A stretch of DNA of 64,000 nt, taken from Natrinema salifodinae (GTDB lineage Archaea > Halobacteriota > Halobacteria > Halobacteriales > Natrialbaceae). The notes beneath the pieces were generated by a model, which saw only the letters and a list, made by a program, of their open reading frames with translations, did not search any database and was not told the DNA's origin. A program made the position numbers and the translations under genes. The DNA lies in contig NZ_FOIS01000004.1 of the NCBI RefSeq assembly GCF_900110455.1, positions 372,001 to 436,000 of the forward strand, read 5' to 3'. Within the stretch, counting starts at the first letter, position 1; the number at the start of each line of letters is the position of its first letter. Of this stretch, positions 1 to 64,000 are shown in pieces.

Positions 1-1
1 G

Positions 2-766
2 GAGAACCGCGAGCAGTGGCGCGACACCGTCGAAACGGCGCTGGACGTCGGCTACCGACATGTCGATACCGCCCAAGTGTACGAAAACGAGGAGTACGTC
101 GGCGAAGCGCTGCAGTCCGCGTCCGTCGACCGCGAGGACGTCTTCCTCTCGACGAAGACCGTCCACCACGACGTCCCGCCCGAGCCCGAGCGGGTCCCCG
201 ACGCCATCGACGGCTGTCTCGACCGCCTCGGCGTCGAGACCGTCGACCTCCTGTACGTCCACTGGCCCTCGGGTGTCTACGACCACGAGGCGGTCCTGCC
301 CGCCTACGACGAGGCCTACCGGGAAGGGAAGACCCGCCGCGTCGGCCTCTCGAACTTCACGCCCGAACTGCTCGACGAGGCGCTGGCGGTCCTCGACGCG
401 CCGCTGTTCGCCCACCAGGCCGAGATGCATCCCCTGCTCCCGCAGGAGGACCTGGTCGCCCACGCGCAGGAACACGACTACCTGTTCGTAGCCTACTCGC
501 CGCTGGCCAACGGCGAGATCCTCGATGTCCCCGAGATTCGGCGGGTCGCCGAGAAACACGACGCGACGCCGGCGCAGGTCTCGCTCGCCTGGCTGCTCGA
601 TCACGACAACGTCGCCGCGATCCCCAAGGCTAGCAGCCGCGAGCATCTGGAACAGAATCTGGCGGCGCGGGACCTCGAACTCGACGCGGACGACATCGAG
701 TTGATCGACTCGATCAACCGCCGGGAACGGCAGATCGATCCCGATCACGGCCCCTGGAACTGGTAA
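2..766 (+). CDS. Aldo/keto reductase, 5' end outside the window
   Basis: This is the C-terminal part of an NADPH-dependent aldo/keto reductase; the reading frame is open from base 2 and the start lies before the window. The motif GYRHVDTAQVYENEE is the family block with the catalytic Asp and Tyr, followed by LSTKTV (catalytic Lys), LYVHWP and a GLSNF block, and near the C terminus IPKASS, the cofactor phosphate-binding loop. Family members are about 270-280 residues, so only a few dozen N-terminal residues are missing. The substrate cannot be inferred; haloarchaeal members are usually called 2,5-diketo-D-gluconate or aldehyde reductases by similarity. The next gene is convergent and 84 bp away. 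Confidence 0.93.
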   Translation, partial: ENREQWRDTVETALDVGYRHVDTAQVYENEEYVGEALQSASVDREDVFLSTKTVHHDVPPEPERVPDAIDGCLDRLGVETVDLLYVHWPSGVYDHEAVLPAYDEAYREGKTRRVGLSNFTPELLDEALAVLDAPLFAHQAEMHPLLPQEDLVAHAQEHDYLFVAYSPLANGEILDVPEIRRVAEKHDATPAQVSLAWLLDHDNVAAIPKASSREHLEQNLAARDLELDADDIELIDSINRRERQIDPDHGPWNW

Positions 767-850
767 CCCGCGCGGGTATCCGAGACGCGCAGCCAGACGG
801 GATCGGATCGGGGCGCGGTTACGCGCCCATCACCGTCCCTGCTCCCGCCG

Positions 851-2320
851 TCACGCGACGTCTCGCCAGTCGGGCGCCGTCGAATACTTCGCGTCCGAGA
901 GTTCGTCGAACGCCGCGTAGACCACTTCGTTCAGCGCGGGGTGGACGTGGACCGGCTCTGCGACGTCCTCGACGGTCCCACCGCCGTCCATCGCGACGAC
1001 GACTTCGTGGAGCAGCGTCGACGCCTGGGGGCCGACGATGTGACAGCCCAGAATCTCGCCGTCCGGCGCGGCGATCGCCTTCACGAACCCGTCGCCGGCC
1101 TCGAGTATCAGCCCGAGCGGCGCGGCGTCGTAGGGGACAGTGACGGCCTCGTAGTCGCGGTCGTCGGTCGCGAGTTCGTCCTCCGTCACCCCGACGCTCG
1201 CAACCTGGGGCTCCGTGAAGATCGCGTGGGGCATCGCGCGATAGTCGACCGCCTCTCCCGCATCGTCGAGCACGTTCGCCGTGACAACCAGCGCCTCGTC
1301 GTCGGCCGCGTGCTTGAACGGCTGTTCGCCGACGATATCGCCCAGCGCCCAGATGCCGTCGGCGGTCGTCTCGAGGTGGTCGTCGGTCTCGACGTAGCCC
1401 TTCTCGTCGGTCTCGACACCCGTCGCGTCGAGATCGAGCGTGTCGGTGTTAGGACGGCGACCGGTCGCCAGCAGGAGTTCGTCGGCGGTGAGTTCGACGG
1501 TGTCGGTATCGGCGCCGTCGTCACCGCCGCCGTTCTCGTCCTCGTCTCCCCCGCCTGCGGGTTCCGCGGTCACAGTGACGCCGTCGTCCGCTTCCGCGAC
1601 CGCGGCCGCCTCGTAGCCGGTGTAGACGTCGCAGTGCGTCTCGAGGGACTCGGTCACGACCGCGCTCACGTCGTCGTCCGCCCGCGGGACGAGTTCGTCG
1701 CTGCGGCCGACGAGCGAGACGTCGGTGCCCAACGCGGCGAAGAAGTAGCCCAGTTCCGCGCCGATGTAGCCGCCGCCGACGATCACGAGGTCGTCCGGCC
1801 GGTCGTCGAGGAAGAGCGCGTCGTCGCTCGTGAGGAAGTCGACGTCCTCGATCCCGTCGATCGGCGGCACCATCGGACGGCTCCCGACGGCGATGACGAC
1901 GGTATCGCCGCGGATCGTCGCACTCCCGCCCCTGTCGTCCTCGTTCAGGTCGATCTCGACGGTCCGATCGTCGACGAACCGTCCTTCGCCGCGGTAGAGG
2001 GAGATCCGCTCGTTCTCCCGGAGGTTCGATTCCTGGTTGTCCGCCTTCTCGTAGACCGTATCGTGGATCGCATCGGTGATCCCGCCGTAGTCGACGTCCT
2101 CCAGTCGGGCCGTCACGCCGAACTCCTCGGCGTTGCGGACGGACTCGGTGACGTCCGCCCGGTGGATGAGCGCCTTCGAGGGGACACACCCCCGAGTGAT
2201 GCAGGCACCGCCGAGGGGGCCGCGCTCGACGACGGCCGCCTCGAGGCCCTGCTCGGCCGCCGCGGTGGCGACCTGGCTGCCCGACCCGCCGCCGATCACG
2301 ACGATATCGTACTCCTCCAT
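851..2320 (-). CDS. Dihydrolipoamide dehydrogenase-like pyridine nucleotide-disulfide oxidoreductase
   Basis: A 489-residue class I flavoprotein disulfide reductase. An FAD-binding GGGSGS loop lies at residues 10-15, the redox disulfide is Cys40/Cys45 in GGACITRGCVPSK, a second NAD(P)-binding GGGYIGAE motif lies mid-protein, and the C-terminal HPALNE segment supplies the catalytic His-Glu pair. An acidic insertion rich in Asp, Glu and Gly sits in the NAD domain. The ATG at 2320 is preferred over a GTG at 2335 because a TATA-like GGTTTTACG (about 2346-2353) sits 29 nt upstream, fitting a leaderless transcript. No 2-oxoacid dehydrogenase subunits are adjacent, so the partner is unknown; mycothione/mercuric reductase-like roles are alternatives. 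Confidence 0.9.
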   Translation of the reverse strand: MEEYDIVVIGGGSGSQVATAAAEQGLEAAVVERGPLGGACITRGCVPSKALIHRADVTESVRNAEEFGVTARLEDVDYGGITDAIHDTVYEKADNQESNLRENERISLYRGEGRFVDDRTVEIDLNEDDRGGSATIRGDTVVIAVGSRPMVPPIDGIEDVDFLTSDDALFLDDRPDDLVIVGGGYIGAELGYFFAALGTDVSLVGRSDELVPRADDDVSAVVTESLETHCDVYTGYEAAAVAEADDGVTVTAEPAGGGDEDENGGGDDGADTDTVELTADELLLATGRRPNTDTLDLDATGVETDEKGYVETDDHLETTADGIWALGDIVGEQPFKHAADDEALVVTANVLDDAGEAVDYRAMPHAIFTEPQVASVGVTEDELATDDRDYEAVTVPYDAAPLGLILEAGDGFVKAIAAPDGEILGCHIVGPQASTLLHEVVVAMDGGGTVEDVAEPVHVHPALNEVVYAAFDELSDAKYSTAPDWRDVA

Positions 2321-2427
2321 ACGGCCACGGTCCACGAAGGGCCGCGTAAAACCGGACCCTGCGAGTCGAACGGTCCGTGGCCGCCGTCGTTATCGGTCCG
2401 TCTCGGGCGCGTCGAACCGAACCCGGC

Positions 2428-2670
2428 TCAGAGCCAGTCGTCGCCCGGCTCGTCCGCGGTCGCCTCCTCGTACGACGCGACGGCCTCCGCAAGGTTCGCG
2501 ACGGCCTTCTCGGGCGTCTGCCCCTGACTCGAGACGCCGGTCACCTCGTCGTCGGCGATGTAGAGTCCGTGCTCGTTCTGTCGCATAACCACGTCCGCGT
2601 CCGCGAGGGCCTCGTACGCCGAGGGATCCGCGTCCACGTCTGCGAGGTCGACGGGTTCGTCGGAACTCAT
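2428..2670 (-). CDS. HicB-like small protein, orphan
   Basis: An 80-residue acidic protein. Residues about 24-70 have the HicB-like fold pattern: a beta hairpin (VVMRQNEHGLYIADDEVTGVSSQG) followed by a helix with TPEKAVANLAEAV. HicB proteins are usually antitoxins to the HicA RNA-binding toxin, but no HicA-like ORF is adjacent, so this is an orphan regulator or a stand-alone HicB-fold protein. The start at 2670 is supported by a TATA-like GTATTTCAG about 29 nt upstream. It is divergent from SRP54 and shares a 121-bp intergenic region with it. Confidence 0.8.
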   Translation of the reverse strand: MSSDEPVDLADVDADPSAYEALADADVVMRQNEHGLYIADDEVTGVSSQGQTPEKAVANLAEAVASYEEATADEPGDDWL

Positions 2671-2791
2671 ACGCGGAGGTTGTCGCGGTCGGCTGAAATA
2701 CCCACCGACGCCGACCGGCGTTCGCCGACGGAAACCACAGATGTCGGACGTAGAAAAAACCTTTAACGCCGTCGTCCCGTAGACCGAGCAA
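2671..2791. promoter_or_regulatory. Divergent promoters of the HicB-like gene and SRP54
   Basis: The 121-bp spacer holds two back-to-back haloarchaeal promoters. For the plus strand the TATA-like CCTTTAACG at 2758-2766 follows an A-rich stretch and lies about 29 nt before the SRP54 ATG. For the minus strand the TATA-like GTATTTCAG at about 2694-2702 lies about 29 nt before the other ATG. Both spacings predict leaderless or nearly leaderless mRNAs. Confidence 0.6.
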
Positions 2792-4183
2792 ATGGTACTC
2801 GACGATCTCGGGAGTTCTCTGCGGGGCACCCTCGACAAGCTCCGCGGGCAATCCCGCATCAGCGAGGAGGACATCGAGGAGATCGTCAAGGAGATCCAGC
2901 GCTCCTTGCTCTCCGCCGACGTCGACGTCTCGCTCGTGATGGAGCTGTCGGACAACATCGAGGAACGCGCCTTAGAAGAGGAGCCGCCCGCCGGCACGCC
3001 GGCGCGGGATTTCGTCCTCCGCATCGTCTACGAGGAACTGGTCGGCCTCATCGGCGACTCCACCGAGTTGCCCCTCGAGGAACAGACCATCCTGCTCGCC
3101 GGCCTGCAGGGGTCGGGGAAGACCACGTCCGCCGCGAAGATGGCCTGGTGGTTCTCCACGAAAGGGCTGCGCCCGGCGGTCATCCAGACCGACACCTTCC
3201 GACCCGGCGCGTACGACCAGGCCGAGGAGATGGCCGAGCGCGCGGAGGTCGACTTCTACGGCAACCCGGACAACGACGATCCGGTCGAGATCGCCCGCAA
3301 TGGCCTCGAGGAGACCAGCGAGGCCGACGTCCACATCGTGGACACGGCCGGTCGCCACGCCCTCGAGGACGACCTGATCGACGAGATCGAGCAGATCGAG
3401 GGTGTCGTCGAGCCCGACACCTCCCTGCTCGTCTTAGACGCCGCGATCGGGCAAGGAGCGAAAGACCAGGCCCAGCAGTTCGACGAGTCGATCGGCATCG
3501 ACGGAGTCGTCATCACGAAGCTAGACGGGACGGCGAAGGGTGGCGGCGCGCTGACCGCGGTCGACCAGACCGACTCGTCGATCGCCTTCCTCGGGACTGG
3601 CGAGGAGGTTCAAGATATCGAGCGCTTCGAGCCCGACGGCTTCATCTCGCGGCTGCTCGGCATGGGCGACCTCGGCCAACTGGCCGAGCGCGTCGAGCGC
3701 GCCATGCAGCAGACCGAGATGGAGGAAGACGACTGGGACCCGGAGGACATGCTCCAGGGGCAGTTCACCCTCAACGACATGCAAAAGCAGATGGAGGCGA
3801 TGAACAACATGGGGCCGCTCGACCAGGTGATGGACATGATCCCGGGCTTCGGCGGCGGGATCAAGGATCAGCTGCCCGACGACGCCATGGACGTCACCCA
3901 GGATCGGATGCGCGCCTTCAGCGTCATCATGGACTCGATGACCGAGGCGGAAAAGGAGTATCCGAAGGCCATCGGCGCGAGCCAGATCCGACGGATCGCT
4001 CGCGGATCGGGCACCAGCGAGGAGCAGGTCCGGGAACTGCTCGAGCAGTACAAGATGATGGAGCGCACCATCAAGCAGTTCCAGGGCATGGGCTCCGAGC
4101 AAGAGATGCAGCGCATGATGAAACAGATGCAACAGCAAGGCGGCGGTGGCGGCGGCATGGGCGGTATGGGGCCGTTCGGATAG
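2792..4183 (+). CDS. srp54: Signal recognition particle 54 kDa protein
   Basis: A 463-residue SRP54 GTPase, the protein that binds signal sequences on 7S RNA and hands ribosomes to the FtsY receptor. N domain residues 1-95; G domain with P-loop GLQGSGKTT (104-112), DTAGRH (184-189) and TKLDG (242-246); the methionine-rich M domain follows from about residue 300, with the SRP RNA-binding segment ([16 protein letters not shown]) near 395-410. The C terminus ends in a Gly/Met run, as in other haloarchaeal SRP54 proteins. Length is normal for the family. It is transcribed alone from a leaderless promoter. Confidence 0.98.
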
Positions 4184-4312
4184 CGCCGCACCCGCGCGGC
4201 CGCTGCTGGCTACTACACCGCCATCTCGCGTCCGATCGCCAGACCGTCCGGTTTTCGTGACACTCGTTCTGCCGCTACGTTAATGGACCTCTAGACGTAC
4301 CCTCGGGTAGGA

Positions 4313-5308
4313 ATGCACCGCCGACAGTATCTGACTCGGACCGGCGCGGCCGCGAGCGCCGGTCTACTCACCGGACTCGCCGGCTGCGTGGACGACCTCG
4401 GCGAGTCCGCGGACGACGGGAGCAACGGCGACGTCGGGAGCCGCGCCGGCGAGCGCGCGATCGACCGCGCCGCCGGCGAGTTGAACCAGGCCGCCCGAGC
4501 ACTGGACGAACTCGACGGCTTCGAGACTCCCGATGACGTCGAATTCGACCCCGACGAGCCGCGGAGCCGTCTCTCGGCAGCGCGGGACCACCTCGAGACC
4601 GCCGAGGACGAATTCGGCGAGGACCGCCAGGCCGACGTCGAAACGCTCCGGTCGTACGCCGACGCCCTCGAGGGGCTGATCGCAGTGACCGTGACCGTCA
4701 CCGACGAGACGATCGCCGACGACATCGACGCCGTCACCGCGGCGATCGAGGAAGCGGGCGACGTCGAGACGGCGAGCGAGACCGTCGGCGAGCGTCACGC
4801 GGAGATCACCGGCGCGCGCGAGCGCTTCGAGGGCGCGGACGAGACCATCCGATCGCTCGACGGCGAGCGACTCGACGGCCTGGCCGGTATCGATCTGGAC
4901 AATCTCGAGGAAGGGGCGGCCGCGCTCGGCGACGTCGTGACCGCGCTCGAAACGCTCGCCGCGAGCTACGACGCGACGCTGGATCCCGACGAGGGGTACG
5001 GCGCGCTCGAGCGGGGCCGCGATCGGTTCGAAAACGACGAGTACGAGGCCGCGGGAGACGAGTTCGGGACCGCCGAATCGACGTTCGCGACAGCGCGACG
5101 GCGGTTCGAGACCGGCCGCGAGGACGCGCCCGAGGGGCTCGTCGAGTACTTCGAGGCGGGCGCGTGCCAGACCCAACATCTGGAAGCGGCGGCCGCCGCC
5201 TTCGCCGACGCGGCGACGGCCGCGGCGGACGACGACTACGTCACCGCCAAACGCCGTCGGGACGATGGCGAAGCCGAACTCGACGACGTCGGGCACTGTA
5301 CGGACTGA
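4313..5308 (+). CDS. Tat lipoprotein of unknown function
   Basis: A 331-residue predicted lipoprotein. The N terminus has a twin-arginine-type signal (MHRRQYLTRTG), a short hydrophobic stretch and a lipobox ending LAGC, with the acylated Cys at residue 24. The mature part is very acidic and mostly helical, with heptad-like Leu/Ala patterns (for example residues 45-75 and 165-215), so it is probably an extracytoplasmic helical bundle; no catalytic motif is visible. A TATA-like GTTAATGG (4279-4286) lies 30 nt before the ATG. The gene is convergent with the CBS-MaoC gene, with only one base between their stops. I do not recognise the family. Confidence 0.85.
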   Translation: MHRRQYLTRTGAAASAGLLTGLAGCVDDLGESADDGSNGDVGSRAGERAIDRAAGELNQAARALDELDGFETPDDVEFDPDEPRSRLSAARDHLETAEDEFGEDRQADVETLRSYADALEGLIAVTVTVTDETIADDIDAVTAAIEEAGDVETASETVGERHAEITGARERFEGADETIRSLDGERLDGLAGIDLDNLEEGAAALGDVVTALETLAASYDATLDPDEGYGALERGRDRFENDEYEAAGDEFGTAESTFATARRRFETGREDAPEGLVEYFEAGACQTQHLEAAAAAFADAATAAADDDYVTAKRRRDDGEAELDDVGHCTD

Positions 5309-5309
5309 C

Positions 5310-6305
5310 TCACTGAATCGCCGTCGCGTCGGTCTCGTCGTCCGCCATCGGCGGGAGGTCATCGACGAGGACGACCGCGTCCCCGTCGAGGACCACCGTG
5401 CCGTCACCGTCCAGAACCGTCGTCTCGATGCGGTACTTGTCCCGGCCGAGATCCTCGACAACCTCGCAGACGGCGGTGGCTCGGTCGCCGATCGGGAGCG
5501 GCGCCCGGAAACTGCTCTCCTGCGAGAGGTAGATCGTCAGCCCCGGAAGCCGCGCCAGCGCCGCGCTAAGCAGCCCGTTCGCGAGCACGCCGTGGACGAT
5601 CCGCTCGCCGAACCTGGTCTCGGCGGCGTAGGCCGCGTCGAGGTGCAGCCGGTTTGTGTCGCCGGTCACGTCCGCGAAGGCTGCGACGTCGTCCTCGGTG
5701 AGCGGTTTGGAGAACCTGGCGACGTCGCCGACCGCGACGGACGACTTATCAGCGCCGCGGTACTCGAAGTCCCAGTCGTCGCGCTCGTACTGGGTATCGG
5801 TCCGTACCTGACGACGGGGTCGTTCCTGACGCGAGTCGACGGTGCGGTGAACGAGTTGCGGGACGTAGTAGGAGAGTTCGATCGTCGTGACGATGCCGAC
5901 CAGGTCGCCCGCGCTGTCCGTGCTGCCCGCACCATCGTCCCCGTCGGCCGCGCCGGACCGAGTTTCCGTTCTTGCGCCGTCGCGTGCGACGACCGGCAGG
6001 TGTTCGATGTCCGACGACCGCAGCAGTTCGACGGCGTCGACGAGAGACGCGGTCGACTCGATCGTCGTCAGCGGAGACGACATGACCGCCGACAGCTCGA
6101 TATGGCCGAGGTCCCGCCGTTTGCAGAGGTGCGTCGCGAAGTCGCCCTCGGTGACGATGCCGACGGGGTTGCCGTTTCGAGCGACGACGACCGAACTGAC
6201 GCCCTCGTCGCGCATCAGCGTCGCCGCCTCGGTTGCGGTCGCATCGGGCGGGGCGGTGACGACGTCCGCGACCATGATCTCGGTGACGGGTATCGTGTCG
6301 TGCAT
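5310..6305 (-). CDS. CBS-domain pair fused to MaoC-like (hot-dog) dehydratase
   Basis: A 331-residue two-module protein. Residues about 7-150 form two CBS motifs (VVVARNGNPVGIVTEGDFA, then HLPVVARDG and LVGIVTTIEL), a fold that binds adenosyl ligands such as AMP, ATP or SAM. Residues about 195-305 are a MaoC/PaaZ-type hot-dog domain with the hydratase motif DVTGDTNRLHLD (catalytic Asp and His) and GERIVHGVLANGL. MaoC domains hydrate enoyl-CoA, so the fusion suggests a hydratase or thioesterase gated by adenylate or SAM. The linker is acidic and Ser/Gly-rich. Substrate is unknown. It is convergent with the lipoprotein gene. Confidence 0.88.
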   Translation of the reverse strand: MHDTIPVTEIMVADVVTAPPDATATEAATLMRDEGVSSVVVARNGNPVGIVTEGDFATHLCKRRDLGHIELSAVMSSPLTTIESTASLVDAVELLRSSDIEHLPVVARDGARTETRSGAADGDDGAGSTDSAGDLVGIVTTIELSYYVPQLVHRTVDSRQERPRRQVRTDTQYERDDWDFEYRGADKSSVAVGDVARFSKPLTEDDVAAFADVTGDTNRLHLDAAYAAETRFGERIVHGVLANGLLSAALARLPGLTIYLSQESSFRAPLPIGDRATAVCEVVEDLGRDKYRIETTVLDGDGTVVLDGDAVVLVDDLPPMADDETDATAIQ

Positions 6306-6377
6306 TTGACTTCCCTACGCGACCGATCCCTATCAGTATCGGTGGGCCGATTCAGCAGACTGGACTGTCAGCCGCAC

Positions 6378-6557
6378 TCACGGATCTTCGTACCGGTTCT
6401 CGTCAGTGTGGTCGCTCAGACGAGCGAGTTCGCGTTCCGCGTCTCTGGACCGACGGTGCTGTGGCGAGACGATCGGCTCACCGGAGCCCTCGATCCGCTC
6501 GTCGGGGTCGTCCACGGCAATCCATTCCCGAAGCCGCGAAATGAGCGTTCGGATCAT
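6378..6557 (-). CDS. Small hypothetical protein (59 aa)
   Basis: A 59-codon ORF starting MIRTLISRLREWIAVDDPDE and ending with a charged tail (HTDENRYEDP). It is highly charged with an N-terminal amphipathic helix; no known motif. It occupies an otherwise empty gap between the CBS-MaoC gene and the UPF0201 gene and uses haloarchaeal codon preferences and an acidic composition, which argues that it is coding. No promoter was clearly identified. The function is unknown. Confidence 0.5.
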   Translation of the reverse strand: MIRTLISRLREWIAVDDPDERIEGSGEPIVSPQHRRSRDAERELARLSDHTDENRYEDP

Positions 6558-6673
6558 GCTAGTTCAATCGGCCCACTGCTTGAAAAGTATACTCCCGATG
6601 GGTTTCGAACAGCGCGCCGGTAGCCGTCGCGACGGTTCTCGTGGACTACAGCGGGGAAAGAATCGACACCGAG

Positions 6674-7087
6674 TTAGGCGTCGACCGGCTGCCCGTCTTC
6701 GGTCGGCGGCGCGATGTGGTCAATGTAACCCTCGACGCTCGGTTCGTCGACGCGCACGCGGACGCTGATCTCGCCGAGTTCGTCGGGCTCGCCAACCGAG
6801 AAGTTCACCCGGTCGACGAACGCGGCCTGCTTCTTCAGCGCGAAGGAGAAGGTATCGCCCTCGCGGTTCGCGAAGAACTCGCCGCGGGCGGTATCGAGGA
6901 TCTCCTGGCGGTGGAGTAGCTCCGAGAAGTGATCCATCGCGTGCGCTTCGCCGCGGACCTCGCCGAACTGCTCTTCGACGTCGGCGTTGGGAAAGATGTT
7001 AGCCACGGCGTCGATCACGCGGCTCGTGACCTCGGTATCGTAGACCGGTGCCGTGATCTCGACGTCGACACGGTAGATATCGCTCAT
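6674..7087 (-). CDS. UPF0201 family (coaE operon protein-like) RNA-binding-type protein
   Basis: A 137-residue protein starting MSDIYRVDVEITAPVYDTE. It has the archaeal UPF0201 pattern: an N-terminal beta strand, the VANIFPNADVEE segment, then the HFSELLHRQEILDTARGEF block. The family resembles ribosomal protein L5-like RNA-binding folds; the biochemical role is unknown. Its ATG overlaps the stop of the upstream UPF0200 kinase by four bases (ATGA, 7084-7087), so the two are translationally coupled, an arrangement also seen in other archaea and which gave the family its coaE-operon nickname. Confidence 0.85.
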   Translation of the reverse strand: MSDIYRVDVEITAPVYDTEVTSRVIDAVANIFPNADVEEQFGEVRGEAHAMDHFSELLHRQEILDTARGEFFANREGDTFSFALKKQAAFVDRVNFSVGEPDELGEISVRVRVDEPSVEGYIDHIAPPTEDGQPVDA

Positions 7088-7692
7088 GTGTCGGCTTCCG
7101 CTTCGGGGCGTTTCCCTTCGTCGGTTCCGTTCTCCTCGCCGCTCGCGCCCTCCGCTCGAATGATCGATCGAATCCGCTCGTGGAACGCCTCGAGCGAGTC
7201 GGTGTTCTCGACGACGACGTCGGCCCGGTCCATCGCGTCGTCCATCCCGAAGCCGCGTTCGCGCTCGTCGCGAGCGGCCAGGCCCTCGCCGCCGTCGGCC
7301 ATGTTGGCGTCCCGGCCGCGGGCCTCGATCCGCTCGGCGCGAACCTCGAAGGGGGCCTCGATGCTGACCAGCGTGAATGCGTCGTCGAAGGCTTCCTCGA
7401 AGACGTCGACCTCGACGTCCGAGCGGATGCCGTCGACCAGCACCGTCTCGTGGTCTTCGAGGCGGTCCCTGAGCATCGGGAGCGACCGCTCGGCGATCGC
7501 CGCCGGGCCGTGCTCGTCGCGCAGTGCCTGCGCGACCTTGCCGTGGTCCTTCGCGGGATCGAGCCCGCGGTCGGTCGTCTCTTGGCGGACGACGTCGCCC
7601 ATGGTAACCACCGGGATCCCGTCCTCGCGTGCGACGGTGGCGGCCTCGCCCTTGCCGCTCCCGGGGAGACCCACCGTTCCGATGACGTGCAT
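7084..7692 (-). CDS. UPF0200 family P-loop nucleotide kinase-like protein
   Basis: A 202-residue P-loop NTPase with Walker A GLPGSGKGEAA near residue 8, a DVVRQE segment and the DGIRSDVEVDVF block typical of the archaeal UPF0200 family, which resembles dephospho-CoA kinase and adenylate kinases. The last 20 residues are an acidic tail. It probably phosphorylates a nucleotide-like small molecule, but the substrate is not established; a link to coenzyme A is only suggested by the family context. The promoter has a TATA-like GTTTATGC (about 7717-7724), 29 nt before the ATG. Confidence 0.87.
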   Translation of the reverse strand: MHVIGTVGLPGSGKGEAATVAREDGIPVVTMGDVVRQETTDRGLDPAKDHGKVAQALRDEHGPAAIAERSLPMLRDRLEDHETVLVDGIRSDVEVDVFEEAFDDAFTLVSIEAPFEVRAERIEARGRDANMADGGEGLAARDERERGFGMDDAMDRADVVVENTDSLEAFHERIRSIIRAEGASGEENGTDEGKRPEAEADT

Positions 7693-8109
7693 CGAGTCTA
7701 CGTACCGGCGAGATGTGCATAAACGCTGTGTTCCCGCGCGTCGAACGAAGACGGAGACGACGGCCGATCGCCGCCGCTCGCGGTCCTCGAACGCCGCGCT
7801 GTTGCCGGCTGCAACGATCGATCTCTTCCCCTTGTCGCTTGTGCAACGATTTTAGCAGCGCTATTTGCCGCGTTGCAGGCCGGATCCATGCGCCGCTCGC
7901 AACGAGAGCGACCAATTGCGACGTCCGACCGGACGAGAGCGGCTTACGAGGCTACTATCGATCGCTTTTCGGTATCAGAACTAAGCGGCTCGACAGTTAC
8001 GGCTCCCCCAACCGTTCGAATTCGTGAGAATACGCGTAAATTCAGACTGATTACCGAAACGAATTGTCAGCGTTATATGGTAGTCTATTGGGGCTGCAGA
8101 TGCTGCGCT
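7693..8109. other. Intergenic region with TGCAACG repeats
   Basis: No convincing gene in these 417 bp. Two direct copies of TGCAACGAT (about 7810-7818 and 7842-7850) and one inverted copy (CGTTGCA, about 7870-7876) are visible. The far end carries a promoter for the lipoprotein at 8110 (TATA-like GTTATATGG at about 8072-8080); the near end carries the UPF0200 promoter. Confidence 0.45.
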
Positions 8110-8496
8110 ATGACAGAAAAGACGCTCACCCGACGCCGACTCACGGCCGGAGTCGGCGCCGGTCTGGTCGCTGCAGTGGCAGGCTGTATGGACGATAACC
8201 AATCCAACGAGAACGAGTCGACCGACGGCGGATCGACCGACGAGTCCGGCGGGACCGAAGATGGCGGCGACGAGACCGGCGGCCTCGGGTCCGAGGACGG
8301 TGAAGACGGAATGGGCAACGAGTCCGGCAACGAAACAGACAACGAGACGGACACCGGCAGCGGTGACGAGGGCCTCGGTGGCGAAACCGACGGTGAGACG
8401 GACGACGGGAACACGAGCGAAAACAACACGAGCGAGTCGGACGGCGAGCAGACCGACGGCAATCAAAGCGACAACGGATCCCAGATCGAGTTCTGA
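8110..8496 (+). CDS. Low-complexity Tat lipoprotein
   Basis: A 128-residue secreted lipoprotein. Residues 1-27 are a Tat signal (MTEKTLTRRRLTAGVG...) with lipobox VAGC. The rest is a repetitive hydrophilic tail dominated by Asn, Asp, Glu, Ser, Thr and Gly, with several N-E-S/T and N-x-T/S sequons that could be N-glycosylated. No folded domain is evident; it may be a surface spacer or a haloarchaeal wall decoration. In-frame starts upstream exist, but the ATG at 8110 gives the correct Tat signal and sits about 33 nt after a TATA box. Confidence 0.75.
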   Translation: MTEKTLTRRRLTAGVGAGLVAAVAGCMDDNQSNENESTDGGSTDESGGTEDGGDETGGLGSEDGEDGMGNESGNETDNETDTGSGDEGLGGETDGETDDGNTSENNTSESDGEQTDGNQSDNGSQIEF

Positions 8497-8669
8497 CCGG
8501 CAGTGACGTCGGATACCTGGCGGCGGACCGAGTTTCTTTTTCGTGCCGTAGTCGGCAGCGGCGCGTATCTCGCGTGACGGCCCGGTCCGAGTAGCGGCCC
8601 GGAGAGGCGACTCGACTGCGACCGGAAATCCCAACCGCTTATACCGTTCCGTCGTGGATTCGGAGTCGA

Positions 8670-8744
8670 GGGCACGTAGCTCAGTCCGGATAGAGCGTCG
8701 GACTTCTAATCCGACGGTCGTGGGTTCAAATCCCATCGTGCCCG
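8670..8744 (+). tRNA. tRNA-Arg (TCT)
   Basis: A 75-nt cloverleaf. Acceptor stem GGGCACG pairs with CGTGCCC, discriminator G. The D arm contains AGCTCAG; the anticodon stem TCGGA/TCCGA encloses loop CTTCTAA, anticodon TCT (Arg codons AGA/AGG); the T arm GTGGG-TTCAAAT-CCCAT is canonical. CCA is not encoded. A TATA-like CTTATA at about 8637-8642 lies upstream. No intron. Confidence 0.96.
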
Positions 8745-8813
8745 TTACCGCCTACTCGGACCAAGCACGCCGAATGGGTGAGTTCCTAATCGCTCAAGTA
8801 CAGAACTATACGG

Positions 8814-10193
8814 TTAGAAGTCGCGGAGTTGTGGCGTCACGTCGAGGTTGGTGGTGTCCATAATGGCGACGATTTTGTTCTTCTCGTCGTCGAAGTTTCC
8901 GATACGTCGGGGTTGAGTGAGTTCGGTCAGCGCATAGCGGGTGTCAGGGACGCCATCACTCAGGCGGTCGTCGTCCGGGTAGTGCCATGTGAGGGCGTCA
9001 GGGTTCGGCGGGGTACCGAGGTGTTGTTCATCGATGCCGATGATGGCGTGGCCGCCGAGGTCTGCGAGTTCGCAGTGAATCATCGCCCCTTGCGTGTTGT
9101 CGAACGCAGTGGTATTCATCAGGGCGAGGTAGAGCGTCGTCACCTCGGTACAATCGCCGCCTGCGACCGCGAGCGTTTTGACTTGGTTGTCTTTGATTCG
9201 GTCGAGTTGGTACTCCATACTGCCGACGAGGAAGGCGAGTTGCTGGAGGCGGTCGAACTTGCTAGTGATATTGTTGGCGTCGAGGGAGTCGGTGAACGAG
9301 TTCGTGAGGGAGGTGAACATCTCGAAGTCGTCGGCGTTGTAGATGTAACTCCCGGGGTGCCGGTCCTCGAACCAGTCGAGGTTATCCTTGTTGTCTTGGT
9401 ACTCGTGGTACATATCGCGGTTGATGTTGGAGTACCCACTGATGAGGCGACCTTTTCGCACGGGGTGGGCGAGAACAAAGAACCGCGTGTATTGCTCACC
9501 GAATCCGTCGCGCACGGTGTAGAGTCTATCCGGCTTGGAGATGGGATCGCCAACGTAGTTGAAGTTGAGGCGTTCGTCGTTGACCCATCGAACGCCGGAC
9601 GTCCGCGAGTTCTCGAACGGAATGGCGATGAACCGATGCTCTTTGAGGACGCCGTAGCCCTGCGAGTGTTCAGCGGTATCCTCGATAAGGATTTTGACAA
9701 CACCTTTTTTCTCACGGGGGAGTTCTCGGCTATTAACGGGGAGAGTAATCTCGTGGGATTCGTAGTTGTCAGACTCGGAACTAACGGTCACGGAGTCGGT
9801 CATACCGACGGACCCATCGTGGCGCAGGTATGCGGCGGAGAACTCGATGTCTCGGTTGACCTTCATTGAACCGATGTTGACGGTGATTTCCGTGGAGTCG
9901 ACCTCGACGCTGGCGATGCGAGTGTCAGGGTGTTCGCTGTACTGGACGGAATCCCAGCCCTCGTAGAACGGGAGTCTGTAATCTGTGATGGCGTTCTGGT
10001 TGCGCTTGAACGAGACGGCGGGGTCTTGGGGCGGCTGATTTCTGGGGCCGCCTTCGGTCACCTTGTTGGTCTCTGACCTACCATCGTCGGGCTGAAATCC
10101 CTCGTAGACGTTTTCCGTACACCCGGCAGTGGTGATGAGGCCTGCCGAACTAAGGGTGAGGAGCCTCCGGCGCGGGAGAGTATCATTTTTCAT
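8814..10193 (-). CDS. Lipoprotein with transglutaminase/cysteine-protease-like C-terminal domain
   Basis: A 459-residue predicted lipoprotein: Tat signal (MKNDTLPRRRLLTL) and lipobox ending TTAGC near residue 25. The N-terminal half (about 60-180) is beta-rich and could be an Ig-like domain. The C-terminal half has an ordered Cys-His-Asp set (AGGDCTEVTTLYLAL, then GGHAIIGIDEQH) resembling the transglutaminase-like fold, so it may be a protease or cross-linking enzyme; the match is weak. Base composition is visibly less GC-rich than neighbours and the gene sits directly beyond tRNA-Arg, which hints at horizontal acquisition. A TATA-like CTTATAAC (10215-10222) lies about 25 nt upstream of the ATG. 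Confidence 0.78.
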   Translation of the reverse strand: MKNDTLPRRRLLTLSSAGLITTAGCTENVYEGFQPDDGRSETNKVTEGGPRNQPPQDPAVSFKRNQNAITDYRLPFYEGWDSVQYSEHPDTRIASVEVDSTEITVNIGSMKVNRDIEFSAAYLRHDGSVGMTDSVTVSSESDNYESHEITLPVNSRELPREKKGVVKILIEDTAEHSQGYGVLKEHRFIAIPFENSRTSGVRWVNDERLNFNYVGDPISKPDRLYTVRDGFGEQYTRFFVLAHPVRKGRLISGYSNINRDMYHEYQDNKDNLDWFEDRHPGSYIYNADDFEMFTSLTNSFTDSLDANNITSKFDRLQQLAFLVGSMEYQLDRIKDNQVKTLAVAGGDCTEVTTLYLALMNTTAFDNTQGAMIHCELADLGGHAIIGIDEQHLGTPPNPDALTWHYPDDDRLSDGVPDTRYALTELTQPRRIGNFDDEKNKIVAIMDTTNLDVTPQLRDF

Positions 10194-10475
10194 TACATAT
10201 CCCTATTCTGATGTGTTATAAGTGCTATCCTACGCGGGAGTAGTTACGTGTCCGGTTTCTCGCAGTGACGAGTAAACCGCCACCGAGGATTTGAATGAGA
10301 CAGCGGCGAGCGAGAGCGAGCCGACGGCGTCGTTGCAACGACGACCGCGAGCGCGGCGGTGTTCGAGGGCGACTCGCCGACGGTCGATTCGTGGCGGTAA
10401 CTCCTGCGAGTGCACTACATACCAATACGTATAGCTATTACTAACCATCTTGTATCGGCGACGGAATACCGACAC
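10194..10475. promoter_or_regulatory. Divergent intergenic region with 16-bp perfect palindrome
   Basis: The 282-bp spacer between two divergent exported-protein genes carries CGTCGTTGCAACGACG at 10328-10343, a perfect palindrome. The minus-strand promoter is at 10215-10222; a short AT-rich stretch including ATACGTAT (about 10426-10435) precedes the plus-strand gene. No gene is recognised in the spacer. Confidence 0.5.
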
Positions 10476-13400
10476 ATGGACACGTTCCGATACACTAACG
10501 ACCGCCGACTCGATCGCCGATCGTTCGTCTCGCTGCTTGGCACCACGACTGGCGCGCTCGCGCTTTCGGGGACGGCAGACGCAGCGGCGGCGACGGCGTC
10601 CGAAACCGAATCGGAAGCGAGTACAGCCGACGAACTCGACGCTCTCTCGTTTTACTCGCCGGCGAGCCAGGTGAGCCCGGAGTACGACGAACTCGCCGAC
10701 GAGGACCACGTCCTCGCCTGGGCCTCCGCGGACGCGTACGTAACGATCGCGGACGGCGGCACCGACGCGGACGACGTCGTCGTCTACGAGAACGAGCGAA
10801 TTCCGCTGATCTCCCGGGACGGACCCGTAATTGGAATTGGCAGCGCCGGCTTCGTGAGCGACGAGCGCGGCGGGTTCGACGTCGGCAACGAGGAGTTCCT
10901 GCTCAACGCGTGGGACGAACTCGTGGGCCCCGGGGGGACGGTGCTGTGGGACGAGAGCCACGAGCAGTACTGGGACCTCGCGAGCCACGAAACCTTCCGG
11001 CGCTACGCCGCGGACAACGGCTACGAACTCCGGGCGCTCGAGGAGTTCGAACCAGACGGCGCGACCCTCGAGTTCTACTCGGCGGCGAGCCAGGTGTCGC
11101 CGGCCGGCGACGCGCTCACCGGAGACCAGGCGGCGGCCGACGACGACCTCGACGTCCTCGCGTGGGCGGAGCCGACGGCGACGAACGTCGACCTGACGGG
11201 CGCGGAACCGTATCACTACGCCGACGACGAGCGGATTCCGCTGATCACCCGCGACGGTCGAGCGGTCGGATTCGGCGCGCCGTTCGTCGAGGACGCGAGC
11301 GATCACGACGAGAACCGGGCGTTCGTCCGCGGCGTCTGGGACGAGGTAATCGACGGCGAGACGGTTTACTGGGACGAGAGCCACGGGCAGTACTACGACG
11401 CGGGGCGGTTCGAGTCGTTCGTCGCCGACGCGGAAGCCGCCGGATACGCGGTCGACGGGACCGACGACCTGCTGGCGGTGCTCGGCGGGACGACCAGGAA
11501 CGAAAACGGAGGTGATGACGCCACCGAGACTGAAGCCGAGGCTGGTTCCGACGCCGACGCTGATGCGGTCGTGATCACGACGCCCGAAACGCCGTTTTCC
11601 GACGACGAACTCGCGGCCCTCGAAGCTTTCGTCGACGACGGCGGCGCCGTCTTCCTCCACGATCAGTCCGACTACGGCGGCCACGACGAGACCGCGAATC
11701 TCAACGAAATCGCCGAGCGGCTCGACCTCGGGTTCCGCTTCAACGCCGACCAGGTCGTGGACGACGCGACCGGCTGGGATGACCACGTGTTCGCGACGAC
11801 CGACTTCGACGAGACATCCCTTGGAGATGGGGCGGACGGCGTCGGCCTGGCGGACGCCGACGGACTCGTGATTACGACGCCCGAGCGACCGTTCGAAGCC
11901 GACGAGTTCGCGGCCCTCGAAGCCTTCGTCGACGACGGCGGCGCCGTCTTCCTGTTCGATCAGTCCGACTTCGGCGGGAACGACCGGACGGAGAACCTGA
12001 ACGAAATCGCCGAGCGGCTGGCTCTCGCCTTCCGGTTCAACGGCGGTCAGGTCGAAGACGAAGTACAAAATGCCGGACCCGAATACGAACCGATTGCGAC
12101 TGAGTTCTCCCCGGCGGTCGACTACTTCGCGGACCGGGACGGCATCGGCATCGAGTTCGACCGCGACGGTGAGTACGACGGGCGGATCGTCCGCGTCGTC
12201 GACGGTGACACGTTCGAGGTCGAGTTCGAGGGCGAGTACGGCTACCGCGAGGTCGTCCGCAGCGTCGGCGTCGACACCCCGGAGACGCCGCCGACGGGGA
12301 ACGACCCCGAGGAGTGGTTCGGCGTCCCCGACGACGCCGACGAGCACCTCGAAACGTGGGGCGAGAACGCGACGGACTTCGCCCTCGAGCGCCTGGCGCC
12401 CGAGGGCGCGTCGGTCGACGAATCCGACATCGACGGCCGACACGTCAAACTGACGTTCGACGGCGCGGAGCCGATCCGCGGGAACTACGGCCGCTTGCTC
12501 GGCGACACGCGCTACGACCCCGACGAGTTCGCGGCCGATTTCGACGACGGGTCGTTCTCGGCGAACTACAACCGGGACCTGATCGAGGAAGGATACGCCC
12601 GGGTCTACTCCTCCGGATTTTCGTCCCACGACGAGTGGGCCGCACTCGAGGAGAGCGCCCTGGCCGACGGTCGCGGCGTCTGGTCGGCCGCCGACTTCGA
12701 CGCGCTCTCCGAGATCCGCAACGAGCCCGTCGAGGAACTGTTCGTTCCCTCGGCCCGAAGTATCCGCAGCGCCCGCGATCGAAACGGGGGCCGGCTTCGG
12801 GACGACCGGATCGTCGTCTCGGCAAGCTCGAGTGCCGAGCAACGTCTGGACGACGGCGGCGTTGCGTACGACGATGACATCCCGCTGGTCGGCGTCGACA
12901 AGCGCCGCCGAGTTGCGCTCGTCGGCGGACTCGTGATCGACGAAACGTACGAGGAGAGCGAGGGATTCGGCGCGGACACCGGCGGCTACGGCAACTTCCC
13001 GTTCCTCACGAATCTGATCGACCGACTCTCCGAGACCGACGGCGACGTGCTCGTCGCCGGCGGCCAGGGCCAGTTCAACGCCGCCGGCTCGATCTCGCTC
13101 GAAGACTGCAAGTACTACCTCCGATACCTCGAAGGCGTCGGCCTGCGGTGCCGGCAGGTAAACGACCTTGCGGAGACGCTGCCGACCGAATCGGAGACGC
13201 CACGGGCAGTCTTGCTCAGCGCACCCGACCGACCGCTCACGACGGATGAAATCGTCGCCGTACGCCAGTTCCGAGCGGACGGCGGCGCGGTCGTTCTACT
13301 CGGGAGCGCGGACGCGCCGGCCGACCACACCCGAAATCTGAACGCGGTCGCCGAGCGACTGAACACGGCCCTCCGGTTCAACGCGGACGCGGTCGTCGAT

Positions 13401-13628
13401 CCGGAACGGCACCTCGCGGACGATCCCGCAATCCTCGAGACGACGGCGTTCGACGGCTCGGCCCCGCTATTCGATGCCTACGGACCGTCGCCGGACGAAA
13501 CCGACGGGGACGGCGGCAACGGTGCGGGAGGCGGGTGGACTGACGCGCCGGGACGGAGCGGCCAGGCGCCGGGGCACCGCGGATCCGGGCCGGGAGCCAG
13601 CGGGAACGCACCCGGACGCCGGAAGTAG
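10476..13628 (+). CDS. Secreted multidomain protein with thermonuclease (SNase) domain and repeated DUF4350-like modules
   Basis: A 1,050-residue Tat-exported protein (RRLDRRSFVSLLG signal, cleavage near TADAAAA). Two repeats of a module ending WDESHxQYxD (residues about 45-185 and 190-340) are followed by two copies of VxITTPExPFxxDEFAALEAFVDDGGAVFLxDQSD (about 365-540) and a diverged third (about 905-970), which look like DUF4350/GATase-like folds. Between them, residues about 565-750 form a staphylococcal nuclease-like domain: RIVRVVDGDTFEV, GVDTPETPP, NYGRLLGD and EEGYARVY, with the usual Asp, Arg and Glu catalytic positions. The C terminus is Gly/Pro-rich. Probably an extracellular nuclease that salvages DNA or phosphate. 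ATG 10476 gives a clean Tat signal; a longer start at 10410 is unlikely. Confidence 0.88.
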   Translation: MDTFRYTNDRRLDRRSFVSLLGTTTGALALSGTADAAAATASETESEASTADELDALSFYSPASQVSPEYDELADEDHVLAWASADAYVTIADGGTDADDVVVYENERIPLISRDGPVIGIGSAGFVSDERGGFDVGNEEFLLNAWDELVGPGGTVLWDESHEQYWDLASHETFRRYAADNGYELRALEEFEPDGATLEFYSAASQVSPAGDALTGDQAAADDDLDVLAWAEPTATNVDLTGAEPYHYADDERIPLITRDGRAVGFGAPFVEDASDHDENRAFVRGVWDEVIDGETVYWDESHGQYYDAGRFESFVADAEAAGYAVDGTDDLLAVLGGTTRNENGGDDATETEAEAGSDADADAVVITTPETPFSDDELAALEAFVDDGGAVFLHDQSDYGGHDETANLNEIAERLDLGFRFNADQVVDDATGWDDHVFATTDFDETSLGDGADGVGLADADGLVITTPERPFEADEFAALEAFVDDGGAVFLFDQSDFGGNDRTENLNEIAERLALAFRFNGGQVEDEVQNAGPEYEPIATEFSPAVDYFADRDGIGIEFDRDGEYDGRIVRVVDGDTFEVEFEGEYGYREVVRSVGVDTPETPPTGNDPEEWFGVPDDADEHLETWGENATDFALERLAPEGASVDESDIDGRHVKLTFDGAEPIRGNYGRLLGDTRYDPDEFAADFDDGSFSANYNRDLIEEGYARVYSSGFSSHDEWAALEESALADGRGVWSAADFDALSEIRNEPVEELFVPSARSIRSARDRNGGRLRDDRIVVSASSSAEQRLDDGGVAYDDDIPLVGVDKRRRVALVGGLVIDETYEESEGFGADTGGYGNFPFLTNLIDRLSETDGDVLVAGGQGQFNAAGSISLEDCKYYLRYLEGVGLRCRQVNDLAETLPTESETPRAVLLSAPDRPLTTDEIVAVRQFRADGGAVVLLGSADAPADHTRNLNAVAERLNTALRFNADAVVDPERHLADDPAILETTAFDGSAPLFDAYGPSPDETDGDGGNGAGGGWTDAPGRSGQAPGHRGSGPGASGNAPGRRK

Positions 13629-13644
13629 ACGCTCGGTCGTCGAT

Positions 13645-14778
13645 TCAGGCGCGAACGCGCCGCCGGTCGAGGTCGGCTTCGAGCCGGTCGGCGGCCCGGA
13701 GCCGAAGCCGCTTCGCGCGTCGCTTCGAGACCCGCGAGTCGGGCAGTCGGTCCGCGAGCGGCTCGTAGGTCGACGGTGCAAAGCCGAAATCGCGCAGATA
13801 GCGCCGAACGGCGGAGCTTTCGAGCCCGTCGTGGATCGCCGCGTCGGTGATCTCTTCGACGGCGTCGAACGCGGGGAGCACGACCGCGTCGGTGTCGGGG
13901 TCGGTTCCGCTGCCAACGCCGTCACCGACTCCGATATCGCCGCTTCCGTCAACGGCCATTTCGCCGCCCTCGACGACCGTTCCGCGCTCGTCCGCTCGGG
14001 TGACCAGCGAGCGGACGTCGGCCGCGAGTTGGAGCGCCTGGCTCGGGAGCGCCGCGTCGGGCGAGCGCCACTCGACGGTCGGCATCGCTTTCCGCAGCCG
14101 GACCGGCGTCCAGACCGCGTCGTAGGTGCCGAACTCGTCGTCGAACGCGTCGGCGTCGACGCCGCGGTCGATCGCGCGCTCGCGGAACGTCTCGTAGGCG
14201 TCCTCGAGCCGTCGCTCCCAGTCGTCGACGCCGTCGACGTAGGGCCAGAGCTGACCCTGATCGGGGCAGGTCTCGTAACACGACCGCCGATAGAGGAATG
14301 GGCGTGCGCACTCGAGGATGCGCTCGCCGCGGTAGTGCGACGCGCTGTTGACGAGCGCGAAGGCGGGGTCGAGCGCGGTCAGGGCGTTCAGCTGGTCGAC
14401 GACGTTCGACTGCTCGAAATGGATGTGGGTCCCGGCACAGACCCTCGCGTCGTCGAAGGTCGGGCCGACGATCCGGCGCTGGAGGTCGGTCCCCCGTTTC
14501 TCGCGGTAGGGGATCTCCGACGGGGCGGCGTACAGCGGCGTTGCAAGCGGGACGAGCCGCTTGTCCTCCTCGCGCGCCGCGTCGACGACTGTTCCGATCA
14601 GCTCCCGGAACTCGTCGCGGAGTTCGGCCATCGACCGGCAGGGGGTCGTTTTGATCTCGAGCATCGGCTCGACGAATTCGGGATCGACCTGCTCCGAGAC
14701 GTCGAGCAGTGTATCGGGCGAGACCAGGTCACCGTCCGTATCGACGACCCAGTACTCGACCTCGAGGCTGGTTTTCAT
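13645..14778 (-). CDS. Glutamate-cysteine ligase (GCS2) family protein
   Basis: A 377-residue carboxylate-amine ligase of the GCS2/YbdK family: N-terminal MKTSLEVEYWVVD (the ExE-type metal-binding strand), ARVCAGTHIHFEQ (substrate loop) and DAVWTPVRLRKAMPTVEWRSPDA (C-terminal catalytic block with Arg). Haloarchaea make gamma-glutamylcysteine as their main thiol, and one GCS2 protein is the known GshA; this shorter, diverged member may be GshA itself or a paralogue acting on another amine. It stands alone, convergent with the nuclease gene. Confidence 0.85.
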   Translation of the reverse strand: MKTSLEVEYWVVDTDGDLVSPDTLLDVSEQVDPEFVEPMLEIKTTPCRSMAELRDEFRELIGTVVDAAREEDKRLVPLATPLYAAPSEIPYREKRGTDLQRRIVGPTFDDARVCAGTHIHFEQSNVVDQLNALTALDPAFALVNSASHYRGERILECARPFLYRRSCYETCPDQGQLWPYVDGVDDWERRLEDAYETFRERAIDRGVDADAFDDEFGTYDAVWTPVRLRKAMPTVEWRSPDAALPSQALQLAADVRSLVTRADERGTVVEGGEMAVDGSGDIGVGDGVGSGTDPDTDAVVLPAFDAVEEITDAAIHDGLESSAVRRYLRDFGFAPSTYEPLADRLPDSRVSKRRAKRLRLRAADRLEADLDRRRVRA

Positions 14779-15140
14779 GGATGTCTCCGTTGACGGGTGG
14801 TAGGGAGCGGCCCGCGAGCAAACCGGCCCCGGGCCGTGACTGTCGGACGGCGGACCGCGGTCGACGACCGAGTTCCCGTCGGGAACCGATCGCGACCGGC
14901 CGTCCGATGGTAGTTCTTCTTTTTGGATTCGGTGCTAGGGACGATTCGCGCGAAGGCGTTGAGCCTGCGTACGCAGGCGAGAGATCAGCGGAGAGAGGCG
15001 GTGAGACCCTCGTGATCAGGAGGAACAAACCCCACGAAACGATCACAGCGGTGAGGGACGGCCCTACTAACACCGGTGTTACGTGGTTGCGCCGAAGTCT
15101 CTGCCGCATTGATACCCCTGCGGTAACACTATGTAACTAC
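14779..15140 (+). promoter_or_regulatory. Upstream region with two perfect palindromes
   Basis: The 362-bp spacer before the flavoprotein operon has no convincing gene. It contains the 16-bp perfect palindrome GCCTGCGTACGCAGGC (14964-14979), an inverted repeat GTGATC/GATCAC (15012-15017 and 15041-15046), and the 14-bp perfect palindrome TAACACCGGTGTTA (15068-15081), which ends 59 nt before the ATG. The last is a plausible operator for the operon. Confidence 0.5.
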
Positions 15141-15755
15141 ATGAGCAGCGAGACGGCTTCGGACGATTCGACAGTATCGGTGATCGTGGTCGGCGGCGGT
15201 CCCGCCGGCCTGAACGCGGCCCTCTTTACCGCGAAGGACGGCATCAAGACGACGGTCTTCGACACCGACGAGACCTGGATGCACAAGGCCCACCTCTTCA
15301 ACTACCTCGGAATCGGCTCCGTCGGCGGCAGCGAGTTCATGGCGACGGCTCGCCAACAGGTCGATGATCTCGGCGCCGACCGCCGGCAGGGCGAGCGAGT
15401 GACCGACGTCGAGGAAACCGCCGACGGATTCGCGGTCGAAACCGAGGACGGCGAATACGAGGCCGACTACGTCGTGCTCGCGACGGGTGCGAACCGCGAA
15501 CTCGCAGAAGCGCTCGGTTGCGAGTTCACCGACGAGGGCGTCGTCGACGTCGGCGTCGACATGGAGACCAGCGTCGCCGGCGCGTACGCGACCGGCGCGA
15601 TGGTCCGTCCGGAGGAGTGGCAGGCCGCCATCGCCGTCGGCGACGGGGCCGCCGCAGCACTCAACATCCTCTCGGACGTACGTGGAGAACACTTCCACGA
15701 CTTCGACGTACCCGCGGACGCCTCGCGCGTCTTCGGCGAACTGGTCGCGGAGTAA
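15141..15755 (+). CDS. Thioredoxin reductase-like FAD/NAD(P)-binding protein
   Basis: A 204-residue flavoprotein with an N-terminal dinucleotide-binding motif (VIVVGGGPAGLNAALFTAKDG, residues about 13-32) and a second FAD-contact segment (GAYATGAMVRPEEWQAAIAVGDG). It is much shorter than thioredoxin reductase and lacks both the NADPH domain and a CxxC redox pair, so it is a single-Rossmann-domain oxidoreductase typical of haloarchaea. First gene of a probable three-gene operon with the VOC protein (6-bp gap) and the hydrolase. An in-frame extension upstream exists, but the ATG at 15141 starts the conserved domain correctly. Confidence 0.85.
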   Translation: MSSETASDDSTVSVIVVGGGPAGLNAALFTAKDGIKTTVFDTDETWMHKAHLFNYLGIGSVGGSEFMATARQQVDDLGADRRQGERVTDVEETADGFAVETEDGEYEADYVVLATGANRELAEALGCEFTDEGVVDVGVDMETSVAGAYATGAMVRPEEWQAAIAVGDGAAAALNILSDVRGEHFHDFDVPADASRVFGELVAE

Positions 15756-15761
15756 TTCACT

Positions 15762-16382
15762 ATGTCAGAGGAACACCGAAACCCAGTCACGCCGGACCTC
15801 CCGGACAGCCCCGTCCACACGACGGGTACCGACCACATCACCATCTGGGGGAGCAACGAGGACGACACGATCGAGTTCTATCGCGACCTCCTCGGGATGC
15901 CCCTCGTGCTCCGCCAGCCGAACCTCGACGATCCCTCGCAGACGCACCTGTTCTTCGACACGGGCGACGGCCGCATCCTGACGTTCTTCGTCAGCGACGA
16001 CCGGCCCTCCGCCCGCGGCCAGCGCGCCGGCGTCGGGGCCGTCCACCACCTCTGTTTCAGCGTCGATCCCGACGAGTACGAGGACACGATGGACGCGCTC
16101 GACGAGGCCGGTCACGGCTACAACGTCTTCGACCGCGGCATCTTCCACTCGATCTACACCCGCGACAACAACGGCCTGGTCATCGAACTCTCGACGGACA
16201 AGTACGAGATCCCCAATGACCGCCGGGGAGAAGTCCTCGCGAAGGCCCAGGAACTCCGCGAGGAAGACGGCGCCGAGTACGCCAAGGACGAGCACCTCCG
16301 GGCCGCGATCGACGAAGTCGGCCTCGAGGTCGTCGAACACGACCTTCCTGACGCCAGCGCCGGCGTCGGTGGTGTCGAATGA
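15762..16382 (+). CDS. VOC (glyoxalase/dioxygenase) superfamily protein
   Basis: A 206-residue vicinal-oxygen-chelate metalloprotein. Paired beta-alpha-beta modules carry the expected metal ligands: TDHITIWGSN (His), VGAVHHLCFSV (His) and NGLVIELSTD (Glu). This is the pattern of ring-cleaving dioxygenases and of MhqO/MhqA-type proteins; methylglyoxal lyase is an alternative. Its stop overlaps the start of the alpha/beta hydrolase by four bases (ATGA), so the two are translationally coupled. The C-terminal 45 residues form a charged helix. Confidence 0.88.
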   Translation: MSEEHRNPVTPDLPDSPVHTTGTDHITIWGSNEDDTIEFYRDLLGMPLVLRQPNLDDPSQTHLFFDTGDGRILTFFVSDDRPSARGQRAGVGAVHHLCFSVDPDEYEDTMDALDEAGHGYNVFDRGIFHSIYTRDNNGLVIELSTDKYEIPNDRRGEVLAKAQELREEDGAEYAKDEHLRAAIDEVGLEVVEHDLPDASAGVGGVE

Positions 16383-17041
16383 GCACCGGGAGTGACGACC
16401 GCGTCGACGGGCCCCACCAGGGTCAGCCGCTTCGCACCGCCGGTACCCCTCTCGACGAGGCCGAGGCCGCGGTCGTGCTCACCCACGGCCGCGGCGCGAC
16501 CGCTCAGGGGATGCTCCAGATGGCCGACGAGGTCCACCGCGAGAGCGTCGCCTTCCTCGCCCCGCAGGCGGCCCGCCGGACCTGGTACCCCAACTCGTTT
16601 CTCGCACCCGTCGCGGACAACGAGCCGGGTCGGTCCTCGGGCCTTCAGGCGATCAGCGACGCAATCGCCGAAGCCGACGACGCCGGCATCCCGACCGAGC
16701 GCGTCATGCTGATCGGCTTCTCGCAGGGCGCCTGCCTGGCCAGCGAGTTCCTCGCGCGCAACCCGCGCCGGTACGGCGGCCTGGCCGCGCTGAGCGGCGG
16801 GCTCATCGGCGAGGACCTCGACGACGAGTACCCCGGCGACCTCGAGGGGACGCCGGTCTTCCTGGGCTGTAGCGACGTCGACCCGCACATCCCCGAGGAG
16901 CGCGTCCACGACACGGCCGACGCGTTCGAGTCCATGGACGCCGACGTGACCGAGCGCCTCTACGAGGGGATGGGCCACGGCATCAACGAGGACGAGATGG
17001 CGGTCGTCTCGGAGATGGTCGCGGCGCTGGTCGAGGACTGA
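16379..17041 (+). CDS. Alpha/beta hydrolase (phospholipase/carboxylesterase, MhqD-like)
   Basis: A 220-residue serine hydrolase. LTHGRGATAQGML is the oxyanion-hole region, IGFSQGACLASEF the nucleophile elbow (GxSxG; Ser in GFSQG), PVFLGCSDVDPHIP carries the acid, and GMGHGINEDE the catalytic His. This is the family of small carboxylesterases including MhqD. A VOC protein next to such a hydrolase is the combination used by Bacillus mhq genes for quinone and electrophile detoxification, so a similar role is inferred here. Confidence 0.9.
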   Translation: MSTGSDDRVDGPHQGQPLRTAGTPLDEAEAAVVLTHGRGATAQGMLQMADEVHRESVAFLAPQAARRTWYPNSFLAPVADNEPGRSSGLQAISDAIAEADDAGIPTERVMLIGFSQGACLASEFLARNPRRYGGLAALSGGLIGEDLDDEYPGDLEGTPVFLGCSDVDPHIPEERVHDTADAFESMDADVTERLYEGMGHGINEDEMAVVSEMVAALVED

Positions 17042-17117
17042 GTCGGAGACGGGCACGAAGTCGGAATCGGATTTGAAGGTGCAATCGTAAAATCGCACCC
17101 GAGAACGCGATCTTCTC

Positions 17118-18479
17118 CTACCCGCTCTCGGTGACGGCGGCGTACGTGTCGAGATAGCCCGCGCCGTAGTACTTGTTCTCGTACTCGTCTGGCCGGTCCG
17201 CGGTCCGCTGTAAGACGTTCCGAACCTGATTTCCGTTGAGCGACGACGCCGCGCTGTTCACGAGCGCGACGGCGCCGGTGACCTGCGGCGCGGCCATCGA
17301 CGTGCCGGCCAGCCAGTCGTAGCCGTACTCGGCGCCGCGGTACTCGCCGGTCTCCTCGTCGAACTGCGGGATCGCGACCGCGTTCAGCACGTCGTCGGTC
17401 CGGTACTCGCCACCGTTGCCGCCTGGCGCCGCGAGGTCGATCGCGCCGACCCCGTGGGTCGTGTAGGTCGACGGCGAGTACGCGGGCTCGTCGGCGTCGC
17501 CGGTTTCGGGATCGAAGCCGACTGGGCCCGTCGAACTCGTCGTGAGCCCGCCGGCCGTCTGGGACGAGTCGGTCTCGTCCTCGTTGAACTGGAGGCTCTC
17601 GCCCCAGTTGCCGGACGCGTGGGCGTGGATCGTCCCGTTCCGTCGCGCGTAGTTTCCGACCCGCTGGTGGACCTCGCCCCAGAATTTCCCCCAGCCGTCC
17701 GATCGCATCCGCCAGGTCCAGCCGAGGCTGAGGTTGGCGGCGTCGCAACCGATCTCCGTCGCGTAGACGAGGGCGGCCATCACAGATCCGTAGTAGGTCT
17801 CGCCCCAGTAGTCGGGCGGGAGGTCCCCGCCGTCGGTGCCCGCGCTCGCGCTCTCGGGTGACGCGCCGAAGACGCGCAGATCGACGAGTTCGGCGTCCGG
17901 CGCGGAGCCGACGACGCCGCGTTCGGTGTCGTCGGCGGCGACGATCCCCGCGACGTGGGTGCCGTGGGTGCCGCCGTAGGGCCCCCCGACGCCGTAATCG
18001 TCGTTCGCGAAGCTCTTCGAGCGCTCGAGGTTGACCCGCCCTTCGAGTGCGGGGTGGCCCGCGGCGATCCCGGAGTCGATTATCGCGACGCGGCTCCCAT
18101 CGCCGCGCGTGATCTCGTGGGTCTCCGAGATGCGCTGGTCGCGCTTGTCCCACTGGTATTTCGACAGGTCCTCTGCTTCCGCCGCTGACACGGTCTCGGA
18201 TCGTCGGACCGGCCCGTACGGGTCGGAGTCGATTCGAACGTCCGGCGCGAAGTCCGCGCCCGCGTCCTCGAGTTGCGCTTCCGAGGCCCGAACCACGAGG
18301 AGGTCCACGGGATCGAGCGCGTGGACGACGTCGACCGAATCCTCGTCGCGGAGGCTCTCGCGATCGACGACGAACCGCCGTCGGGATCCGGACTCCGAGG
18401 CTGCAGCGACGCCAGTCGCGGCGAGCGTCAGGCCACCGAGCGAGACGCCGGTCCGTCGGAGGAGCGTTCTACGTCGCAT
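17118..18479 (-). CDS. Tat-exported S8 family (subtilisin-like) serine protease
   Basis: A 453-residue halolysin-type protease. A Tat signal (MRRRTLLRRTGVSLGG) is followed by a propeptide (about residues 34-105) and the catalytic domain: Asp135 in VAIIDSG, His172 in HGTHVAG, Ser394 in GTSMAAP. The oxyanion Asn lies in HASGNWGE. No C-terminal Cys-rich or PKD extension is present. It starts 3 nt after the stop of the M14 carboxypeptidase, so the two exported proteases are one operon and likely act together on extracellular peptides. Confidence 0.94.
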   Translation of the reverse strand: MRRRTLLRRTGVSLGGLTLAATGVAAASESGSRRRFVVDRESLRDEDSVDVVHALDPVDLLVVRASEAQLEDAGADFAPDVRIDSDPYGPVRRSETVSAAEAEDLSKYQWDKRDQRISETHEITRGDGSRVAIIDSGIAAGHPALEGRVNLERSKSFANDDYGVGGPYGGTHGTHVAGIVAADDTERGVVGSAPDAELVDLRVFGASPESASAGTDGGDLPPDYWGETYYGSVMAALVYATEIGCDAANLSLGWTWRMRSDGWGKFWGEVHQRVGNYARRNGTIHAHASGNWGESLQFNEDETDSSQTAGGLTTSSTGPVGFDPETGDADEPAYSPSTYTTHGVGAIDLAAPGGNGGEYRTDDVLNAVAIPQFDEETGEYRGAEYGYDWLAGTSMAAPQVTGAVALVNSAASSLNGNQVRNVLQRTADRPDEYENKYYGAGYLDTYAAVTESG

Positions 18480-18482
18480 GGG

Positions 18483-19844
18483 CTATCGGAGTCGAGTGCC
18501 GCGGCCGCGGTCACTGCCGTCGTGGGGGTCGTCGATGTCCTCGGCGATCGGCATGTCGAAGTACGCCCTCTCGTCGACTTCGTGGACCGAGCCGTCCGCG
18601 ATCCGTTCGAACGTGGCCATGAACGCTTCGACGGAGACTTTCACCATCGTTCCGCGGGCCTTGTGACCGCGGTCGTCGCTCTGGTGGGAGACCTCGTAGA
18701 GCGCCCCCGCGGCGTCGGTCTGCGGACAGAGCGCGTCGAGATACGAGCCCCAGAGCGGGCCGTAGGCGTACCGCGTGATCGTGTCCAACCGGCCGCCGAA
18801 TCGATCCGTTCGCTCCGGGACCAGGCCGCCGAGTTGCAGGGAGCGCGTCTGCGCGTCGACGGACATGAACGGGTTCCCCTGGCCGACCCAGGGCGCGTAG
18901 TCGACGCCGTCGAGACCGGCGTACGTCGGTCCGTACGGCGCCATCACGCTCATGATCGACTGCCAGTCCCGATCCGAATGTCCGTCGGCCGAGTCGGGAA
19001 CGGCGGTCGGGCCCTGATGGTGGTGCGTGAGCGCCCAGTCGGGGTCGGCCTCGAGGAACGAGTCGGTGACCGCTCGCGTCTCCGGATTGAGGTTCAAGCC
19101 GGCGCTCCAGATTTCCTCGTAGGGCCTCCCGTCCTCCGACTCGAGCGGGATCTCGTCGACGGGGACGTTCAGGTAGCCGAGCCCCGCCTCTTCGTCCTCG
19201 ACGTCCCACCACGCCGCCGGTTCGTCGCCCGGAGTGAACCCTGGAATGATACTGAATCCCCGGTTCAGATCGTATCCGGGGACATCCAGGTTGTACGCGT
19301 AAGAGTTCGCGTTGATATAACGCGAATCGCCGGCGTCCCACTCCGTCGTGTTGTACCGCCGCTGGCGGAACTCGCCGTCCGTTCCGAGCCCGTCGTCGCC
19401 GACGAAGTTCGCGCCGTCCGGATTCGCCCGCGGCACGATCGTGATCGTCAGCGCGTCCAGGATCGCCTCGACCTCCGGGGCGGACCCGGTCGCGAGCCGC
19501 CGCAGGATCTCGACCATCGCCTCCGCGCCGGTCGGTTCGTCGCCGTGGATCTGATTGATAACGTGAACGCTCTCGTCGCCATCGCCGACGGTCACCTCCC
19601 AGATCGGATTGCCGCGTCCGGCGGACTCCCCGATCTGATCGAGTTCGATGCGGTCGCTCCGCTCGGCGATCCCCCGTAGCCGCTCGCCGAGCTGTTCGTT
19701 ATCGAGGTATCCGTCGTAGTTGACGGCCCGCTCGTTCGGTGCCCAGGGACCCCCCGGTCGGTAGTCGTCTCGCGCGCTCGCCGTCCCAACCAGGCCGAGT
19801 CCGCTGGCTGTCAGGCCGGCCTCGATGAATCGTCGTCGATACAT
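18483..19844 (-). CDS. Tat-exported M14 family zinc carboxypeptidase
   Basis: A metallocarboxypeptidase of 453 residues from the ATG at 19844; the frame continues to a TTG at 19856 but MYRRRFIEAGLTASG is the natural Tat signal start. Zinc ligands are in NQIHGDEPTGAEA (His and Glu of HxxE) and in the later LTHHHQGPTAV segment (third His). RANPDGANFV carries substrate-contacting residues and the general-base Glu lies in the C-terminal half. The C terminus repeats Asp/Gly/Arg. First gene of an operon with the S8 protease. The minus-strand promoter is AT-rich around 19855-19885. Confidence 0.9.
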   Translation of the reverse strand: MYRRRFIEAGLTASGLGLVGTASARDDYRPGGPWAPNERAVNYDGYLDNEQLGERLRGIAERSDRIELDQIGESAGRGNPIWEVTVGDGDESVHVINQIHGDEPTGAEAMVEILRRLATGSAPEVEAILDALTITIVPRANPDGANFVGDDGLGTDGEFRQRRYNTTEWDAGDSRYINANSYAYNLDVPGYDLNRGFSIIPGFTPGDEPAAWWDVEDEEAGLGYLNVPVDEIPLESEDGRPYEEIWSAGLNLNPETRAVTDSFLEADPDWALTHHHQGPTAVPDSADGHSDRDWQSIMSVMAPYGPTYAGLDGVDYAPWVGQGNPFMSVDAQTRSLQLGGLVPERTDRFGGRLDTITRYAYGPLWGSYLDALCPQTDAAGALYEVSHQSDDRGHKARGTMVKVSVEAFMATFERIADGSVHEVDERAYFDMPIAEDIDDPHDGSDRGRGTRLR

Positions 19845-20121
19845 GGTGATAGTCAAATGTTATAATCAGAGAACGGGAAATAAATCTTCGCGTTACATAC
19901 ATAGTTGCGATAATCTGTCGTCCGAACCCAGATATTTAACTCGTGACACTCCCGCCTCGATACTTGTAAAATCGGTCGAAAACCGCTTGCACTGCCGAAC
20001 GGTCGCGTGCGGTCCGTCGCAGCGGTCGCAGACTATCCTCGTCTCGGCCGGCGGTTCCTGTTCTCGAAGCCGTCTCCACGGCTCGCGTTACTCGCCGTTC
20101 CGAATCGAGGTCTTCGCAGGC

Positions 20122-20196
20122 TCAGACCTCGCCGTCCTCAAACCGAAACGTGCCGTCCCGCTGGACGGCCGCTCTGTCGACCTCGATGAACGAGTC
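20122..20196 (-). pseudogene. Remnant of an M29 aminopeptidase 3' end
   Basis: Read on the minus strand these 25 codons give DSFIEVDRAAVQRDGTFRFEDG followed by EV and a stop. The intact aminopeptidase gene downstream in coordinate (20362-21456) ends DSFIEVDGEVVQRDGTFRFEDG then FEE and a stop. The remnant lies about 165 bp beyond the intact gene's stop in the direction of transcription and has no start of its own. It is a decayed second copy of only the last codons. Confidence 0.8.
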
Positions 20197-20214
20197 GCTC
20201 CGACCTTTTCCGCT

Positions 20215-20235
20215 CGGGTTGCCTTCGGCAACCCG
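20215..20235 (-). terminator. Perfect 9-bp hairpin beyond the M29 gene
   Basis: CGGGTTGCC, a TTC loop, then GGCAACCCG form a strong stem-loop between the M29 stop and the remnant. On the minus strand a T-run (about 20241-20245) precedes rather than follows the stem, so it is not a classical terminator; it may be an RNA processing or transcription-pausing structure. Confidence 0.4.
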
Positions 20236-20361
20236 TCGCGCAAAAACGTCGATGAAAAAGCCGCGACTCACTGCCGTTCGTCGCGGGTGCCATCACGACG
20301 GCACTCCGATCGCCGTTCGGTTGACCACGGTTCGGAGCGAACGAAGCAAGTGCGAGTCGCG

Positions 20362-21456
20362 CTACTCCTCGAAGCCGTCCTCGAACCGGAACGTGCCGTC
20401 CCGCTGGACGACCTCTCCGTCGACCTCGATGAACGAGTCCTCGCTCATGTCGACGATCATGTCGACGTGGACCGCGGAGTCGTTGGCAACGTTGCCCTCG
20501 CCGACGGTGTCGTCGTAGGCCCGGCCGACGGCCATGTGGACCGTATCGCCCATCTTCTCGTCGAAGAGCATGTTGTACGTGAACCGGTCGATGTCGCGGT
20601 TCATCCCGATCCCGAGTTCGCCCAGGCGGCGCGCGCCGTCGTCGGTGTTCAGGACCTCGGTCAGGACGTCCTCGTTTTTCGCCGCCGAGTGCTGGACGAC
20701 CTCACCGCCCTCGAACTCGAGGTAGACGTCCGTGATCTCCCGGCCCTGGTGATAGAGCGGCATGTCGAACAGGACCTCGCCCTCGACGCTGTCCGGCTGG
20801 GGTGCGGTGAAGACCTCGCCGCCGGGGAGGTTGTGCTCGCCGTGGTCGTTGATCGTCGGGTTGCCCGCGACGGACATCGTCACGTCCGTCTCGTCGCCGC
20901 TGACGATCCGGACCTCCTCGGCGGGGTCCATGATCTCGACCATGTTCGCCTGGTGCTCGCGCTGTTCCTCCCAGTCCTTGTTGACGGCGTCCCAGACGAA
21001 GTTCTCGTACCCCTCCGTGCTCATCTCGGCCAGTTGGGCGTTGGCCGGCGCGGGGAACTGCGTGAGACACCACCGCTTCGAGAGGCGCTCCTCGAGAATG
21101 GGGCGGTGGGCCTGCTGGTAGGCCGAACTGGTCTCGGGGTCGACGTCGCTGGTCTGCGTGACGTTGTCGCTGCCTCGGATAGCGATGTAGACGTCGGTGT
21201 TCTGAATGAGCGCGAGTTCGTGTTCGGGCGTGTCGAACTCGCCGTCGGACGACCGGAGGTAGGCGCGCTGGCTGCGCTTGCCCGTTCGCTGGCTGGTGGT
21301 GACGGGGTTGGCGCCGCGCTCGCCGATTACCTCGTGGAGGGCGACGACCAGGTCCTCGGCGACCGGGTGGGCGTCGACGACGACGTTATCGCCCGCCTCG
21401 AGGTCGACCGAGTGGTCCGCGATGATCTCCGCGTGTTCGCGAATGCGTGGGTCCAT
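20362..21456 (-). CDS. M29 family aminopeptidase (AmpS/PepS type)
   Basis: A 364-residue cytosolic metallo-aminopeptidase of the thermophilic AmpS/AmpT family, which trims N-terminal residues from peptides with two cobalt or zinc ions. Visible blocks: LEAGDNVVVDAHPVAEDLVVAL at the N terminus, NLPGGEVFTAPQPDSVEG, the metal region EFEGGEVVQHSAAKNEDVL, ELGIGMNRDI, FDEKMGDTVHMAVGRAY, HVDMIVDMS. Metal ligands (Glu, Glu, His, Tyr, His, Asp) are distributed over these blocks. Length is slightly below the family's usual 370-410 residues. The first ORF residues MDPRIREHAEII are the usual start. A decayed copy of its 3' end lies downstream. Confidence 0.9.
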   Translation of the reverse strand: MDPRIREHAEIIADHSVDLEAGDNVVVDAHPVAEDLVVALHEVIGERGANPVTTSQRTGKRSQRAYLRSSDGEFDTPEHELALIQNTDVYIAIRGSDNVTQTSDVDPETSSAYQQAHRPILEERLSKRWCLTQFPAPANAQLAEMSTEGYENFVWDAVNKDWEEQREHQANMVEIMDPAEEVRIVSGDETDVTMSVAGNPTINDHGEHNLPGGEVFTAPQPDSVEGEVLFDMPLYHQGREITDVYLEFEGGEVVQHSAAKNEDVLTEVLNTDDGARRLGELGIGMNRDIDRFTYNMLFDEKMGDTVHMAVGRAYDDTVGEGNVANDSAVHVDMIVDMSEDSFIEVDGEVVQRDGTFRFEDGFEE

Positions 21457-21511
21457 GCCCCGGTATTGACGGGGGGAGGAAAAAACGGTTCGTGATGAGG
21501 AACCGGCGCGG

Positions 21512-22615
21512 TCAGGGGTCGATCGCGTTCGAGTTTCGGTCCGTCCCGTGGCCGTCGATCGGAGGACGCGAGGGCGGATCGGTCGATCCGGCTTCGAACC
21601 CGTCGCCCGAGACGTGATCTCGGAGGAACGAGACCGTCGCGGCCGTCAAAACGAGCACGAACGGCGCCGTCCCGACCAGCGCGAGCAGGATCCCCGCGCC
21701 GCCGGCGCTGACGAACAGGGACAGGACCACCGAGGCGACGACCGTCGCGCCGACGTGCCAGAGCGCGAAACTGAGAACCGGCCCGCCCGACGTCGTGAGC
21801 CGGACCGAGCGGCAAAACGCCTCGACGACGCCCGCGTCGTCGACGACGAACAGGAACGGCGCGGGATAGAAGACGTAGGAGACGACCGCGACGATCGGTA
21901 TCGCGAGCAACAGCAGCGCCGGAGCGACCGCGAGCACCGGGATCGTCAGCAGGAACGCCCCGAACACGAGGAGGTTGTACAGGATAAACCGCGGCGCGTA
22001 GGCGGCGATACACGACGGGATCGAAGCCGGTTCGTCGCGGAGCCGTCGGTCGATACCGCCGACGTACCCCGCCGCCAGCACGCCCGCGACCAGCGCGTAC
22101 CCGACCAGCGCCATGCCGAGCCAGGCGAGCGCCTCGGGGCCGACCGACTCGGTCGAGAGCGAGAGGACGTCGACGGGCGTCTCGATCGTCGTGTCGAGAC
22201 CGCCGGTTCGGGACGACCCGGTCGGCGTCGGTTCGACGGTCGGACCGGGTGACGCGGGGTCGTCGCCGAACGAGGGAGTACCCGACGGCTCCGACGTCGT
22301 CCGCGGAGACAGTCGGGGCGTCGACGGCGGATCGGCGAACGTCCACAGGGTCGGTAACGGCGTCGGGAGGACGAACTCGAACGTGATCGAGAATCCCCGA
22401 CCGGCGGCGGCGAACGCGCGGCGGAGCTTCCGAAACTCCAGCAGCGACGCGACCAGCGGGACGGGTACGAAGGGAAGCAACTCGTCGAATCGATCGATAG
22501 CTCGCGAGGTATGTCGGTGAAACGGGTTCCGACCTCGGCGGACGGAGCCTGAGCCGTCGGACCGCGGCGGCCCGTTGGCCGGTGACCCGGAATCGGAAGC
22601 GGGAGCGGGGACCAT
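21512..22615 (-). CDS. Multi-pass membrane protein of unknown function
   Basis: A 367-residue protein. The first 60 residues are polar and proline-rich, residues about 90-120 are a low-complexity Pro/Ser/Thr/Asp linker, and from about residue 155 there are five to six hydrophobic segments (WLGMALVGYALVAGVLAAGY, LYNLLVFGAFLLTIPVLAVAPALLLLAIPIVAVVSYVFY, GPVLSFALWHVGATVVASVVLSL, GILLALVGTAPFVLVLTAATVSFL). This order is common to a family of haloarchaeal integral membrane proteins without known function. It is oriented with, and 56 bp upstream of, the M29 aminopeptidase. Confidence 0.75.
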   Translation of the reverse strand: MVPAPASDSGSPANGPPRSDGSGSVRRGRNPFHRHTSRAIDRFDELLPFVPVPLVASLLEFRKLRRAFAAAGRGFSITFEFVLPTPLPTLWTFADPPSTPRLSPRTTSEPSGTPSFGDDPASPGPTVEPTPTGSSRTGGLDTTIETPVDVLSLSTESVGPEALAWLGMALVGYALVAGVLAAGYVGGIDRRLRDEPASIPSCIAAYAPRFILYNLLVFGAFLLTIPVLAVAPALLLLAIPIVAVVSYVFYPAPFLFVVDDAGVVEAFCRSVRLTTSGGPVLSFALWHVGATVVASVVLSLFVSAGGAGILLALVGTAPFVLVLTAATVSFLRDHVSGDGFEAGSTDPPSRPPIDGHGTDRNSNAIDP

Positions 22616-22809
22616 ACGGGGCCGTAGATATGATAGTATATTGAACGTGTCGGTACGGATGAATTATTTGCCGATCGCGTGACGCGACACGCGTCCTCCC
22701 GATCCGCTTCGTCCGCCGACGACTGACCGCGTCGGAGCGAACCGATTCCGTCGTCTCGCCCCGATCGAAACTGGTGGAGTATTTCAGCGTCGTCCCGGTA
22801 GCAGTCCCT

Positions 22810-23826
22810 ATGATCGATCTGCGCTCCGACACCGTGACGACGCCTGACGACGCGATGCGCCAGGCGGCCGCGACCGCCGACGTCGGCGACGACGTCTACG
22901 GCGAGGATCCGACGGTGAACGAACTCGAGGCCCGCGTCGCCGACCGGCTCGGGACCGAGGCGGCGCTGTACTGCCCGACGGGAACGATGGCGAACCAGGT
23001 CGCTGCGCGCGTCCATACCGAGCGCGGACAGGAGGTACTCGCCGACCGGCGGAGCCACGTCGTGAAGTACGAACTCGGCGGCTTCGCCCAGCACTCCGCG
23101 CTGCAGGTCCGGATGTTCGACGCCGACCGCGGCGTCCCGTCACCCGAACGGGTCGGCGAGGGCGTCGTCACGGAGGACCTCCATCGCCCCGGGACCGGCC
23201 TGCTCTGTCTCGAAAACACGCACAACGCACGCGGCGGACTCGCGATCGAGCCCGAGCGGATCGCCGCGGCGGCCGAGGCTGCACACGAGCACGACGTCCC
23301 GGTCCACCTCGACGGCGCGCGGCTGTTCAACGCCGCGACCGCCCTCGACGTCCCCATCACCGACCTCACGGAGCCCGTCGACACCGTCATGGTCTCGCTC
23401 TCGAAGGGCTTGGGCGCGCCCGTCGGGTCGATGCTCGCCGGCCCCGAGGCGTTCATCGAGCGCGCCCGCCGCACCCGCAAGCTGTTCGGCGGCGGGATGC
23501 GCCAGGCGGGCCTCGTCGCGGCCCCCGGACTCGAAGCGCTCGAGAACGTCGCGGACCTCGCGACCGATCACGAGAACGCGCAGCGCCTGGCGGACGGTCT
23601 GGCGGCCGTCGACGGTATCAGCGTGCAGGCGCCGGAGACGAACATCGTCCTCGCGGACGTCGCGGAGACGGGCATCGAGACCGACACAGTGGTCGAGCGC
23701 CTGCGCGAGCGGGAGGTGTTGGCGACCGCCTTCGGGCCGACGACGATCCGGTTCTGTACGCACCGCGACGTGACTCGCGCAGATGTCGAGGAGGCAGTCG
23801 AGCGAATCGAGACGGCGCTGGCCTGA
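22810..23826 (+). CDS. Low-specificity L-threonine aldolase
   Basis: A 338-residue PLP enzyme of the beta-eliminating lyase/threonine aldolase family: IDLRSDTVTTPDDAMRQA at the N terminus, GDDVYGEDPTVNELE, YCPTGTMANQVA, and VSLSKGLGAPVGSMLAG with the Schiff-base lysine in LSKGLG. It cleaves L-threonine or L-allo-threonine to glycine and acetaldehyde. Upstream codons from 22774 are in frame, but MIDLRSDTVT at 22810 is the universal start of the family. It is monocistronic and divergent from the membrane protein gene. Confidence 0.94.
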   Translation: MIDLRSDTVTTPDDAMRQAAATADVGDDVYGEDPTVNELEARVADRLGTEAALYCPTGTMANQVAARVHTERGQEVLADRRSHVVKYELGGFAQHSALQVRMFDADRGVPSPERVGEGVVTEDLHRPGTGLLCLENTHNARGGLAIEPERIAAAAEAAHEHDVPVHLDGARLFNAATALDVPITDLTEPVDTVMVSLSKGLGAPVGSMLAGPEAFIERARRTRKLFGGGMRQAGLVAAPGLEALENVADLATDHENAQRLADGLAAVDGISVQAPETNIVLADVAETGIETDTVVERLREREVLATAFGPTTIRFCTHRDVTRADVEEAVERIETALA

Positions 23827-23889
23827 AGCGCGGGAGCGAGAGCGCGGGAGTCGGCGACGGCAAACCGGAAATCCGAATCGAGGGCCGGC

Positions 23890-24033
23890 TCAGCGACCGC
23901 GCATCCCGTCGCGGAACTCGAGGACCGTCCGCCGGAGGAGCAGATAGAAGAAGAAGATCAGCGAGAGCAGGATCAGGACGACCGCGATGATGACGGGATC
24001 GTCTGGAATGAGGCCGGTGATGAGGTCCAGCAT
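23890..24033 (-). CDS. Small single-pass membrane protein (47 aa)
   Basis: A 47-residue ORF: MLDLITGLIPDDP, then a hydrophobic helix VIIAVVLILLSLIFFFYLLL (residues about 14-33), then a basic tail RRTVLEFRDGMRGR. The positive-inside pattern puts the C terminus in the cytoplasm. Small proteins of this size and pattern are common in haloarchaea and have no known function. It is convergent with threonine aldolase; no clear TATA box is visible at the ideal distance. Confidence 0.7.
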   Translation of the reverse strand: MLDLITGLIPDDPVIIAVVLILLSLIFFFYLLLRRTVLEFRDGMRGR

Positions 24034-24487
24034 ACGCCCCGAGTACACTATCGGGAAGGTTAATCGTTTCGACCGGATTCGATTGAATCCGTGCGACGGG
24101 TTCGATAACTAAAATGCGTATTTCAGCTTGCGCTGAGTATAACGGAGGGCGGCTCGTAGCCACTACTGCGCCTCGATCGCCAGCCCACCAGCCCGACGCC
24201 ACACCTGCCACCGGGGAACGCCCTCGGGATCGAGGCCAGTCGCTCGCCCCCGCCGGTCACGCCAGGCCGTCCCTCGAGTCGCGCCCGCTGACGACGCGAC
24301 CGATCGCTGACGGCCGGGTGACCGCCGTCCTGACGCCGCTCTCGGCCCAGATTCGACGCTGGACCCGCCGAGTGCCGCGATCCCGCTGACGCGACGCCGT
24401 TTCGTCGGCGGTCGTCTCGTTCCGTTTCCTGCCGCACCGAATCGATCGAGAGCGATCGTACTGGACGAGATGTCGGTTACGGGTCAG
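24034..24487. other. 454-bp intergenic region without a recognised gene
   Basis: No ORF here has a convincing composition. An inverted repeat CAGC-TTGC-GCTG within TTTCAGCTTGCGCTGAGT (about 24120-24137) sits in an AT-richer patch that could hold a promoter or a small RNA. Nothing further is seen. Confidence 0.5.
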
Positions 24488-25003
24488 CTATACGGACGGA
24501 ATCTCGACCGTCTCGATCACCGTCCCGTCCGGCTCGCGGATCTCGCCCGCCAGGCCGCCGGCGTCGAGTTCTTCGAATACGGCGAAGCCGGGCCGGTTGC
24601 CCCGCGGGTCGGCGTGACTGCCGGGATTCAGCAGGCGGACGTCCGCGGTCTCGACGACCGTTGGGCGGTGGCTGTGCCCGAAGACGACGACGTCGGCCCC
24701 GCGCGAGCGGCCGAACATCGCCAGGCCGGTCTCGCCGCCGTCCCGCCGGTGGGTAAGAGCGAACCGGACGCCGGCCTCCTCGACGACACGGGCCGTCGGC
24801 AGGCGGTCGCGGACCGCCATCGAGTCGGCGTTGCCGTGGACCGCGAACAGTTGGGTGCATTCCTCCCGAAAGGCGTCGAGAGCCGCCTCGCTCGTGAAAT
24901 CGCCCGCGTGGAGGACGATATCGGCGTTCCGAGCGGCGGCCAGCGCCTCCCCCTCGAGTTCGTGGCCGTCGCTGCTGTGCGTGTCCGAGAAGATCGCGAT
25001 CAT
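24488..25003 (-). CDS. YfcE/MJ0936-type metallophosphoesterase
   Basis: A 171-residue calcineurin-like phosphodiesterase. Metal-binding motifs appear in order: FSDTHS (Asp, His), LHAGDFTS (GDxx), VHGNADS (GNxD), LTHRRDG, and VFGHSHRPTVV (GHSH), then LLNPGS. This is the small single-domain family that cleaves phosphodiesters and phosphomonoesters in vitro with Mn or Ni; the physiological substrate is unknown. Length matches the family (about 165-175). Confidence 0.92.
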   Translation of the reverse strand: MIAIFSDTHSSDGHELEGEALAAARNADIVLHAGDFTSEAALDAFREECTQLFAVHGNADSMAVRDRLPTARVVEEAGVRFALTHRRDGGETGLAMFGRSRGADVVVFGHSHRPTVVETADVRLLNPGSHADPRGNRPGFAVFEELDAGGLAGEIREPDGTVIETVEIPSV

Positions 25004-25138
25004 GGTGGCCCTTCGCCCGTCGCCGAAAGAGTCCTTTCGGATGTGGTCGCCGTTCCCTGCGGAATCGCGGTCGAGAACGACGGCGACCGGCTCTAGAACG
25101 GCTCACACTTTAGGATCGATCGGGTGTAGTGTCCAGCG

Positions 25139-26083
25139 ATGGCCAGTAGCACCTCCGTCGTGCTCGCGGCGCTGTTCGCGAACGGCGCGATCGCAGTCCT
25201 GAAGTTCGGCGGCTTTCTGCTCACCGGCAGTCCAGCGATGTTGTCGGAGACGTACCACTCGATCTCGGACACGGGAAACCAGGTCTTCCTGCTGATCGGC
25301 ATCAAGTACGGCGCACAGGAGGCGAATCGGTCTCACCCGTTCGGTCACGGGAAGGCACAGTTCTTCTACAGCTTCCTCGTCAGCGTCATGCTGTTCGGCA
25401 TCGCCGGCTGGGAGAGCGCGAAGCACGGTTACGACGCGCTGACCCACGGCGGCGTTCACCGGGCCAACGAGCCGGTTACGCTGCTCGGCGCGACGTTCGA
25501 TCCGGTCTACGTCAACTACGCGGTGTTGCTCGGCGCGATCGCCTTCGAGACCTACGCGTTCCGGAAGGCCTACCAGGGGATCAGCCGCCAGATGCACGAG
25601 CACGGCTGGGAGAGCCTCCGCGAGGCGTTCAGCAAGACCAGCGACGTGACGACGCTGACCGCGCTCACCGAGGACACCATCGCGCTCGCCGGCGCGGGGA
25701 TCGCTCTCTTCGGGGTCTACCTGACCCGGACCACCGGGAACCCGATGTACGACGCCGGGGCCGCCCTCGTTATCGGTCTCCTGCTCATGGGCTTCGCCGT
25801 CGCGCTGGCGCTCGAGAACAAGCGGCTCCTCCTCGGCGAGAGCCTTCCCGAACCCGCCGAGGACGAACTCCGCCGGATCGTCGCCGACTGGGACGGGGTT
25901 ACCGACCTCGTCGACTTCCGGACCGTTTACTTCGGCGCCGAGGAGTTGCTGATCACCGCCGATGTCGCGTTCGACCCCGACCTCGACACCGACGAGATCG
26001 ACGAGCGCATCTCCGCGATCGAACGCACGCTGATCGACCACGATGACCAGGTGCAGAAGGTCTACATCGAGCCCGAAACGTAG
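25139..26083 (+). CDS. Cation diffusion facilitator (CDF) metal transporter
   Basis: A 314-residue CDF antiporter that exports divalent metal ions in exchange for protons. Membrane helices are at about residues 8-28, 45-60, 80-100, 118-138, 180-200 and 205-225. Metal-site residues appear in SETYHSISDTGNQ (helix II; a His-Asp pair with altered spacing from the zinc-type HxxxD) and in SDVTTLTALTEDTIAL (helix V). The cytoplasmic C-terminal domain (about 232-314) is ferredoxin-like. Metal specificity cannot be read securely; the divergence from zinc exporters suggests Mn, Fe or Ni as alternatives. A TATA-like ACTTTAGGA (25108-25116) lies 27 nt before the ATG. Confidence 0.9.
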   Translation: MASSTSVVLAALFANGAIAVLKFGGFLLTGSPAMLSETYHSISDTGNQVFLLIGIKYGAQEANRSHPFGHGKAQFFYSFLVSVMLFGIAGWESAKHGYDALTHGGVHRANEPVTLLGATFDPVYVNYAVLLGAIAFETYAFRKAYQGISRQMHEHGWESLREAFSKTSDVTTLTALTEDTIALAGAGIALFGVYLTRTTGNPMYDAGAALVIGLLLMGFAVALALENKRLLLGESLPEPAEDELRRIVADWDGVTDLVDFRTVYFGAEELLITADVAFDPDLDTDEIDERISAIERTLIDHDDQVQKVYIEPET

Positions 26084-26127
26084 CCGGTGACCGGTTCGGG
26101 CGGTTCAGTCGGTTTAGTCCGAGCGCG

Positions 26128-26547
26128 TTACGTTCCGGATTCGCCGCTCTCCTCGTCGCGATCGTCGTAGCCCGCCACGACCGTCGACCCCGGCGGCCGG
26201 TCGTTCAGCACCGCTGTCACCGTCGTCTCCTCGAGGTCGACGGTCGACTCCAGCGGCTCCCATCCCTCCTCGGTCTCGACGGCGACCGCGACGTCCGTCG
26301 GACTCGCGCCAGGCGGCAGCCGAGAGGGATCGTAGACGAGCGAAATACTGACCGCCTCGATCGCCTTTAGCTCGTCGACGGCGCTCAGGTCGACGGGATC
26401 GGCGAGGGCGTCGACCGGCGCTTCGACGCCGCTCTTCTCGAGGTCGAACTCGTCGGGGACGACGCCGGCGACGAGGGCGACGCGGGCTCCCGCGCTCTCG
26501 AGGGTATATTCGGCGACGTTACTCGAATCGTATCCGGGAATCGCCAT
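26128..26547 (-). CDS. Hypothetical protein (139 aa)
   Basis: An acidic 139-residue protein starting MAIPGYDSSNVAEYTLESAG. The second half (about 65-130) alternates beta strands (AVSISLVYDP, VAVAVETEEGWEPLES, VTAVLNDRPPGSTVVAGY) and resembles a small beta-sandwich; there is no signal peptide or catalytic motif. Frame is open further upstream to 26688 but MAIPGY is the natural start. Function unknown. Convergent with the CDF gene and divergent from the XPD-like helicase. Confidence 0.65.
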   Translation of the reverse strand: MAIPGYDSSNVAEYTLESAGARVALVAGVVPDEFDLEKSGVEAPVDALADPVDLSAVDELKAIEAVSISLVYDPSRLPPGASPTDVAVAVETEEGWEPLESTVDLEETTVTAVLNDRPPGSTVVAGYDDRDEESGESGT

Positions 26548-26693
26548 ACCGGAGGCAGGGACTCGAGACACATGGCCCTGTGCCGCGCGGTCGCCGGCCG
26601 GTCTCGTCACCGGTGGCGATCCGACAGCCGCCTTAAATCGACCGACCGAATCGAGACGAACCCTTTTATCGAAGCGGGAACCAATCACGTATC

Positions 26694-28865
26694 GTGTCCG
26701 AGACTGCCGGGTACATGCGCTTTTTCCCGTACGACCAGCCGTACGAGAATCAGCGCGAGGCCATGGACCGCATCCACAACTCCCTCCAGCGGGGGCAGAA
26801 CGTCCTCTTCGAGGGGGCCTGCGGGACCGGCAAGACCCTCTCGTCGCTGGTGCCGGCGCTGGAGGTCGCCCGCGAACACGACAAGACGGTCGTCATCACG
26901 ACCAACGTCCACCAGCAGATGCGCCAGTTCGTCGCCGAGGCCCGCGCGATCACCCGCGAAGAGCGAATCCGCGCGGTCGTCTTCAAAGGGAAGTCGTCGA
27001 TGTGTCACATCGACGTCGGCTACGAGGAGTGCCAGGCGCTCCGTGACAACACCCGCGCGGTGGTCGACGCCGAACGCGACAAGCAGCAACTCGAGCGCCG
27101 CCAGCGCGAACTCCTCGCGGAGAGCCAGGACGGCGACGGGAGCGCCGCCGACGCCCGCAGCGCCGTCATGGACGAACTCGAGACCATCGAGGACCGACTC
27201 GAGGATCTCGAAGACCAGAACGTCTGCGACTACTACCGGAACAACCTGACCGAAGACACGGACGACTTCTTCGCCTGGCTGTTCGACGACGTCCGCACGC
27301 CCGACGATATCTACGAGTACGCCGAACAGCACCACCTCTGTGGCTACGAACTCCTGAAGGAGGGCATCGAGGGCGTCGATCTGGTCGTCTGTAACTACCA
27401 CCACCTGCTCGATTCGACGATTCGGGAGCAGTTCTTCCGGTGGCTGGGCCGCGATCCGGAGGACGTCATCGCCGTCTTCGACGAGGCCCACAACGTCGAG
27501 GACGCCGCCCGCGAGCACGCGACCCGGACCTGCTCCGAGCGGACCTTCGACTCGGCGCTAGACGAACTCGCCGACAGCGACGATCCGCGCGCCGAGGACG
27601 CCGCGAACGTCCTCTCGGCGTTCCACCGCGCGCTCGTCGAGACCTACGAGGACTCCTTTGGCTTCGGCGAGCGCGAGGGAATCGGCGAGAACTGGGAGGA
27701 CGTCCCCATCGCCAACGAGGACCGCCGGGACGACCTCACCCTCGAGTTCCTCCAGCGCTACTCCGGACGGGGAATCGAGGACGACTTGGAGGCCGCAATG
27801 AAGCTCGGCCAGGAGTTAGACGAGGAGTACGAGGAAGCCTACCGGGAGGGCGAAACCGCCACGCGCACGGAGTGTCAGACCCTCCAGGCCGCGGCCTTCG
27901 TCAGCGCCTGGATGAACGAGAGCGCCGAAGAAGGGCTCTACCCGGTCGTTTCCGTCACCCGCGACGCCGGCACCGACGAGGTCTACGGCCGCGCGGAGCT
28001 GTACACCTGCCTCCCGCGGCAGGTGACCGGCCGGCTGTTCGACGAGGTCTACGCGACCGTTCTGATGAGCGCGACGCTACAGCCCTTCGACGTCACCGAA
28101 GACGTGTTGGGCCTCGAGGATCCGGTGACGATGGCCTACGGCCTGCAGTTCCCCGCGGAACGCCGCCGCACGTACGCCGTCGAGACGCCGCCGCTGTTCG
28201 CCTCCGACCGCGACGACCCCGCGGTCCAGGAGGAGGTCGCCGACACGATTCACGACGCCGTCCGCATGACCCCCGGCAATACGCTCGCGTTCTTCCCCAA
28301 CTACGGCGAGGCCGAGCGGTACGCCGACCGGCTCGAACGCCGCTCGGAGAAGACGGTCTATCTGGACGAGCCTGGCGTCGCCGTCGAGGAACTCCGTCAA
28401 GAATTCGTTGCGGACGACGACGCGGTGCTGTGTACCTCGCTGTGGGGTACCCTCGCCGAGGGCGTGAGCTTCGACGGCGACGACGCGCAGACGGTGCTGG
28501 TCGTCGGCGTTCCCTACCCGCACCTCGACGACCGGGCCGAAGCGGTCCAGGAGGCCTACGACGTCGCCTTCGACGGCACCGAGACCGGCTGGCGCTACGC
28601 CGTCGAGATCCCGACCGTTCGCAAGACCAGGCAGGCGCTCGGGCGGGTCATCCGGTCGCCGGAGGACGTCGGCGTCCGCGCGCTGCTCGACCGGCGCTAC
28701 TCGCGGTCGGCGAAGTCCGATCTGGGGCGGTACAGCGTCAACGGCACGTTCCCCCACGAGGAGCGCGAGGAACTGATCGACATCGACCCGGAGAAGCTGA
28801 AGTTCGCGATGCTCAATTTCTACGGCGATCACGACGCCTACGCCGGCGAGCCGCCGGCGCCCTGA
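26694..28865 (+). CDS. XPD/Rad3-type ATP-dependent DNA helicase
   Basis: A 723-residue superfamily 2 5'-3' helicase with an iron-sulfur domain, for nucleotide excision repair and unwinding of damaged DNA. Walker A GACGTGKT at 41-48; four cysteines at 104, 113, 178 and 216, the spacing of the XPD 4Fe-4S cluster; DEAH box at 263-266 in VFDEAHNVED; VLMSATLQP (motif III) and the C-terminal motif VI GRVIRSPEDVG. It starts at GTG 26694, 27 nt after a TATA-like CCTTTTATC (26661-26669). Length is within the archaeal XPD range. Confidence 0.94.
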   Translation: MSETAGYMRFFPYDQPYENQREAMDRIHNSLQRGQNVLFEGACGTGKTLSSLVPALEVAREHDKTVVITTNVHQQMRQFVAEARAITREERIRAVVFKGKSSMCHIDVGYEECQALRDNTRAVVDAERDKQQLERRQRELLAESQDGDGSAADARSAVMDELETIEDRLEDLEDQNVCDYYRNNLTEDTDDFFAWLFDDVRTPDDIYEYAEQHHLCGYELLKEGIEGVDLVVCNYHHLLDSTIREQFFRWLGRDPEDVIAVFDEAHNVEDAAREHATRTCSERTFDSALDELADSDDPRAEDAANVLSAFHRALVETYEDSFGFGEREGIGENWEDVPIANEDRRDDLTLEFLQRYSGRGIEDDLEAAMKLGQELDEEYEEAYREGETATRTECQTLQAAAFVSAWMNESAEEGLYPVVSVTRDAGTDEVYGRAELYTCLPRQVTGRLFDEVYATVLMSATLQPFDVTEDVLGLEDPVTMAYGLQFPAERRRTYAVETPPLFASDRDDPAVQEEVADTIHDAVRMTPGNTLAFFPNYGEAERYADRLERRSEKTVYLDEPGVAVEELRQEFVADDDAVLCTSLWGTLAEGVSFDGDDAQTVLVVGVPYPHLDDRAEAVQEAYDVAFDGTETGWRYAVEIPTVRKTRQALGRVIRSPEDVGVRALLDRRYSRSAKSDLGRYSVNGTFPHEEREELIDIDPEKLKFAMLNFYGDHDAYAGEPPAP

Positions 28866-28931
28866 GGCAGCGGTTCGATACCGTTCGCGACCGCTCTCGC
28901 GTCCCGACTCGATTCCGATTTCGGAGTCCGG

Positions 28932-29249
28932 TCAGTCGGCCGTCGATGCCTCGACCGGCTCCCAGGCGTCGTAGCCGCCCGCCATGCTCGCGACGGACTC
29001 GGCGTTCCCGTACTCCTCGATGAGCCTGGCGGCCTGGATCGAGGACTTGCCGACGTAACAGTAGACGATCACGTCGTCGGCCCAGTCGCGGTCGACGACA
29101 GTCTCCTCGAGTTCCTCGATCGTGACGTGTTCGGCTCCGGGGAGGTGGCCGTCGGCGTAGGCGTCGTCGCCGCGGACGTCGATGAGGTCGAACTCGTCGC
29201 CGCGGTCGATGCGTTCGCGGACCGTCTCGGGAGTGAGTTCGTCGACCAT
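28932..29249 (-). CDS. Rhodanese-like sulfurtransferase
   Basis: A 105-residue single rhodanese domain: DLIDVRGDDAYADGHLPGAEHV then VYCYVGKSS with the active-site cysteine at residue 64, which would carry a persulfide. Third gene of a YeeE-TusA-rhodanese operon; only 3 nt separate it from the TusA-like stop. It probably moves sulfane sulfur delivered by TusA or derived from imported thiosulfate. Confidence 0.93.
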   Translation of the reverse strand: MVDELTPETVRERIDRGDEFDLIDVRGDDAYADGHLPGAEHVTIEELEETVVDRDWADDVIVYCYVGKSSIQAARLIEEYGNAESVASMAGGYDAWEPVEASTAD

Positions 29250-29252
29250 GCG

Positions 29253-29546
29253 TTACTGCTTCCGGAGGTAGATGCGGTAGGTCGCGTCGCCGCTGCGCCA
29301 CACCTTCGCCTCGGCGTCGTCGCCGACGGCCTTGGGGACGTTCTCGGTGCAGGGGACGTGATCGGTCTCCTGGACGAGGAGGTCGCCCGATTCGAGCTGC
29401 TGGAGGCCCTTCTTGGCCTCGACCTGCGGGTACGGGCAGACCTCGCCCATCATATCCTGGACGAGGTCGGCCTCCTCCAGAAGGGATTCCGCTTCGTCGT
29501 CGCTCAGTTCGTCTGGCGTGTTCGTGACGTCGTCGATGGATGGCAT
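29253..29546 (-). CDS. TusA-family sulfur carrier protein
   Basis: A 97-residue protein with the TusA/YeeD active-site motif CPYP (Cys37) in VQDMMGEVCPYPQVEAKKGL and the LESGDLLVQETDH second block; a second cysteine (VPCTENVPK) is present. TusA proteins carry sulfur as a persulfide. Next to YeeE this matches the TsuA/TsuB (YeeE/YeeD) thiosulfate uptake pair. An N-terminal extension of about 25 acidic residues precedes the domain. Its own TATA-like AAGTATACC lies about 30 nt upstream of the ATG. Confidence 0.92.
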   Translation of the reverse strand: MPSIDDVTNTPDELSDDEAESLLEEADLVQDMMGEVCPYPQVEAKKGLQQLESGDLLVQETDHVPCTENVPKAVGDDAEAKVWRSGDATYRIYLRKQ

Positions 29547-29595
29547 TGTAGTGTTTCAGTAGTGGTCGCGTGGTATACTTGGCGAACGATTCCGG

Positions 29596-30768
29596 TCAGA
29601 TCGCGCAGCCGACTTCGCGGTAGATCCAGTGGGTCATCACGTAGACGCCGGCGACGATGCCGACGGCGGCGATAAAGGAGTGGACCGACAGCTCCGCGAT
29701 GCCGGAGTAGATGTTCCCGATGTTACAGCCCGGCGCGAGTCGCGAGCCGGCGCCCATCATGAGGCCGCCGACGACGGCGTTGGGCAGCCGGCGGCGCTTC
29801 GGAACCCGCACCGAGAAGTCGCCGCTCCAGACGGCGGCCAGGAACGCGCCGACGATGACGAACGCGATCATCACCATGTCGACGGTGAGGCCGACGCCCT
29901 GACCCTGGAAGAGGACCGAGCCCCAGTACTCGAACGAGCCCGCGTCGACGCCGACCTGCGAGAGCAGGTAGCCCGTCCAGCGGGCTTCGGGGCCGGTCAC
30001 GCCAACGATCGAAACCTGCGTGAACCACAGCACCGCGGCGGCGGTGATTCCGAGCGCCGCGGTGCGGGGGTCCCACGGCTGCTTGCTCGCCGCGATCGGG
30101 TTCCGCCAGGCGCGGGTCAGGCCGGCGAAGTACGCGCGCGTCCCGTGGACGAACTGCCGGAGGCCCGCGGCCGGCGCGAGGAGCGCGGTCGGCCGGAGTT
30201 CGGCCGCGTCGGCGCGCTCGCCGAACGCGGCGGCGGCCGACGAGCGTCCGATCAGGGTGGCGTAGACGAGGAGCGCGACCCCGGCGACGACCAGCGCGAG
30301 GAGACCGGCCGGAAGCGAGGAGTAGGCGAACAGGCTCACGCCCTCGCCGAAGGTGAGGGCGTCGAAGTACGTGCTCTCGAGCGTCGGGAAGGCGACGGTA
30401 AAGCCCGCGTAGCCGACGCCCATGAACAGCAGGGTGAGCCAAAACTGGAGGTATCCCTCGCCGGCGCGGTAGAGCGTGCCGCTGGCGCAGCCGCCGGCGT
30501 AGGTCATCCCCACGCCGAAGATGAAGCCGCCGATCAGGCCGGTCAGTCCCCATTGCGGCGTCCAGAACCCCTGATAATATCCGAGTTGATAGGCGATCCC
30601 CCAGAAGACCATCGTGAGCAGCGTCGCCGCGAGAACGCCCTTGGTGACCCGGGAGTCCTTGTAGGCGAAGAAGTCCCGAAAGGCGTTCACGAAACAGAAT
30701 CGCCCCTTCTGGAGAAAGGCTCCGAGGGCGATCCCGACGACCGCTGCGACGAGTAACGTCGAAACCAC
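29596..30768 (-). CDS. YeeE/YedE family thiosulfate/sulfur transport protein
   Basis: A 390-residue integral membrane protein with about ten hydrophobic segments and two internal repeats: GGFIFGVGMTYAGGCASGTLYRAGEG and GGLMMGAGSRLAPGCNIGNIYSGI. These carry the conserved GGC and GCN-I cysteines that, in the characterised YeeE, relay thiosulfate across the membrane. It heads the operon with TusA and rhodanese and starts at GTG 30768, with a TATA-like GGGTTAAGT (about 30794-30802) upstream. Role: import of thiosulfate or a related sulfur species. Confidence 0.92.
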   Translation of the reverse strand: MVSTLLVAAVVGIALGAFLQKGRFCFVNAFRDFFAYKDSRVTKGVLAATLLTMVFWGIAYQLGYYQGFWTPQWGLTGLIGGFIFGVGMTYAGGCASGTLYRAGEGYLQFWLTLLFMGVGYAGFTVAFPTLESTYFDALTFGEGVSLFAYSSLPAGLLALVVAGVALLVYATLIGRSSAAAAFGERADAAELRPTALLAPAAGLRQFVHGTRAYFAGLTRAWRNPIAASKQPWDPRTAALGITAAAVLWFTQVSIVGVTGPEARWTGYLLSQVGVDAGSFEYWGSVLFQGQGVGLTVDMVMIAFVIVGAFLAAVWSGDFSVRVPKRRRLPNAVVGGLMMGAGSRLAPGCNIGNIYSGIAELSVHSFIAAVGIVAGVYVMTHWIYREVGCAI

Positions 30769-31047
30769 ACCGTTTCCAGGGGCTTTACCGACTTAACCCG
30801 CAGTCAGTCGGCCGGTTCTACCCCAGCTCCAGACGCACTCAATCGACGCGTTACGGCCGTCTGGGAGGTCTACAGGCGGACTATCCGGGTGAATCCGTCG
30901 CGCTCGGCGGCGTAGATACCAGCGGTATTTGCGGACCCCGAATGAGAATGACTGGGATACGAGACGCCGTCGCAAACGTGACCGACCGAGCGCAGCGCGA
31001 ACTGCCGATCACGGCCCGCAGCCGGGAGTAGCGGTGCCGGTACCGCG

Positions 31048-31548
31048 TCAGGACGGCAGCGAAACCCGGCTCACCGGCAGTTTGTACGTCCCGTCCCAAA
31101 ACTCGAGTTCACTGATCGTCCACCGAATGGGCTCGATCTCGCGGTCGGCCAGGCGCCGCGCGGTCTCGACGTCGCCGCCCCGGGCCAGCGTCACGTGCGG
31201 GACGTAGTCGCTGCCCTCGAGCCCCTCCACGACGTCGAAGGTGTCGGTGAGGTCGGCGTGGATCGATTCGAGGCCGGGGCTCTCGACGGCCAGGTAGACG
31301 ACCGGGGCCGAGCCGAGCGGCGGCTCTTCGAAGTAGTCGATGCCCGTGATCTCGGCCTCGACGGCGGGCGCGCCCTCGAGCGCGCGGTGGGCCCGGTGCT
31401 GGAGCTGTGCGACGTGGTCGGCCTCGCCCAGCCGCTTGAGCAGACACGAGTGGTCCTCGCGGACGGTCTCGAACCCGACCAGATCGGGGTAGAGCCGGTC
31501 CGCGATCCGGCGGACGCGGCCGGGAACGGGAACGTTGACGCTGTACAC
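31048..31548 (-). CDS. 2'-5' RNA ligase / cyclic phosphodiesterase-like protein
   Basis: A 166-residue 2H-phosphoesterase superfamily protein. One catalytic HxT motif is clear (HVTLARGG in the C-terminal third); the partner motif is EDHSCLLKRL near residue 35, giving H-x-C/S. Archaeal members ligate or hydrolyse 2',5' or 2',3'-cyclic phosphate RNA ends, possibly on tRNA. Start is GTG at 31548, about 27 nt after a TATA-like ACTGATAGC. Length is slightly shorter than bacterial ThpR. Confidence 0.85.
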   Translation of the reverse strand: MYSVNVPVPGRVRRIADRLYPDLVGFETVREDHSCLLKRLGEADHVAQLQHRAHRALEGAPAVEAEITGIDYFEEPPLGSAPVVYLAVESPGLESIHADLTDTFDVVEGLEGSDYVPHVTLARGGDVETARRLADREIEPIRWTISELEFWDGTYKLPVSRVSLPS

Positions 31549-31656
31549 TTCGTTTCCGGTAGGGTCGGGACGGCTATCAGTCTGGTGATCGCGGCACCGA
31601 TTTTGATTCGGAACTCGGGTCTCGGTCCCGGGGAGGGTTCGATCTCGGTTCCGAAT

Positions 31657-31851
31657 TCAGATTCGATCGACCAGCCAGAGGACGATCAGGGCGGCGATCG
31701 CGAGCTGGATGACGATGAAAAAGGGGCCGAGCAGGCTCGCGATACCGCCGATCACGGTCTGGACGATCTCGAGCACGAGCAAAACGGCGACCAACCCGAG
31801 GACGACTTTCAGCAGCGTTTCGACCTCGATTTCGCCGCGTTCGTCGAACAT
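31657..31851 (-). CDS. Small two-helix membrane protein (64 aa)
   Basis: A 64-residue protein: a charged N terminus (MFDERGEIEVETLLK), two hydrophobic segments (residues about 15-38 and 42-61) and a short VDRI end. The family is common in haloarchaea and has no known function. The chosen ATG at 31851 opens the conserved MFDERGEIEVE start; an in-frame extension to 31887 is basic and improbable. It is divergent from the winged-helix membrane protein. Confidence 0.75.
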   Translation of the reverse strand: MFDERGEIEVETLLKVVLGLVAVLLVLEIVQTVIGGIASLLGPFFIVIQLAIAALIVLWLVDRI

Positions 31852-31937
31852 ACGTTCACGTAGGCCTGACCGTCTCAAAAAACCCACCGCACTGCGGTCG
31901 GAAAGACCTATTTAGACGGCTACGGCATGTCCCGGTA

Positions 31938-33092
31938 ATGGACGCCAGGGGGCTGCGGGTCCTGCTTTGGGTGCTCGTGGTGGTGGTCTGCTCGTTCGCC
32001 CTCGTTCCGTCTCAGGTCGCGGCCGCGTCGGTCGCGGACCCGGACACCGGGGCACAGCGAGCGGCGCTACAAGACGATCAGGCTGAGGAATTGAATCTCG
32101 AGGATGCCGACCAGATCAACATCGACGTCTTCATCACTGAGAACGGGACGGCCCAGGTGACGGTCGACTACCAGTTCCTTCTCAACGAGGAGAACAGTTC
32201 CGAGACGGCGTGGAACGAACTCGAGAGCGACATCGACTCGAACTCGGACGCGTACGCGGACGCGGAACACGAGAAGTGGAACGAGACCCTCGTCGAGGGG
32301 GAAAACCGAACGGGCCGCGAGGAGATGGAAATCTCGAACGTCACCGTGACCACGGACCGAGACACCGCGCCGCGGGATATCGGCCACGCCACGGTCACCT
32401 TCGAGTGGTCCTCGTTCGCGCTGGTCGAACTGAACCGGATCGAGGCCGGCGCCGCGCTCTCCGGGTTTACGCTCGACGACGGAACGGCGCTGCAGTTCCG
32501 GTGGCCGGACGACTACAGCGTCTACGTGGACGAAGGCGAACCGCAGGTCGATCCGACGCCGAGCGACGACCCCGACGGCTCGGTCGTCTGGAACGGCGAT
32601 GAGACCACGTTCACCGACGAACAGCCGCGGATCGTCCTGATCGAGGACGGGAACACGAGCGAGGAACCGGCGGGCACCGACGAAGGGCCGGCGATGCCGT
32701 GGGCGATCGTCGCGCTGGCGCTGGCCCTGCTCGCGACCGTCGGCGCCGCGGGCTGGTTACTCGGACGCAGACGCCCCGGCGGTGGGGTCGAGGCCGGAAA
32801 CGGGGCCCAGGCCGAGACCGCACATCGGACCGACGGCGCGACCGGTGGCGAGTCCGAGTCGGACGGCCCCGACGGTCCCCCGCCGGAACTACTGAGCAAC
32901 GAGGAACGGGTCCTGCGCCTGCTGCAGGAACGCGGCGGCCGGATCAAACAACAGGAGGTCGTCTCGGAACTGGACTGGACCGAGGCCAAGACGAGTCAGG
33001 TCGTCGGCGACCTGCGCGAGAACGACGAGATCGACGTCTTCCGGATCGGACGGGAGAACGTCTTGGCGTTACCCGAGGAAGAGTCAGAGTAA
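31938..33092 (+). CDS. Membrane-anchored winged-helix protein
   Basis: A 384-residue protein with its sensor outside and its DNA-binding domain inside. A signal peptide (residues 1-30) precedes an acidic extracytoplasmic domain (about 50-240, beta-sandwich-like, with NGT, NES and NRT sequons), one membrane helix (about 252-275, PWAIVALALALLATVGAAGWLL), a Gly/Glu linker, and a C-terminal winged helix (about 318-380: LLSNEERVLRLLQERGGRIKQQEVVSELDWTEAKTSQVVGDL). It would bind DNA near the membrane. The signal it senses is unknown. TATA-like CTATTTAGA (31907-31915) lies 27 nt upstream. Confidence 0.85.
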   Translation: MDARGLRVLLWVLVVVVCSFALVPSQVAAASVADPDTGAQRAALQDDQAEELNLEDADQINIDVFITENGTAQVTVDYQFLLNEENSSETAWNELESDIDSNSDAYADAEHEKWNETLVEGENRTGREEMEISNVTVTTDRDTAPRDIGHATVTFEWSSFALVELNRIEAGAALSGFTLDDGTALQFRWPDDYSVYVDEGEPQVDPTPSDDPDGSVVWNGDETTFTDEQPRIVLIEDGNTSEEPAGTDEGPAMPWAIVALALALLATVGAAGWLLGRRRPGGGVEAGNGAQAETAHRTDGATGGESESDGPDGPPPELLSNEERVLRLLQERGGRIKQQEVVSELDWTEAKTSQVVGDLRENDEIDVFRIGRENVLALPEEESE

Positions 33093-33114
33093 AATTCAGA
33101 ACGACAGTGGGGGC

Positions 33115-33146
33115 GCGACTCGGCCGGCCTGGCCGGCCGATGTCGC
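33115..33146 (+). terminator. Long GC-rich hairpin after the winged-helix gene
   Basis: TCGGCCGGCC-T-GGCCGGCCGA (33120-33140) is a perfect 10-bp inverted repeat, and GCGAC (33115-33119) pairs with GTCGC (33142-33146) to lengthen the stem to 15 bp with one bulged base. It lies 23 nt after the upstream stop codon. There is no T-run after it, so it may be an RNA-stability structure, a bidirectional terminator or a protein-binding palindrome. Confidence 0.5.
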
Positions 33147-33321
33147 GGATCGATCACGACACCATATTTCTCCGATTTCTCCCGCGTAGCCGGTGGGGTG
33201 CGCGAGCCGCCACGGCCGTCGCCCACGACGTAGCGACCGGACGGGAGGTGAGGCCGTGCGGTGGTGCAATACTTGCCACGCGGGGAAGCGTTTAATACCG
33301 CGAGTCAGTATAGAGCGACCA

Positions 33322-33411
33322 ATGAGTCAGTCCGTCGGTACCACGCTCGCCGTTCTCGGTACCGACGGGACCGTCGCTCGACAGCGACGACCGCGACGAC
33401 GGGCCTTTTGA
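33322..33411 (+). CDS. Possible 29-residue leader peptide
   Basis: ATG at 33322 lies 28 nt after a good TATA box TTTAATA (33291-33297), which predicts a leaderless mRNA starting at this codon. The peptide begins MSQSVGTTLAVLGTDGTVARQ and ends in an Arg-rich tail (RRPRRRAF). Arg-rich leaders upstream of arginine genes can be attenuators, but archaeal examples are not established and the argG gene has its own promoter 150 bp further on. It could also be the first part of a non-coding RNA. Confidence 0.35.
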   Translation: MSQSVGTTLAVLGTDGTVARQRRPRRRAF

Positions 33412-33559
33412 GCCCGTCTACCACTATCACCCTTCGTCTCCGGTTCGTTTCAACGATCCAGTAACCAGCGTTTTTCCGGCTAGCAGCCGCTCTACCGTTT
33501 AATTTCTCAATCTAAACCGATGATCTTAAGTCCCTCGTAGGGTTTCACACGAGTACGAC

Positions 33560-34810
33560 ATGACCCGCGTGGCACTTGCGTTCTCGGGCGGCCTGGACAC
33601 GACTGTCTGCGTCCCGCTGCTCGAAGAGGAGTATGGATACGACGACGTAATCGGCGTCACGGTCGACGTCGGTCAGCCTGAATCGGAGTTCGAGGAAGCC
33701 GAGGAGACCGCCGAGGCCCTCGATCTGGAGCACTACGTCGTCGACGCGAAAGCGGAGTTCGCCGATCTCTGTCTCGAAAGCGTTCGCGCGAACGCGACCT
33801 ACCAGGGCTACCCGCTGGGGACGGCGCTCGCCCGGCCCGTGATCGCTCAGGCGATCCTCGAGGTCGCCGAGGAACAGGACTGTGAGGGCATCGCCCACGG
33901 CTGTACGGGCAAGGGCAACGACCAGTTGCGCTTCGAGGCCGTCTGGCGCGACTCCGACCTCGAAGTGATCGCCCCCGTGCGCGAACTCGGGCTCACCCGC
34001 GAGTGGGAGCAGGAGTACGCCGACGAGAAGGACCTGCCCGTCGAGGGCGGCAGCGGCGGCGACTGGTCGATCGACACGAACCTCTGGAGCCGCTCCGTCG
34101 AGGGCGACGACCTCGAGGACCCGAACCACGTTCCGTCGACCGAGATCTACGACTGGACCAGCGACCCGACCGGCGAGACCGAAGAGATCGAGATTACCTT
34201 CGAGAACGGCTACCCCGTCGCCGTCGACGGCGAGGAGTACGAGCCCGTCGAGCTTATCGAGTCCCTCAACGAGCTCGCCGGCAGCTACGGCGTCGGCCGG
34301 ACCGACATGATGGAAGACCGCATGCTCGGCCTGAAGGTCCGCGAGAACTACGAGCACCCCGGCGCGACGACGCTGCTCTCCGCCCACGAGGCCCTCGAAG
34401 GGCTCGTCCTCACCCAGGAGGAGCGCCAGTTCAAACAGCAGATCGACCAGCAGTGGTCCCAGAAGGGTTACGAGGGCCTGATCGACGCGCCGCTCGTCGG
34501 CGCGCTCGAGGGCTTCATCGAGGAGACCCAACAGCGCGTGACCGGCACCGTCACGATCCGCTTCGAGGGCGGCCAGGCGCGTCCGGTCGCTCGCGACAGC
34601 GAGTACGCGGCCTACTCCGCCGAGCACGCCTCCTTCGACACCGAGACCGTCGGCAAGATCAAACAGGAGGACGCCACCGGCGTCGCGAAGTACCACGGCT
34701 TCCAGCGCCGCCTGGCGAACGAGGCGATCGCCGCGAACGCCGACGGTGACGGCGACGAGGAAGCGGCCGAGCTCGCGACCGACGGGAGCGGCGAAGAGGC
34801 GGACGAGTAA
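33560..34810 (+). CDS. argG: Argininosuccinate synthase
   Basis: A 416-residue ATP-pyrophosphatase-type enzyme that joins citrulline and aspartate. FSGGLDTTVCVPLL is the PP-loop (residues about 8-21), with the ATP and citrulline sites in AHGCTGKGNDQLRFE and IAPVRELGLTREWEQEYA, and TSDPTGETEEIEITFENG as a family block. The C terminus ends with an acidic tail of about 30 residues. First gene of the arginine cluster; argH starts 2 nt after its stop. The promoter lies at about 33520-33535. Confidence 0.97.
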   Translation: MTRVALAFSGGLDTTVCVPLLEEEYGYDDVIGVTVDVGQPESEFEEAEETAEALDLEHYVVDAKAEFADLCLESVRANATYQGYPLGTALARPVIAQAILEVAEEQDCEGIAHGCTGKGNDQLRFEAVWRDSDLEVIAPVRELGLTREWEQEYADEKDLPVEGGSGGDWSIDTNLWSRSVEGDDLEDPNHVPSTEIYDWTSDPTGETEEIEITFENGYPVAVDGEEYEPVELIESLNELAGSYGVGRTDMMEDRMLGLKVRENYEHPGATTLLSAHEALEGLVLTQEERQFKQQIDQQWSQKGYEGLIDAPLVGALEGFIEETQQRVTGTVTIRFEGGQARPVARDSEYAAYSAEHASFDTETVGKIKQEDATGVAKYHGFQRRLANEAIAANADGDGDEEAAELATDGSGEEADE

Positions 34811-34812
34811 GT

Positions 34813-36387
34813 ATGACCGAGGAGAGCGCTCACGACGGCGAGGCCGAGACCGATGCCGAGACCGAGTCCGGACCGAGAGTCGCGACCGACGGCGGCAGCG
34901 ATGACAGCGTCGTGCGCCGAGACCGGTTCAGCGGCGGCCCCGCCCGGAGCTTCCTCTCCTCGCTTTCGGCCGACGAGCGGATCTTCGAGGCCGATCTCGA
35001 GGTCGACCGTGCACACGCGGTCATGCTCGCCGAGCAGGGGATCATCGAGGCCGACGTCGCGGGCCAGATACTCACGGCGTTAGACGCCATCGAGGTCGAC
35101 GGCCACGGCTCCCTGCCGGACGGCGAGGACGTTCACGAGGCCATCGAAACGGCCGTCATCGAGCGCATCGGCGCCGACGGCGGGAAGATGCACACTGCGC
35201 GCTCGCGTAACGACGAGGTCGCGGCCTGCATCCGCTACCGGCTGCGCGCGGACGTCCTCGACGCGATCGAGACGACCCTCGCGCTGCGCGAGTCGCTCGT
35301 CGACGTCGCCGAGGCCCACGACGAGACGCTCATGCCCGGCTACACCCACCTCCAGCCGGCCCAGCCGACCACCGTCGCCCACTGGGCGCTGGCCTACGAG
35401 GGGGCCGTCCGCCGCGACACCGAGCGGCTGTTCGACGCCTACGGCCGCGTCAACCAATCGCCACTCGGCGCCGCTGCCTTCGCGGGCACGACCTTCGACG
35501 TCGACCGCGAGCGCACCGCCGAACTGCTGGGCTTCGACGGCGGTCCCGCGAGCAGCGCGAGGGGGAGCTCGGCTGAGCAGCGCTCCGCCGTTGTCGTCGA
35601 GAACTCGATGGACGCCTCTTCGAGCCGGGACTTCCTGCTCGAGACCACCCAGGCGCTGTCGACGCACGCGACGACGCTGTCGGGCCTGGCGGAGGACGTG
35701 ATCATCTTCGCGAACCGCGGCTTCGTCGACCTGGCGGACGACTACTCCTCGACGTCGTCGATCATGCCCCAGAAGAAGAATCCGGACACGCTGGAACTCG
35801 TCCGCGCGGTCGCGGGCGACGCGGCCGGCGGCGTTCAGGGGCTAACGACGACGCTGAAGGGACTGCCGCGCGCGTACAATCGCGACCTCCAGCGGGCGAC
35901 GACCCACGCCTGGGAGACCGTCGATGCAGTGACGGAGGCGAGCGAGGTCGCGGCGGGCGCGGTTGCGACGGCCGACTGGAACGAGGACGACCTCGCGGCC
36001 GAGGCCGGCGAGGGTTTCTCGACGGCGACCGGCGTCGCGGACCTGCTCGCGGCCAACGGGTTGCCGTTCCGGACGGCCCACGAACTCGTCGCGATCGCGG
36101 CCGACAACGGCGCGGACTACGACGCGCTGGAGGCCGCTGCCGAGGAGGTCCTCGGCGAGCCGCTCGAGGCCTACGTCGACCCCGCGGCCGTCGACGACGC
36201 GCTCGATCCCGCCGAAAGCGTCGCGAGCCGCGACTCGCAGGGCGGCCCCGCCCCCGAGGCGGTGGCCGACCAGCTCGCAGCAGCCGACGAGGCGCTCGCG
36301 GCCGACCGGGACGCGCTCGCGGAGACGGCCGACGCGATCGAGAGCGCGCGCCAGGCGCTCCGCTCGGAGGTGAACGGCTATGTCTGA
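34813..36387 (+). CDS. argH: Argininosuccinate lyase
   Basis: A 524-residue fumarase/aspartase superfamily enzyme releasing arginine and fumarate. An acidic N-terminal extension (residues 1-35) precedes RRDRFSGGPARSFLSSL; HTARSRNDEVA and MPGYTHLQPAQPTTVAHW hold the substrate-contact residues, and SSTSSIMPQKKNPDTLELVRA is the flexible SS-loop with the catalytic serine. An insertion rich in Ser/Ala (about 250-265) follows. It is longer than the usual 460-500 residues because of the acidic extension. Tandem with argG. Confidence 0.97.
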   Translation: MTEESAHDGEAETDAETESGPRVATDGGSDDSVVRRDRFSGGPARSFLSSLSADERIFEADLEVDRAHAVMLAEQGIIEADVAGQILTALDAIEVDGHGSLPDGEDVHEAIETAVIERIGADGGKMHTARSRNDEVAACIRYRLRADVLDAIETTLALRESLVDVAEAHDETLMPGYTHLQPAQPTTVAHWALAYEGAVRRDTERLFDAYGRVNQSPLGAAAFAGTTFDVDRERTAELLGFDGGPASSARGSSAEQRSAVVVENSMDASSSRDFLLETTQALSTHATTLSGLAEDVIIFANRGFVDLADDYSSTSSIMPQKKNPDTLELVRAVAGDAAGGVQGLTTTLKGLPRAYNRDLQRATTHAWETVDAVTEASEVAAGAVATADWNEDDLAAEAGEGFSTATGVADLLAANGLPFRTAHELVAIAADNGADYDALEAAAEEVLGEPLEAYVDPAAVDDALDPAESVASRDSQGGPAPEAVADQLAAADEALAADRDALAETADAIESARQALRSEVNGYV

Positions 36388-36502
36388 GACCGCGCCGCAG
36401 CCGGCGGAGATGGAGACGGAGCCGTATCCCGATACCGGTCGCCGCGGCCGCCCGTTCCGACGCCGACGATCCCCGCGAGGGGACGAAATACCGGCACCAT
36501 GA
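36380..36502 (+). CDS. Possible 40-residue ORF overlapping the argH stop
   Basis: An ATG at 36380 overlaps the end of argH and opens 40 codons: MSETAPQPAEMETEPYPDTG then an Arg-rich half (RRGRPFRRRRSPRG). The composition is biased and the match to a protein family is unknown. It may be a coupled small protein between argH and lysW or a chance frame. Confidence 0.3.
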   Translation: MSETAPQPAEMETEPYPDTGRRGRPFRRRRSPRGDEIPAP

Positions 36503-36559
36503 TATGTCAGACAGGATCTGGCGAATAACGCCCTCAATGCACCGTTAGCGGGAAGTATG

Positions 36560-36623
36560 GAAGTATAATTTTGCTGTTAAGTTCGAAGGGTTTAAGGGTG
36601 ATCGGTACCGAGTAGCAGGTACA
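36560..36623 (+). promoter_or_regulatory. Internal promoter of the lysW-arg operon
   Basis: A TATA-like GGGTTTAAGG (36588-36597) within an AT-richer patch lies about 32 nt before the lysW ATG at 36624. It suggests that lysW through argF can be transcribed separately from argG-argH. A repeated GGTACC/GGTAC lies between the TATA box and the start. Confidence 0.5.
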
Positions 36624-36788
36624 ATGACCGAATGCGTCGAGTGCGGGGCTGAAGTGTCCCTGCACGACGATCTGGAAGTCGGAGAGATCATCGACTGTAC
36701 GACCTGCGGCGCCGAGCTGGAGGTCGTCGACACCGAGCCGCCAGTCCTCGAGCGGGCCCCCGAGCTCGAAGAGGACTGGGGTGAGTGA
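36624..36788 (+). CDS. lysW: LysW-type amino-group carrier protein
   Basis: A 54-residue carrier protein. A four-cysteine zinc site (ECVECGAE and DCTTCGAE) holds the small globular domain and the C terminus ends EDWGE, whose final glutamate gamma-carboxyl is the attachment point for glutamate or alpha-aminoadipate. The carried intermediates then pass through ArgX, ArgB, ArgC, ArgD and ArgE encoded next to it. Size and both motifs match the family exactly. It is too short to appear among longer ORFs. Confidence 0.96.
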   Translation: MTECVECGAEVSLHDDLEVGEIIDCTTCGAELEVVDTEPPVLERAPELEEDWGE

Positions 36789-36885
36789 CCTTGCAGGCGG
36801 TCGCGACACTGGCCCGTCCTGCACACACGGCTCGAGAGACTCGTAGCGGGTCTCTCGCACCCACTCTCGCACGGAGGTGGCTCGC

Positions 36886-37761
36886 GTGAACGTAGGCATA
36901 CTCTATTCACGGATTCGCAAGGACGAGAAGCTCCTGCTCAACGAGCTTCGCGAGCGCGATCACGAGGTGACGAAGATCGACGTTCGGAAGCAGACCTTCG
37001 ACATCGGCGACACGCCCGCGGAGTTCGACGACCTCGACATCGTCGTCGACCGCTGTCTCGCCACGAGCCGGAGCCTGTACGCCACCCAGTTCCTGGAGGC
37101 GTACGGGATCCCCGTGGTCAACAGCCACGAGACGGCCGACATCTGCGCGGACAAGGTAAAGAACAGCCTGGCGCTCGAGGAAGCCGGCGTGCCCACGCCG
37201 AACACGAAGGTCGCCTTCACGAAGGAGACGGCGATGGCGGCCATCGAGGAGTTCGGCTACCCCTGTGTCCTCAAACCCGTCGTGGGATCGTGGGGACGGC
37301 TGATGGCCAAGATCGACTCGAAGTCGGCCGCGGAGGCCATCTTGGAGCACAAGGCGACGCTCGGCCACTACGAGCACAAGGTGTTCTACGTTCAGGAGTT
37401 CGTCGAGAAGCCGGGACGCGACATCCGCGTGCTCGCGACCGACGGCGAGCCGATCGCAGCGATGGTCCGCTCGTCGGACCACTGGATCACAAACGCCGCC
37501 AAGGGCGCGGAGACGGACGTCTTCGAGCTCGACGCCGAGGCAAAAGAGCTGGTGCAGAAGGCCAGCGACGCCGTCGGCGGTGGGCTGCTGGGCGTCGACC
37601 TCATGGAAACCGGCGACTCCTACACCGTCCACGAGGTCAACCACACGGTCGAGTTCAAGGCGCTCGACGGCGCCGTCGAGACCGACGTCGCCGGCACCGT
37701 CGTCGACTGGCTCGAGGAGAAAGCGCAGGCCGCCGATCCGGAGCTGGAGGTGACCGCCTGA
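36886..37761 (+). CDS. argX: LysX/ArgX: glutamate- (or aminoadipate-) LysW ligase
   Basis: A 291-residue ATP-grasp enzyme of the RimK family that ligates the amino group of glutamate to the LysW C-terminal glutamate. MNVGILYSRIRKDEKLLL opens the family; CVLKPVVGSWGRLMAKI is an ATP-binding block and GVDLMETGDSYTVHEVNHTVEFK the metal/ATP block. A Shine-Dalgarno GGAGGT (36873-36878) lies 7 nt before the GTG at 36886, which decides this start over the in-frame GTG at 36877. The NHTVEFK motif is usually read as marking the arginine-type (ArgX) enzyme. Its stop overlaps argC by one base. Confidence 0.94.
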   Translation: MNVGILYSRIRKDEKLLLNELRERDHEVTKIDVRKQTFDIGDTPAEFDDLDIVVDRCLATSRSLYATQFLEAYGIPVVNSHETADICADKVKNSLALEEAGVPTPNTKVAFTKETAMAAIEEFGYPCVLKPVVGSWGRLMAKIDSKSAAEAILEHKATLGHYEHKVFYVQEFVEKPGRDIRVLATDGEPIAAMVRSSDHWITNAAKGAETDVFELDAEAKELVQKASDAVGGGLLGVDLMETGDSYTVHEVNHTVEFKALDGAVETDVAGTVVDWLEEKAQAADPELEVTA

Positions 37762-38837
37762 TGGCGGTCGGCACCGAGACCGGCGCCGACGAGAACGCGG
37801 AAACGGTCACCGCAAGCGTCATCGGCGGCTCCGGATTCACGGGCGGCGAACTCCTGCGCCTGCTCGCGGGCCACCCGAACTTCGAGATCGCGGAGGTCAC
37901 CAGCCGCTCGAAGGCCGGCAAGAGCGTCGGCTCCGTTCACCCGCCGCTTCGGGGGTCGGACCTACGCTTTACCGAACCCGACGATCTGGAGAGCGTCGAC
38001 GTGCTCTTCGCCGCGACGCCCCACGGCGTCTCGATGGGTCAGGTCGACGAGTTCTTCGACCACGCCGACACCGTTGTCGACCTCTCGGCCGACTTCCGCC
38101 TCGAGAGCGAGGAGCAGTACGACGAGTGGTACGACGGCCACGAGGCACCGGAGTACCTCGAAACGGCCGAGTACGCGCTCCCCGAGATCAACCGCGAGAA
38201 CCTCGCGGGCGCGGAACTGATCGCCGGCGGCGGCTGTAACGCCACCGCGACGATCCTCGGCCTGTACCCCCTCTTCGAGCACGACATCCTCAACGGCAGT
38301 GAGCAGATCGTCGTCGACGTGAAGGTCGGCTCCTCCGAAGGCGGTGCCGGTGGCGGCGAGGCCTCGAGCCACCCCGAGCGCTCGGGCGTGGTGCGCCCGT
38401 ACGCGCCGACTGGCCACCGCCACGAGGCCGAGATCGAGCAGTTCCTCGATACCAGCGTCTCGTTCACTTGCCACGCCGTGGACATGGTCCGCGGCGCCAG
38501 CGCGACGAACCACGTCTTCCCGAGTTCGCCCGTCTCGAAGGGCGACCTGTGGCAGGCCTATCGCGGCTGCTACGAGGACGAGCCGTTCGTCCGGATGGCC
38601 GCCGGCGGCTCCGGCGTCTACCGCTACCCCGAACCAAAGGCGGTCGCCGGAACCAACCTGGCCGAGGTCGGCTTCGAACTCGACCCCTCGAACAAGCGCG
38701 TCGTCGTCTTCTCGGCGATCGACAACATGATGAAGGGCTCGGCCGGCCAGGCGGTCCACGCCGCGAACATCGCGCTGGGGTTAGAGGAGACGGCCGGACT
38801 CGAGTTTACGGGGCTCCACCCCGTGGGGGCGCCGTAA
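37761..38837 (+). CDS. argC: N-acetyl-gamma-glutamyl-phosphate reductase / LysW-glutamylphosphate reductase
   Basis: A 358-residue NADP-dependent reductase making the LysW-bound semialdehyde. VTASVIGGSGFTGGELLRLLAGHP is the nucleotide-binding motif; GGGCNATATILGLYPL has the catalytic Cys; GHRHEAEIEQFL has the catalytic His. FSAIDNMMKGSAGQAVHAANIALG is the family C-terminal block. Its first 17 residues are a polar N-terminal addition. It overlaps its neighbours by one base on each side (TGATG and TAATG). Confidence 0.95.
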   Translation: MAVGTETGADENAETVTASVIGGSGFTGGELLRLLAGHPNFEIAEVTSRSKAGKSVGSVHPPLRGSDLRFTEPDDLESVDVLFAATPHGVSMGQVDEFFDHADTVVDLSADFRLESEEQYDEWYDGHEAPEYLETAEYALPEINRENLAGAELIAGGGCNATATILGLYPLFEHDILNGSEQIVVDVKVGSSEGGAGGGEASSHPERSGVVRPYAPTGHRHEAEIEQFLDTSVSFTCHAVDMVRGASATNHVFPSSPVSKGDLWQAYRGCYEDEPFVRMAAGGSGVYRYPEPKAVAGTNLAEVGFELDPSNKRVVVFSAIDNMMKGSAGQAVHAANIALGLEETAGLEFTGLHPVGAP

Positions 38838-39712
38838 TGACGGTCGTAGTGAAAATCGGCGGCGCTCGCGCCGTCGACCCCGAGGGCGCGCTCGCGGACG
38901 TCGCGAGTTTGGTCGAGGACGGCGAGGACGTCGTACTCACCCACGGCGGCTCGACCGCCGTCGACGAGACCCTCGAAGCGCTCGGCGAAGAGCCGACCTA
39001 CGTCGAGACGCCTGGCGGCGTCGTCGGTCGCTTCACCGACGAGCGCACGATGGACGTCTTCAAGATGGTCATGCCCGGCAAGCTCAACACCGATCTGGTG
39101 GAGAGCTTGCACAACGAGGGCGTCGACGCCGTCGGCCTCTCCGGCACGGACGGCAAGCTCCTCGAGGGCAAGCGCAAGTCCGCCGTCCGCGTGAAAGAGG
39201 ACGGCAAGAAGAAGATCAAGCGCGGCGACCACTCGGGCACGATCGAGTCTGTCAACGCCGACCTGCTCGAGACCGTCCTCGCGGGCGGGTACACGCCCGT
39301 CGTCTCCGTCCCGGTGCTCGGGAGGGAGAAGGAGGGCGGCTACACGGCGGTCAACGCCGACGCCGACCGCGCGGCCGCCGCGATTGCCGGCGCGCTCGGG
39401 GCCGACCTGGTCGTCCTCACGGACGTCTCGGGGATCTACGAGGACCCCGACGACGAGTCGACGAAGATCGAGTCGGCGTCGACCCCCGCGGAGTTCGAGT
39501 CGGTCAAGGACGCCGCGGAAGGGTTCATGACGAAGAAAGTCATGGCCGCCGAGGAGGCCCTCGAAGGCGGCGCCGCCTCGGTCACCGTCGCGACCGCCAA
39601 CGCCGACGCGCCGATCACGAGCGCGCTCGCGGGTGAGGGCACGACGCTCGAGCCAGGCGTGCTCGCGGACGAGAACGAAGACAACGAAGCGGAAACGGAG
39701 GCCGCAGAATGA
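38837..39712 (+). CDS. argB: Acetylglutamate/LysW-glutamate kinase
   Basis: A 291-residue amino-acid kinase fold protein. VVVKIGGARAV (Lys of the phosphate-binding strand), VLTHGGSTAVDETLEALG, and a C-terminal nucleotide region VNADADRAAAAIAGALGADLVVLTDVSGIYEDPDD. In the LysW system it phosphorylates the LysW-attached glutamate. KRGDHSGTIESVN is a lysine-rich loop suited to the acidic carrier. An acidic tail of about 20 residues ends the protein. Overlaps argC by one base and argD by four (ATGA). Confidence 0.95.
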   Translation: MTVVVKIGGARAVDPEGALADVASLVEDGEDVVLTHGGSTAVDETLEALGEEPTYVETPGGVVGRFTDERTMDVFKMVMPGKLNTDLVESLHNEGVDAVGLSGTDGKLLEGKRKSAVRVKEDGKKKIKRGDHSGTIESVNADLLETVLAGGYTPVVSVPVLGREKEGGYTAVNADADRAAAAIAGALGADLVVLTDVSGIYEDPDDESTKIESASTPAEFESVKDAAEGFMTKKVMAAEEALEGGAASVTVATANADAPITSALAGEGTTLEPGVLADENEDNEAETEAAE

Positions 39713-40863
39713 GCGACCTCGATTTCGTCTCCGGGAGCAAGCCCATCGGCATCGAGCGCGGCGAGGGACCGTTCCTCTACACCGCCGACGACACGGAGTA
39801 CATAGACGCCGGCGCGAGTTTCGCGTGTACGCCGCTGGGACACTCCCATCCTGCAGTCGTCGATGCGGTACAGGAGCAGGTCGGCGACCTGACGTTCGTC
39901 GACTCATCCTATCCCGTCGAGGCACGTGAGAACGCCTACGCCTCGTTCGTCGCGTCGACGCCGGACGGACTCGAGTCCGCCTGGTTCTGTAACTCCGGCA
40001 CCGAGGCCAACGAGGCTGCGCTGAAGTTCGCCCGGTCTGCGACCGGCGAGTCCAAGATCGTCGCGGCGACTCGCTCGTTCCACGGGCGGACGATGGGGGC
40101 GCTCGCAGCCACCTGGAAGGATAAGTACAAGAAGCCCTACGAACCCCTGGCCGGCGACGTGGAGTTCGTCCCCTACGGCGACGGCGAGGAACTCGCGGCC
40201 GCCGTGGACGACGAGACCGCGGCTGTGATCCTCGAGCCGATCCAGGGTGAGGGCGGGATCAACGTCCCGCCGGCGGGCTACCTCGAGACCGCCCGCGAAC
40301 TGACCGAGGAGGCCGGCGCGGCCCTCGTCTTGGACGAGGTCCAGACCGGCATGGGCCGCACCGGTTCGATGTGGGCCTGCCAGAACGCGGGCGTCACGCC
40401 CGACGTGCTCACGACGGCGAAGGGGCTGGGCAACGGGCTGCCCGTCGGCGCGGTCGCGGTGCAAGACTGGATCGCCGACGGCGCGGCCTCGCACAACGCC
40501 ACGTTCAGCGGCGGCCCCGTCGTCGCCGCGGCGGTCCACGCGACCGTCTCGACGCTGGTCGAGGAGGAATGGCCCGCCCACGCCGCCGAAATCGGCGACT
40601 ACCTCGTGACCAAGCTCGAGGCGGCGCTGGGTGACGCGGTCCGCGAGGTCCGCGGCGAGGGCCTGCTCGTCGGCATCGAGTTGAAACGGGGGGCGAACCG
40701 CGTCGCCCGCGACCTGGCGATGAACCACCAGATCCTGGCGCTGCCCGCGGGCCGAACCGTGCTGCGTCTGCTGCCGCCGCTCGTGATCGATGAGGACGAA
40801 GCGGATCGACTCATAGACGCGCTAACGGCGGTCATCGCACCCGAGGCCGAGGCCAACTCATGA
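39709..40863 (+). CDS. argD: Acetylornithine/LysW-ornithine aminotransferase
   Basis: A 384-residue class III PLP aminotransferase. NSGTEANEAALKFAR, VLDEVQTGMGRTGSMWACQNAG and LTTAKGLGNGLPVGAVAV with the PLP-binding lysine in TTAKGLGNG are clear. It converts the LysW-bound semialdehyde to ornithine (or lysine). Start ATG overlaps the argB stop, and its stop overlaps argE (ATGA), so the operon is tightly coupled. Confidence 0.96.
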   Translation: MSDLDFVSGSKPIGIERGEGPFLYTADDTEYIDAGASFACTPLGHSHPAVVDAVQEQVGDLTFVDSSYPVEARENAYASFVASTPDGLESAWFCNSGTEANEAALKFARSATGESKIVAATRSFHGRTMGALAATWKDKYKKPYEPLAGDVEFVPYGDGEELAAAVDDETAAVILEPIQGEGGINVPPAGYLETARELTEEAGAALVLDEVQTGMGRTGSMWACQNAGVTPDVLTTAKGLGNGLPVGAVAVQDWIADGAASHNATFSGGPVVAAAVHATVSTLVEEEWPAHAAEIGDYLVTKLEAALGDAVREVRGEGLLVGIELKRGANRVARDLAMNHQILALPAGRTVLRLLPPLVIDEDEADRLIDALTAVIAPEAEANS

Positions 40864-41972
40864 ACGCGAGCGTGACCGACCCGGCCGACGTATCGCTCGA
40901 GGCGGCCCGCGAGCTGCTGATCGACCTCGTCTCGATCCCCTCGCCCTCCGGCGAGGAAGCGGAAGCCGCCGAGCGGGTCGTCGAGTTCTTCGACGCCCAC
41001 GGCCGCGAGGCTTGCATCGACGAGGTCGGCAACGTCCGCGCGCCGGCCGACGACGCCGCGTTGCTCACGTCCCATATCGACACCGTCCCCGGACAGATCC
41101 CGGTCGAGGTCGACACCGCGGACGCCGAGGACGAGGCCGACGACGTCGCCGAAGCGGGCGACGAAATCCTCTGGGGCCGGGGCAGCGTCGACGCGACCGG
41201 CCCGCTGGCCGCGATGGCCGTCGCGGCCGTCCGGACCGGCGTCTCCTTCGTCGGCGTCGTCCGCGAGGAGACGAGTTCGGCGGGCGCGCGCCACCTCGTG
41301 GCCGACCGCGAAGCCGAACCCGACGCCGTCGTCAACGGCGAGCCCAGCGGCGCGACGGGCATCACGCTCGGCTACCGGGGCTTTCTCGCCGGCACCTACG
41401 TCGCGACCAGCGAATCCGGCCACACCTCCCGGCCCGAACCCAACGCGATCCAACACGGGATCGCCTGGTGGACCGGCGTCGAGTCGGCGTTCGAGCAGGA
41501 CGAGTACACGCCCGTCTTCGAGCGCGTGACCGCCAAGCCGGTCGACATCGACGGCGGCCCCAGCGAGGACGGCCTCTCCGTGGAGACGACCCTCGACGTC
41601 CAGTTGCGGATCCCGCCGTCGCTGGACGCCGAGACGGTCCGCGAGGCCGCCGAGGCAGAGCTCGAGGTCGGCACCGTCTCGTGGGACGAGCCGATCCCGC
41701 CGGTGATGGAGAGCCCGCGGACGGAGGTCGCCAGGGCGTTCCGGGCGGCGATCCGGAAGGAGGGCGGCGACCCCCGCCTCCTCCGGAAGACCGGCACCAG
41801 CGACATGAACCTCTACGCCGCCGCCTGGGACTGTCCGATGGTAACCTACGGGCCCGGCAACTCGGCGCTGGACCACGCGCCCGACGAGCGGCTCTCGCTG
41901 CCGGAGTACGAGCAATCGATCGCCGTCCTAGAGCGGGTCGCGACGGAGCTCCGCGGAGGCGATGACGAATGA
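40860..41972 (+). CDS. argE: LysW-ornithine/acetylornithine hydrolase (M20 peptidase)
   Basis: A 370-residue M20 family metallohydrolase that releases ornithine (or lysine) from LysW. Metal-site motifs: SIPSPSGEE near the N terminus, LTSHIDTVPGQ (His and Asp), GRGSVDATGPLAAM (bridging Asp), VREETSSAGARHLV (Glu pair), GRxS-type TSRPEPNAIQ and the KTGTSDMNLYA block. Its ATGA stop overlap opens a 27-codon ORF that itself overlaps argF. Confidence 0.94.
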   Translation: MNASVTDPADVSLEAARELLIDLVSIPSPSGEEAEAAERVVEFFDAHGREACIDEVGNVRAPADDAALLTSHIDTVPGQIPVEVDTADAEDEADDVAEAGDEILWGRGSVDATGPLAAMAVAAVRTGVSFVGVVREETSSAGARHLVADREAEPDAVVNGEPSGATGITLGYRGFLAGTYVATSESGHTSRPEPNAIQHGIAWWTGVESAFEQDEYTPVFERVTAKPVDIDGGPSEDGLSVETTLDVQLRIPPSLDAETVREAAEAELEVGTVSWDEPIPPVMESPRTEVARAFRAAIRKEGGDPRLLRKTGTSDMNLYAAAWDCPMVTYGPGNSALDHAPDERLSLPEYEQSIAVLERVATELRGGDDE

Positions 41973-42052
41973 CGGCGGTGACGGCGACGGCTCTGGATCA
42001 CGAACCGGCGGCAACGACAGCACGACTATCCGTATGCGGTGATCAGCCATGA
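41969..42052 (+). CDS. Possible 27-residue coupling ORF between argE and argF
   Basis: ATG at 41969 overlaps the argE stop (ATGA) and the TGA at 42050-42052 overlaps the argF ATG (ATGA at 42049). The peptide starts MTAVTATALDHEPAATTARL. Two four-base overlaps in a row would let ribosomes pass from argE to argF without leaving the mRNA. The peptide has no recognisable domain, so the translation itself may be its purpose. Confidence 0.4.
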   Translation: MTAVTATALDHEPAATTARLSVCGDQP

Positions 42053-42969
42053 CGACCGATTCCGATCCGACGCACTTCCTCGATATCGACGACGTGTCGC
42101 GCGACGAACTCTCCGCGATCCTCGAGCGGGCCAGCGAGTACAAGCGAGCCCAGCAGGCGGGCGAGGACCACGCCGACTTAGACGGGCAGACGCTCGGGAT
42201 GATCTTCCAGAAGCCGAGCACGCGGACCCGCGTCTCCTTCGAGACGGGGATGACCCAGCTGGGCGGTCACGCCGTCTTCCTGGGCGAAGACGACATCCAG
42301 CTGGGCCGCGGCGAGCCGCTGAAGGACACCTCGCGGACGCTCTCGCGGTACGTCGACGCCGTGATGGCCCGCGTGTTCAAACACGAGAACATCGAGGTGC
42401 TCGCGGAGTACGCCGACGTGCCGGTCGTCAACGGCCTCACCGACGACGCCCACCCCTGCCAGACGCTCGCGGACCTGTTGACGATCCGCGAGCACGAGGG
42501 CGGGTTCGAGGGCGTCTCGGCGGCCTGGATCGGCGACGGCAACAACGTCGCCCAGTCGTTCGCGCTCGGCGCCGCGCTGACCGACCTCGATCTGACGATC
42601 GCGACGCCCGACGGATACGAGGTCGATGAGGATGTCCTCGAGCGCTCCAGGGACCTCGGCGGCGATCCGACGGTCACGACCGACCCCGTCGAGGCGGCCA
42701 CCGACGCCGACGTCATCTACACGGACGTCTGGATCTCCATGGGACAGGAGGACGAGCGCGACGTCCGGATGAACGACTTCGAGGGGTTCCAGGTCTGCTC
42801 GGACCTCCTCGACCACGCCCCCGACGCCTCGGTGATGCACTGTCTGCCGGCCCACCGCGGCGAGGAGATCACCGACGACGTCATCGAGGGCGACCGCTCG
42901 ATCGTCTTCGACCAGGCCGAAAACCGGCTCCACGCCCAGAAGGCGCTGTTGAGTTGGTTACTGGAATAG
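42049..42969 (+). CDS. argF: Ornithine carbamoyltransferase
   Basis: A 306-residue transcarbamylase producing citrulline. FQKPSTRTRVSFETGM holds the carbamoyl-phosphate STRTR motif, FLGEDDIQLGRGEPLKDTSRTLSRY and VNGLTDDAHPCQTLADLLTI (HPCQ) complete that site, and MHCLPAHRGEEITDDVIEG (HCLPA) binds ornithine. Last gene of the arginine cluster, followed by a double T-run terminator. A second copy of its last 15 codons plus a stop lies 97 bp after its end. Confidence 0.97.
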   Translation: MTTDSDPTHFLDIDDVSRDELSAILERASEYKRAQQAGEDHADLDGQTLGMIFQKPSTRTRVSFETGMTQLGGHAVFLGEDDIQLGRGEPLKDTSRTLSRYVDAVMARVFKHENIEVLAEYADVPVVNGLTDDAHPCQTLADLLTIREHEGGFEGVSAAWIGDGNNVAQSFALGAALTDLDLTIATPDGYEVDEDVLERSRDLGGDPTVTTDPVEAATDADVIYTDVWISMGQEDERDVRMNDFEGFQVCSDLLDHAPDASVMHCLPAHRGEEITDDVIEGDRSIVFDQAENRLHAQKALLSWLLE

Positions 42970-42989
42970 CGTCGACCGCGAGTGAAACG

Positions 42990-43020
42990 AGCGGGCGTTT
43001 TTTGGTCCAGTTTTTTTCCG
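42990..43020 (+). terminator. Double poly-T terminator of the arginine operon
   Basis: T6 (42998-43003) and T7 (43011-43017) follow a GC-rich stretch, about 30 nt after the argF stop. Runs of T are the usual intrinsic archaeal termination signal. Confidence 0.7.
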
Positions 43021-43066
43021 TGAGAGGTGAGTGGAACGAACCCGAACGAAAAAAGGTGGGTTGTAG

Positions 43067-43114
43067 AACCGGCTCCACGCCCAGAAGGCGCTGTTGAGCT
43101 GGCTGCTCGAGTGA
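43067..43114 (+). pseudogene. Remnant of an argF 3' end
   Basis: Sixteen codons give NRLHAQKALLSWLLE and a stop, identical in protein to the end of argF. The first ten codons are identical in DNA to 42922-42951; in the rest, four sense codons and the stop differ, and every change is silent (AGT/AGC, TTA/CTG, CTG/CTC, GAA/GAG, TAG/TGA). It has no start codon and is preceded by the operon terminator. It is the tail of a diverged argF allele. Confidence 0.85.
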
Positions 43115-43162
43115 GCAATCGACGCTTTCGTCTCACCGTTTTCGAACCGCTCGTCCGGCTGC

Positions 43163-43630
43163 CTACTCGAGCGCCGCGTACGCCGCGCCCAGCACCAGGC
43201 CGTACGCGGCGTGGCCGATCAGGCTCTCGATGGCGACGTTCGGGACGGCGGGCGCCATCGCGAACCCGACCGCCGAGAGCCAGAGCGGCATGACGACGAC
43301 GGCGAGGACCGCCCAGACGGCGATGCCGTAGACGAGGCCGGCGGCGACGGCCGGTCCCACAGCGAGGTTGGGTCGGCCCGCCGCGACCAGCAGCGCCGCG
43401 AAGACGACGCCGAGGACGGCCCCGTGGGAGACGTGGATGATCATTCCCGCGAGCCCGCCCTCGAGGCCGTACATGGCCGGGATCGCGGCCTCGAGCACGT
43501 CGGGCGTCTGCATCGCCATCATCGCCCCGAAGACGACGGCGCCGACGATGCCGCCGACGGTTCCGGCCTGCCAGGGTTCGAGCGCAGTTCCAGTTCGTTC
43601 CTCGGTTGGGGTTGCTGTTCGTTGACTCAT
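43163..43630 (-). CDS. Four-helix membrane protein of unknown function
   Basis: A 155-residue hydrophobic protein with four predicted helices (residues about 22-42, 58-82, 92-118, 132-153), Gly/Ala-rich with conserved-looking HVSHGAVLG and IGHAAYGLVLG motifs that repeat the pattern H-x-x-x-G. Related haloarchaeal proteins are often mislabelled histidine kinase; no kinase domain is present. Function unknown. The promoter (ATACTGATAC) lies about 28 nt upstream. Confidence 0.8.
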   Translation of the reverse strand: MSQRTATPTEERTGTALEPWQAGTVGGIVGAVVFGAMMAMQTPDVLEAAIPAMYGLEGGLAGMIIHVSHGAVLGVVFAALLVAAGRPNLAVGPAVAAGLVYGIAVWAVLAVVVMPLWLSAVGFAMAPAVPNVAIESLIGHAAYGLVLGAAYAALE

Positions 43631-43803
43631 GTCACTGACTAGGCTGTGGGTGTGTGTATCAGTATCGCGGTCGTGCGACGAGTACGCATAGCCGATCAGC
43701 GGTTTTACGGGACCGCAGCGGCCCGGATACTCGGACCGATCGCGGTCGCCGACGTCGGTGACGAGGCAAAGCCTCTTTAGAGCGGTCCGTGCAGTGTCGA
43801 GCG

Positions 43804-44061
43804 ATGGGCGACCCGCTACGGATCAAAGCCGGCGACCGCACGGCCGACGAGATCATCGACGCGATCGAGGACGGTCGGTGGATCGTGGTGACGACGACGA
43901 ACCTCGATGACGAACACGAGGTGACGTTGCGCTACGACGGCTCGGTCTACTACTGCGACACGCCGACGCGGCTCCATCGCCACGAGAGCGAAGCCGAAAT
44001 GCGGACCTGTATCCGGAAGATGGGGTACGGGGGATCCGACGGCGACGGCGGCGGCGAGTGA
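43804..44061 (+). CDS. Small haloarchaeal protein (85 aa)
   Basis: An 85-residue soluble acidic protein: MGDPLRIKAGDRTADEIIDAIEDGRWIVVTT..., a beta-rich domain with one CDTPTRLHRHESEAEMRTC segment (His and Cys residues that could bind metal) and a Gly/Asp tail. The family is confined, as far as I know, to haloarchaea and has no assigned function. TATA-like CTCTTTAGA (43772-43780) is 28 nt before the ATG. It is followed after 47 bp by the regulator. Confidence 0.7.
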   Translation: MGDPLRIKAGDRTADEIIDAIEDGRWIVVTTTNLDDEHEVTLRYDGSVYYCDTPTRLHRHESEAEMRTCIRKMGYGGSDGDGGGE

Positions 44062-44108
44062 CCCCGCGAGACGACGAGCGTTTGTCGCTCGCCGTTCATA
44101 GGACGGCT

Positions 44109-44492
44109 ATGGCTGACTCCCCTCAACACCGTCTCGGGGAACTGATGGAAGCATCGAATCCGGCGTTCGAGGAGGTGATGAGCTGCGTATTCGGGATCGA
44201 AGACCACGAGACGCGCGCGTATCTCGGGCTCTGCGAGCGGCCGGGCAGTACGATCGAGGAACTGGCCGCGGCGCTCGACCGCGACCGGAGCACGGTCACC
44301 CGTTCGCTGTCGACGCTACGCGATCGCGGACTCGTCCGCCGAGACCGACGCCTGCTGGACGGCGGCGGCTACGTCTATCAGTACACTGCCCTCGAACTCC
44401 CGGCGGCCAAGGAGTTGCTCCACGAGGCTCTGGACGCCTGGACGGCGACCGTCCACGACGTGATCGACGAGTTCGACGGCACGGAGCGGTGA
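44109..44492 (+). CDS. Winged-helix transcriptional regulator (TrmB/MarR-like)
   Basis: A 127-residue DNA-binding protein. Residues about 30-95 form the winged helix: HETRAYLGLCERPGSTIEELAAALDRDRSTVTRSLSTLRDRGLVRRD, followed by a wing (RRLLDGGGYVYQYTAL) and a C-terminal dimerisation helix. No ligand domain, so it is probably a simple repressor or activator. ATG 44109 was chosen because the upstream in-frame codons from 44058 overlap the previous gene and are basic. It may act on the adjacent small gene or on threonine synthase. Confidence 0.85.
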   Translation: MADSPQHRLGELMEASNPAFEEVMSCVFGIEDHETRAYLGLCERPGSTIEELAAALDRDRSTVTRSLSTLRDRGLVRRDRRLLDGGGYVYQYTALELPAAKELLHEALDAWTATVHDVIDEFDGTER

Positions 44493-44565
44493 CCCGTCCT
44501 CCGCCTCGCACGGCCGACTGCCGAATCCACTCACTTTTTCCCACTCGCCACCCTCTCGACCGACA

Positions 44566-45831
44566 ATGAGTCTCAGCCTCTCCGCTGATCAGCCGGAAGC
44601 GCCGGCCGACGCCGACGACGGCGCCTGGCTCGAGTGCATCGACTGCGGCGCGACGTTCGCACCCTTCGACGACGTCCGCTACACCTGCGACGAGTGCGAC
44701 AGCCTACTCGAGGTCCGGTACGCCGACCTGCCGACGTTCGACGACTTCGAGGGCAACGGCCAGGGCGTCTGGCGCTACGCCGACGCCCTGCCGTTCGACT
44801 CCGGCGTCTCGGTTCAGGAGGGCGCGACGCCGCTGTACGAGGTCCCCCGGCTCGAGGACGAGATCGGCGTCGAGGCCTTGCGGATCAAACACGAGGGGAT
44901 GAACCCAACCGGCTCGTTCAAGGACCGCGGCATGACCGTCGGCGTCAAGGTCGCGAAGGAACTCGGCGTCGACCGCCTGGCCTGCGCCTCGACGGGCAAC
45001 ACCAGCGCCGCGCTGGCCGCCTACGGCTCCCGCGGCGGGATGGAGACACTCGTGCTCCTCCCCGCGGGGAAGGTCGCCGCCGGCAAGATCGCCCAGGCGA
45101 GCCTCCACGGCGCGCGCATCCTCGAGGTCGACGGCAACTTCGACGCCTGCCTCGACATCGTCCAGGAACTCGCGGCCGGCGGCGAGGCCTACCTGCTGAA
45201 CTCGCTGAACCCGTTCCGCCTCGAGGGCCAGAAGACGATCGGCCTCGAGATCCTCGAGGGCTTCCTCGCGGACTACGATACCGTGCCGGATCGGATCGTC
45301 CTGCCGGTTGGCAACGCCGGCAACACGTCGGCGCTGTACAAGGCCTTCCGCGAACTCGTCCAGGCGGGCGCGCTCGACGAGGCCGACGTGCCGAAGCTGA
45401 CCGGCGTCCAGGCGGAGGGCGCGGCCCCGATGGTCGAAGCAATCGAGAACGGCGCCGACGAGGTCCGGCGCTGGGACGACGTGGAAACCCGTGCGACCGC
45501 GATCCGGATCGGCAATCCGGTCAACGCGCCAAAGGCCCTGCCCGGCATCCGCGAGACCGACGGCACCGCCGTCGCGGTCTCCGACGAGGAGATCACCGAA
45601 GCCCAGCGCGACCTGGCGAGCGAGGGGATCGGAGTCGAACCCGCTTCCGCCGCCTCCGTCGCCGGTCTACGGAAGCTCCGCGCCGAGGGCATCGTCGACG
45701 ACGACGAGCGCGTCGCCTGCCTGACGACGGGCCACCTGCTCAAGGACCCCGACGCCGCGGCCGCCGCCGGCAGCGATCCCGAGCCCGTTCCGGCCGACAC
45801 GGAAGGCGTGCTCGAACACCTGCAAGAGTGA
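44566..45831 (+). CDS. thrC: Threonine synthase
   Basis: A 421-residue PLP enzyme making threonine from O-phosphohomoserine. The N terminus carries a zinc ribbon (CIDCGATF and CDECDSLL), common in archaeal ThrC. PTGSFKDRGMTVGVKVAKE has the Schiff-base lysine, CASTGNTSAALAAYGSRGG is the phosphate loop, and PVGNAGNTSALYKAF is a second conserved block. The final 30 residues are an acidic extension. Length matches the archaeal form. Confidence 0.95.
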   Translation: MSLSLSADQPEAPADADDGAWLECIDCGATFAPFDDVRYTCDECDSLLEVRYADLPTFDDFEGNGQGVWRYADALPFDSGVSVQEGATPLYEVPRLEDEIGVEALRIKHEGMNPTGSFKDRGMTVGVKVAKELGVDRLACASTGNTSAALAAYGSRGGMETLVLLPAGKVAAGKIAQASLHGARILEVDGNFDACLDIVQELAAGGEAYLLNSLNPFRLEGQKTIGLEILEGFLADYDTVPDRIVLPVGNAGNTSALYKAFRELVQAGALDEADVPKLTGVQAEGAAPMVEAIENGADEVRRWDDVETRATAIRIGNPVNAPKALPGIRETDGTAVAVSDEEITEAQRDLASEGIGVEPASAASVAGLRKLRAEGIVDDDERVACLTTGHLLKDPDAAAAAGSDPEPVPADTEGVLEHLQE

Positions 45832-45937
45832 GCGGACCGAATCGACCTGAACCGCACGGGCGCGACCGGCGTCGGTCGCGTCTGACGCCCGACTGACTGA
45901 CCTTTTTCCGGCTGGGTGTGGTAACCAGTATCGAGGT

Positions 45938-46288
45938 ATGTCCGCCGAGCAACGAGGTCCCGACGCTCCCGTTTCCGCCGGCGATCGGACTCGACCCGTT
46001 CCCCCGACCAACCCCGTCGAATCGACCGCACAGGACCGCCAGACACGCCGACAGACCAGCGTCTCGAATCCCCGGGAACTACCGCTTTCCTATCGAATCG
46101 AACGAACGCAACTCCGCATGCAAGTCGCCGCGCTCGAACGAGCCGTCGAAACGAGCGAGAAGCGCCGCCAGGCGATCATCGATCAGTACGAACGACTCCT
46201 CGCCGATCGAGTAGACGAATCCGAGTCGACGGACGCCGACTCGGTATCGGACTCGCAGTCGCTGTTAACGCGATTGCTCGCACGCTGA
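45938..46288 (+). CDS. Coiled-coil hypothetical protein (116 aa)
   Basis: A 116-residue protein: a disordered N-terminal half (residues 1-45, Pro/Thr/Arg-rich), then a predicted coiled coil (about 52-92: YRIERTQLRMQVAALERAVETSEKRRQAIIDQYERLL) and a Ser/Asp tail. Similar haloarchaeal small coiled-coil proteins exist without function. It lies directly upstream of the interrupted TFB gene, in the same direction. Confidence 0.65.
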   Translation: MSAEQRGPDAPVSAGDRTRPVPPTNPVESTAQDRQTRRQTSVSNPRELPLSYRIERTQLRMQVAALERAVETSEKRRQAIIDQYERLLADRVDESESTDADSVSDSQSLLTRLLAR

Positions 46289-46389
46289 CCGGTCTCGGCT
46301 TCCGTCCCCTCGCCGCCCCGTTTCTTCAGCATTTCCAACATTTTAAATATCAGCGCGCGGCAACCGGATATTTAGACACGGAATAACCA

Positions 46390-46599
46390 ATGGCAAAGAC
46401 CAAAACGCCTATGGTCTGCCCGGAGTGCGACGGCAGATTACGGAGGGAGGGTACCGAAATGATCTGTGAGGAATGCGGGCTCGTCTCCGCCGAAGACGCG
46501 ATCGATCGCGGCCCCGAATGGCGATCGTTCGAGGACGAGGACACCGACCGGCGACGGACCGGCGCGCCGCTTATTCCATCAATCAGTGACCACTGGTGA
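46390..46599 (+). pseudogene. Transcription factor B, N-terminal fragment (gene interrupted)
   Basis: Sixty-one codons of a TFIIB-like general transcription factor: a zinc ribbon (CPECDGRLRR and CEECGLVS) and the B-reader segment DEDTDRRRTGAPL. The frame then runs into inserted DNA and stops nine codons later (IPSISDHW). The matching C-terminal half is at 49403-50127. Joining the halves at the repeated CGCCGCT restores RRRTGAPLTRSRHDRGLSTEIG, the family's continuous sequence. As it stands the protein has a zinc ribbon but no cyclin repeats, so it cannot act as TFB; a truncated regulator is an alternative. Confidence 0.9.
46565..46571 (+). repeat. attL: CGCCGCT direct repeat
   Basis: Left copy of the seven-base core, inside the Gly-Ala-Pro-Leu codons of TFB. 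The same seven bases recur at 49403-49409, exactly 2,838 bp on, a multiple of three. Confidence 0.75.
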
Positions 46600-46939
46600 A
46601 TCGATTATCCCCGCCCCGTCTTGCGGTTCCCCTCGCAACTAGGGTGATTGCGAAGTGTATCCGTTCACGGTATGACCGCGGGGATACGCCATCATGGACT
46701 TTGCAGTCATCAAATGAATATCCCTAGACAAAAATGTTCTGGCTGCTGCTAACGTTTGGGCTTAATTCAGGACACGGCCTTGCCTTGCGCGTACGTACGC
46801 GAAACATGGGGCGGAGTAATACTATAATGAAATTCCTATGAGCGTAATGTGTTCCATGCTCCTGTTACATAGAAGAGTATCAGTATAATGGGCCGGGATC
46901 ACGGGCGCGTGTACGGCTGCCCGTTGCTGCAATTTGCAA
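46600..46939. other. Left arm of the element, no gene recognised
   Basis: Mostly non-coding. It contains a 14-bp perfect palindrome CGCGTACGTACGCG (46788-46801), which continues for two more pairs after one mismatch, and a loose inverted repeat GTATCC/GGATAC near 46654-46684. It could be an operator, an accessory recombination site or an origin. Confidence 0.5.
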
Positions 46940-47083
46940 CTACGCTACGACAACTTCTTCCCACTTTGAGTTACCGCAGGCTGGACAGTCCTGTCTTGGA
47001 CTGGAAACTCTACTGGATTTTTGCCCAACAACAACATGGCAGTCCTTACAACGGTACAGATTGCACGATCGTGTTTTGACCAT
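46940..47083 (-). CDS. Small zinc-finger protein of the element (47 aa)
   Basis: MVKTRSCNLYRCKDCHVVVGQKS... followed by DCPACGNSKWEEVVVA and a stop. Two CxxC pairs (CKDC at residues 12-15, CPAC at 33-36) plus Cys7 make a compact zinc ribbon like other haloarchaeal zinc-finger micro-proteins. An excellent TATA box TTTTATTAAAA (minus strand, about 47103-47113) lies about 25 nt before the ATG at 47083, predicting a leaderless transcript. Likely a DNA- or protein-binding regulator of the element; this is inference. Confidence 0.7.
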   Translation of the reverse strand: MVKTRSCNLYRCKDCHVVVGQKSSRVSSPRQDCPACGNSKWEEVVVA

Positions 47084-47514
47084 GAGTGTCGATAGTGATG
47101 GGTTTTTAATAAAATTTCCGTAACACTATGCATAGTTTGCTCAATAATCATCAGTCAAGTTGTCTCTTTACCAGCATCACCACTAGGCCCTGAGTGCCGT
47201 TCTAAGCGATATTTTGATTGAACCATCCTACCCCCCTACTTTTCGCTAGGAATCGATCTGAGGCCCATATATCGGCCTCAAATGATAATTGGCAGTTATC
47301 TTCTGATGTAGTGTCTAAGACGGCTGACGATTGAGGCGTTTTAGCGGCAAAACCCTCTGGTTGAACGAACGAGTTTACACGGAAACTCGGTCCCCATCAA
47401 GATTAGAACCGTGATGGGCCCCATATTTGGGAGCAGAGGGAGGTGGATTAACACTCAGTTTGATCGGTTGCTTTATCCGACATTTACTTCAATGTCGAAT
47501 ACTATTCTCATAAC
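47084..47514. other. 431-bp AT-rich spacer inside the element
   Basis: Holds the zinc-finger promoter at its left edge and an inverted repeat GAGGCC/GGCCTC around an AT core (47260-47279). No gene seen. The right end leads into the membrane-protein gene. Confidence 0.5.
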
Positions 47515-48168
47515 ATGAATAAAGATATAGTCAATTCTAGCCAGCGTACACTAGAGATACCATCTAATCTCTTACAGAAGGTACAACGTGATATTGATCT
47601 TTGGTCGTTTGTCGCTGGTGCAATTTTAATGCTTTCTCTCCTGGCTATAGGAGTAGAGATTGGTGGGAAGACAGAGAGTTCGATATTTCAGGAGTATTAT
47701 TCCCCAATATTCGTTACATTATTTATTAGTGTATCATCTGGTCATTATCTTGGGTTAGCATTTACAACAGATTCAGATAACCTTACCTCTGCATATATTG
47801 GTGCTTTTGCTGTTCTTTGGTTTGCTTCATTAACTGTTACTGAGCTTTCCCCTCTAAGTTTTGCCTTAGCTGGAATTACATTTGGTATTGTTTTAGCTTA
47901 CCAGCGTGGTATTGTTGCTAATCACAAACGGATTAAGAAGCTCATGGAGATCTTTGGTAAAGGAATTGCTCCTTCGGGGATCTTTCTCATGGCGTTTATA
48001 GAATACCTCCTACCTTTTGTCCTTTCACTCGATATTGTGTCAGAAGTTACTTCATATGCGAACAACAACCCAGCTGTATTTGTGCCAATATTGGTTATCC
48101 TCCTTATTATTGAGAGAACTATAAAACATGCTACTGAAAATCAGACAGAGAACAAAAATATACCCTAA
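47515..48168 (+). CDS. Element-encoded multi-pass membrane protein
   Basis: A 217-residue, AT-rich gene. An N-terminal cytoplasmic region with a coiled-coil tendency (residues 1-30) precedes about six hydrophobic segments (approximately 30-50, 62-80, 91-108, 111-128, 152-172, 185-204). Charged loops are KHKR-like (NHKRIKKLMEIFGKG) and the tail is hydrophilic. No family is recognised. It is unusually low in acidic residues for a haloarchaeal protein. Possible roles are superinfection exclusion, signalling or an anchor; none is shown by the sequence. Confidence 0.75.
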   Translation: MNKDIVNSSQRTLEIPSNLLQKVQRDIDLWSFVAGAILMLSLLAIGVEIGGKTESSIFQEYYSPIFVTLFISVSSGHYLGLAFTTDSDNLTSAYIGAFAVLWFASLTVTELSPLSFALAGITFGIVLAYQRGIVANHKRIKKLMEIFGKGIAPSGIFLMAFIEYLLPFVLSLDIVSEVTSYANNNPAVFVPILVILLIIERTIKHATENQTENKNIP

Positions 48169-48182
48169 GTAAGTCTTATTCC

Positions 48183-49286
48183 TTAGATATTGTCAAGATA
48201 TCCTCTACGCCGTTCCATCTTTCCTTCCTCATCTTCCGCGTCGTAATGCTCATCAATTACATCAATAGAGACGTTCATCCGATCACTTACCAGTGGCTTG
48301 GGGAAGTCGTTGTTTAGATGGTGGGTGATTGCCCCGCGACGGAAGGGATGAGCGCTTACGCTATCAGGGCACTGTGAGGCCTTATCATAGTTTGTTGCTG
48401 CTTCACAGTTCTCTGGATCTTTATTATGCGGACATCCCCCTGTTACAACGCAAGGGCGTGTGTATCGATAGGTGGTTCGTCGTACTGTGACCTTCCCAAT
48501 ACGTCCATTGGTTGTAGTTATCAGAGGTTCACGTCCGTATTCATCAGTCACGTCCTTACGGTTGTGTTTGATATAGTCATCTAACACTTCCATTTCTTCT
48601 TCTTTTAAGGCAATCATCCGCTCTCCATCTTCTTTGTTTTTCAGAGGGGTATCTGTCTCAGGTCGGTGACTCAATTCGAGAGCTGCCTTTCGTTCATGGT
48701 AGTCATCTAGATCAAGAGCGCGAAGGCTCCCTGTGCGAACCCCTGTTTTCCAGAGAATCAATATTACCACATGGTCCCTAGTGGCATACTCAAACTTATT
48801 CATAAAATTAATAATTTCTTCTGCACGATCAGCGTCAATGGTTACCTCACTTCTATTTTCTCCTTTTTCGAGAGAAGGCAAGATCACCTGTTCATAAAGA
48901 TGAGGGTGTACACCGTCAATTCGTCCACAATATTCCAGGAATTGCCTAATGATAGACATCTGACTTCGCAAAGTTGTCTTATTCAGATCACCGTCCTTTT
49001 TTCTCCAATGTTTGTAATCCTCAATATCCCTTCCATTCAGGGTATTCAGATTATCAACACCGTTATTGTTACACCAGCGAATAAAATGTCGAAGTTTGTA
49101 TTCTCGGGCTTGGATAGTACTATCGGCTTTGTCATCCTCAAGTGATCGTAGGTATCGTTCCTTCGCATCTTCGGGTGTCAAGGGTTGCAGGTCCGTGTCT
49201 CGCATTGTTGGCTCCTGCAAAGCCCGTGCGACGCGTTGATTCGCGGCTTCTTCTTTTGCGGGGTGGGGAATCCCTGTGGCCGACAT
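48183..49286 (-). CDS. Tyrosine recombinase (integrase) of the element
   Basis: A 367-residue phage-integrase-family recombinase. A SAM-like N-terminal DNA-binding domain (about 38-125) precedes the catalytic domain with Arg184 (TGVRTGSL), His313-x-x-Arg316 (HPFRRG), a further histidine at 347 or nearby and the nucleophile Tyr348 (DEHYDA). Four cysteines (279, 285, 294, 306) between the catalytic blocks may bind zinc, as in other haloarchaeal integrases. It ends 14 nt from the convergent membrane protein gene. Its promoter TTTATTTAATAATC is flanked by an 11-bp inverted repeat. Confidence 0.94.
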   Translation of the reverse strand: MSATGIPHPAKEEAANQRVARALQEPTMRDTDLQPLTPEDAKERYLRSLEDDKADSTIQAREYKLRHFIRWCNNNGVDNLNTLNGRDIEDYKHWRKKDGDLNKTTLRSQMSIIRQFLEYCGRIDGVHPHLYEQVILPSLEKGENRSEVTIDADRAEEIINFMNKFEYATRDHVVILILWKTGVRTGSLRALDLDDYHERKAALELSHRPETDTPLKNKEDGERMIALKEEEMEVLDDYIKHNRKDVTDEYGREPLITTTNGRIGKVTVRRTTYRYTRPCVVTGGCPHNKDPENCEAATNYDKASQCPDSVSAHPFRRGAITHHLNNDFPKPLVSDRMNVSIDVIDEHYDAEDEEGKMERRRGYLDNI

Positions 49287-49292
49287 TGCTAC

Positions 49293-49330
49293 AAGTTAGT
49301 TTACGTTCTGATTATTAAATAAACTAACTT
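49293..49330 (-). promoter_or_regulatory. Inverted-repeat operator around the integrase TATA box
   Basis: AAGTTAGTTTA (49293-49303) and TAAACTAACTT (49320-49330) are exact reverse complements separated by 16 bp. The TATA-like element (about 49309-49320) and the transcription start lie between and beside them, so a protein bound to both halves would block TBP and TFB. ATG is at 49286. Confidence 0.7.
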
Positions 49331-49368
49331 ACCAGATACATACCGTTTACTTACCATTTTGTTACCAG
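49329..49368. repeat. TTACCAG/T direct repeats near attR
   Basis: TTACCAG (49329-49335), TTACCAT (49351-49357) and TTACCAG (49362-49368) occur in the same orientation just inside the right end. Such short repeats are typical arm-type integrase sites. Confidence 0.45.
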
Positions 49369-50127
49369 GTGTGGCAATATTTTCCTGTATACTGTATCTG
49401 TTCGCCGCTGACCCGCTCGCGACACGATCGGGGACTCTCGACGGAGATCGGTTACGGCTCCGGCGCCGATGCGGGATACCAGGCGCGACTAACCGGGCGG
49501 AAGCGGCGACAGATCGCGCGTCTACGCCGCGAACACAACCGCGCGCGGATCTCCTCGAAAGCGGAGCGAAATCAGGTGTACGGATTCGCCGAGATCAGAC
49601 GCGTCACCGCGTTGCTCTCGCTGCCCGACGACGTCAGGGACCAGGCCTGCGCGCTCTTCGAGTCCGCCCAGTCCGAAGGCCTCTTTCAGGGCCGATCGCT
49701 CGAAGGGTTCGCCGCCGCCGCGATCTACGCGATCTGTCGAACGCGGTCGATCGCTCGAACGGTCGACGAAATCGCCGACATCGCACGCGCCGACGGCGAC
49801 GAACTCGGCGTCGCCTACGACGCCTTGAACCGCGATCTCGGCCTCCCGACGGGACCGATCGAGCCGACGCAGTATCTGCCGCGGTACGCGTCGCAACTCG
49901 AGGTCGGAACCGACGTCGAACGCCGCGCCCGCGAACACGTCACTGCGCTACTCGAGGCGGGCAAAATCGGCGGTCGCAACCCGAGTGGCGTCGCCGCAGC
50001 CTGTCTCTACAAGGCCGCCGGCGAACGCGAAGAGTGGCCGACGGTAACCCAGACCAGGGCGGCCGAGGTCGCCGACGTGGCGGCGGTGACGATTCGGTCG
50101 ACCGTTACGGCCATCGAAGAGCTCTAG
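49369..50127 (+). pseudogene. Transcription factor B, C-terminal fragment (gene interrupted)
   Basis: From codon 14 (after the GTG at 49369) the frame reads TRSRHDRGLSTEIG then the TFB linker and two cyclin repeats (approximately LRREHNRARISSKAERNQV... ALFESAQSEGLFQGRSLEGFAAAAIYAICR and YLPRYASQLEVGTDVERRAREHVTALL...). Only the zinc ribbon and reader are missing; they are on the other side of the element at 46390. The rejoined gene would have 299 codons. A short element-derived N terminus (MWQYFPVYCICSP) could allow translation of the core domain alone. Confidence 0.9.
49403..49409 (+). repeat. attR: CGCCGCT direct repeat
   Basis: Right copy of the core repeat, followed directly by GACCCGCTCGCGACACG, which encodes the host TFB continuation. 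Confidence 0.75.
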
Positions 50128-50179
50128 AATCAGATTCAGGTTCGAGCGACCGGTTCGGTGAATTGCGTTCTGACGCCGA

Positions 50180-53100
50180 TCACGTCGTCCGGAGCGTGTC
50201 CGTACTCGGCTCGTAGACCTCGCCTTTCTGTTTGAGTTTATCGATCTCGTGTTCGGCCTTAGACTGGTCCATGCCGACCTCCTCGGCCCGTTCGAGGACG
50301 ATGTCGACCGGCGCGCCGTCGTCGTACTCCTCCTCGATGTCGCTGATGAGCTGTTTGAGGTTCTTGATCCGATCGCGCTGGGACTTCGAGGTCCCGGCCT
50401 CGACGATGTCTGCGTCGAACTCGCCGGTTTCGGGGTCGACACCGATGTCCTGCAGACAGGAGCGAACGATCTCGACGGACTGCTCGGCGTCACGCTGTTC
50501 GACCGTATCCGAGAGTCGAACGCGGGCGCTGGCCTCCGCCAGGCGAACCAGCGCCTCGAGTTTCCGTGCGGTGACGGGAACGGCGGCGTCTTCGTCGGTC
50601 CCCCTCGATCGCAGGTCGACGTAGAAGTCTCGGATCGTCTCGCGGGCCGCCTCGGTCATTCGGGGGTGGCAGTTCTGTTTAGCGTAGGCGATGTACTTGC
50701 GCAGGAGTTCCGCGTCGATTTTGGGGTCGACCTGATCGGTCATCTCGTCGATCTCGTCGGCGCTGACCTCGAGGGACGTCATTTTCTCGCGCTGAGTGGT
50801 CAGCTCGCCCGCGTAGTTGGTGGTGAGGATGTGTTCCGCGAGATTGCGGTCTTTCTCCTCGTCGGGTTGGTCGGTGACCGTGAAGATGAGGTCGAACCGC
50901 GAGATGAGCGCCGGTTCGAGGTCGATCTGCTCGCCGATGGGCTCGTACTGATCGAAGCGGCCGTACTTGGGGTTTGCCGCGCCCAGCAGCGAACAGCGGG
51001 ACTTGAGGGTCGCGTTGATGCCGGCCTTGGAGACCGAGATCTTCTGCTGTTCTAAGGCCTCGTGCATGGCGCTCCTGTCCTCCGAACGCATTTTGTCTAG
51101 CTCGTCGACCGCAGCGATCCCCTGATCGGCGAGGACGAGCGCGCCGGCTTCGAGGGTCCACTGCTGGCCGTCGCCGAAGTCATCGCGGACGGCGGCGGCG
51201 GTGAGACCGGCCGAACTGCTACCCTTACCGGAGGTATAGACCGAACGGGGGGCGATGTTCTGGATGTATCCCAGCATCTGGGAGTTGTGCGAGATGACGC
51301 CGTTCGAGATGTAGTTGTGCGTTCCCTCAATCTCGAGGTCGTACACCCAGTCGTAGTCGGGTTCGACTGTTTCGATTGATTCGATGTGTTCCCAGCAAAC
51401 GTCACCTTCGACAAGTTGCTCGAGAGCGGCAATGCTCGTTTTTACGGATCCACCGTCGGCTAAAATGCCTTCGTCGCTCTGACTATCCTCAGTTGCCAGT
51501 GCATTTTTGAATGCTGCAACGACGTTCTGGAGGTTTTCTCGACTCGGATTTCTCGACCCTCGCTCGTAGTGTTGATACGTCGACCGTGGGAGTCCACAGT
51601 CAGCCTGTGTGAGCGATAGCGACTCCCGAATCTGCCGAAGCACCGACCCGATAGCGGGAACGATATCGAGATTGGTATTTCCTTCTGTATCAGCATATTG
51701 TTCGGCAGCTTGTTGTTTTCGCTGTGTTACGAACCCGATCTGCGTGACATACTTCTCGAATTCGCTGCCGCTTATTCTGAGCCGATAACTACCGGTATTT
51801 CGTTCGTGAAGTTGCGACTGGATTCCGACAGAGAGCAGTAGCGTTCTAATGTTTTTGAGCAGTTCATGGCTCATCGAAGCGACGGTTATCTCCCGCTGCG
51901 ACGCTGAAACGTGGCCTTCTCCTTCGATGAACGCTTTGAGGAACGCCGACCTCGTCGAGTCAGTGGCTTCGAAAATGTCATCCGGAACACATTGTTCGTC
52001 GGATGGCTGAAGGATACACGGCTCGAGTTCTTCGAGGAAGCTTACGAACTCACCTGTCGAACAGAGTAGTTCACGGGCTTCTTTGCCCTCGTGAGGATCC
52101 CGTTCCGTCGTATTGAGACCCAGTTCCTCGAGAGCGTTCGTTGCATCGATGAGAACGTCTCTATCGTTATTCGTAATCGAAACAAAGCCGGTGTTGTCGT
52201 CTCGCTGCTCTACGTACCCTTCTGCAATGATGTATCCGATTACCCGTGCTAACGACGGCGTCCACTCGTCCGGTAGATCAAGCTGTACTGCGTTTCGGGA
52301 CTTGGATCTTCGGACATCAACGTCGAGGACATCATTTCCCTCTGTTGTATAGCTTCGAGGTGCAGCGACGAACTGTCCCTCGGCGAGGTTATCTGCCGCA
52401 GTCGGTGTACACTTCCCGCCCTGTTGGACGAATAATGGATGCGACGGCGTCACCTCGAGTTCCCGTCCGCTCGAGGTCCGAATCCGATACATCCGGTCGG
52501 GTGCTTCGCGTTTCCAGACCTTCGTTGCCTGCTGTGCAGCGATCGATCCGTCATCTTGCAGAGACGGCACTGCGAGATCGACCTCGTCCCACCAGCCGTC
52601 GTCGATCGGTTTCGGATCCGTGAGATTCGACTCGACGAGTTCCCGGATCGGGACCGTTCGCCCGTCCGCGAGTGTGACCTTTGTATCGCCGCGGACGCAT
52701 TTACCGGTACCGGGGTCCCCGATCAGGAGCATGTGCAGGTCGCCGCGAATTCGCGAGCCGTCGGGGAGTTGCTTCGTGACCCCCGAGAACAACTGGAGGA
52801 TCATCGCGAGTTTCTCCTGCTCGTAGCCGTAGATGGAGGGCGCGACGGATCCGATCATCTTCTCGTAGATGTCCTCGCTGGAGGAGAGCCGGACGATCTC
52901 CTCTTTGTCCTCGTCGGTGATGTTCATGTCCTCGAACTGCTCTTCCTCGATGTCGACCGACATGCCCTCCATGTAGAAATCGAACACGGGCGACTTCTCC
53001 TGCCCGTCGGTCTGCTGTTCGAGCCGCAAGACGCCGGTCGCGGAGACGTGGTCGCCAGGCGTCACCTCGCCGGTGATGTCGTCTTCGACGTGGACGTCAA

Positions 53101-53698
53101 GCGACTGGGGCGTCTCCCCGCCGCGGAGCCCTTCGGGGCTCTCCTGAATGCGGAGTTTCTGGGCGTCGACGAACTCGGACTGATCGAAGTTGACGCGGAA
53201 AGGGCCCTGGCGTTCACAGCCCTGGCACTCGTGGGGTTCCTGAAAGTCGCCGCTGGACTGGGGGACGCGGGTGAGGGTGCCACAGAGCTGGCACTCGAAG
53301 GCGGCCTCCTCGATCTTCGGGCGGACGTCGGTCGCCTTGCGGACGATGCCGTGCACCTGGACGAGGGAGTTCATGTCTCGGGCCCGGATTTCGCGGATCT
53401 CGGGCGACTCCGTCTCGGGGAGGTTGTGGACGCGGACGTGCGCCTGGCCGAGGCTGACGTCGATCGGGAGGTCGTAGAGCCGCAGCGCCTCCTCGGCGTA
53501 GCGCTGGAGCTGTTCGGGTTGGTTGATGAGATCGTCCGCGAGGTCGGGATCGAACCGGTAGAGGTCCTGCCAGTCGACGTGCAGCGACCGCTGCTCGTTG
53601 GGATACCGCTGCGCAAGCTGCTTGATGTCGTTGTCGTAGTAGTTGCGGAAGAACTGCTCGAAAGAGTCGACGAGTTCCGAATTGCCCGCTTGCGCCAT
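50180..53698 (-). CDS. mcm: Replicative DNA helicase MCM with an intein
   Basis: A 1,172-codon gene whose mature product after protein splicing is 700 residues. The N-terminal domain (1-290) includes an OB fold and a zinc site (CQLCGTLTR and CQGCERQ). The AAA+ helicase starts MLLIGDPGTGK (Walker A, residues 327-333), interrupted by an intein immediately after the lysine; the rest resumes SQMLGYIQNIAP. Walker B is VDELDKMR and the sensor and arginine-finger blocks follow (SRFDLIF). A C-terminal winged helix ends the protein. TATA-like TTTATA (53722-53727) is 27 nt before the ATG. Confidence 0.98.
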   Translation of the reverse strand: MAQAGNSELVDSFEQFFRNYYDNDIKQLAQRYPNEQRSLHVDWQDLYRFDPDLADDLINQPEQLQRYAEEALRLYDLPIDVSLGQAHVRVHNLPETESPEIREIRARDMNSLVQVHGIVRKATDVRPKIEEAAFECQLCGTLTRVPQSSGDFQEPHECQGCERQGPFRVNFDQSEFVDAQKLRIQESPEGLRGGETPQSLDVHVEDDITGEVTPGDHVSATGVLRLEQQTDGQEKSPVFDFYMEGMSVDIEEEQFEDMNITDEDKEEIVRLSSSEDIYEKMIGSVAPSIYGYEQEKLAMILQLFSGVTKQLPDGSRIRGDLHMLLIGDPGTGKCVRGDTKVTLADGRTVPIRELVESNLTDPKPIDDGWWDEVDLAVPSLQDDGSIAAQQATKVWKREAPDRMYRIRTSSGRELEVTPSHPLFVQQGGKCTPTAADNLAEGQFVAAPRSYTTEGNDVLDVDVRRSKSRNAVQLDLPDEWTPSLARVIGYIIAEGYVEQRDDNTGFVSITNNDRDVLIDATNALEELGLNTTERDPHEGKEARELLCSTGEFVSFLEELEPCILQPSDEQCVPDDIFEATDSTRSAFLKAFIEGEGHVSASQREITVASMSHELLKNIRTLLLSVGIQSQLHERNTGSYRLRISGSEFEKYVTQIGFVTQRKQQAAEQYADTEGNTNLDIVPAIGSVLRQIRESLSLTQADCGLPRSTYQHYERGSRNPSRENLQNVVAAFKNALATEDSQSDEGILADGGSVKTSIAALEQLVEGDVCWEHIESIETVEPDYDWVYDLEIEGTHNYISNGVISHNSQMLGYIQNIAPRSVYTSGKGSSSAGLTAAAVRDDFGDGQQWTLEAGALVLADQGIAAVDELDKMRSEDRSAMHEALEQQKISVSKAGINATLKSRCSLLGAANPKYGRFDQYEPIGEQIDLEPALISRFDLIFTVTDQPDEEKDRNLAEHILTTNYAGELTTQREKMTSLEVSADEIDEMTDQVDPKIDAELLRKYIAYAKQNCHPRMTEAARETIRDFYVDLRSRGTDEDAAVPVTARKLEALVRLAEASARVRLSDTVEQRDAEQSVEIVRSCLQDIGVDPETGEFDADIVEAGTSKSQRDRIKNLKQLISDIEEEYDDGAPVDIVLERAEEVGMDQSKAEHEIDKLKQKGEVYEPSTDTLRTT
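51284..52699 (-). other. MCM intein with LAGLIDADG-type endonuclease and HTH-like segment
   Basis: A 472-residue class 1 intein between Lys333 and Ser of the extein. It begins CVRGDTKVTLADG (Cys1, block A), has TPSHPLFVQ (block B, catalytic Thr-x-x-His), and ends YDLEIEGTHNYISNGVISHN (blocks F and G, terminal His-Asn) before Ser. The endonuclease region holds two diverged dodecapeptides (RVIGYIIAEGYV and FLKAFIEGEGHV). Unusual is LRQIRESLSLTQADCGLPRSTYQHYERG, which reads like an XRE-type helix-turn-helix. Lying in the Walker A motif it must splice for MCM to work. Confidence 0.95.
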
Positions 53699-54104
53699 TG
53701 CAACCGTCTAGGGCCGCCATCGTGTATAAATGGTCGCAAAGCGGGCCGAAACTGAACGAGGAACGCGGCCGACTCGATCGAGGCGAGTCCGCGTCCGTGC
53801 GAGCGCACGTCGAGAGAGGAATCGAAGACGGTCGAGACGGCCAGCGCGTCCCGACCAGCGGACGGGATCCATTACTGAGCGCTCGCTCGACGAAGACAGG
53901 TCACTCGCTGTATCGTTCGGTGATTGATCAGCCACCGAACTGGTAGTTTGCGGCCGGCGTATCGATCCACGAGTATCCATCAGCTGATGATCCCCCTCGC
54001 CGCCCGAGCCGGGCGTTTCGAGGGCGTACGCTCCAGATTCGTGGCAGACTACCCCGATACATTGGCAGCGGAGTGATACCTCTGGGGAGTCTTCGAATGT
54101 ATCC
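53699..54104. other. 406-bp intergenic region upstream of mcm
   Basis: Holds the minus-strand mcm promoter near 53722-53727. The remainder shows no convincing gene. The region between the mcm promoter and the zinc-finger gene could hold regulatory or origin-associated DNA, but no repeat structure was identified. Confidence 0.45.
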
Positions 54105-54278
54105 ATGACGAACACAGCCGAACGGACGCGAGCCGCGGTCCGCTGTACCAACTGTCAGGTCATCTTAGTCGCCGAAGTCGCACAGGACGGCACCGTCCGT
54201 CCCCTCGGAACGAGCGAAGACTGCGTCTGCGGCGACGGATCGTTCACGCAACTCGAACAACCCGCCCCGACGCCGTAA
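54105..54278 (+). CDS. Small zinc-finger protein (57 aa), paralogue 1
   Basis: MTNTAERTRAAVRCTNCQVI ... DGTVRPLGTSEDCVCGDGSF. A CxxC pair (residues 14-17) and a CxCG pair (40-43) form a zinc ribbon, with the signature DG-x-V/I-RP-x-G between them. A second gene at 54699-54911 has the same pattern. Function unknown; DNA, RNA or protein binding is inferred from the fold. Confidence 0.7.
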   Translation: MTNTAERTRAAVRCTNCQVILVAEVAQDGTVRPLGTSEDCVCGDGSFTQLEQPAPTP

Positions 54279-54698
54279 GCGCCACCTGATATCTCGGGTA
54301 CGGTTTGATCCGGCCGCCGAGGCGCTTGCAGCGAGGATCCGACGGTGGACCGAGCCGCCAGGCAAACGTCTGATCGATCCCTGCGATTCCGTCCCGGTCC
54401 GATGGGCGAGCCATCGATTGCCTCAGTCAGAGCTGCCACTCCCTCGATCCTCGACAGCCACTTTTCGTCGCTTCCGCCACGATTGTTGACGACCTATGAC
54501 AACGTACGTCGAGTACGTTGAATCGATATCGCCTGGTTACGTCGCGATCGGAGTCGCTATGCTCGAGTCCCTGTTCACGAGCGACGGCTTTGACGGGGCA
54601 GCCCAATTCACGATACCGCTTTCGTAGCCGTCGGCGGTCGCCCCGTTCGCAATTAGTATCGGATAGAAGATTCAATAACTGACGACTTACACCCGTCA
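54279..54698. other. 420-bp spacer between the two zinc-finger paralogues
   Basis: No convincing gene. It contains AACGTAC-GTCGA-GTACGTT (54501-54519), a 7-bp inverted repeat with a 5-nt spacer, which could be an operator. The right end is AT-richer (54650-54690) and may carry the next promoter. Confidence 0.45.
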
Positions 54699-54911
54699 AT
54701 GAGGTACACGGAATTTCTAACAGGGGTTGATGCTGCTAGGTCGCGTTTTATGACCGGGGTGATTGCCCTGGACGACCATAACCGCATGATGGCCGTCTGT
54801 GAACGCTGCGGATCGGCGTATGCGGCGCGAGTGCTCTCGGACGGACGGATCCGTCCGATCGGAGTCGAGTCCTGCTCCTGTGGCTCGACGGACTTCCAAC
54901 CGCTTCCGTAA
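54699..54911 (+). CDS. Small zinc-finger protein, paralogue 2
   Basis: Up to 70 residues. The core MAVCERCGSAYAARVLSDGR, then IRPIGVESCSCGSTDF, matches paralogue 1 position by position (CxxC, DGxIRPxG, CxCG). The start is uncertain: 54699, 54750 or 54786. A TTTTAT box overlaps the 54750 ATG and would place transcription start just before 54786, favouring the shortest product; an AATAACT stretch near 54675 would favour the longest. Confidence 0.6.
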   Translation: MRYTEFLTGVDAARSRFMTGVIALDDHNRMMAVCERCGSAYAARVLSDGRIRPIGVESCSCGSTDFQPLP

Positions 54912-55066
54912 CCGGTTCCGCTCGCAACCAGTGCGGCCACCCCGATTCTTTGCATCCCCGGCAGAAGACGATCGCTCCCGCGGTCACCCGAGCGCTGTGA
55001 CGTTCAGGATTACATCCACGATCAGTACAGCTCCGTCGTTCACGGGGGTTGTCCGCGACAAAAGGA

Positions 55067-55139
55067 TGGGATCGCCCGGATTTGAACCGGGGTCACGGGC
55101 ACCCAAGGCCCGAAGTATACCAAGCTAACCCACGATCCC
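55067..55139 (-). tRNA. tRNA-Pro (TGG)
   Basis: A 73-nt cloverleaf on the minus strand. Acceptor GGGATCG/CGATCCC with discriminator A; anticodon stem CGGGC/GCCCG around loop CTTGGGT, anticodon TGG (Pro); T arm CCCCGG-TTCAAAT-CCGGG is canonical. CCA is not encoded; no intron. Confidence 0.95.
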
Positions 55140-55223
55140 GTACGTCAACCCTACTGGGCCAACGTCATAAAGCGTTTCGTTATGGACCGAACGGTTTTCC
55201 CCGATGCCGTGCTACCGCCGTCT

Positions 55224-55478
55224 ATGACCGGACTCGAACTACTGATGCTGCTTCTCGTGCTCGTGCTCGTTCTCGGGGCGGCTCAACTCGTCCAGGCTGC
55301 CAGGCCGTTTATCGTCAACGCGGTAGTCGGCCTCCTGGTAGTGTACCTCGCGCAGGTCGTCTTCGGCATCGGGGTAGCGCTGACGCCGATCGCATTGGCG
55401 ATCGTAGCGATCGGCGGCTTCCCCGGGTCGCTGCTCGTTATCCTGCTGTCGGTGTTCGATGTCGCGTTCGTCCCGTAA
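55224..55478 (+). CDS. BofA-like small membrane protein
   Basis: An 84-residue protein with three hydrophobic segments: MTGLELLMLLLVLVLVLGAA, then RPFIVNAVVGLLVVYLAQVVFGIGV and the family block LTPIALAIVAIGGFPGSLLVILLS. This C-terminal block resembles the pro-sigma-K inhibitor BofA family, found widely beyond sporulators; its archaeal role is unknown. ATG 55224 is preferred over 55182 because it gives the family's usual start. Confidence 0.8.
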   Translation: MTGLELLMLLLVLVLVLGAAQLVQAARPFIVNAVVGLLVVYLAQVVFGIGVALTPIALAIVAIGGFPGSLLVILLSVFDVAFVP

Positions 55479-55608
55479 CCGCGGCGGCGTCGGCCAGGCG
55501 CGTCACGTGCCGCCACGTTACTATTACTGGTCGTAAAGAGGAAGGAAGAACAGGTGTAGCCGTCAGACGCCAGTAAACCGGTCGGTGACGAAGCTATTGT
55601 CGGCGGGA

Positions 55609-57675
55609 TCAGAGGTCCGCGTCGCGAAGCTCGAGATCTGCGATCAGCTCGTAGGGATGGGCGTCCTTCCGGATGCCGTCGACGAGCGTGAACGCCTCGC
55701 CTGGTTTGAGGAAGTGTTGGGTGACGACCTGGCCGAGCGGCGTCGGTTCGAAGCCGTCGATGAACTCGTACTGCAGCAGTTTGCCGATGGCGTGTTTTGT
55801 CGGGACTTCGCCGAGCATCCGGTCGTTGAGCGCCTTCGCGGCCTTGCCGCCGACCGTGACGTTCGCGAGGGTTTCCTCGACAGCGGCGGCCTCGTCGTAG
55901 TGGGTCATCACCGACTCCATGTCGCCTTTCAACAGTTTGAACGCGACCTCGTCCTCGGTCATCTCCATCGAGTTGTGGTAGGTGCAGTCGGGCTCGACGA
56001 GGACGTAGACCTTGCCTTTGTCGTGGTAGTCGGGCCGGCCCGCGCGGCCGAGCATCTGGTGGAACTCCTGGACCGAGAGCCACTCGATGCCCATCGCCAG
56101 CGAGTCGAAGACGACCTGCGAGGCCGGGAAGTCGACGCCGGCCGCGAGCGCGGCGGTGGTCACGACCGCCGAGAGTTCCTGGTCGCCGAACTGCCGTTCG
56201 ACCGTCTTCCGGCGCTTGTAGTCGAGGCCGGCGTGATAGGGGGCGGCGGAGTAGTCCAGTTTCCGGCTGATCTCGTGACAGCGCCGCCGGGAGTTGGTGA
56301 AGATGATCGTCTGGCCGCGATACCCCTTCGAGGACTCGGTGTCGAACTCGCGTTTGACGAGCTTGTTCGCGACCCGAACCTTCTCCTGGCCGTCCGCGAA
56401 GGTGACGTGGCGCTCGATCGGCACTGGCCGCTCCTCGAACTCGATGAGTTTCGACTCGAGGGCCTGCGCGAGTTGCTCGGGGTTCCCGACGGTCGCCGAG
56501 AGGTAGACCCACTGCGCGCCCGAGTAGTCGTCCCGTCGCTTCGCGCGCTGCTCGCAGGTGTACTTGAGCCGCGAGATGAGGCCGTCGAGCCGGTGGCCCC
56601 GCTCTTCTTCCTTGAGGGTGTGGACCTCGTCGATGACGACGGTCCCGATATCGCCCATGTCCTTGCCCGTCCGCAGGGCGTGGTCGATCCCCTCGTAGGT
56701 GCCGACGATGACGTCGGCGTTGGGATCGAACTGGTTGCCGTTGTCGGTGATCCGGCTCGCGCCGACGCGGATAGAGACGTCGACCAGGTGGCCGTACTCC
56801 TCCTGAAAGTCCTCGTACTTCTGGTTGGCCAGGGCCACGAGGGGGACGAGAAAGAGCATCTTCCCCTTGCCGTTTAAGACGCGGTTGATGCCGGTCATCT
56901 CGCCGACCAGGGTCTTTCCGGTCGCCGTCGCCGAGACGACCATCTGGTCGTCGCCCTCGAAGAGGCCGTTCTCGACCGAGAGGCTCTGGACCGGCAGCAG
57001 CGTCTCGAAGCGGTCTTCCAGCAGGTTCTGCAGGCCGGGGTGGAGGTTCAGCGAGTCGGTCCGAACGAGGTCGACCTCATCGGTCGTCGCCGAGATCGTA
57101 TCGAACTTCGTCAGATCGGGGTCGAGTCGCCCCTTGAGCAGGTTGACGATCCGCTCTAAGTCCTGGACCTCGAGCATGAGGTCCTCGAGACGTTCCTTCG
57201 CGGCCCCGGTGACTTCGCCGCCGCCGGCGAAGGAGAGCTGGCGCTCGAGTTCCTGACGAGCGCAGTCCTGGCAGATCCAATCGTTGTCGTCCTTGACCGC
57301 GGTCTCCGTCGTGATCGGCGAGTACCGGCCCGCGGAGGCGCAGTAGCGGCAGGTCCGGACGGTCTTGGTCTTGTCGTCGAGCTGGTAGCCGCCCAGCATC
57401 TCGGTGAGTTCGCGACGCCCCGCCGACGAGGTCTGTTCGGAAATGCGGATCCGCTTCGCGCGACGGGCGAGTTCGACGAATTCGTCGGGCTGGCGGGGCT
57501 CCTCGCTCGAGCCTTGCTTGAGCCGGAACTTCGCGGGCCGGGGCCCGGCCGAGGTTTCCGAGAGCCCGAGCTTTGCCCGGAACAGCCGCTGTCCGTCACG
57601 TTCGACGGCGATGAGGTAATCGTCACCTGTCTCGTGACAAAAGATCGTCTCGACCTCCTGGACCTGCTTCGACAC
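55609..57675 (-). CDS. Archaeal superfamily II helicase (COG1202 type)
   Basis: A 688-residue DEAD/DEAH helicase. An N-terminal domain with a zinc ribbon (CRYCASAG and CQDCAR, residues about 120-150) is followed by Walker A SATATGKTLVGE, DEVH (VVIDEVHTLKEEE), SATVGNPEQL (motif III), IIFTNSRRRCHE (motif IV) and QMLGRAGRP (motif VI). The helicase pattern resembles Hel308/Ski2-like and belongs to the archaea-specific COG1202 group, thought to act in DNA repair or RNA processing. GTG at 57675 was chosen because a TATA-like GAAATACC (about 57700) lies 26 nt upstream; the frame is open further. Confidence 0.9.
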   Translation of the reverse strand: MSKQVQEVETIFCHETGDDYLIAVERDGQRLFRAKLGLSETSAGPRPAKFRLKQGSSEEPRQPDEFVELARRAKRIRISEQTSSAGRRELTEMLGGYQLDDKTKTVRTCRYCASAGRYSPITTETAVKDDNDWICQDCARQELERQLSFAGGGEVTGAAKERLEDLMLEVQDLERIVNLLKGRLDPDLTKFDTISATTDEVDLVRTDSLNLHPGLQNLLEDRFETLLPVQSLSVENGLFEGDDQMVVSATATGKTLVGEMTGINRVLNGKGKMLFLVPLVALANQKYEDFQEEYGHLVDVSIRVGASRITDNGNQFDPNADVIVGTYEGIDHALRTGKDMGDIGTVVIDEVHTLKEEERGHRLDGLISRLKYTCEQRAKRRDDYSGAQWVYLSATVGNPEQLAQALESKLIEFEERPVPIERHVTFADGQEKVRVANKLVKREFDTESSKGYRGQTIIFTNSRRRCHEISRKLDYSAAPYHAGLDYKRRKTVERQFGDQELSAVVTTAALAAGVDFPASQVVFDSLAMGIEWLSVQEFHQMLGRAGRPDYHDKGKVYVLVEPDCTYHNSMEMTEDEVAFKLLKGDMESVMTHYDEAAAVEETLANVTVGGKAAKALNDRMLGEVPTKHAIGKLLQYEFIDGFEPTPLGQVVTQHFLKPGEAFTLVDGIRKDAHPYELIADLELRDADL

Positions 57676-57894
57676 GGACGCGTCTAGGGCACAGCGGTAT
57701 TTCAGCGGTTCGGACTGGGTCGATCGCTGCGAACCCGAACCGTCGAATCCGACTCCGACCGCGGTCCGTTGACCGAGACCAGGCGACTCGAGAGCCGAAA
57801 CGCGGCGCCGATTGCATATCGAACTGGAGAGATCTATAGCACTACATAACACTCTTAGAGACTTACATGTAGCACGGGTCGAATCCCCAAGGCG

Positions 57895-60291
57895 ATGCAC
57901 TTGGATCCGTGGGAGAGGGTACCAGCGATTCGTCGCAGCTACGCGCTTCGGTTCGTCGCCGCGCTCGCGATCGTCCTCCTCGTGGTGGGGCTGTTCGGCG
58001 GGAGCATCTACGCGCAGACCGGCGACCAATTACAGGACGACGTCGAGTCGCAACTCGTCACCGACGCTCAGAAGGACGCAAACCGGCTCGACATCTGGTT
58101 CCGGTCCACCGAGCGGTATCTGGGGTCGCTCCCTCGATCGGTCGCGTTTCGCAACGACGATCGGGTCGCGATCGCCGACTCCTTACACCGCGTGACCGAC
58201 CGGACCGCGTTCGAGGGGGCCTATTACGTCGATACGGAGACGGGAGACGTCGACGCCAACGCCGGCGCGACCGCGGTCATCGACGACGGCCGGATGAACG
58301 ACGCCGTCGACGAACGGTTCGCGACCGCCCTGGAAGACGATTCGCAGGTCGTCTTCTCCGAGCCGTTCGAGACCGACGACGGCCGGCCCGCGATGCTCGC
58401 CGTCAGCGGCGTGCCAGGCGAGTCCGATCACGCCGTCGTCGGACTCGTCGATCTCGCGTCGCTGTCCCGGTACATGATCGGGGCCGACGAGACCCACGAC
58501 GTGCGCGTCGTCGACGAGAGCGGGACGGTCGTCCTCGCCGAGGATCAGTCGCTGCTGTTACAACGCGACGTCCTCGACTCCGGGGCCGTCGCCGACGGCA
58601 CCGGCACCGCGTCGATCGCTCCCGACGAGACGAACGGTGGCGACGACGAGACCGTCGTCGGCTACGCGGCCCTCTCACACGAGGGGTGGACGCTAACGAC
58701 CCGCGTCCCCGCGTCGCAGGCCTACTCGCTCCAGACGAGCATCTCGACCCAGCTCCTCGCGATGCTCGCCGTCGTCTTCGCCAGCCTGGTCGTCCTCGGC
58801 GCGACCATCGGGCGGACCACCGCCGGCTCGCTGCGCGAACTCTCCGAGCGGGCGGCGGCCATCGAGAACGGGGACCTCGACGAGCCGCTGGAGTCCGATC
58901 GGTCGGACGAGCTCGGCGACCTCTACCGATCGATCGATCGGATGCGACGGTCGCTGCGCGATCGCCTCGAAGAGACCGAGGCCGCCCGAGCCGAGGCCGA
59001 GCGCGCCCGCGCCGAGTCGGAGGCGTTCTCCGAGCGCCTCGAGCGGACGGCCGACGAGTACGGCGAGACGATGCGGGCCTGCGCCGACGGCGACCTCACG
59101 CAACGGCTCGACCCGGACGGCGAGAGCGAGGCCATGGCGACCGTCGCCGCGGAGTTCAACGCGATGATGGACGATATCGAGGCGACCGTCGCCGCGACGC
59201 GAACCTTCGCCGACGCGGTCGACCGGGCCGCTACGTCGACGGCCGACGGGGTCGTCGAGGTCCGGACGGCCTCCGATCAGGTGACGACCTCCGTCCAACA
59301 GATCGCCGACGGGGCCGAGCGCCAGAGCGACCAGCTCGCGGCGATCACCGGCGAGATCGACGACCTGTCGACGACGACCGAGGAGATCGCCGCGAGCGCG
59401 TCGCAGGTCGCCACCCTCGCGGAGCGGACCGCCGAGACCAGCGCGGCTGCCCGCGAGTCGGCGCAGCAGGCGATCACCGGCATGAACGCGATCGAAGAGG
59501 AGGCCACCGCCGCCGTCGCGGAAGTCGACCGGCTCGAGGCGGAGATCGAAGCGATCGACGACTTACTCGAGTTCATCGGCCAGGTGACCACCGAGACGAA
59601 CATGCTCGCGCTCAACGCGAGCATCGAGGCCGCGCGCTCGGACTCCGACGACGCGGAGTTCTCCGCCGTCGCCGACCAGGTCAAGTCCCTCGCCGCGGAC
59701 ACCAAAGAGGCCGCGACGGACGTCGAAGACCGGCTCGAACGGGTCGGCCGGCAGACCGACCGGGTCGCGACGGTCGTTCGCGAGACGGACGAGCGGATCG
59801 CGACCCACCGTAGCGCGGTCGAGGCGTCGGTCTCGTCGCTCGAGGAGATCTCCGAATTCGCCGCCGAGACGAACGACGGCGTCCAGGAGATCTCGGCGGC
59901 GACCCAACAGCAGGCCGGCGCGACCCAGGAAGTCGCGACGATGACCGACGACGTGACGGCGATCAGCGAGGAGACCAGCGCCGAGGCCGAGACCGTCGCG
60001 GCGGCCGCGGAGGAACAGACCTCGTCGCTGGTCGAAGTCTCCCGGTCGGCCACGTCGCTGTCGGACCAGGCGAAGGAACTCGCCGACGCGCTCGCCGCGT
60101 TCGAGGTGTCGGCCGATCCGGACGGGGACGATCCGGGCGCGGCACTTTCGGCGATAGAGACGGAGACCGGAACGAACGGGGAGACGGACGCTGCGCCGGC
60201 CGCTGAGGGTGAGGACGAGGGCGATACCGTGAGGACCGGTACGGACGGGACGACGGCCGGGCGAAAGTTCGACTGGCAGGAGCCACAGTGA
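57895..60291 (+). CDS. Methyl-accepting chemotaxis transducer (Htr type)
   Basis: A 798-residue membrane receptor. TM1 about 19-40 and TM2 about 280-300 flank an extracytoplasmic dCache-like domain (LDIWFRSTERYLGSLPRS... is the N-terminal long helix). HAMP at about 300-360 (RELSERAAAIENGDLDEPLESD) and a second HAMP-like repeat precede the signalling domain (about 430-760), whose tip reads EFIGQVTTETNMLALNASIEAARSD, the site that contacts CheA and CheW. Methylation helices flank it. Stimulus unknown. No che genes are adjacent. Confidence 0.95.
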   Translation: MHLDPWERVPAIRRSYALRFVAALAIVLLVVGLFGGSIYAQTGDQLQDDVESQLVTDAQKDANRLDIWFRSTERYLGSLPRSVAFRNDDRVAIADSLHRVTDRTAFEGAYYVDTETGDVDANAGATAVIDDGRMNDAVDERFATALEDDSQVVFSEPFETDDGRPAMLAVSGVPGESDHAVVGLVDLASLSRYMIGADETHDVRVVDESGTVVLAEDQSLLLQRDVLDSGAVADGTGTASIAPDETNGGDDETVVGYAALSHEGWTLTTRVPASQAYSLQTSISTQLLAMLAVVFASLVVLGATIGRTTAGSLRELSERAAAIENGDLDEPLESDRSDELGDLYRSIDRMRRSLRDRLEETEAARAEAERARAESEAFSERLERTADEYGETMRACADGDLTQRLDPDGESEAMATVAAEFNAMMDDIEATVAATRTFADAVDRAATSTADGVVEVRTASDQVTTSVQQIADGAERQSDQLAAITGEIDDLSTTTEEIAASASQVATLAERTAETSAAARESAQQAITGMNAIEEEATAAVAEVDRLEAEIEAIDDLLEFIGQVTTETNMLALNASIEAARSDSDDAEFSAVADQVKSLAADTKEAATDVEDRLERVGRQTDRVATVVRETDERIATHRSAVEASVSSLEEISEFAAETNDGVQEISAATQQQAGATQEVATMTDDVTAISEETSAEAETVAAAAEEQTSSLVEVSRSATSLSDQAKELADALAAFEVSADPDGDDPGAALSAIETETGTNGETDAAPAAEGEDEGDTVRTGTDGTTAGRKFDWQEPQ

Positions 60292-60348
60292 TTGTCGGGT
60301 GCGAGCGGCGGGAGAATCGGAGAGAGAACGGAGCGATTCCGCGATCGA

Positions 60349-61449
60349 TCAGAAGTCGCCGGTGACGATATCGCTGACTTTCTGCCGGTCGAAGAGTTCG
60401 TCGTCGACGTCGTAGACCTGACGGGCCGCGCGCTCGGTCATGATCAGGTTGATGATCGGCCCCTGGTGGAGCGGGCCGCCGCGGTAGACGTCGCCGTTCT
60501 TGACGGCCTTCAGTTCGCTCGCGACGTTGTGGTCTTCCATCTCCGCGACGACCTGCTCCTGGAACTCGTCGGCGGTCAGCTGTTCGTTGCCGCGGAACAG
60601 GATGATTTCGGGGTCGATCTCGAGGACGTTTTCGTAGTCGATCCGACCGCGCGAGTCGTGGAAGTCCGAGACGTTCGCTTCCGCGAGCGCGTCGCGGACG
60701 CCGAGGTCGCGCCACTGTTTGAAACTCGTCCCCTCGTCGATCGTGTACGGGAGGAACTCGCCCTCACCCATGGGCCACAGGATCGCGACCTCGGGTCGGT
60801 CGTCCTCCGGCGGGACGATCTCGTCGACCCGCGACTGGAACTCGTCGTGGAGAGCGGAAAACGCCTCGTAGCGCTCTTCTTCCTGAAACACTTCGGCGAG
60901 CTTTCCGAACGCCTCGTACAGCGTGAGGTACTCGTAGTCGTCGTGCCAGGCGTAGTCCCGGGAGAAGATGGTGTTTCCGAAGATCGGGCCGATCTGTTCG
61001 ATGTCCTCGACGTCGCTCTCGTCGATGCTGTCGTACCGATTCGTCATGAAGTTGGGGTCCATGACGTGGAGGTCGGCGTCGATATCGTAGAATTTCTCGA
61101 CGTCGACGCCGTCCTCGTAGAGATCGACCATCCCCTCTTTGCTGACGCTGACGTCGGGAATCTCGTCGTAGTACTGGGTGTGGAACCGCGAGGTCAACCA
61201 GAGGGCCCCCGGCGGCTCCTGACCGAGCGCGATCCCCATGTCGGCCCAAGTCCCGTTGCCGGTTGCCCACGTCTCGGGCACCCCGGGGAAACCGACCTCG
61301 CCGACCGGCGGCATCGAGACCGTGTATTCGATCTCGTCGCCCGACGATCCGAGCGAATCGAGGCAGCCGGCCATCGCGCCCACGCCGGCGATCGCCCCGC
61401 TCGTTCGCAGTACGTTGCGTCGCGTCCAGGTCCGTTCGTCGGTCATCAT
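60349..61449 (-). CDS. Iron(III)/siderophore ABC transporter substrate-binding lipoprotein
   Basis: A 366-residue Tat lipoprotein (RRNVLRTSGAIAG signal, lipobox AMAGC) of the periplasmic-binding fold type III (FhuD/BtuF/FepB class), with an Fe3+-siderophore-type pattern: DLHVMDPNFMTNRY and LEIDPEIILFRGNEQ. It captures an iron chelate outside the cell for the permease and ATPase encoded downstream on the same strand. The ATG at 61449 sits next to an 18-bp palindrome TTTTAGG-CTCA-CCTAAAA, with a TATA-like CTTTTATCG about 25 nt upstream. Confidence 0.93.
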   Translation of the reverse strand: MMTDERTWTRRNVLRTSGAIAGVGAMAGCLDSLGSSGDEIEYTVSMPPVGEVGFPGVPETWATGNGTWADMGIALGQEPPGALWLTSRFHTQYYDEIPDVSVSKEGMVDLYEDGVDVEKFYDIDADLHVMDPNFMTNRYDSIDESDVEDIEQIGPIFGNTIFSRDYAWHDDYEYLTLYEAFGKLAEVFQEEERYEAFSALHDEFQSRVDEIVPPEDDRPEVAILWPMGEGEFLPYTIDEGTSFKQWRDLGVRDALAEANVSDFHDSRGRIDYENVLEIDPEIILFRGNEQLTADEFQEQVVAEMEDHNVASELKAVKNGDVYRGGPLHQGPIINLIMTERAARQVYDVDDELFDRQKVSDIVTGDF

Positions 61450-61450
61450 G

Positions 61451-61468
61451 TTTTAGGCTCACCTAAAA
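61451..61468 (-). promoter_or_regulatory. DtxR/IdeR-like iron operator, substrate-binding protein gene
   Basis: TTTTAGG-CTCA-CCTAAAA is a 7-bp inverted repeat with a 4-nt spacer, immediately before the ATG and overlapping the expected transcription start. A matching site lies before the permease gene. The pattern resembles sites of DtxR-family metal repressors; in haloarchaea Idr proteins are the likely binders. Confidence 0.75.
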
Positions 61469-61548
61469 CGATAAAAGTATTCCGGAGCCGGATCGTTTCG
61501 CACCGTGCAGCCCCGTCACGCGCCGCTAAACGATCCCGCGATTTCGCG

Positions 61549-62403
61549 TCAGCGGTCCGGGAGCGCGCGTTTGGGCAGAACTTGGAGTTCGGGCTCGTAC
61601 CGGACGGTGGCTTCGACGCCGAAGACGTCAGCTAGCAGCTGTTCGGTCACCACGTCTGCCGGCGGGCCCCAGTCGTAGAGTTCGCCGTCGTGCATGGCGA
61701 CCAGGTAGTCCGCAAAGCGGGCCGCCTGCGAGATGTCGTGGAGGATGACGGCCACGGTGACGCCTTTCTCCTCGTTGAGCTGGCGGATCGTCTCGAGGAC
61801 GCGGAACTGGTGGTGGACGTCGAGGAACGTCGTCGGCTCGTCGAGCAACAGGACGTCGGTGTCCTGAGCCAACACCATGGCGATCCAGGCCAGCTGCTTC
61901 TGCCCGCCGCTTAGCTGTCCGAGTTCGGCGTCGCGGATGTGGTCGATCCCGGCCAGGTCGAGCGCGCGCTCGACGGCGCGGTGGTCCGCCTCGCTGACGC
62001 CGTCGAAGAAGCCCCGGTGGGGATACCGGCCGTGGTAGACCAGATCCTCGACGGTGATCGAGCCCAGCGAGTCGTTCTCCTGGGAGAGGACGCCCAGTTC
62101 GCGGGCCAGTTCCTTCCGGTCGAAGGAGTCGAGGTCCTCGCCGTGGATCGTGACCGAACCCGCGTCCGGTTCGAGGTGGTTCGAGAGCGCCTTCAGGAGC
62201 GTACTCTTCCCGCTGCCGTTCGGGCCGACGAGCGCGGTCACCGCGTTCTCCGGGATGTCCAGACGCGCACACTCGACGATCGTCTCCTCGCTCGTCGGGT
62301 AACTCAACTCGAGGTCGTCGCCGACGAGCGCGCTCTCGACCGCGACGCCGTTGCTGTCGGTGATCCGTTCCTGGGTCGTTTGGGTCTCCGTTTGTTGTGC
62401 CAT
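61549..62403 (-). CDS. Iron/siderophore ABC transporter ATPase (FecE/FhuC type)
   Basis: A 284-residue ATPase: Walker A GPNGSGKST, Q-loop LSQENDSL, signature LSGGQKQLAW, Walker B VLLLDEPTTFLD, then HDISQAARFADYLV with the switch histidine. An N-terminal 25-residue Gln/Thr-rich segment precedes the domain. Its start overlaps the permease stop by one base (62403); the substrate-binding protein is the other end of the group. Confidence 0.95.
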   Translation of the reverse strand: MAQQTETQTTQERITDSNGVAVESALVGDDLELSYPTSEETIVECARLDIPENAVTALVGPNGSGKSTLLKALSNHLEPDAGSVTIHGEDLDSFDRKELARELGVLSQENDSLGSITVEDLVYHGRYPHRGFFDGVSEADHRAVERALDLAGIDHIRDAELGQLSGGQKQLAWIAMVLAQDTDVLLLDEPTTFLDVHHQFRVLETIRQLNEEKGVTVAVILHDISQAARFADYLVAMHDGELYDWGPPADVVTEQLLADVFGVEATVRYEPELQVLPKRALPDR

Positions 62404-63512
62404 TATAGCTCACCCATGGACTGCTGGTTGCGCATCAGATAGAGGAAGTACGGACCGCCGATCAAGCCGGTCACGACGCCGACCGGGACCTGCGTGCCGG
62501 ACAGCGCGAGCCGCGCGCCGACGTCGGCGGAGACCATCAGCGCCGGTCCCGCAAAGAGACAGCCGATCATCAGCTGCCGGTAGTCGCCGCCCACCGTGTT
62601 CCGTACGATGTGGGGGACGACGAGCCCGAAGAAGCTCACGACACCGGCGACTGCGATCGCGACGCTGGCCGCGAGAATCGCGACCGCGGAGAGGAAAAAG
62701 CGGACCCGCTCGACGCGCATGCCCAGCGAGCGAGCGGTGCTCTCGCCCAGCAGGAGGACGTTCAACTGCCGCGAGCCCGCGAGCGCGATCGCGATTGCGA
62801 CGATCGCCGGCAGGATCGCGATCCGGACCTCGTCCCACCCGGTTCCCGTCAGCGATCCGGTGAGCCAGGCGATCGCCGTCTGCACCACGCCGAGGTCGTC
62901 CGCGAAGAAGAACAGCCCCTGCTGGAGCGACTGGAAGACCATGTTGACGATGACGCCCGCGAGCACCAGGCGGACGGGGCTGGTCCCGCCCTTCCAGGCG
63001 ATGCCGTAGACGACCAGGAAGGCGACGGTGCCGCCGAGGGCGGCGACCAACGGGAGGAACGGCGCGAGGCCGCTGAAGACGACCAGCGTCGCCAGGACGG
63101 CGAAGCCGGCCCCCGAGCTGACACCCAGCACGAAGGGGCTGGCCAGTTCGTTTCGCGTCACGGCCTGAAAGATCGCGCCGGAGACCGCCAGCGTCGCGCC
63201 GGCGATGATGCCGACGAACACGCGCGGGAGTCGAAGGTTCCAGACGACGATACTGGCGGTGTCCATGTCCGGGAGTTCGGTCCCGAACAGGAACGCCGTC
63301 CACGCGTTGAGGTTGAAGATCACCATCGGGTCGAACACCGCCCGCCAGGCCTCGGCGACCGTCATCGAGTACTCGCCGAACGTCACCTGCACGAGCCCGG
63401 CGACGACGGTGACGACCGTACTCGCCAGGCAAAAGAGCACGAGCGTTCCGGTGACCCATCCCCCCCGCTCCCGAGCGGACGCGTGCCCGCCGACCGACTT
63501 CGCTTCTGCCAT
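62403..63512 (-). CDS. Iron/siderophore ABC transporter permease (FecCD type)
   Basis: A 369-residue FecCD/BtuC permease with about ten transmembrane helices and the ATPase-contact loop near GRSTARSLGMRVERV. GFVVPHIVRNTVG-type motif appears as GLVVPHIVRNTVGGDYRQLM, the family's C-terminal coupling block. It is transcribed with the ATPase and is preceded by its own metal-type operator. Confidence 0.95.
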   Translation of the reverse strand: MAEAKSVGGHASARERGGWVTGTLVLFCLASTVVTVVAGLVQVTFGEYSMTVAEAWRAVFDPMVIFNLNAWTAFLFGTELPDMDTASIVVWNLRLPRVFVGIIAGATLAVSGAIFQAVTRNELASPFVLGVSSGAGFAVLATLVVFSGLAPFLPLVAALGGTVAFLVVYGIAWKGGTSPVRLVLAGVIVNMVFQSLQQGLFFFADDLGVVQTAIAWLTGSLTGTGWDEVRIAILPAIVAIAIALAGSRQLNVLLLGESTARSLGMRVERVRFFLSAVAILAASVAIAVAGVVSFFGLVVPHIVRNTVGGDYRQLMIGCLFAGPALMVSADVGARLALSGTQVPVGVVTGLIGGPYFLYLMRNQQSMGEL

Positions 63513-63517
63513 CCCTA

Positions 63518-63533
63518 TTTAGGTGTGCCTAAA
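63518..63533 (-). promoter_or_regulatory. DtxR/IdeR-like iron operator, permease gene
   Basis: TTTAGG-TGTG-CCTAAA, a 6-bp inverted repeat, lies 6 bp before the permease ATG (63512) and matches the site at 61451-61468. A TATA-like stretch (TACTAAACATC, minus strand, about 63536-63546) is about 27 nt upstream. Confidence 0.72.
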
Positions 63534-63652
63534 AGATGTTTAGTAGTTGCGGTTACGAGACCGTTTGACAACTGATAGTCATGATCGCGGTCGATCGACG
63601 GACCGTCTCGCGTTAAACTGGGCTAAATCGCCGGCTTGTGCCGAAATTCTGG

Positions 63653-64000
63653 TCACTCCAGGAGTTCGATTTCGTCGTTCCCGTTCGGGACGGCACAGAG
63701 GAACGCGCCGGGTTCGTCGCCCTCGTTGCGGTACCAGTGGACCGTCCCGGCGGGGATCAACAGCGAGTCGCCAGGCTCGACCGCGTACTCCTCGTCACCG
63801 ATACCGACCGTGTACTCGCCGTCGAGGACGTACTGTTCGTGTTCGACGTCGTTGGTGTGTTTCGGTACCTCTGCGCCGGGTTCGAGGACGAACCGGCGGA
63901 TCGCGAAGTGGGGCGCGCCGTGGTCGTCGCTGACGAGGACGCCCTTCTCGAGGCCGTCGGCCGCGTCGACGGACTCGTACTCGATCTCGTCGCTGCGCCG
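63653..64000 (-). CDS. Cupin-domain protein, 5' end outside the window
   Basis: 115 residues plus the stop of a small cupin. The motif 1 pattern (EPGAEVPKHTNDVEHEQYVLDGEY) and motif 2 pattern (EPGDSLLIPAGTVHWYRN) contain the His and Glu metal ligands. The start lies beyond base 64000. Cupins of this size can be isomerases, dioxygenases or binding proteins; the function is undetermined. It is upstream of the iron transporter on the same strand. Confidence 0.9.
   Translation of the reverse strand, partial: RRSDEIEYESVDAADGLEKGVLVSDDHGAPHFAIRRFVLEPGAEVPKHTNDVEHEQYVLDGEYTVGIGDEEYAVEPGDSLLIPAGTVHWYRNEGDEPGAFLCAVPNGNDEIELLE

Follow-up and report, generated by a model that had tools for sequence, protein, structure and literature searches.

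Few cases of integrase silencing are known in archaeal integrating elements; they include F55 of SSV1 and the PhiH1-like repressors. F55 represses the SSV1 integrase operon (PMC8371274) and binds sites over the BRE and the start (PMC5569661). Together with SvtR and AvtR it belongs to the RHH regulators that exclude TBP/TFB, and regulators of the RHH type can occupy distal sites and from there extend to the promoter (PMC5569661). TrmB-type repressors, which exclude TBP/TFB as well, have their dyads at the BRE/TATA (PMC4158304). Haloarchaeal promoters carry TTWT-like TATA boxes, and leaderless transcripts make up 72% of the protein-coding transcripts of H. volcanii (PMC4983044). The SNJ2-type integrase family is defined by at least 30% identity to the SNJ2 integrase over 60% of the protein, and many of its members lack orf2 and orf3 (PMC8371274). 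Pleolipoviruses carry, close to int, a gene for a PhiH1-like or winged-helix regulator.

Here we describe an SNJ2-type element found in a window of 64 kb, the whole stretch of DNA analysed, together with the repeats at its predicted integrase promoter. Such silencing would have a compact model in a short composite site lying on the integrase promoter of a TFB-inactivating haloarchaeal element.

Results

The mobile element is 2,838 bp long and runs from one copy of the core CGCCGCT to the next (Table 1). As the first-pass annotation had proposed, it cuts a TFB gene: the split falls at this 7-bp core, after codon 61. Relatives of the genus that were aligned here carry an intact orthologous TFB. 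The same genome retains at least four further TFB-like genes, and the feedback circuit earlier imagined between the severed TFB and the integrase promoter is therefore unsupported. The frame of the severed C-terminal part is open back into the element to 49312 and has a possible GTG at 49369; a TFB lacking the zinc ribbon could thus be made. The adjoining MCM helicase gene (50180-53698) appears by eye to hold an intein, a long insert that follows ...GDPGTGK and ends ...NYISNGVISHN ahead of SQMLGYIQN.

Table 1. Features of the element and its surroundings, with insertion sites of related elements.
Feature	Position	Strand	Remarks
TFB N-terminal part (zinc ribbon)	46390-46599	+	final 8 residues and stop encoded by the element
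Attachment core CGCCGCT, left junction	46565-46571	+	within TFB gene
FmdB-like zinc-ribbon protein of the element, 47 aa	46940-47083	-	
Hydrophobic protein, 217 aa	47515-48168	+	probably membrane; no family
Tyrosine integrase, 367 aa, SNJ2-type	48183-49286	-	about 42% identity to SNJ2 and HHPV4 integrases
Inverted-repeat arm 2	49293-49303		AAGTTAGTTTA on +; -17 to -7 from integrase ATG
Predicted TATA region of integrase promoter	49311-49323	-	TTTATTTAATAAT; haloarchaeal consensus, PMC4983044
Inverted-repeat arm 1	49320-49330		TAAACTAACTT on +; -44 to -34 from ATG; covers expected BRE
Four direct repeats, exact 11-bp period	49328-49367	-	TGGTAA-like
Attachment core CGCCGCT, right junction	49403-49409	+	
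TFB C-terminal part (cyclin folds)	49410-50127	+	
TFB insertion sites of the clade	window 46565-49409; L033 5305 and 10661; L034 6610; L050 18180		

The integrase shares 41.7% identity over 92% with that of SNJ2, within the SNJ2-type family definition, and its domains PF02899 (Phage_int_SAM) and PF00589 (Phage_integrase) both scored above cut-off. A short attachment site at a tRNA 3' end describes SNJ2 and is not required for SNJ2-type membership; in this element, as in all three cases found, the core lies instead in TFB coding sequence. The int gene is a single gene with a predicted promoter to itself, outside any operon with accessory orf2 and orf3. No match to the whole element was found at the DNA level in plasmid and phage collections, and a search of viral contigs for the integrase or its alignment returned none.

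The better-supported general point is that TFB genes serve this SNJ2-type integrase clade as attachment sites in three genera or more. Each TFB gene is cut between the zinc ribbon and the cyclin folds, and the TFB-targeting elements have the ends TTCGCCGCT and GGCGCGCCGCTTAT in common. The elements in G236 (L033) and G245 (L034, L050), whose integrases are 78% and 62% identical to that of the window, resemble it in that each is inserted into a TFB gene at the core CGCCGCT, but they differ in cargo and in the segment between attachment site and int. A third relative, L035 (QS_4_62_28), encodes a 76% identical integrase (6057-7136) with an in-frame TGA and no adjoining TFB, and probably represents a copy in decay at a different site. 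The stretch from core to integrase is mutually conserved in L033, L034 and L035, whereas the window element carries a different segment there. In these three relatives a small ORF, MQFEHQ..YYQ.SP..GYGIAPLSTP, overlaps the integrase start (L033 5339-5452; same place in L034 and L035). It matched no family, is missing from the window element and is possibly an accessory or directionality factor.

The exact 11-bp inverted repeat that had been claimed at the integrase promoter was confirmed on both strands, with a 16-nt spacer between the arms. Its span had been given as 49286-49330; the upper end is correct, but 49286, which falls outside the repeat, is the first letter of the integrase ATG. Read along the integrase strand, positions -37 to -25 from the ATG are occupied by the AT run TTTATTTAATAAT. 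The arms had been said to bracket the TATA box, one of them at the transcription start. They do flank the AT run, but arm 1 takes in 4 bp at its upstream end, and arm 2 falls between the predicted TATA and the start, immediately upstream of the leaderless start position. The promoter is predicted from sequence: given the spacing of the AT run and the leaderless habit of haloarchaea, transcription should begin on the ATG or immediately ahead of it, and the inverted repeat would thus lie in promoter DNA, outside the RNA. A second AT run is found at -97 to -90. The repeat is thereby a symmetric site overlapping the BRE/TATA of a predicted promoter, as in promoter-occluding operators.

In dinucleotide shuffles of the 118-bp intergenic region, a perfect arm of at least 11 within 40 nt arose with a probability of about 0.001. 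Across the window there are seven perfect repeats with arms of at least 11 and spacers up to 40 nt, against 2.4 expected, so that window-wide the dyad alone is suggestive and not overwhelming; the other six are all GC-rich. The 38-bp dyad site occurs once in its own genome and was not found, at up to 3 mismatches, in 390 other genomes of the class. A host regulon site was rejected, given no further copy in the own genome at 3 mismatches. A conserved operator was likewise rejected: neither dyad nor array is present in the three closest relatives (integrases 62-78% identical), making the site private to the window element. Recurrence at co-regulated promoters or conservation was thus seen nowhere in the own genome, the relatives or the 390 genomes. 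Any function is without phylogenetic support, and the site has to be of recent origin or acquired.

Two sets of possible counterparts of the dyad were set aside. The sole exact viral match of the arms (L037) is an unrelated hairpin in an AT-rich phage intergenic region. Recurrent repeats with arm centres about 28 bp apart upstream of other SNJ2-type integrases (L009, L010, L015, L020, L031) were not accepted as analogues either: each forms a hairpin whose centre is GC-rich and which adjoins a tRNA 3' end, at a distance from any TATA.

Between the attachment core and the inverted repeat lies an array of direct repeats that is absent from the first-pass annotation. Its units on the minus strand are TGGTAAC (49367-49361), TGGTAAG (49356-49350), CGGTATG (49345-49339) and TGGTAAG (49334-49328), the last sharing 3 bp with arm 1. 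An equally good array, with all periods of 8 to 22 allowed, was seen in less than 0.1% of shuffles of the 118-bp intergenic region. At up to 3 mismatches, no further copy turned up in the same genome or in 124 others of the family. Judged from sequence, array and dyad look like one composite protein-binding site.

Near-perfect 11-bp tandem arrays on TGGTAA also occur in unrelated viral contigs (L061-L069), and that of L066 adjoins a tRNA-like 3' end. Among ten viral contigs with TGGTAA arrays, only one has a tyrosine integrase gene, which lies about 2.4 kb from the array. With a single such contig, and its integrase not adjoining the array, these arrays were rejected as parallels.

The three recognised proteins of the element (integrase, zinc ribbon and 217-aa protein) gave no match to an HTH or RHH family, nor did a scan of the three reveal a cognate regulator. 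Both binders named earlier are unsupported. Homologues of the zinc-ribbon protein (68% and 62%) were found in two genomes (L054 1501-1644, L055 1501-1641), both without the dyad and at loci without a window-type integrase, which leaves this protein unsupported as repressor. By eye, the neighbours there are, instead of integrases, a methyltransferase-like gene in L054 and a metallopeptidase-like gene in L055; these loci are possibly defence-type islands. The integrase as binder is likewise unsupported: the motif is missing from the 62-78% identical relatives that share the core, and the integrase gave no match to an arm-type DNA-binding domain. Since the element's proteins have no HTH or RHH match, since zinc-ribbon homologues and same-core integrases occur without the motif, and since known SNJ2-type viruses carry their own regulator near int, the binder would most likely be a resident DNA-binding protein, of the host or otherwise, rather than the zinc ribbon or the integrase.

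Discussion

The anatomy of the site is clear: the predicted TATA/BRE has a perfect arm on either side, with some overlap, and the array lies toward the attachment core. We propose, with a probability of about 0.5, that the dyad, probably with the array, serves the integrase promoter as a regulatory site acting at the level of DNA. In its favour are the low local probability of the dyad, its placement over the BRE/TATA at leaderless spacing and an independent array (<0.001). Against it are the lack of conservation, the lack of an HTH or RHH protein among the element's three recognised genes, the seven repeats of the window and the distance between arm centres, which at 27 bp (about 2.6 turns) is wider than the usual span of one simple dimer.

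The same lack of conservation, in a dyad unique to one element, would be expected if it were a chance or decaying sequence without function in an AT-rich, fast-changing intergenic region. The occurrence of seven such repeats in the window, against 2.4 expected, agrees with this, as does the fact that the arms have no exact viral match beyond an unrelated phage hairpin. We consider this explanation somewhat unlikely, because the local probability is about 0.001, the dyad sits on a promoter, and an array significant in its own right touches it. Rather less probable still is that array and dyad are accessory sites for recombination, either arm-type sites of the integrase or sites for a directionality factor, with promoter shut-off as a by-product. 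In lambdoid systems, integrase-arm and Xis sites typically take the form of phased direct repeats next to att sites, and both repeats here lie within the 116 bp from the core to the integrase ATG. However, relatives with the same core have neither array nor dyad, no copies of the repeats were found at the left end of the element where they were sought, and the integrase matched no arm-binding domain. The rarity and distance of tyrosine integrases in viral contigs with similar arrays also speak against a recombination role.

An RNA hairpin, by which the repeat in a transcript from further upstream would hide the integrase start codon or stop transcription, appears improbable. The second AT run could serve such a transcript, and 66 nt of the minus strand fold at -13 kcal/mol (z = -2.0). 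This fold is, however, just mildly better than shuffles, and with the best TATA transcription would begin on the ATG or beside it, so that the repeat would stay out of the transcript. Least credible is a bidirectional switch, in which the repeat-bracketed AT core would also start the severed TFB core on the opposite strand; if true, it would couple element state, TFB dosage and integrase expression.

For the regulatory site, the proposed mechanism is that a dimeric or oligomerising regulator would load onto array and arms and, once bound, would exclude TBP/TFB from the integrase promoter. The integrase would then be off in the integrated state, a chain in which we infer the binding, the repression and the identity of the regulator. 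Steric repression had been put forward before, and the geometry does fit BRE/TATA occlusion, an established archaeal mode: by this analogy repression of the integrase promoter is plausible, even though the binders named are unsupported. The stronger wording that the integrase is tightly repressed goes beyond what the DNA supports. The putative site would be of an ordinary kind in an interesting TFB-targeting element.

Comparison with described systems places the locus among several partial likenesses. It shares its integrase family with the SNJ2 and HHPV4 modules, in which int lies near a regulator gene, but it has no recognised PhiH1-like or winged-helix regulator, and no TATA-flanking repeat like its dyad was found in the SNJ2 and HRPV9 intergenics. 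With TrmB-type operators it shares perfect palindromic arms over the BRE/TATA of a basal archaeal promoter. The TrmB dyad TACT-N3-AGTA and the Tgr dyad TATCAC-N5-GTGATA are both compact, whereas the window dyad has longer arms, a wider spacer and no known cognate regulator. The operators of F55 are bound by a virus-encoded RHH protein at ATAGATAG repeats; no RHH gene was found among the three proteins of the window element, and motif and spacing are different. The likeness to SSV1, whose integrase operon is repressed in lysogeny, is in arrangement: in both archaeal integrating elements repeats lie next to or over the BRE and start of early promoters, and direct tandem repeats, here four of 11 bp, adjoin the promoter.
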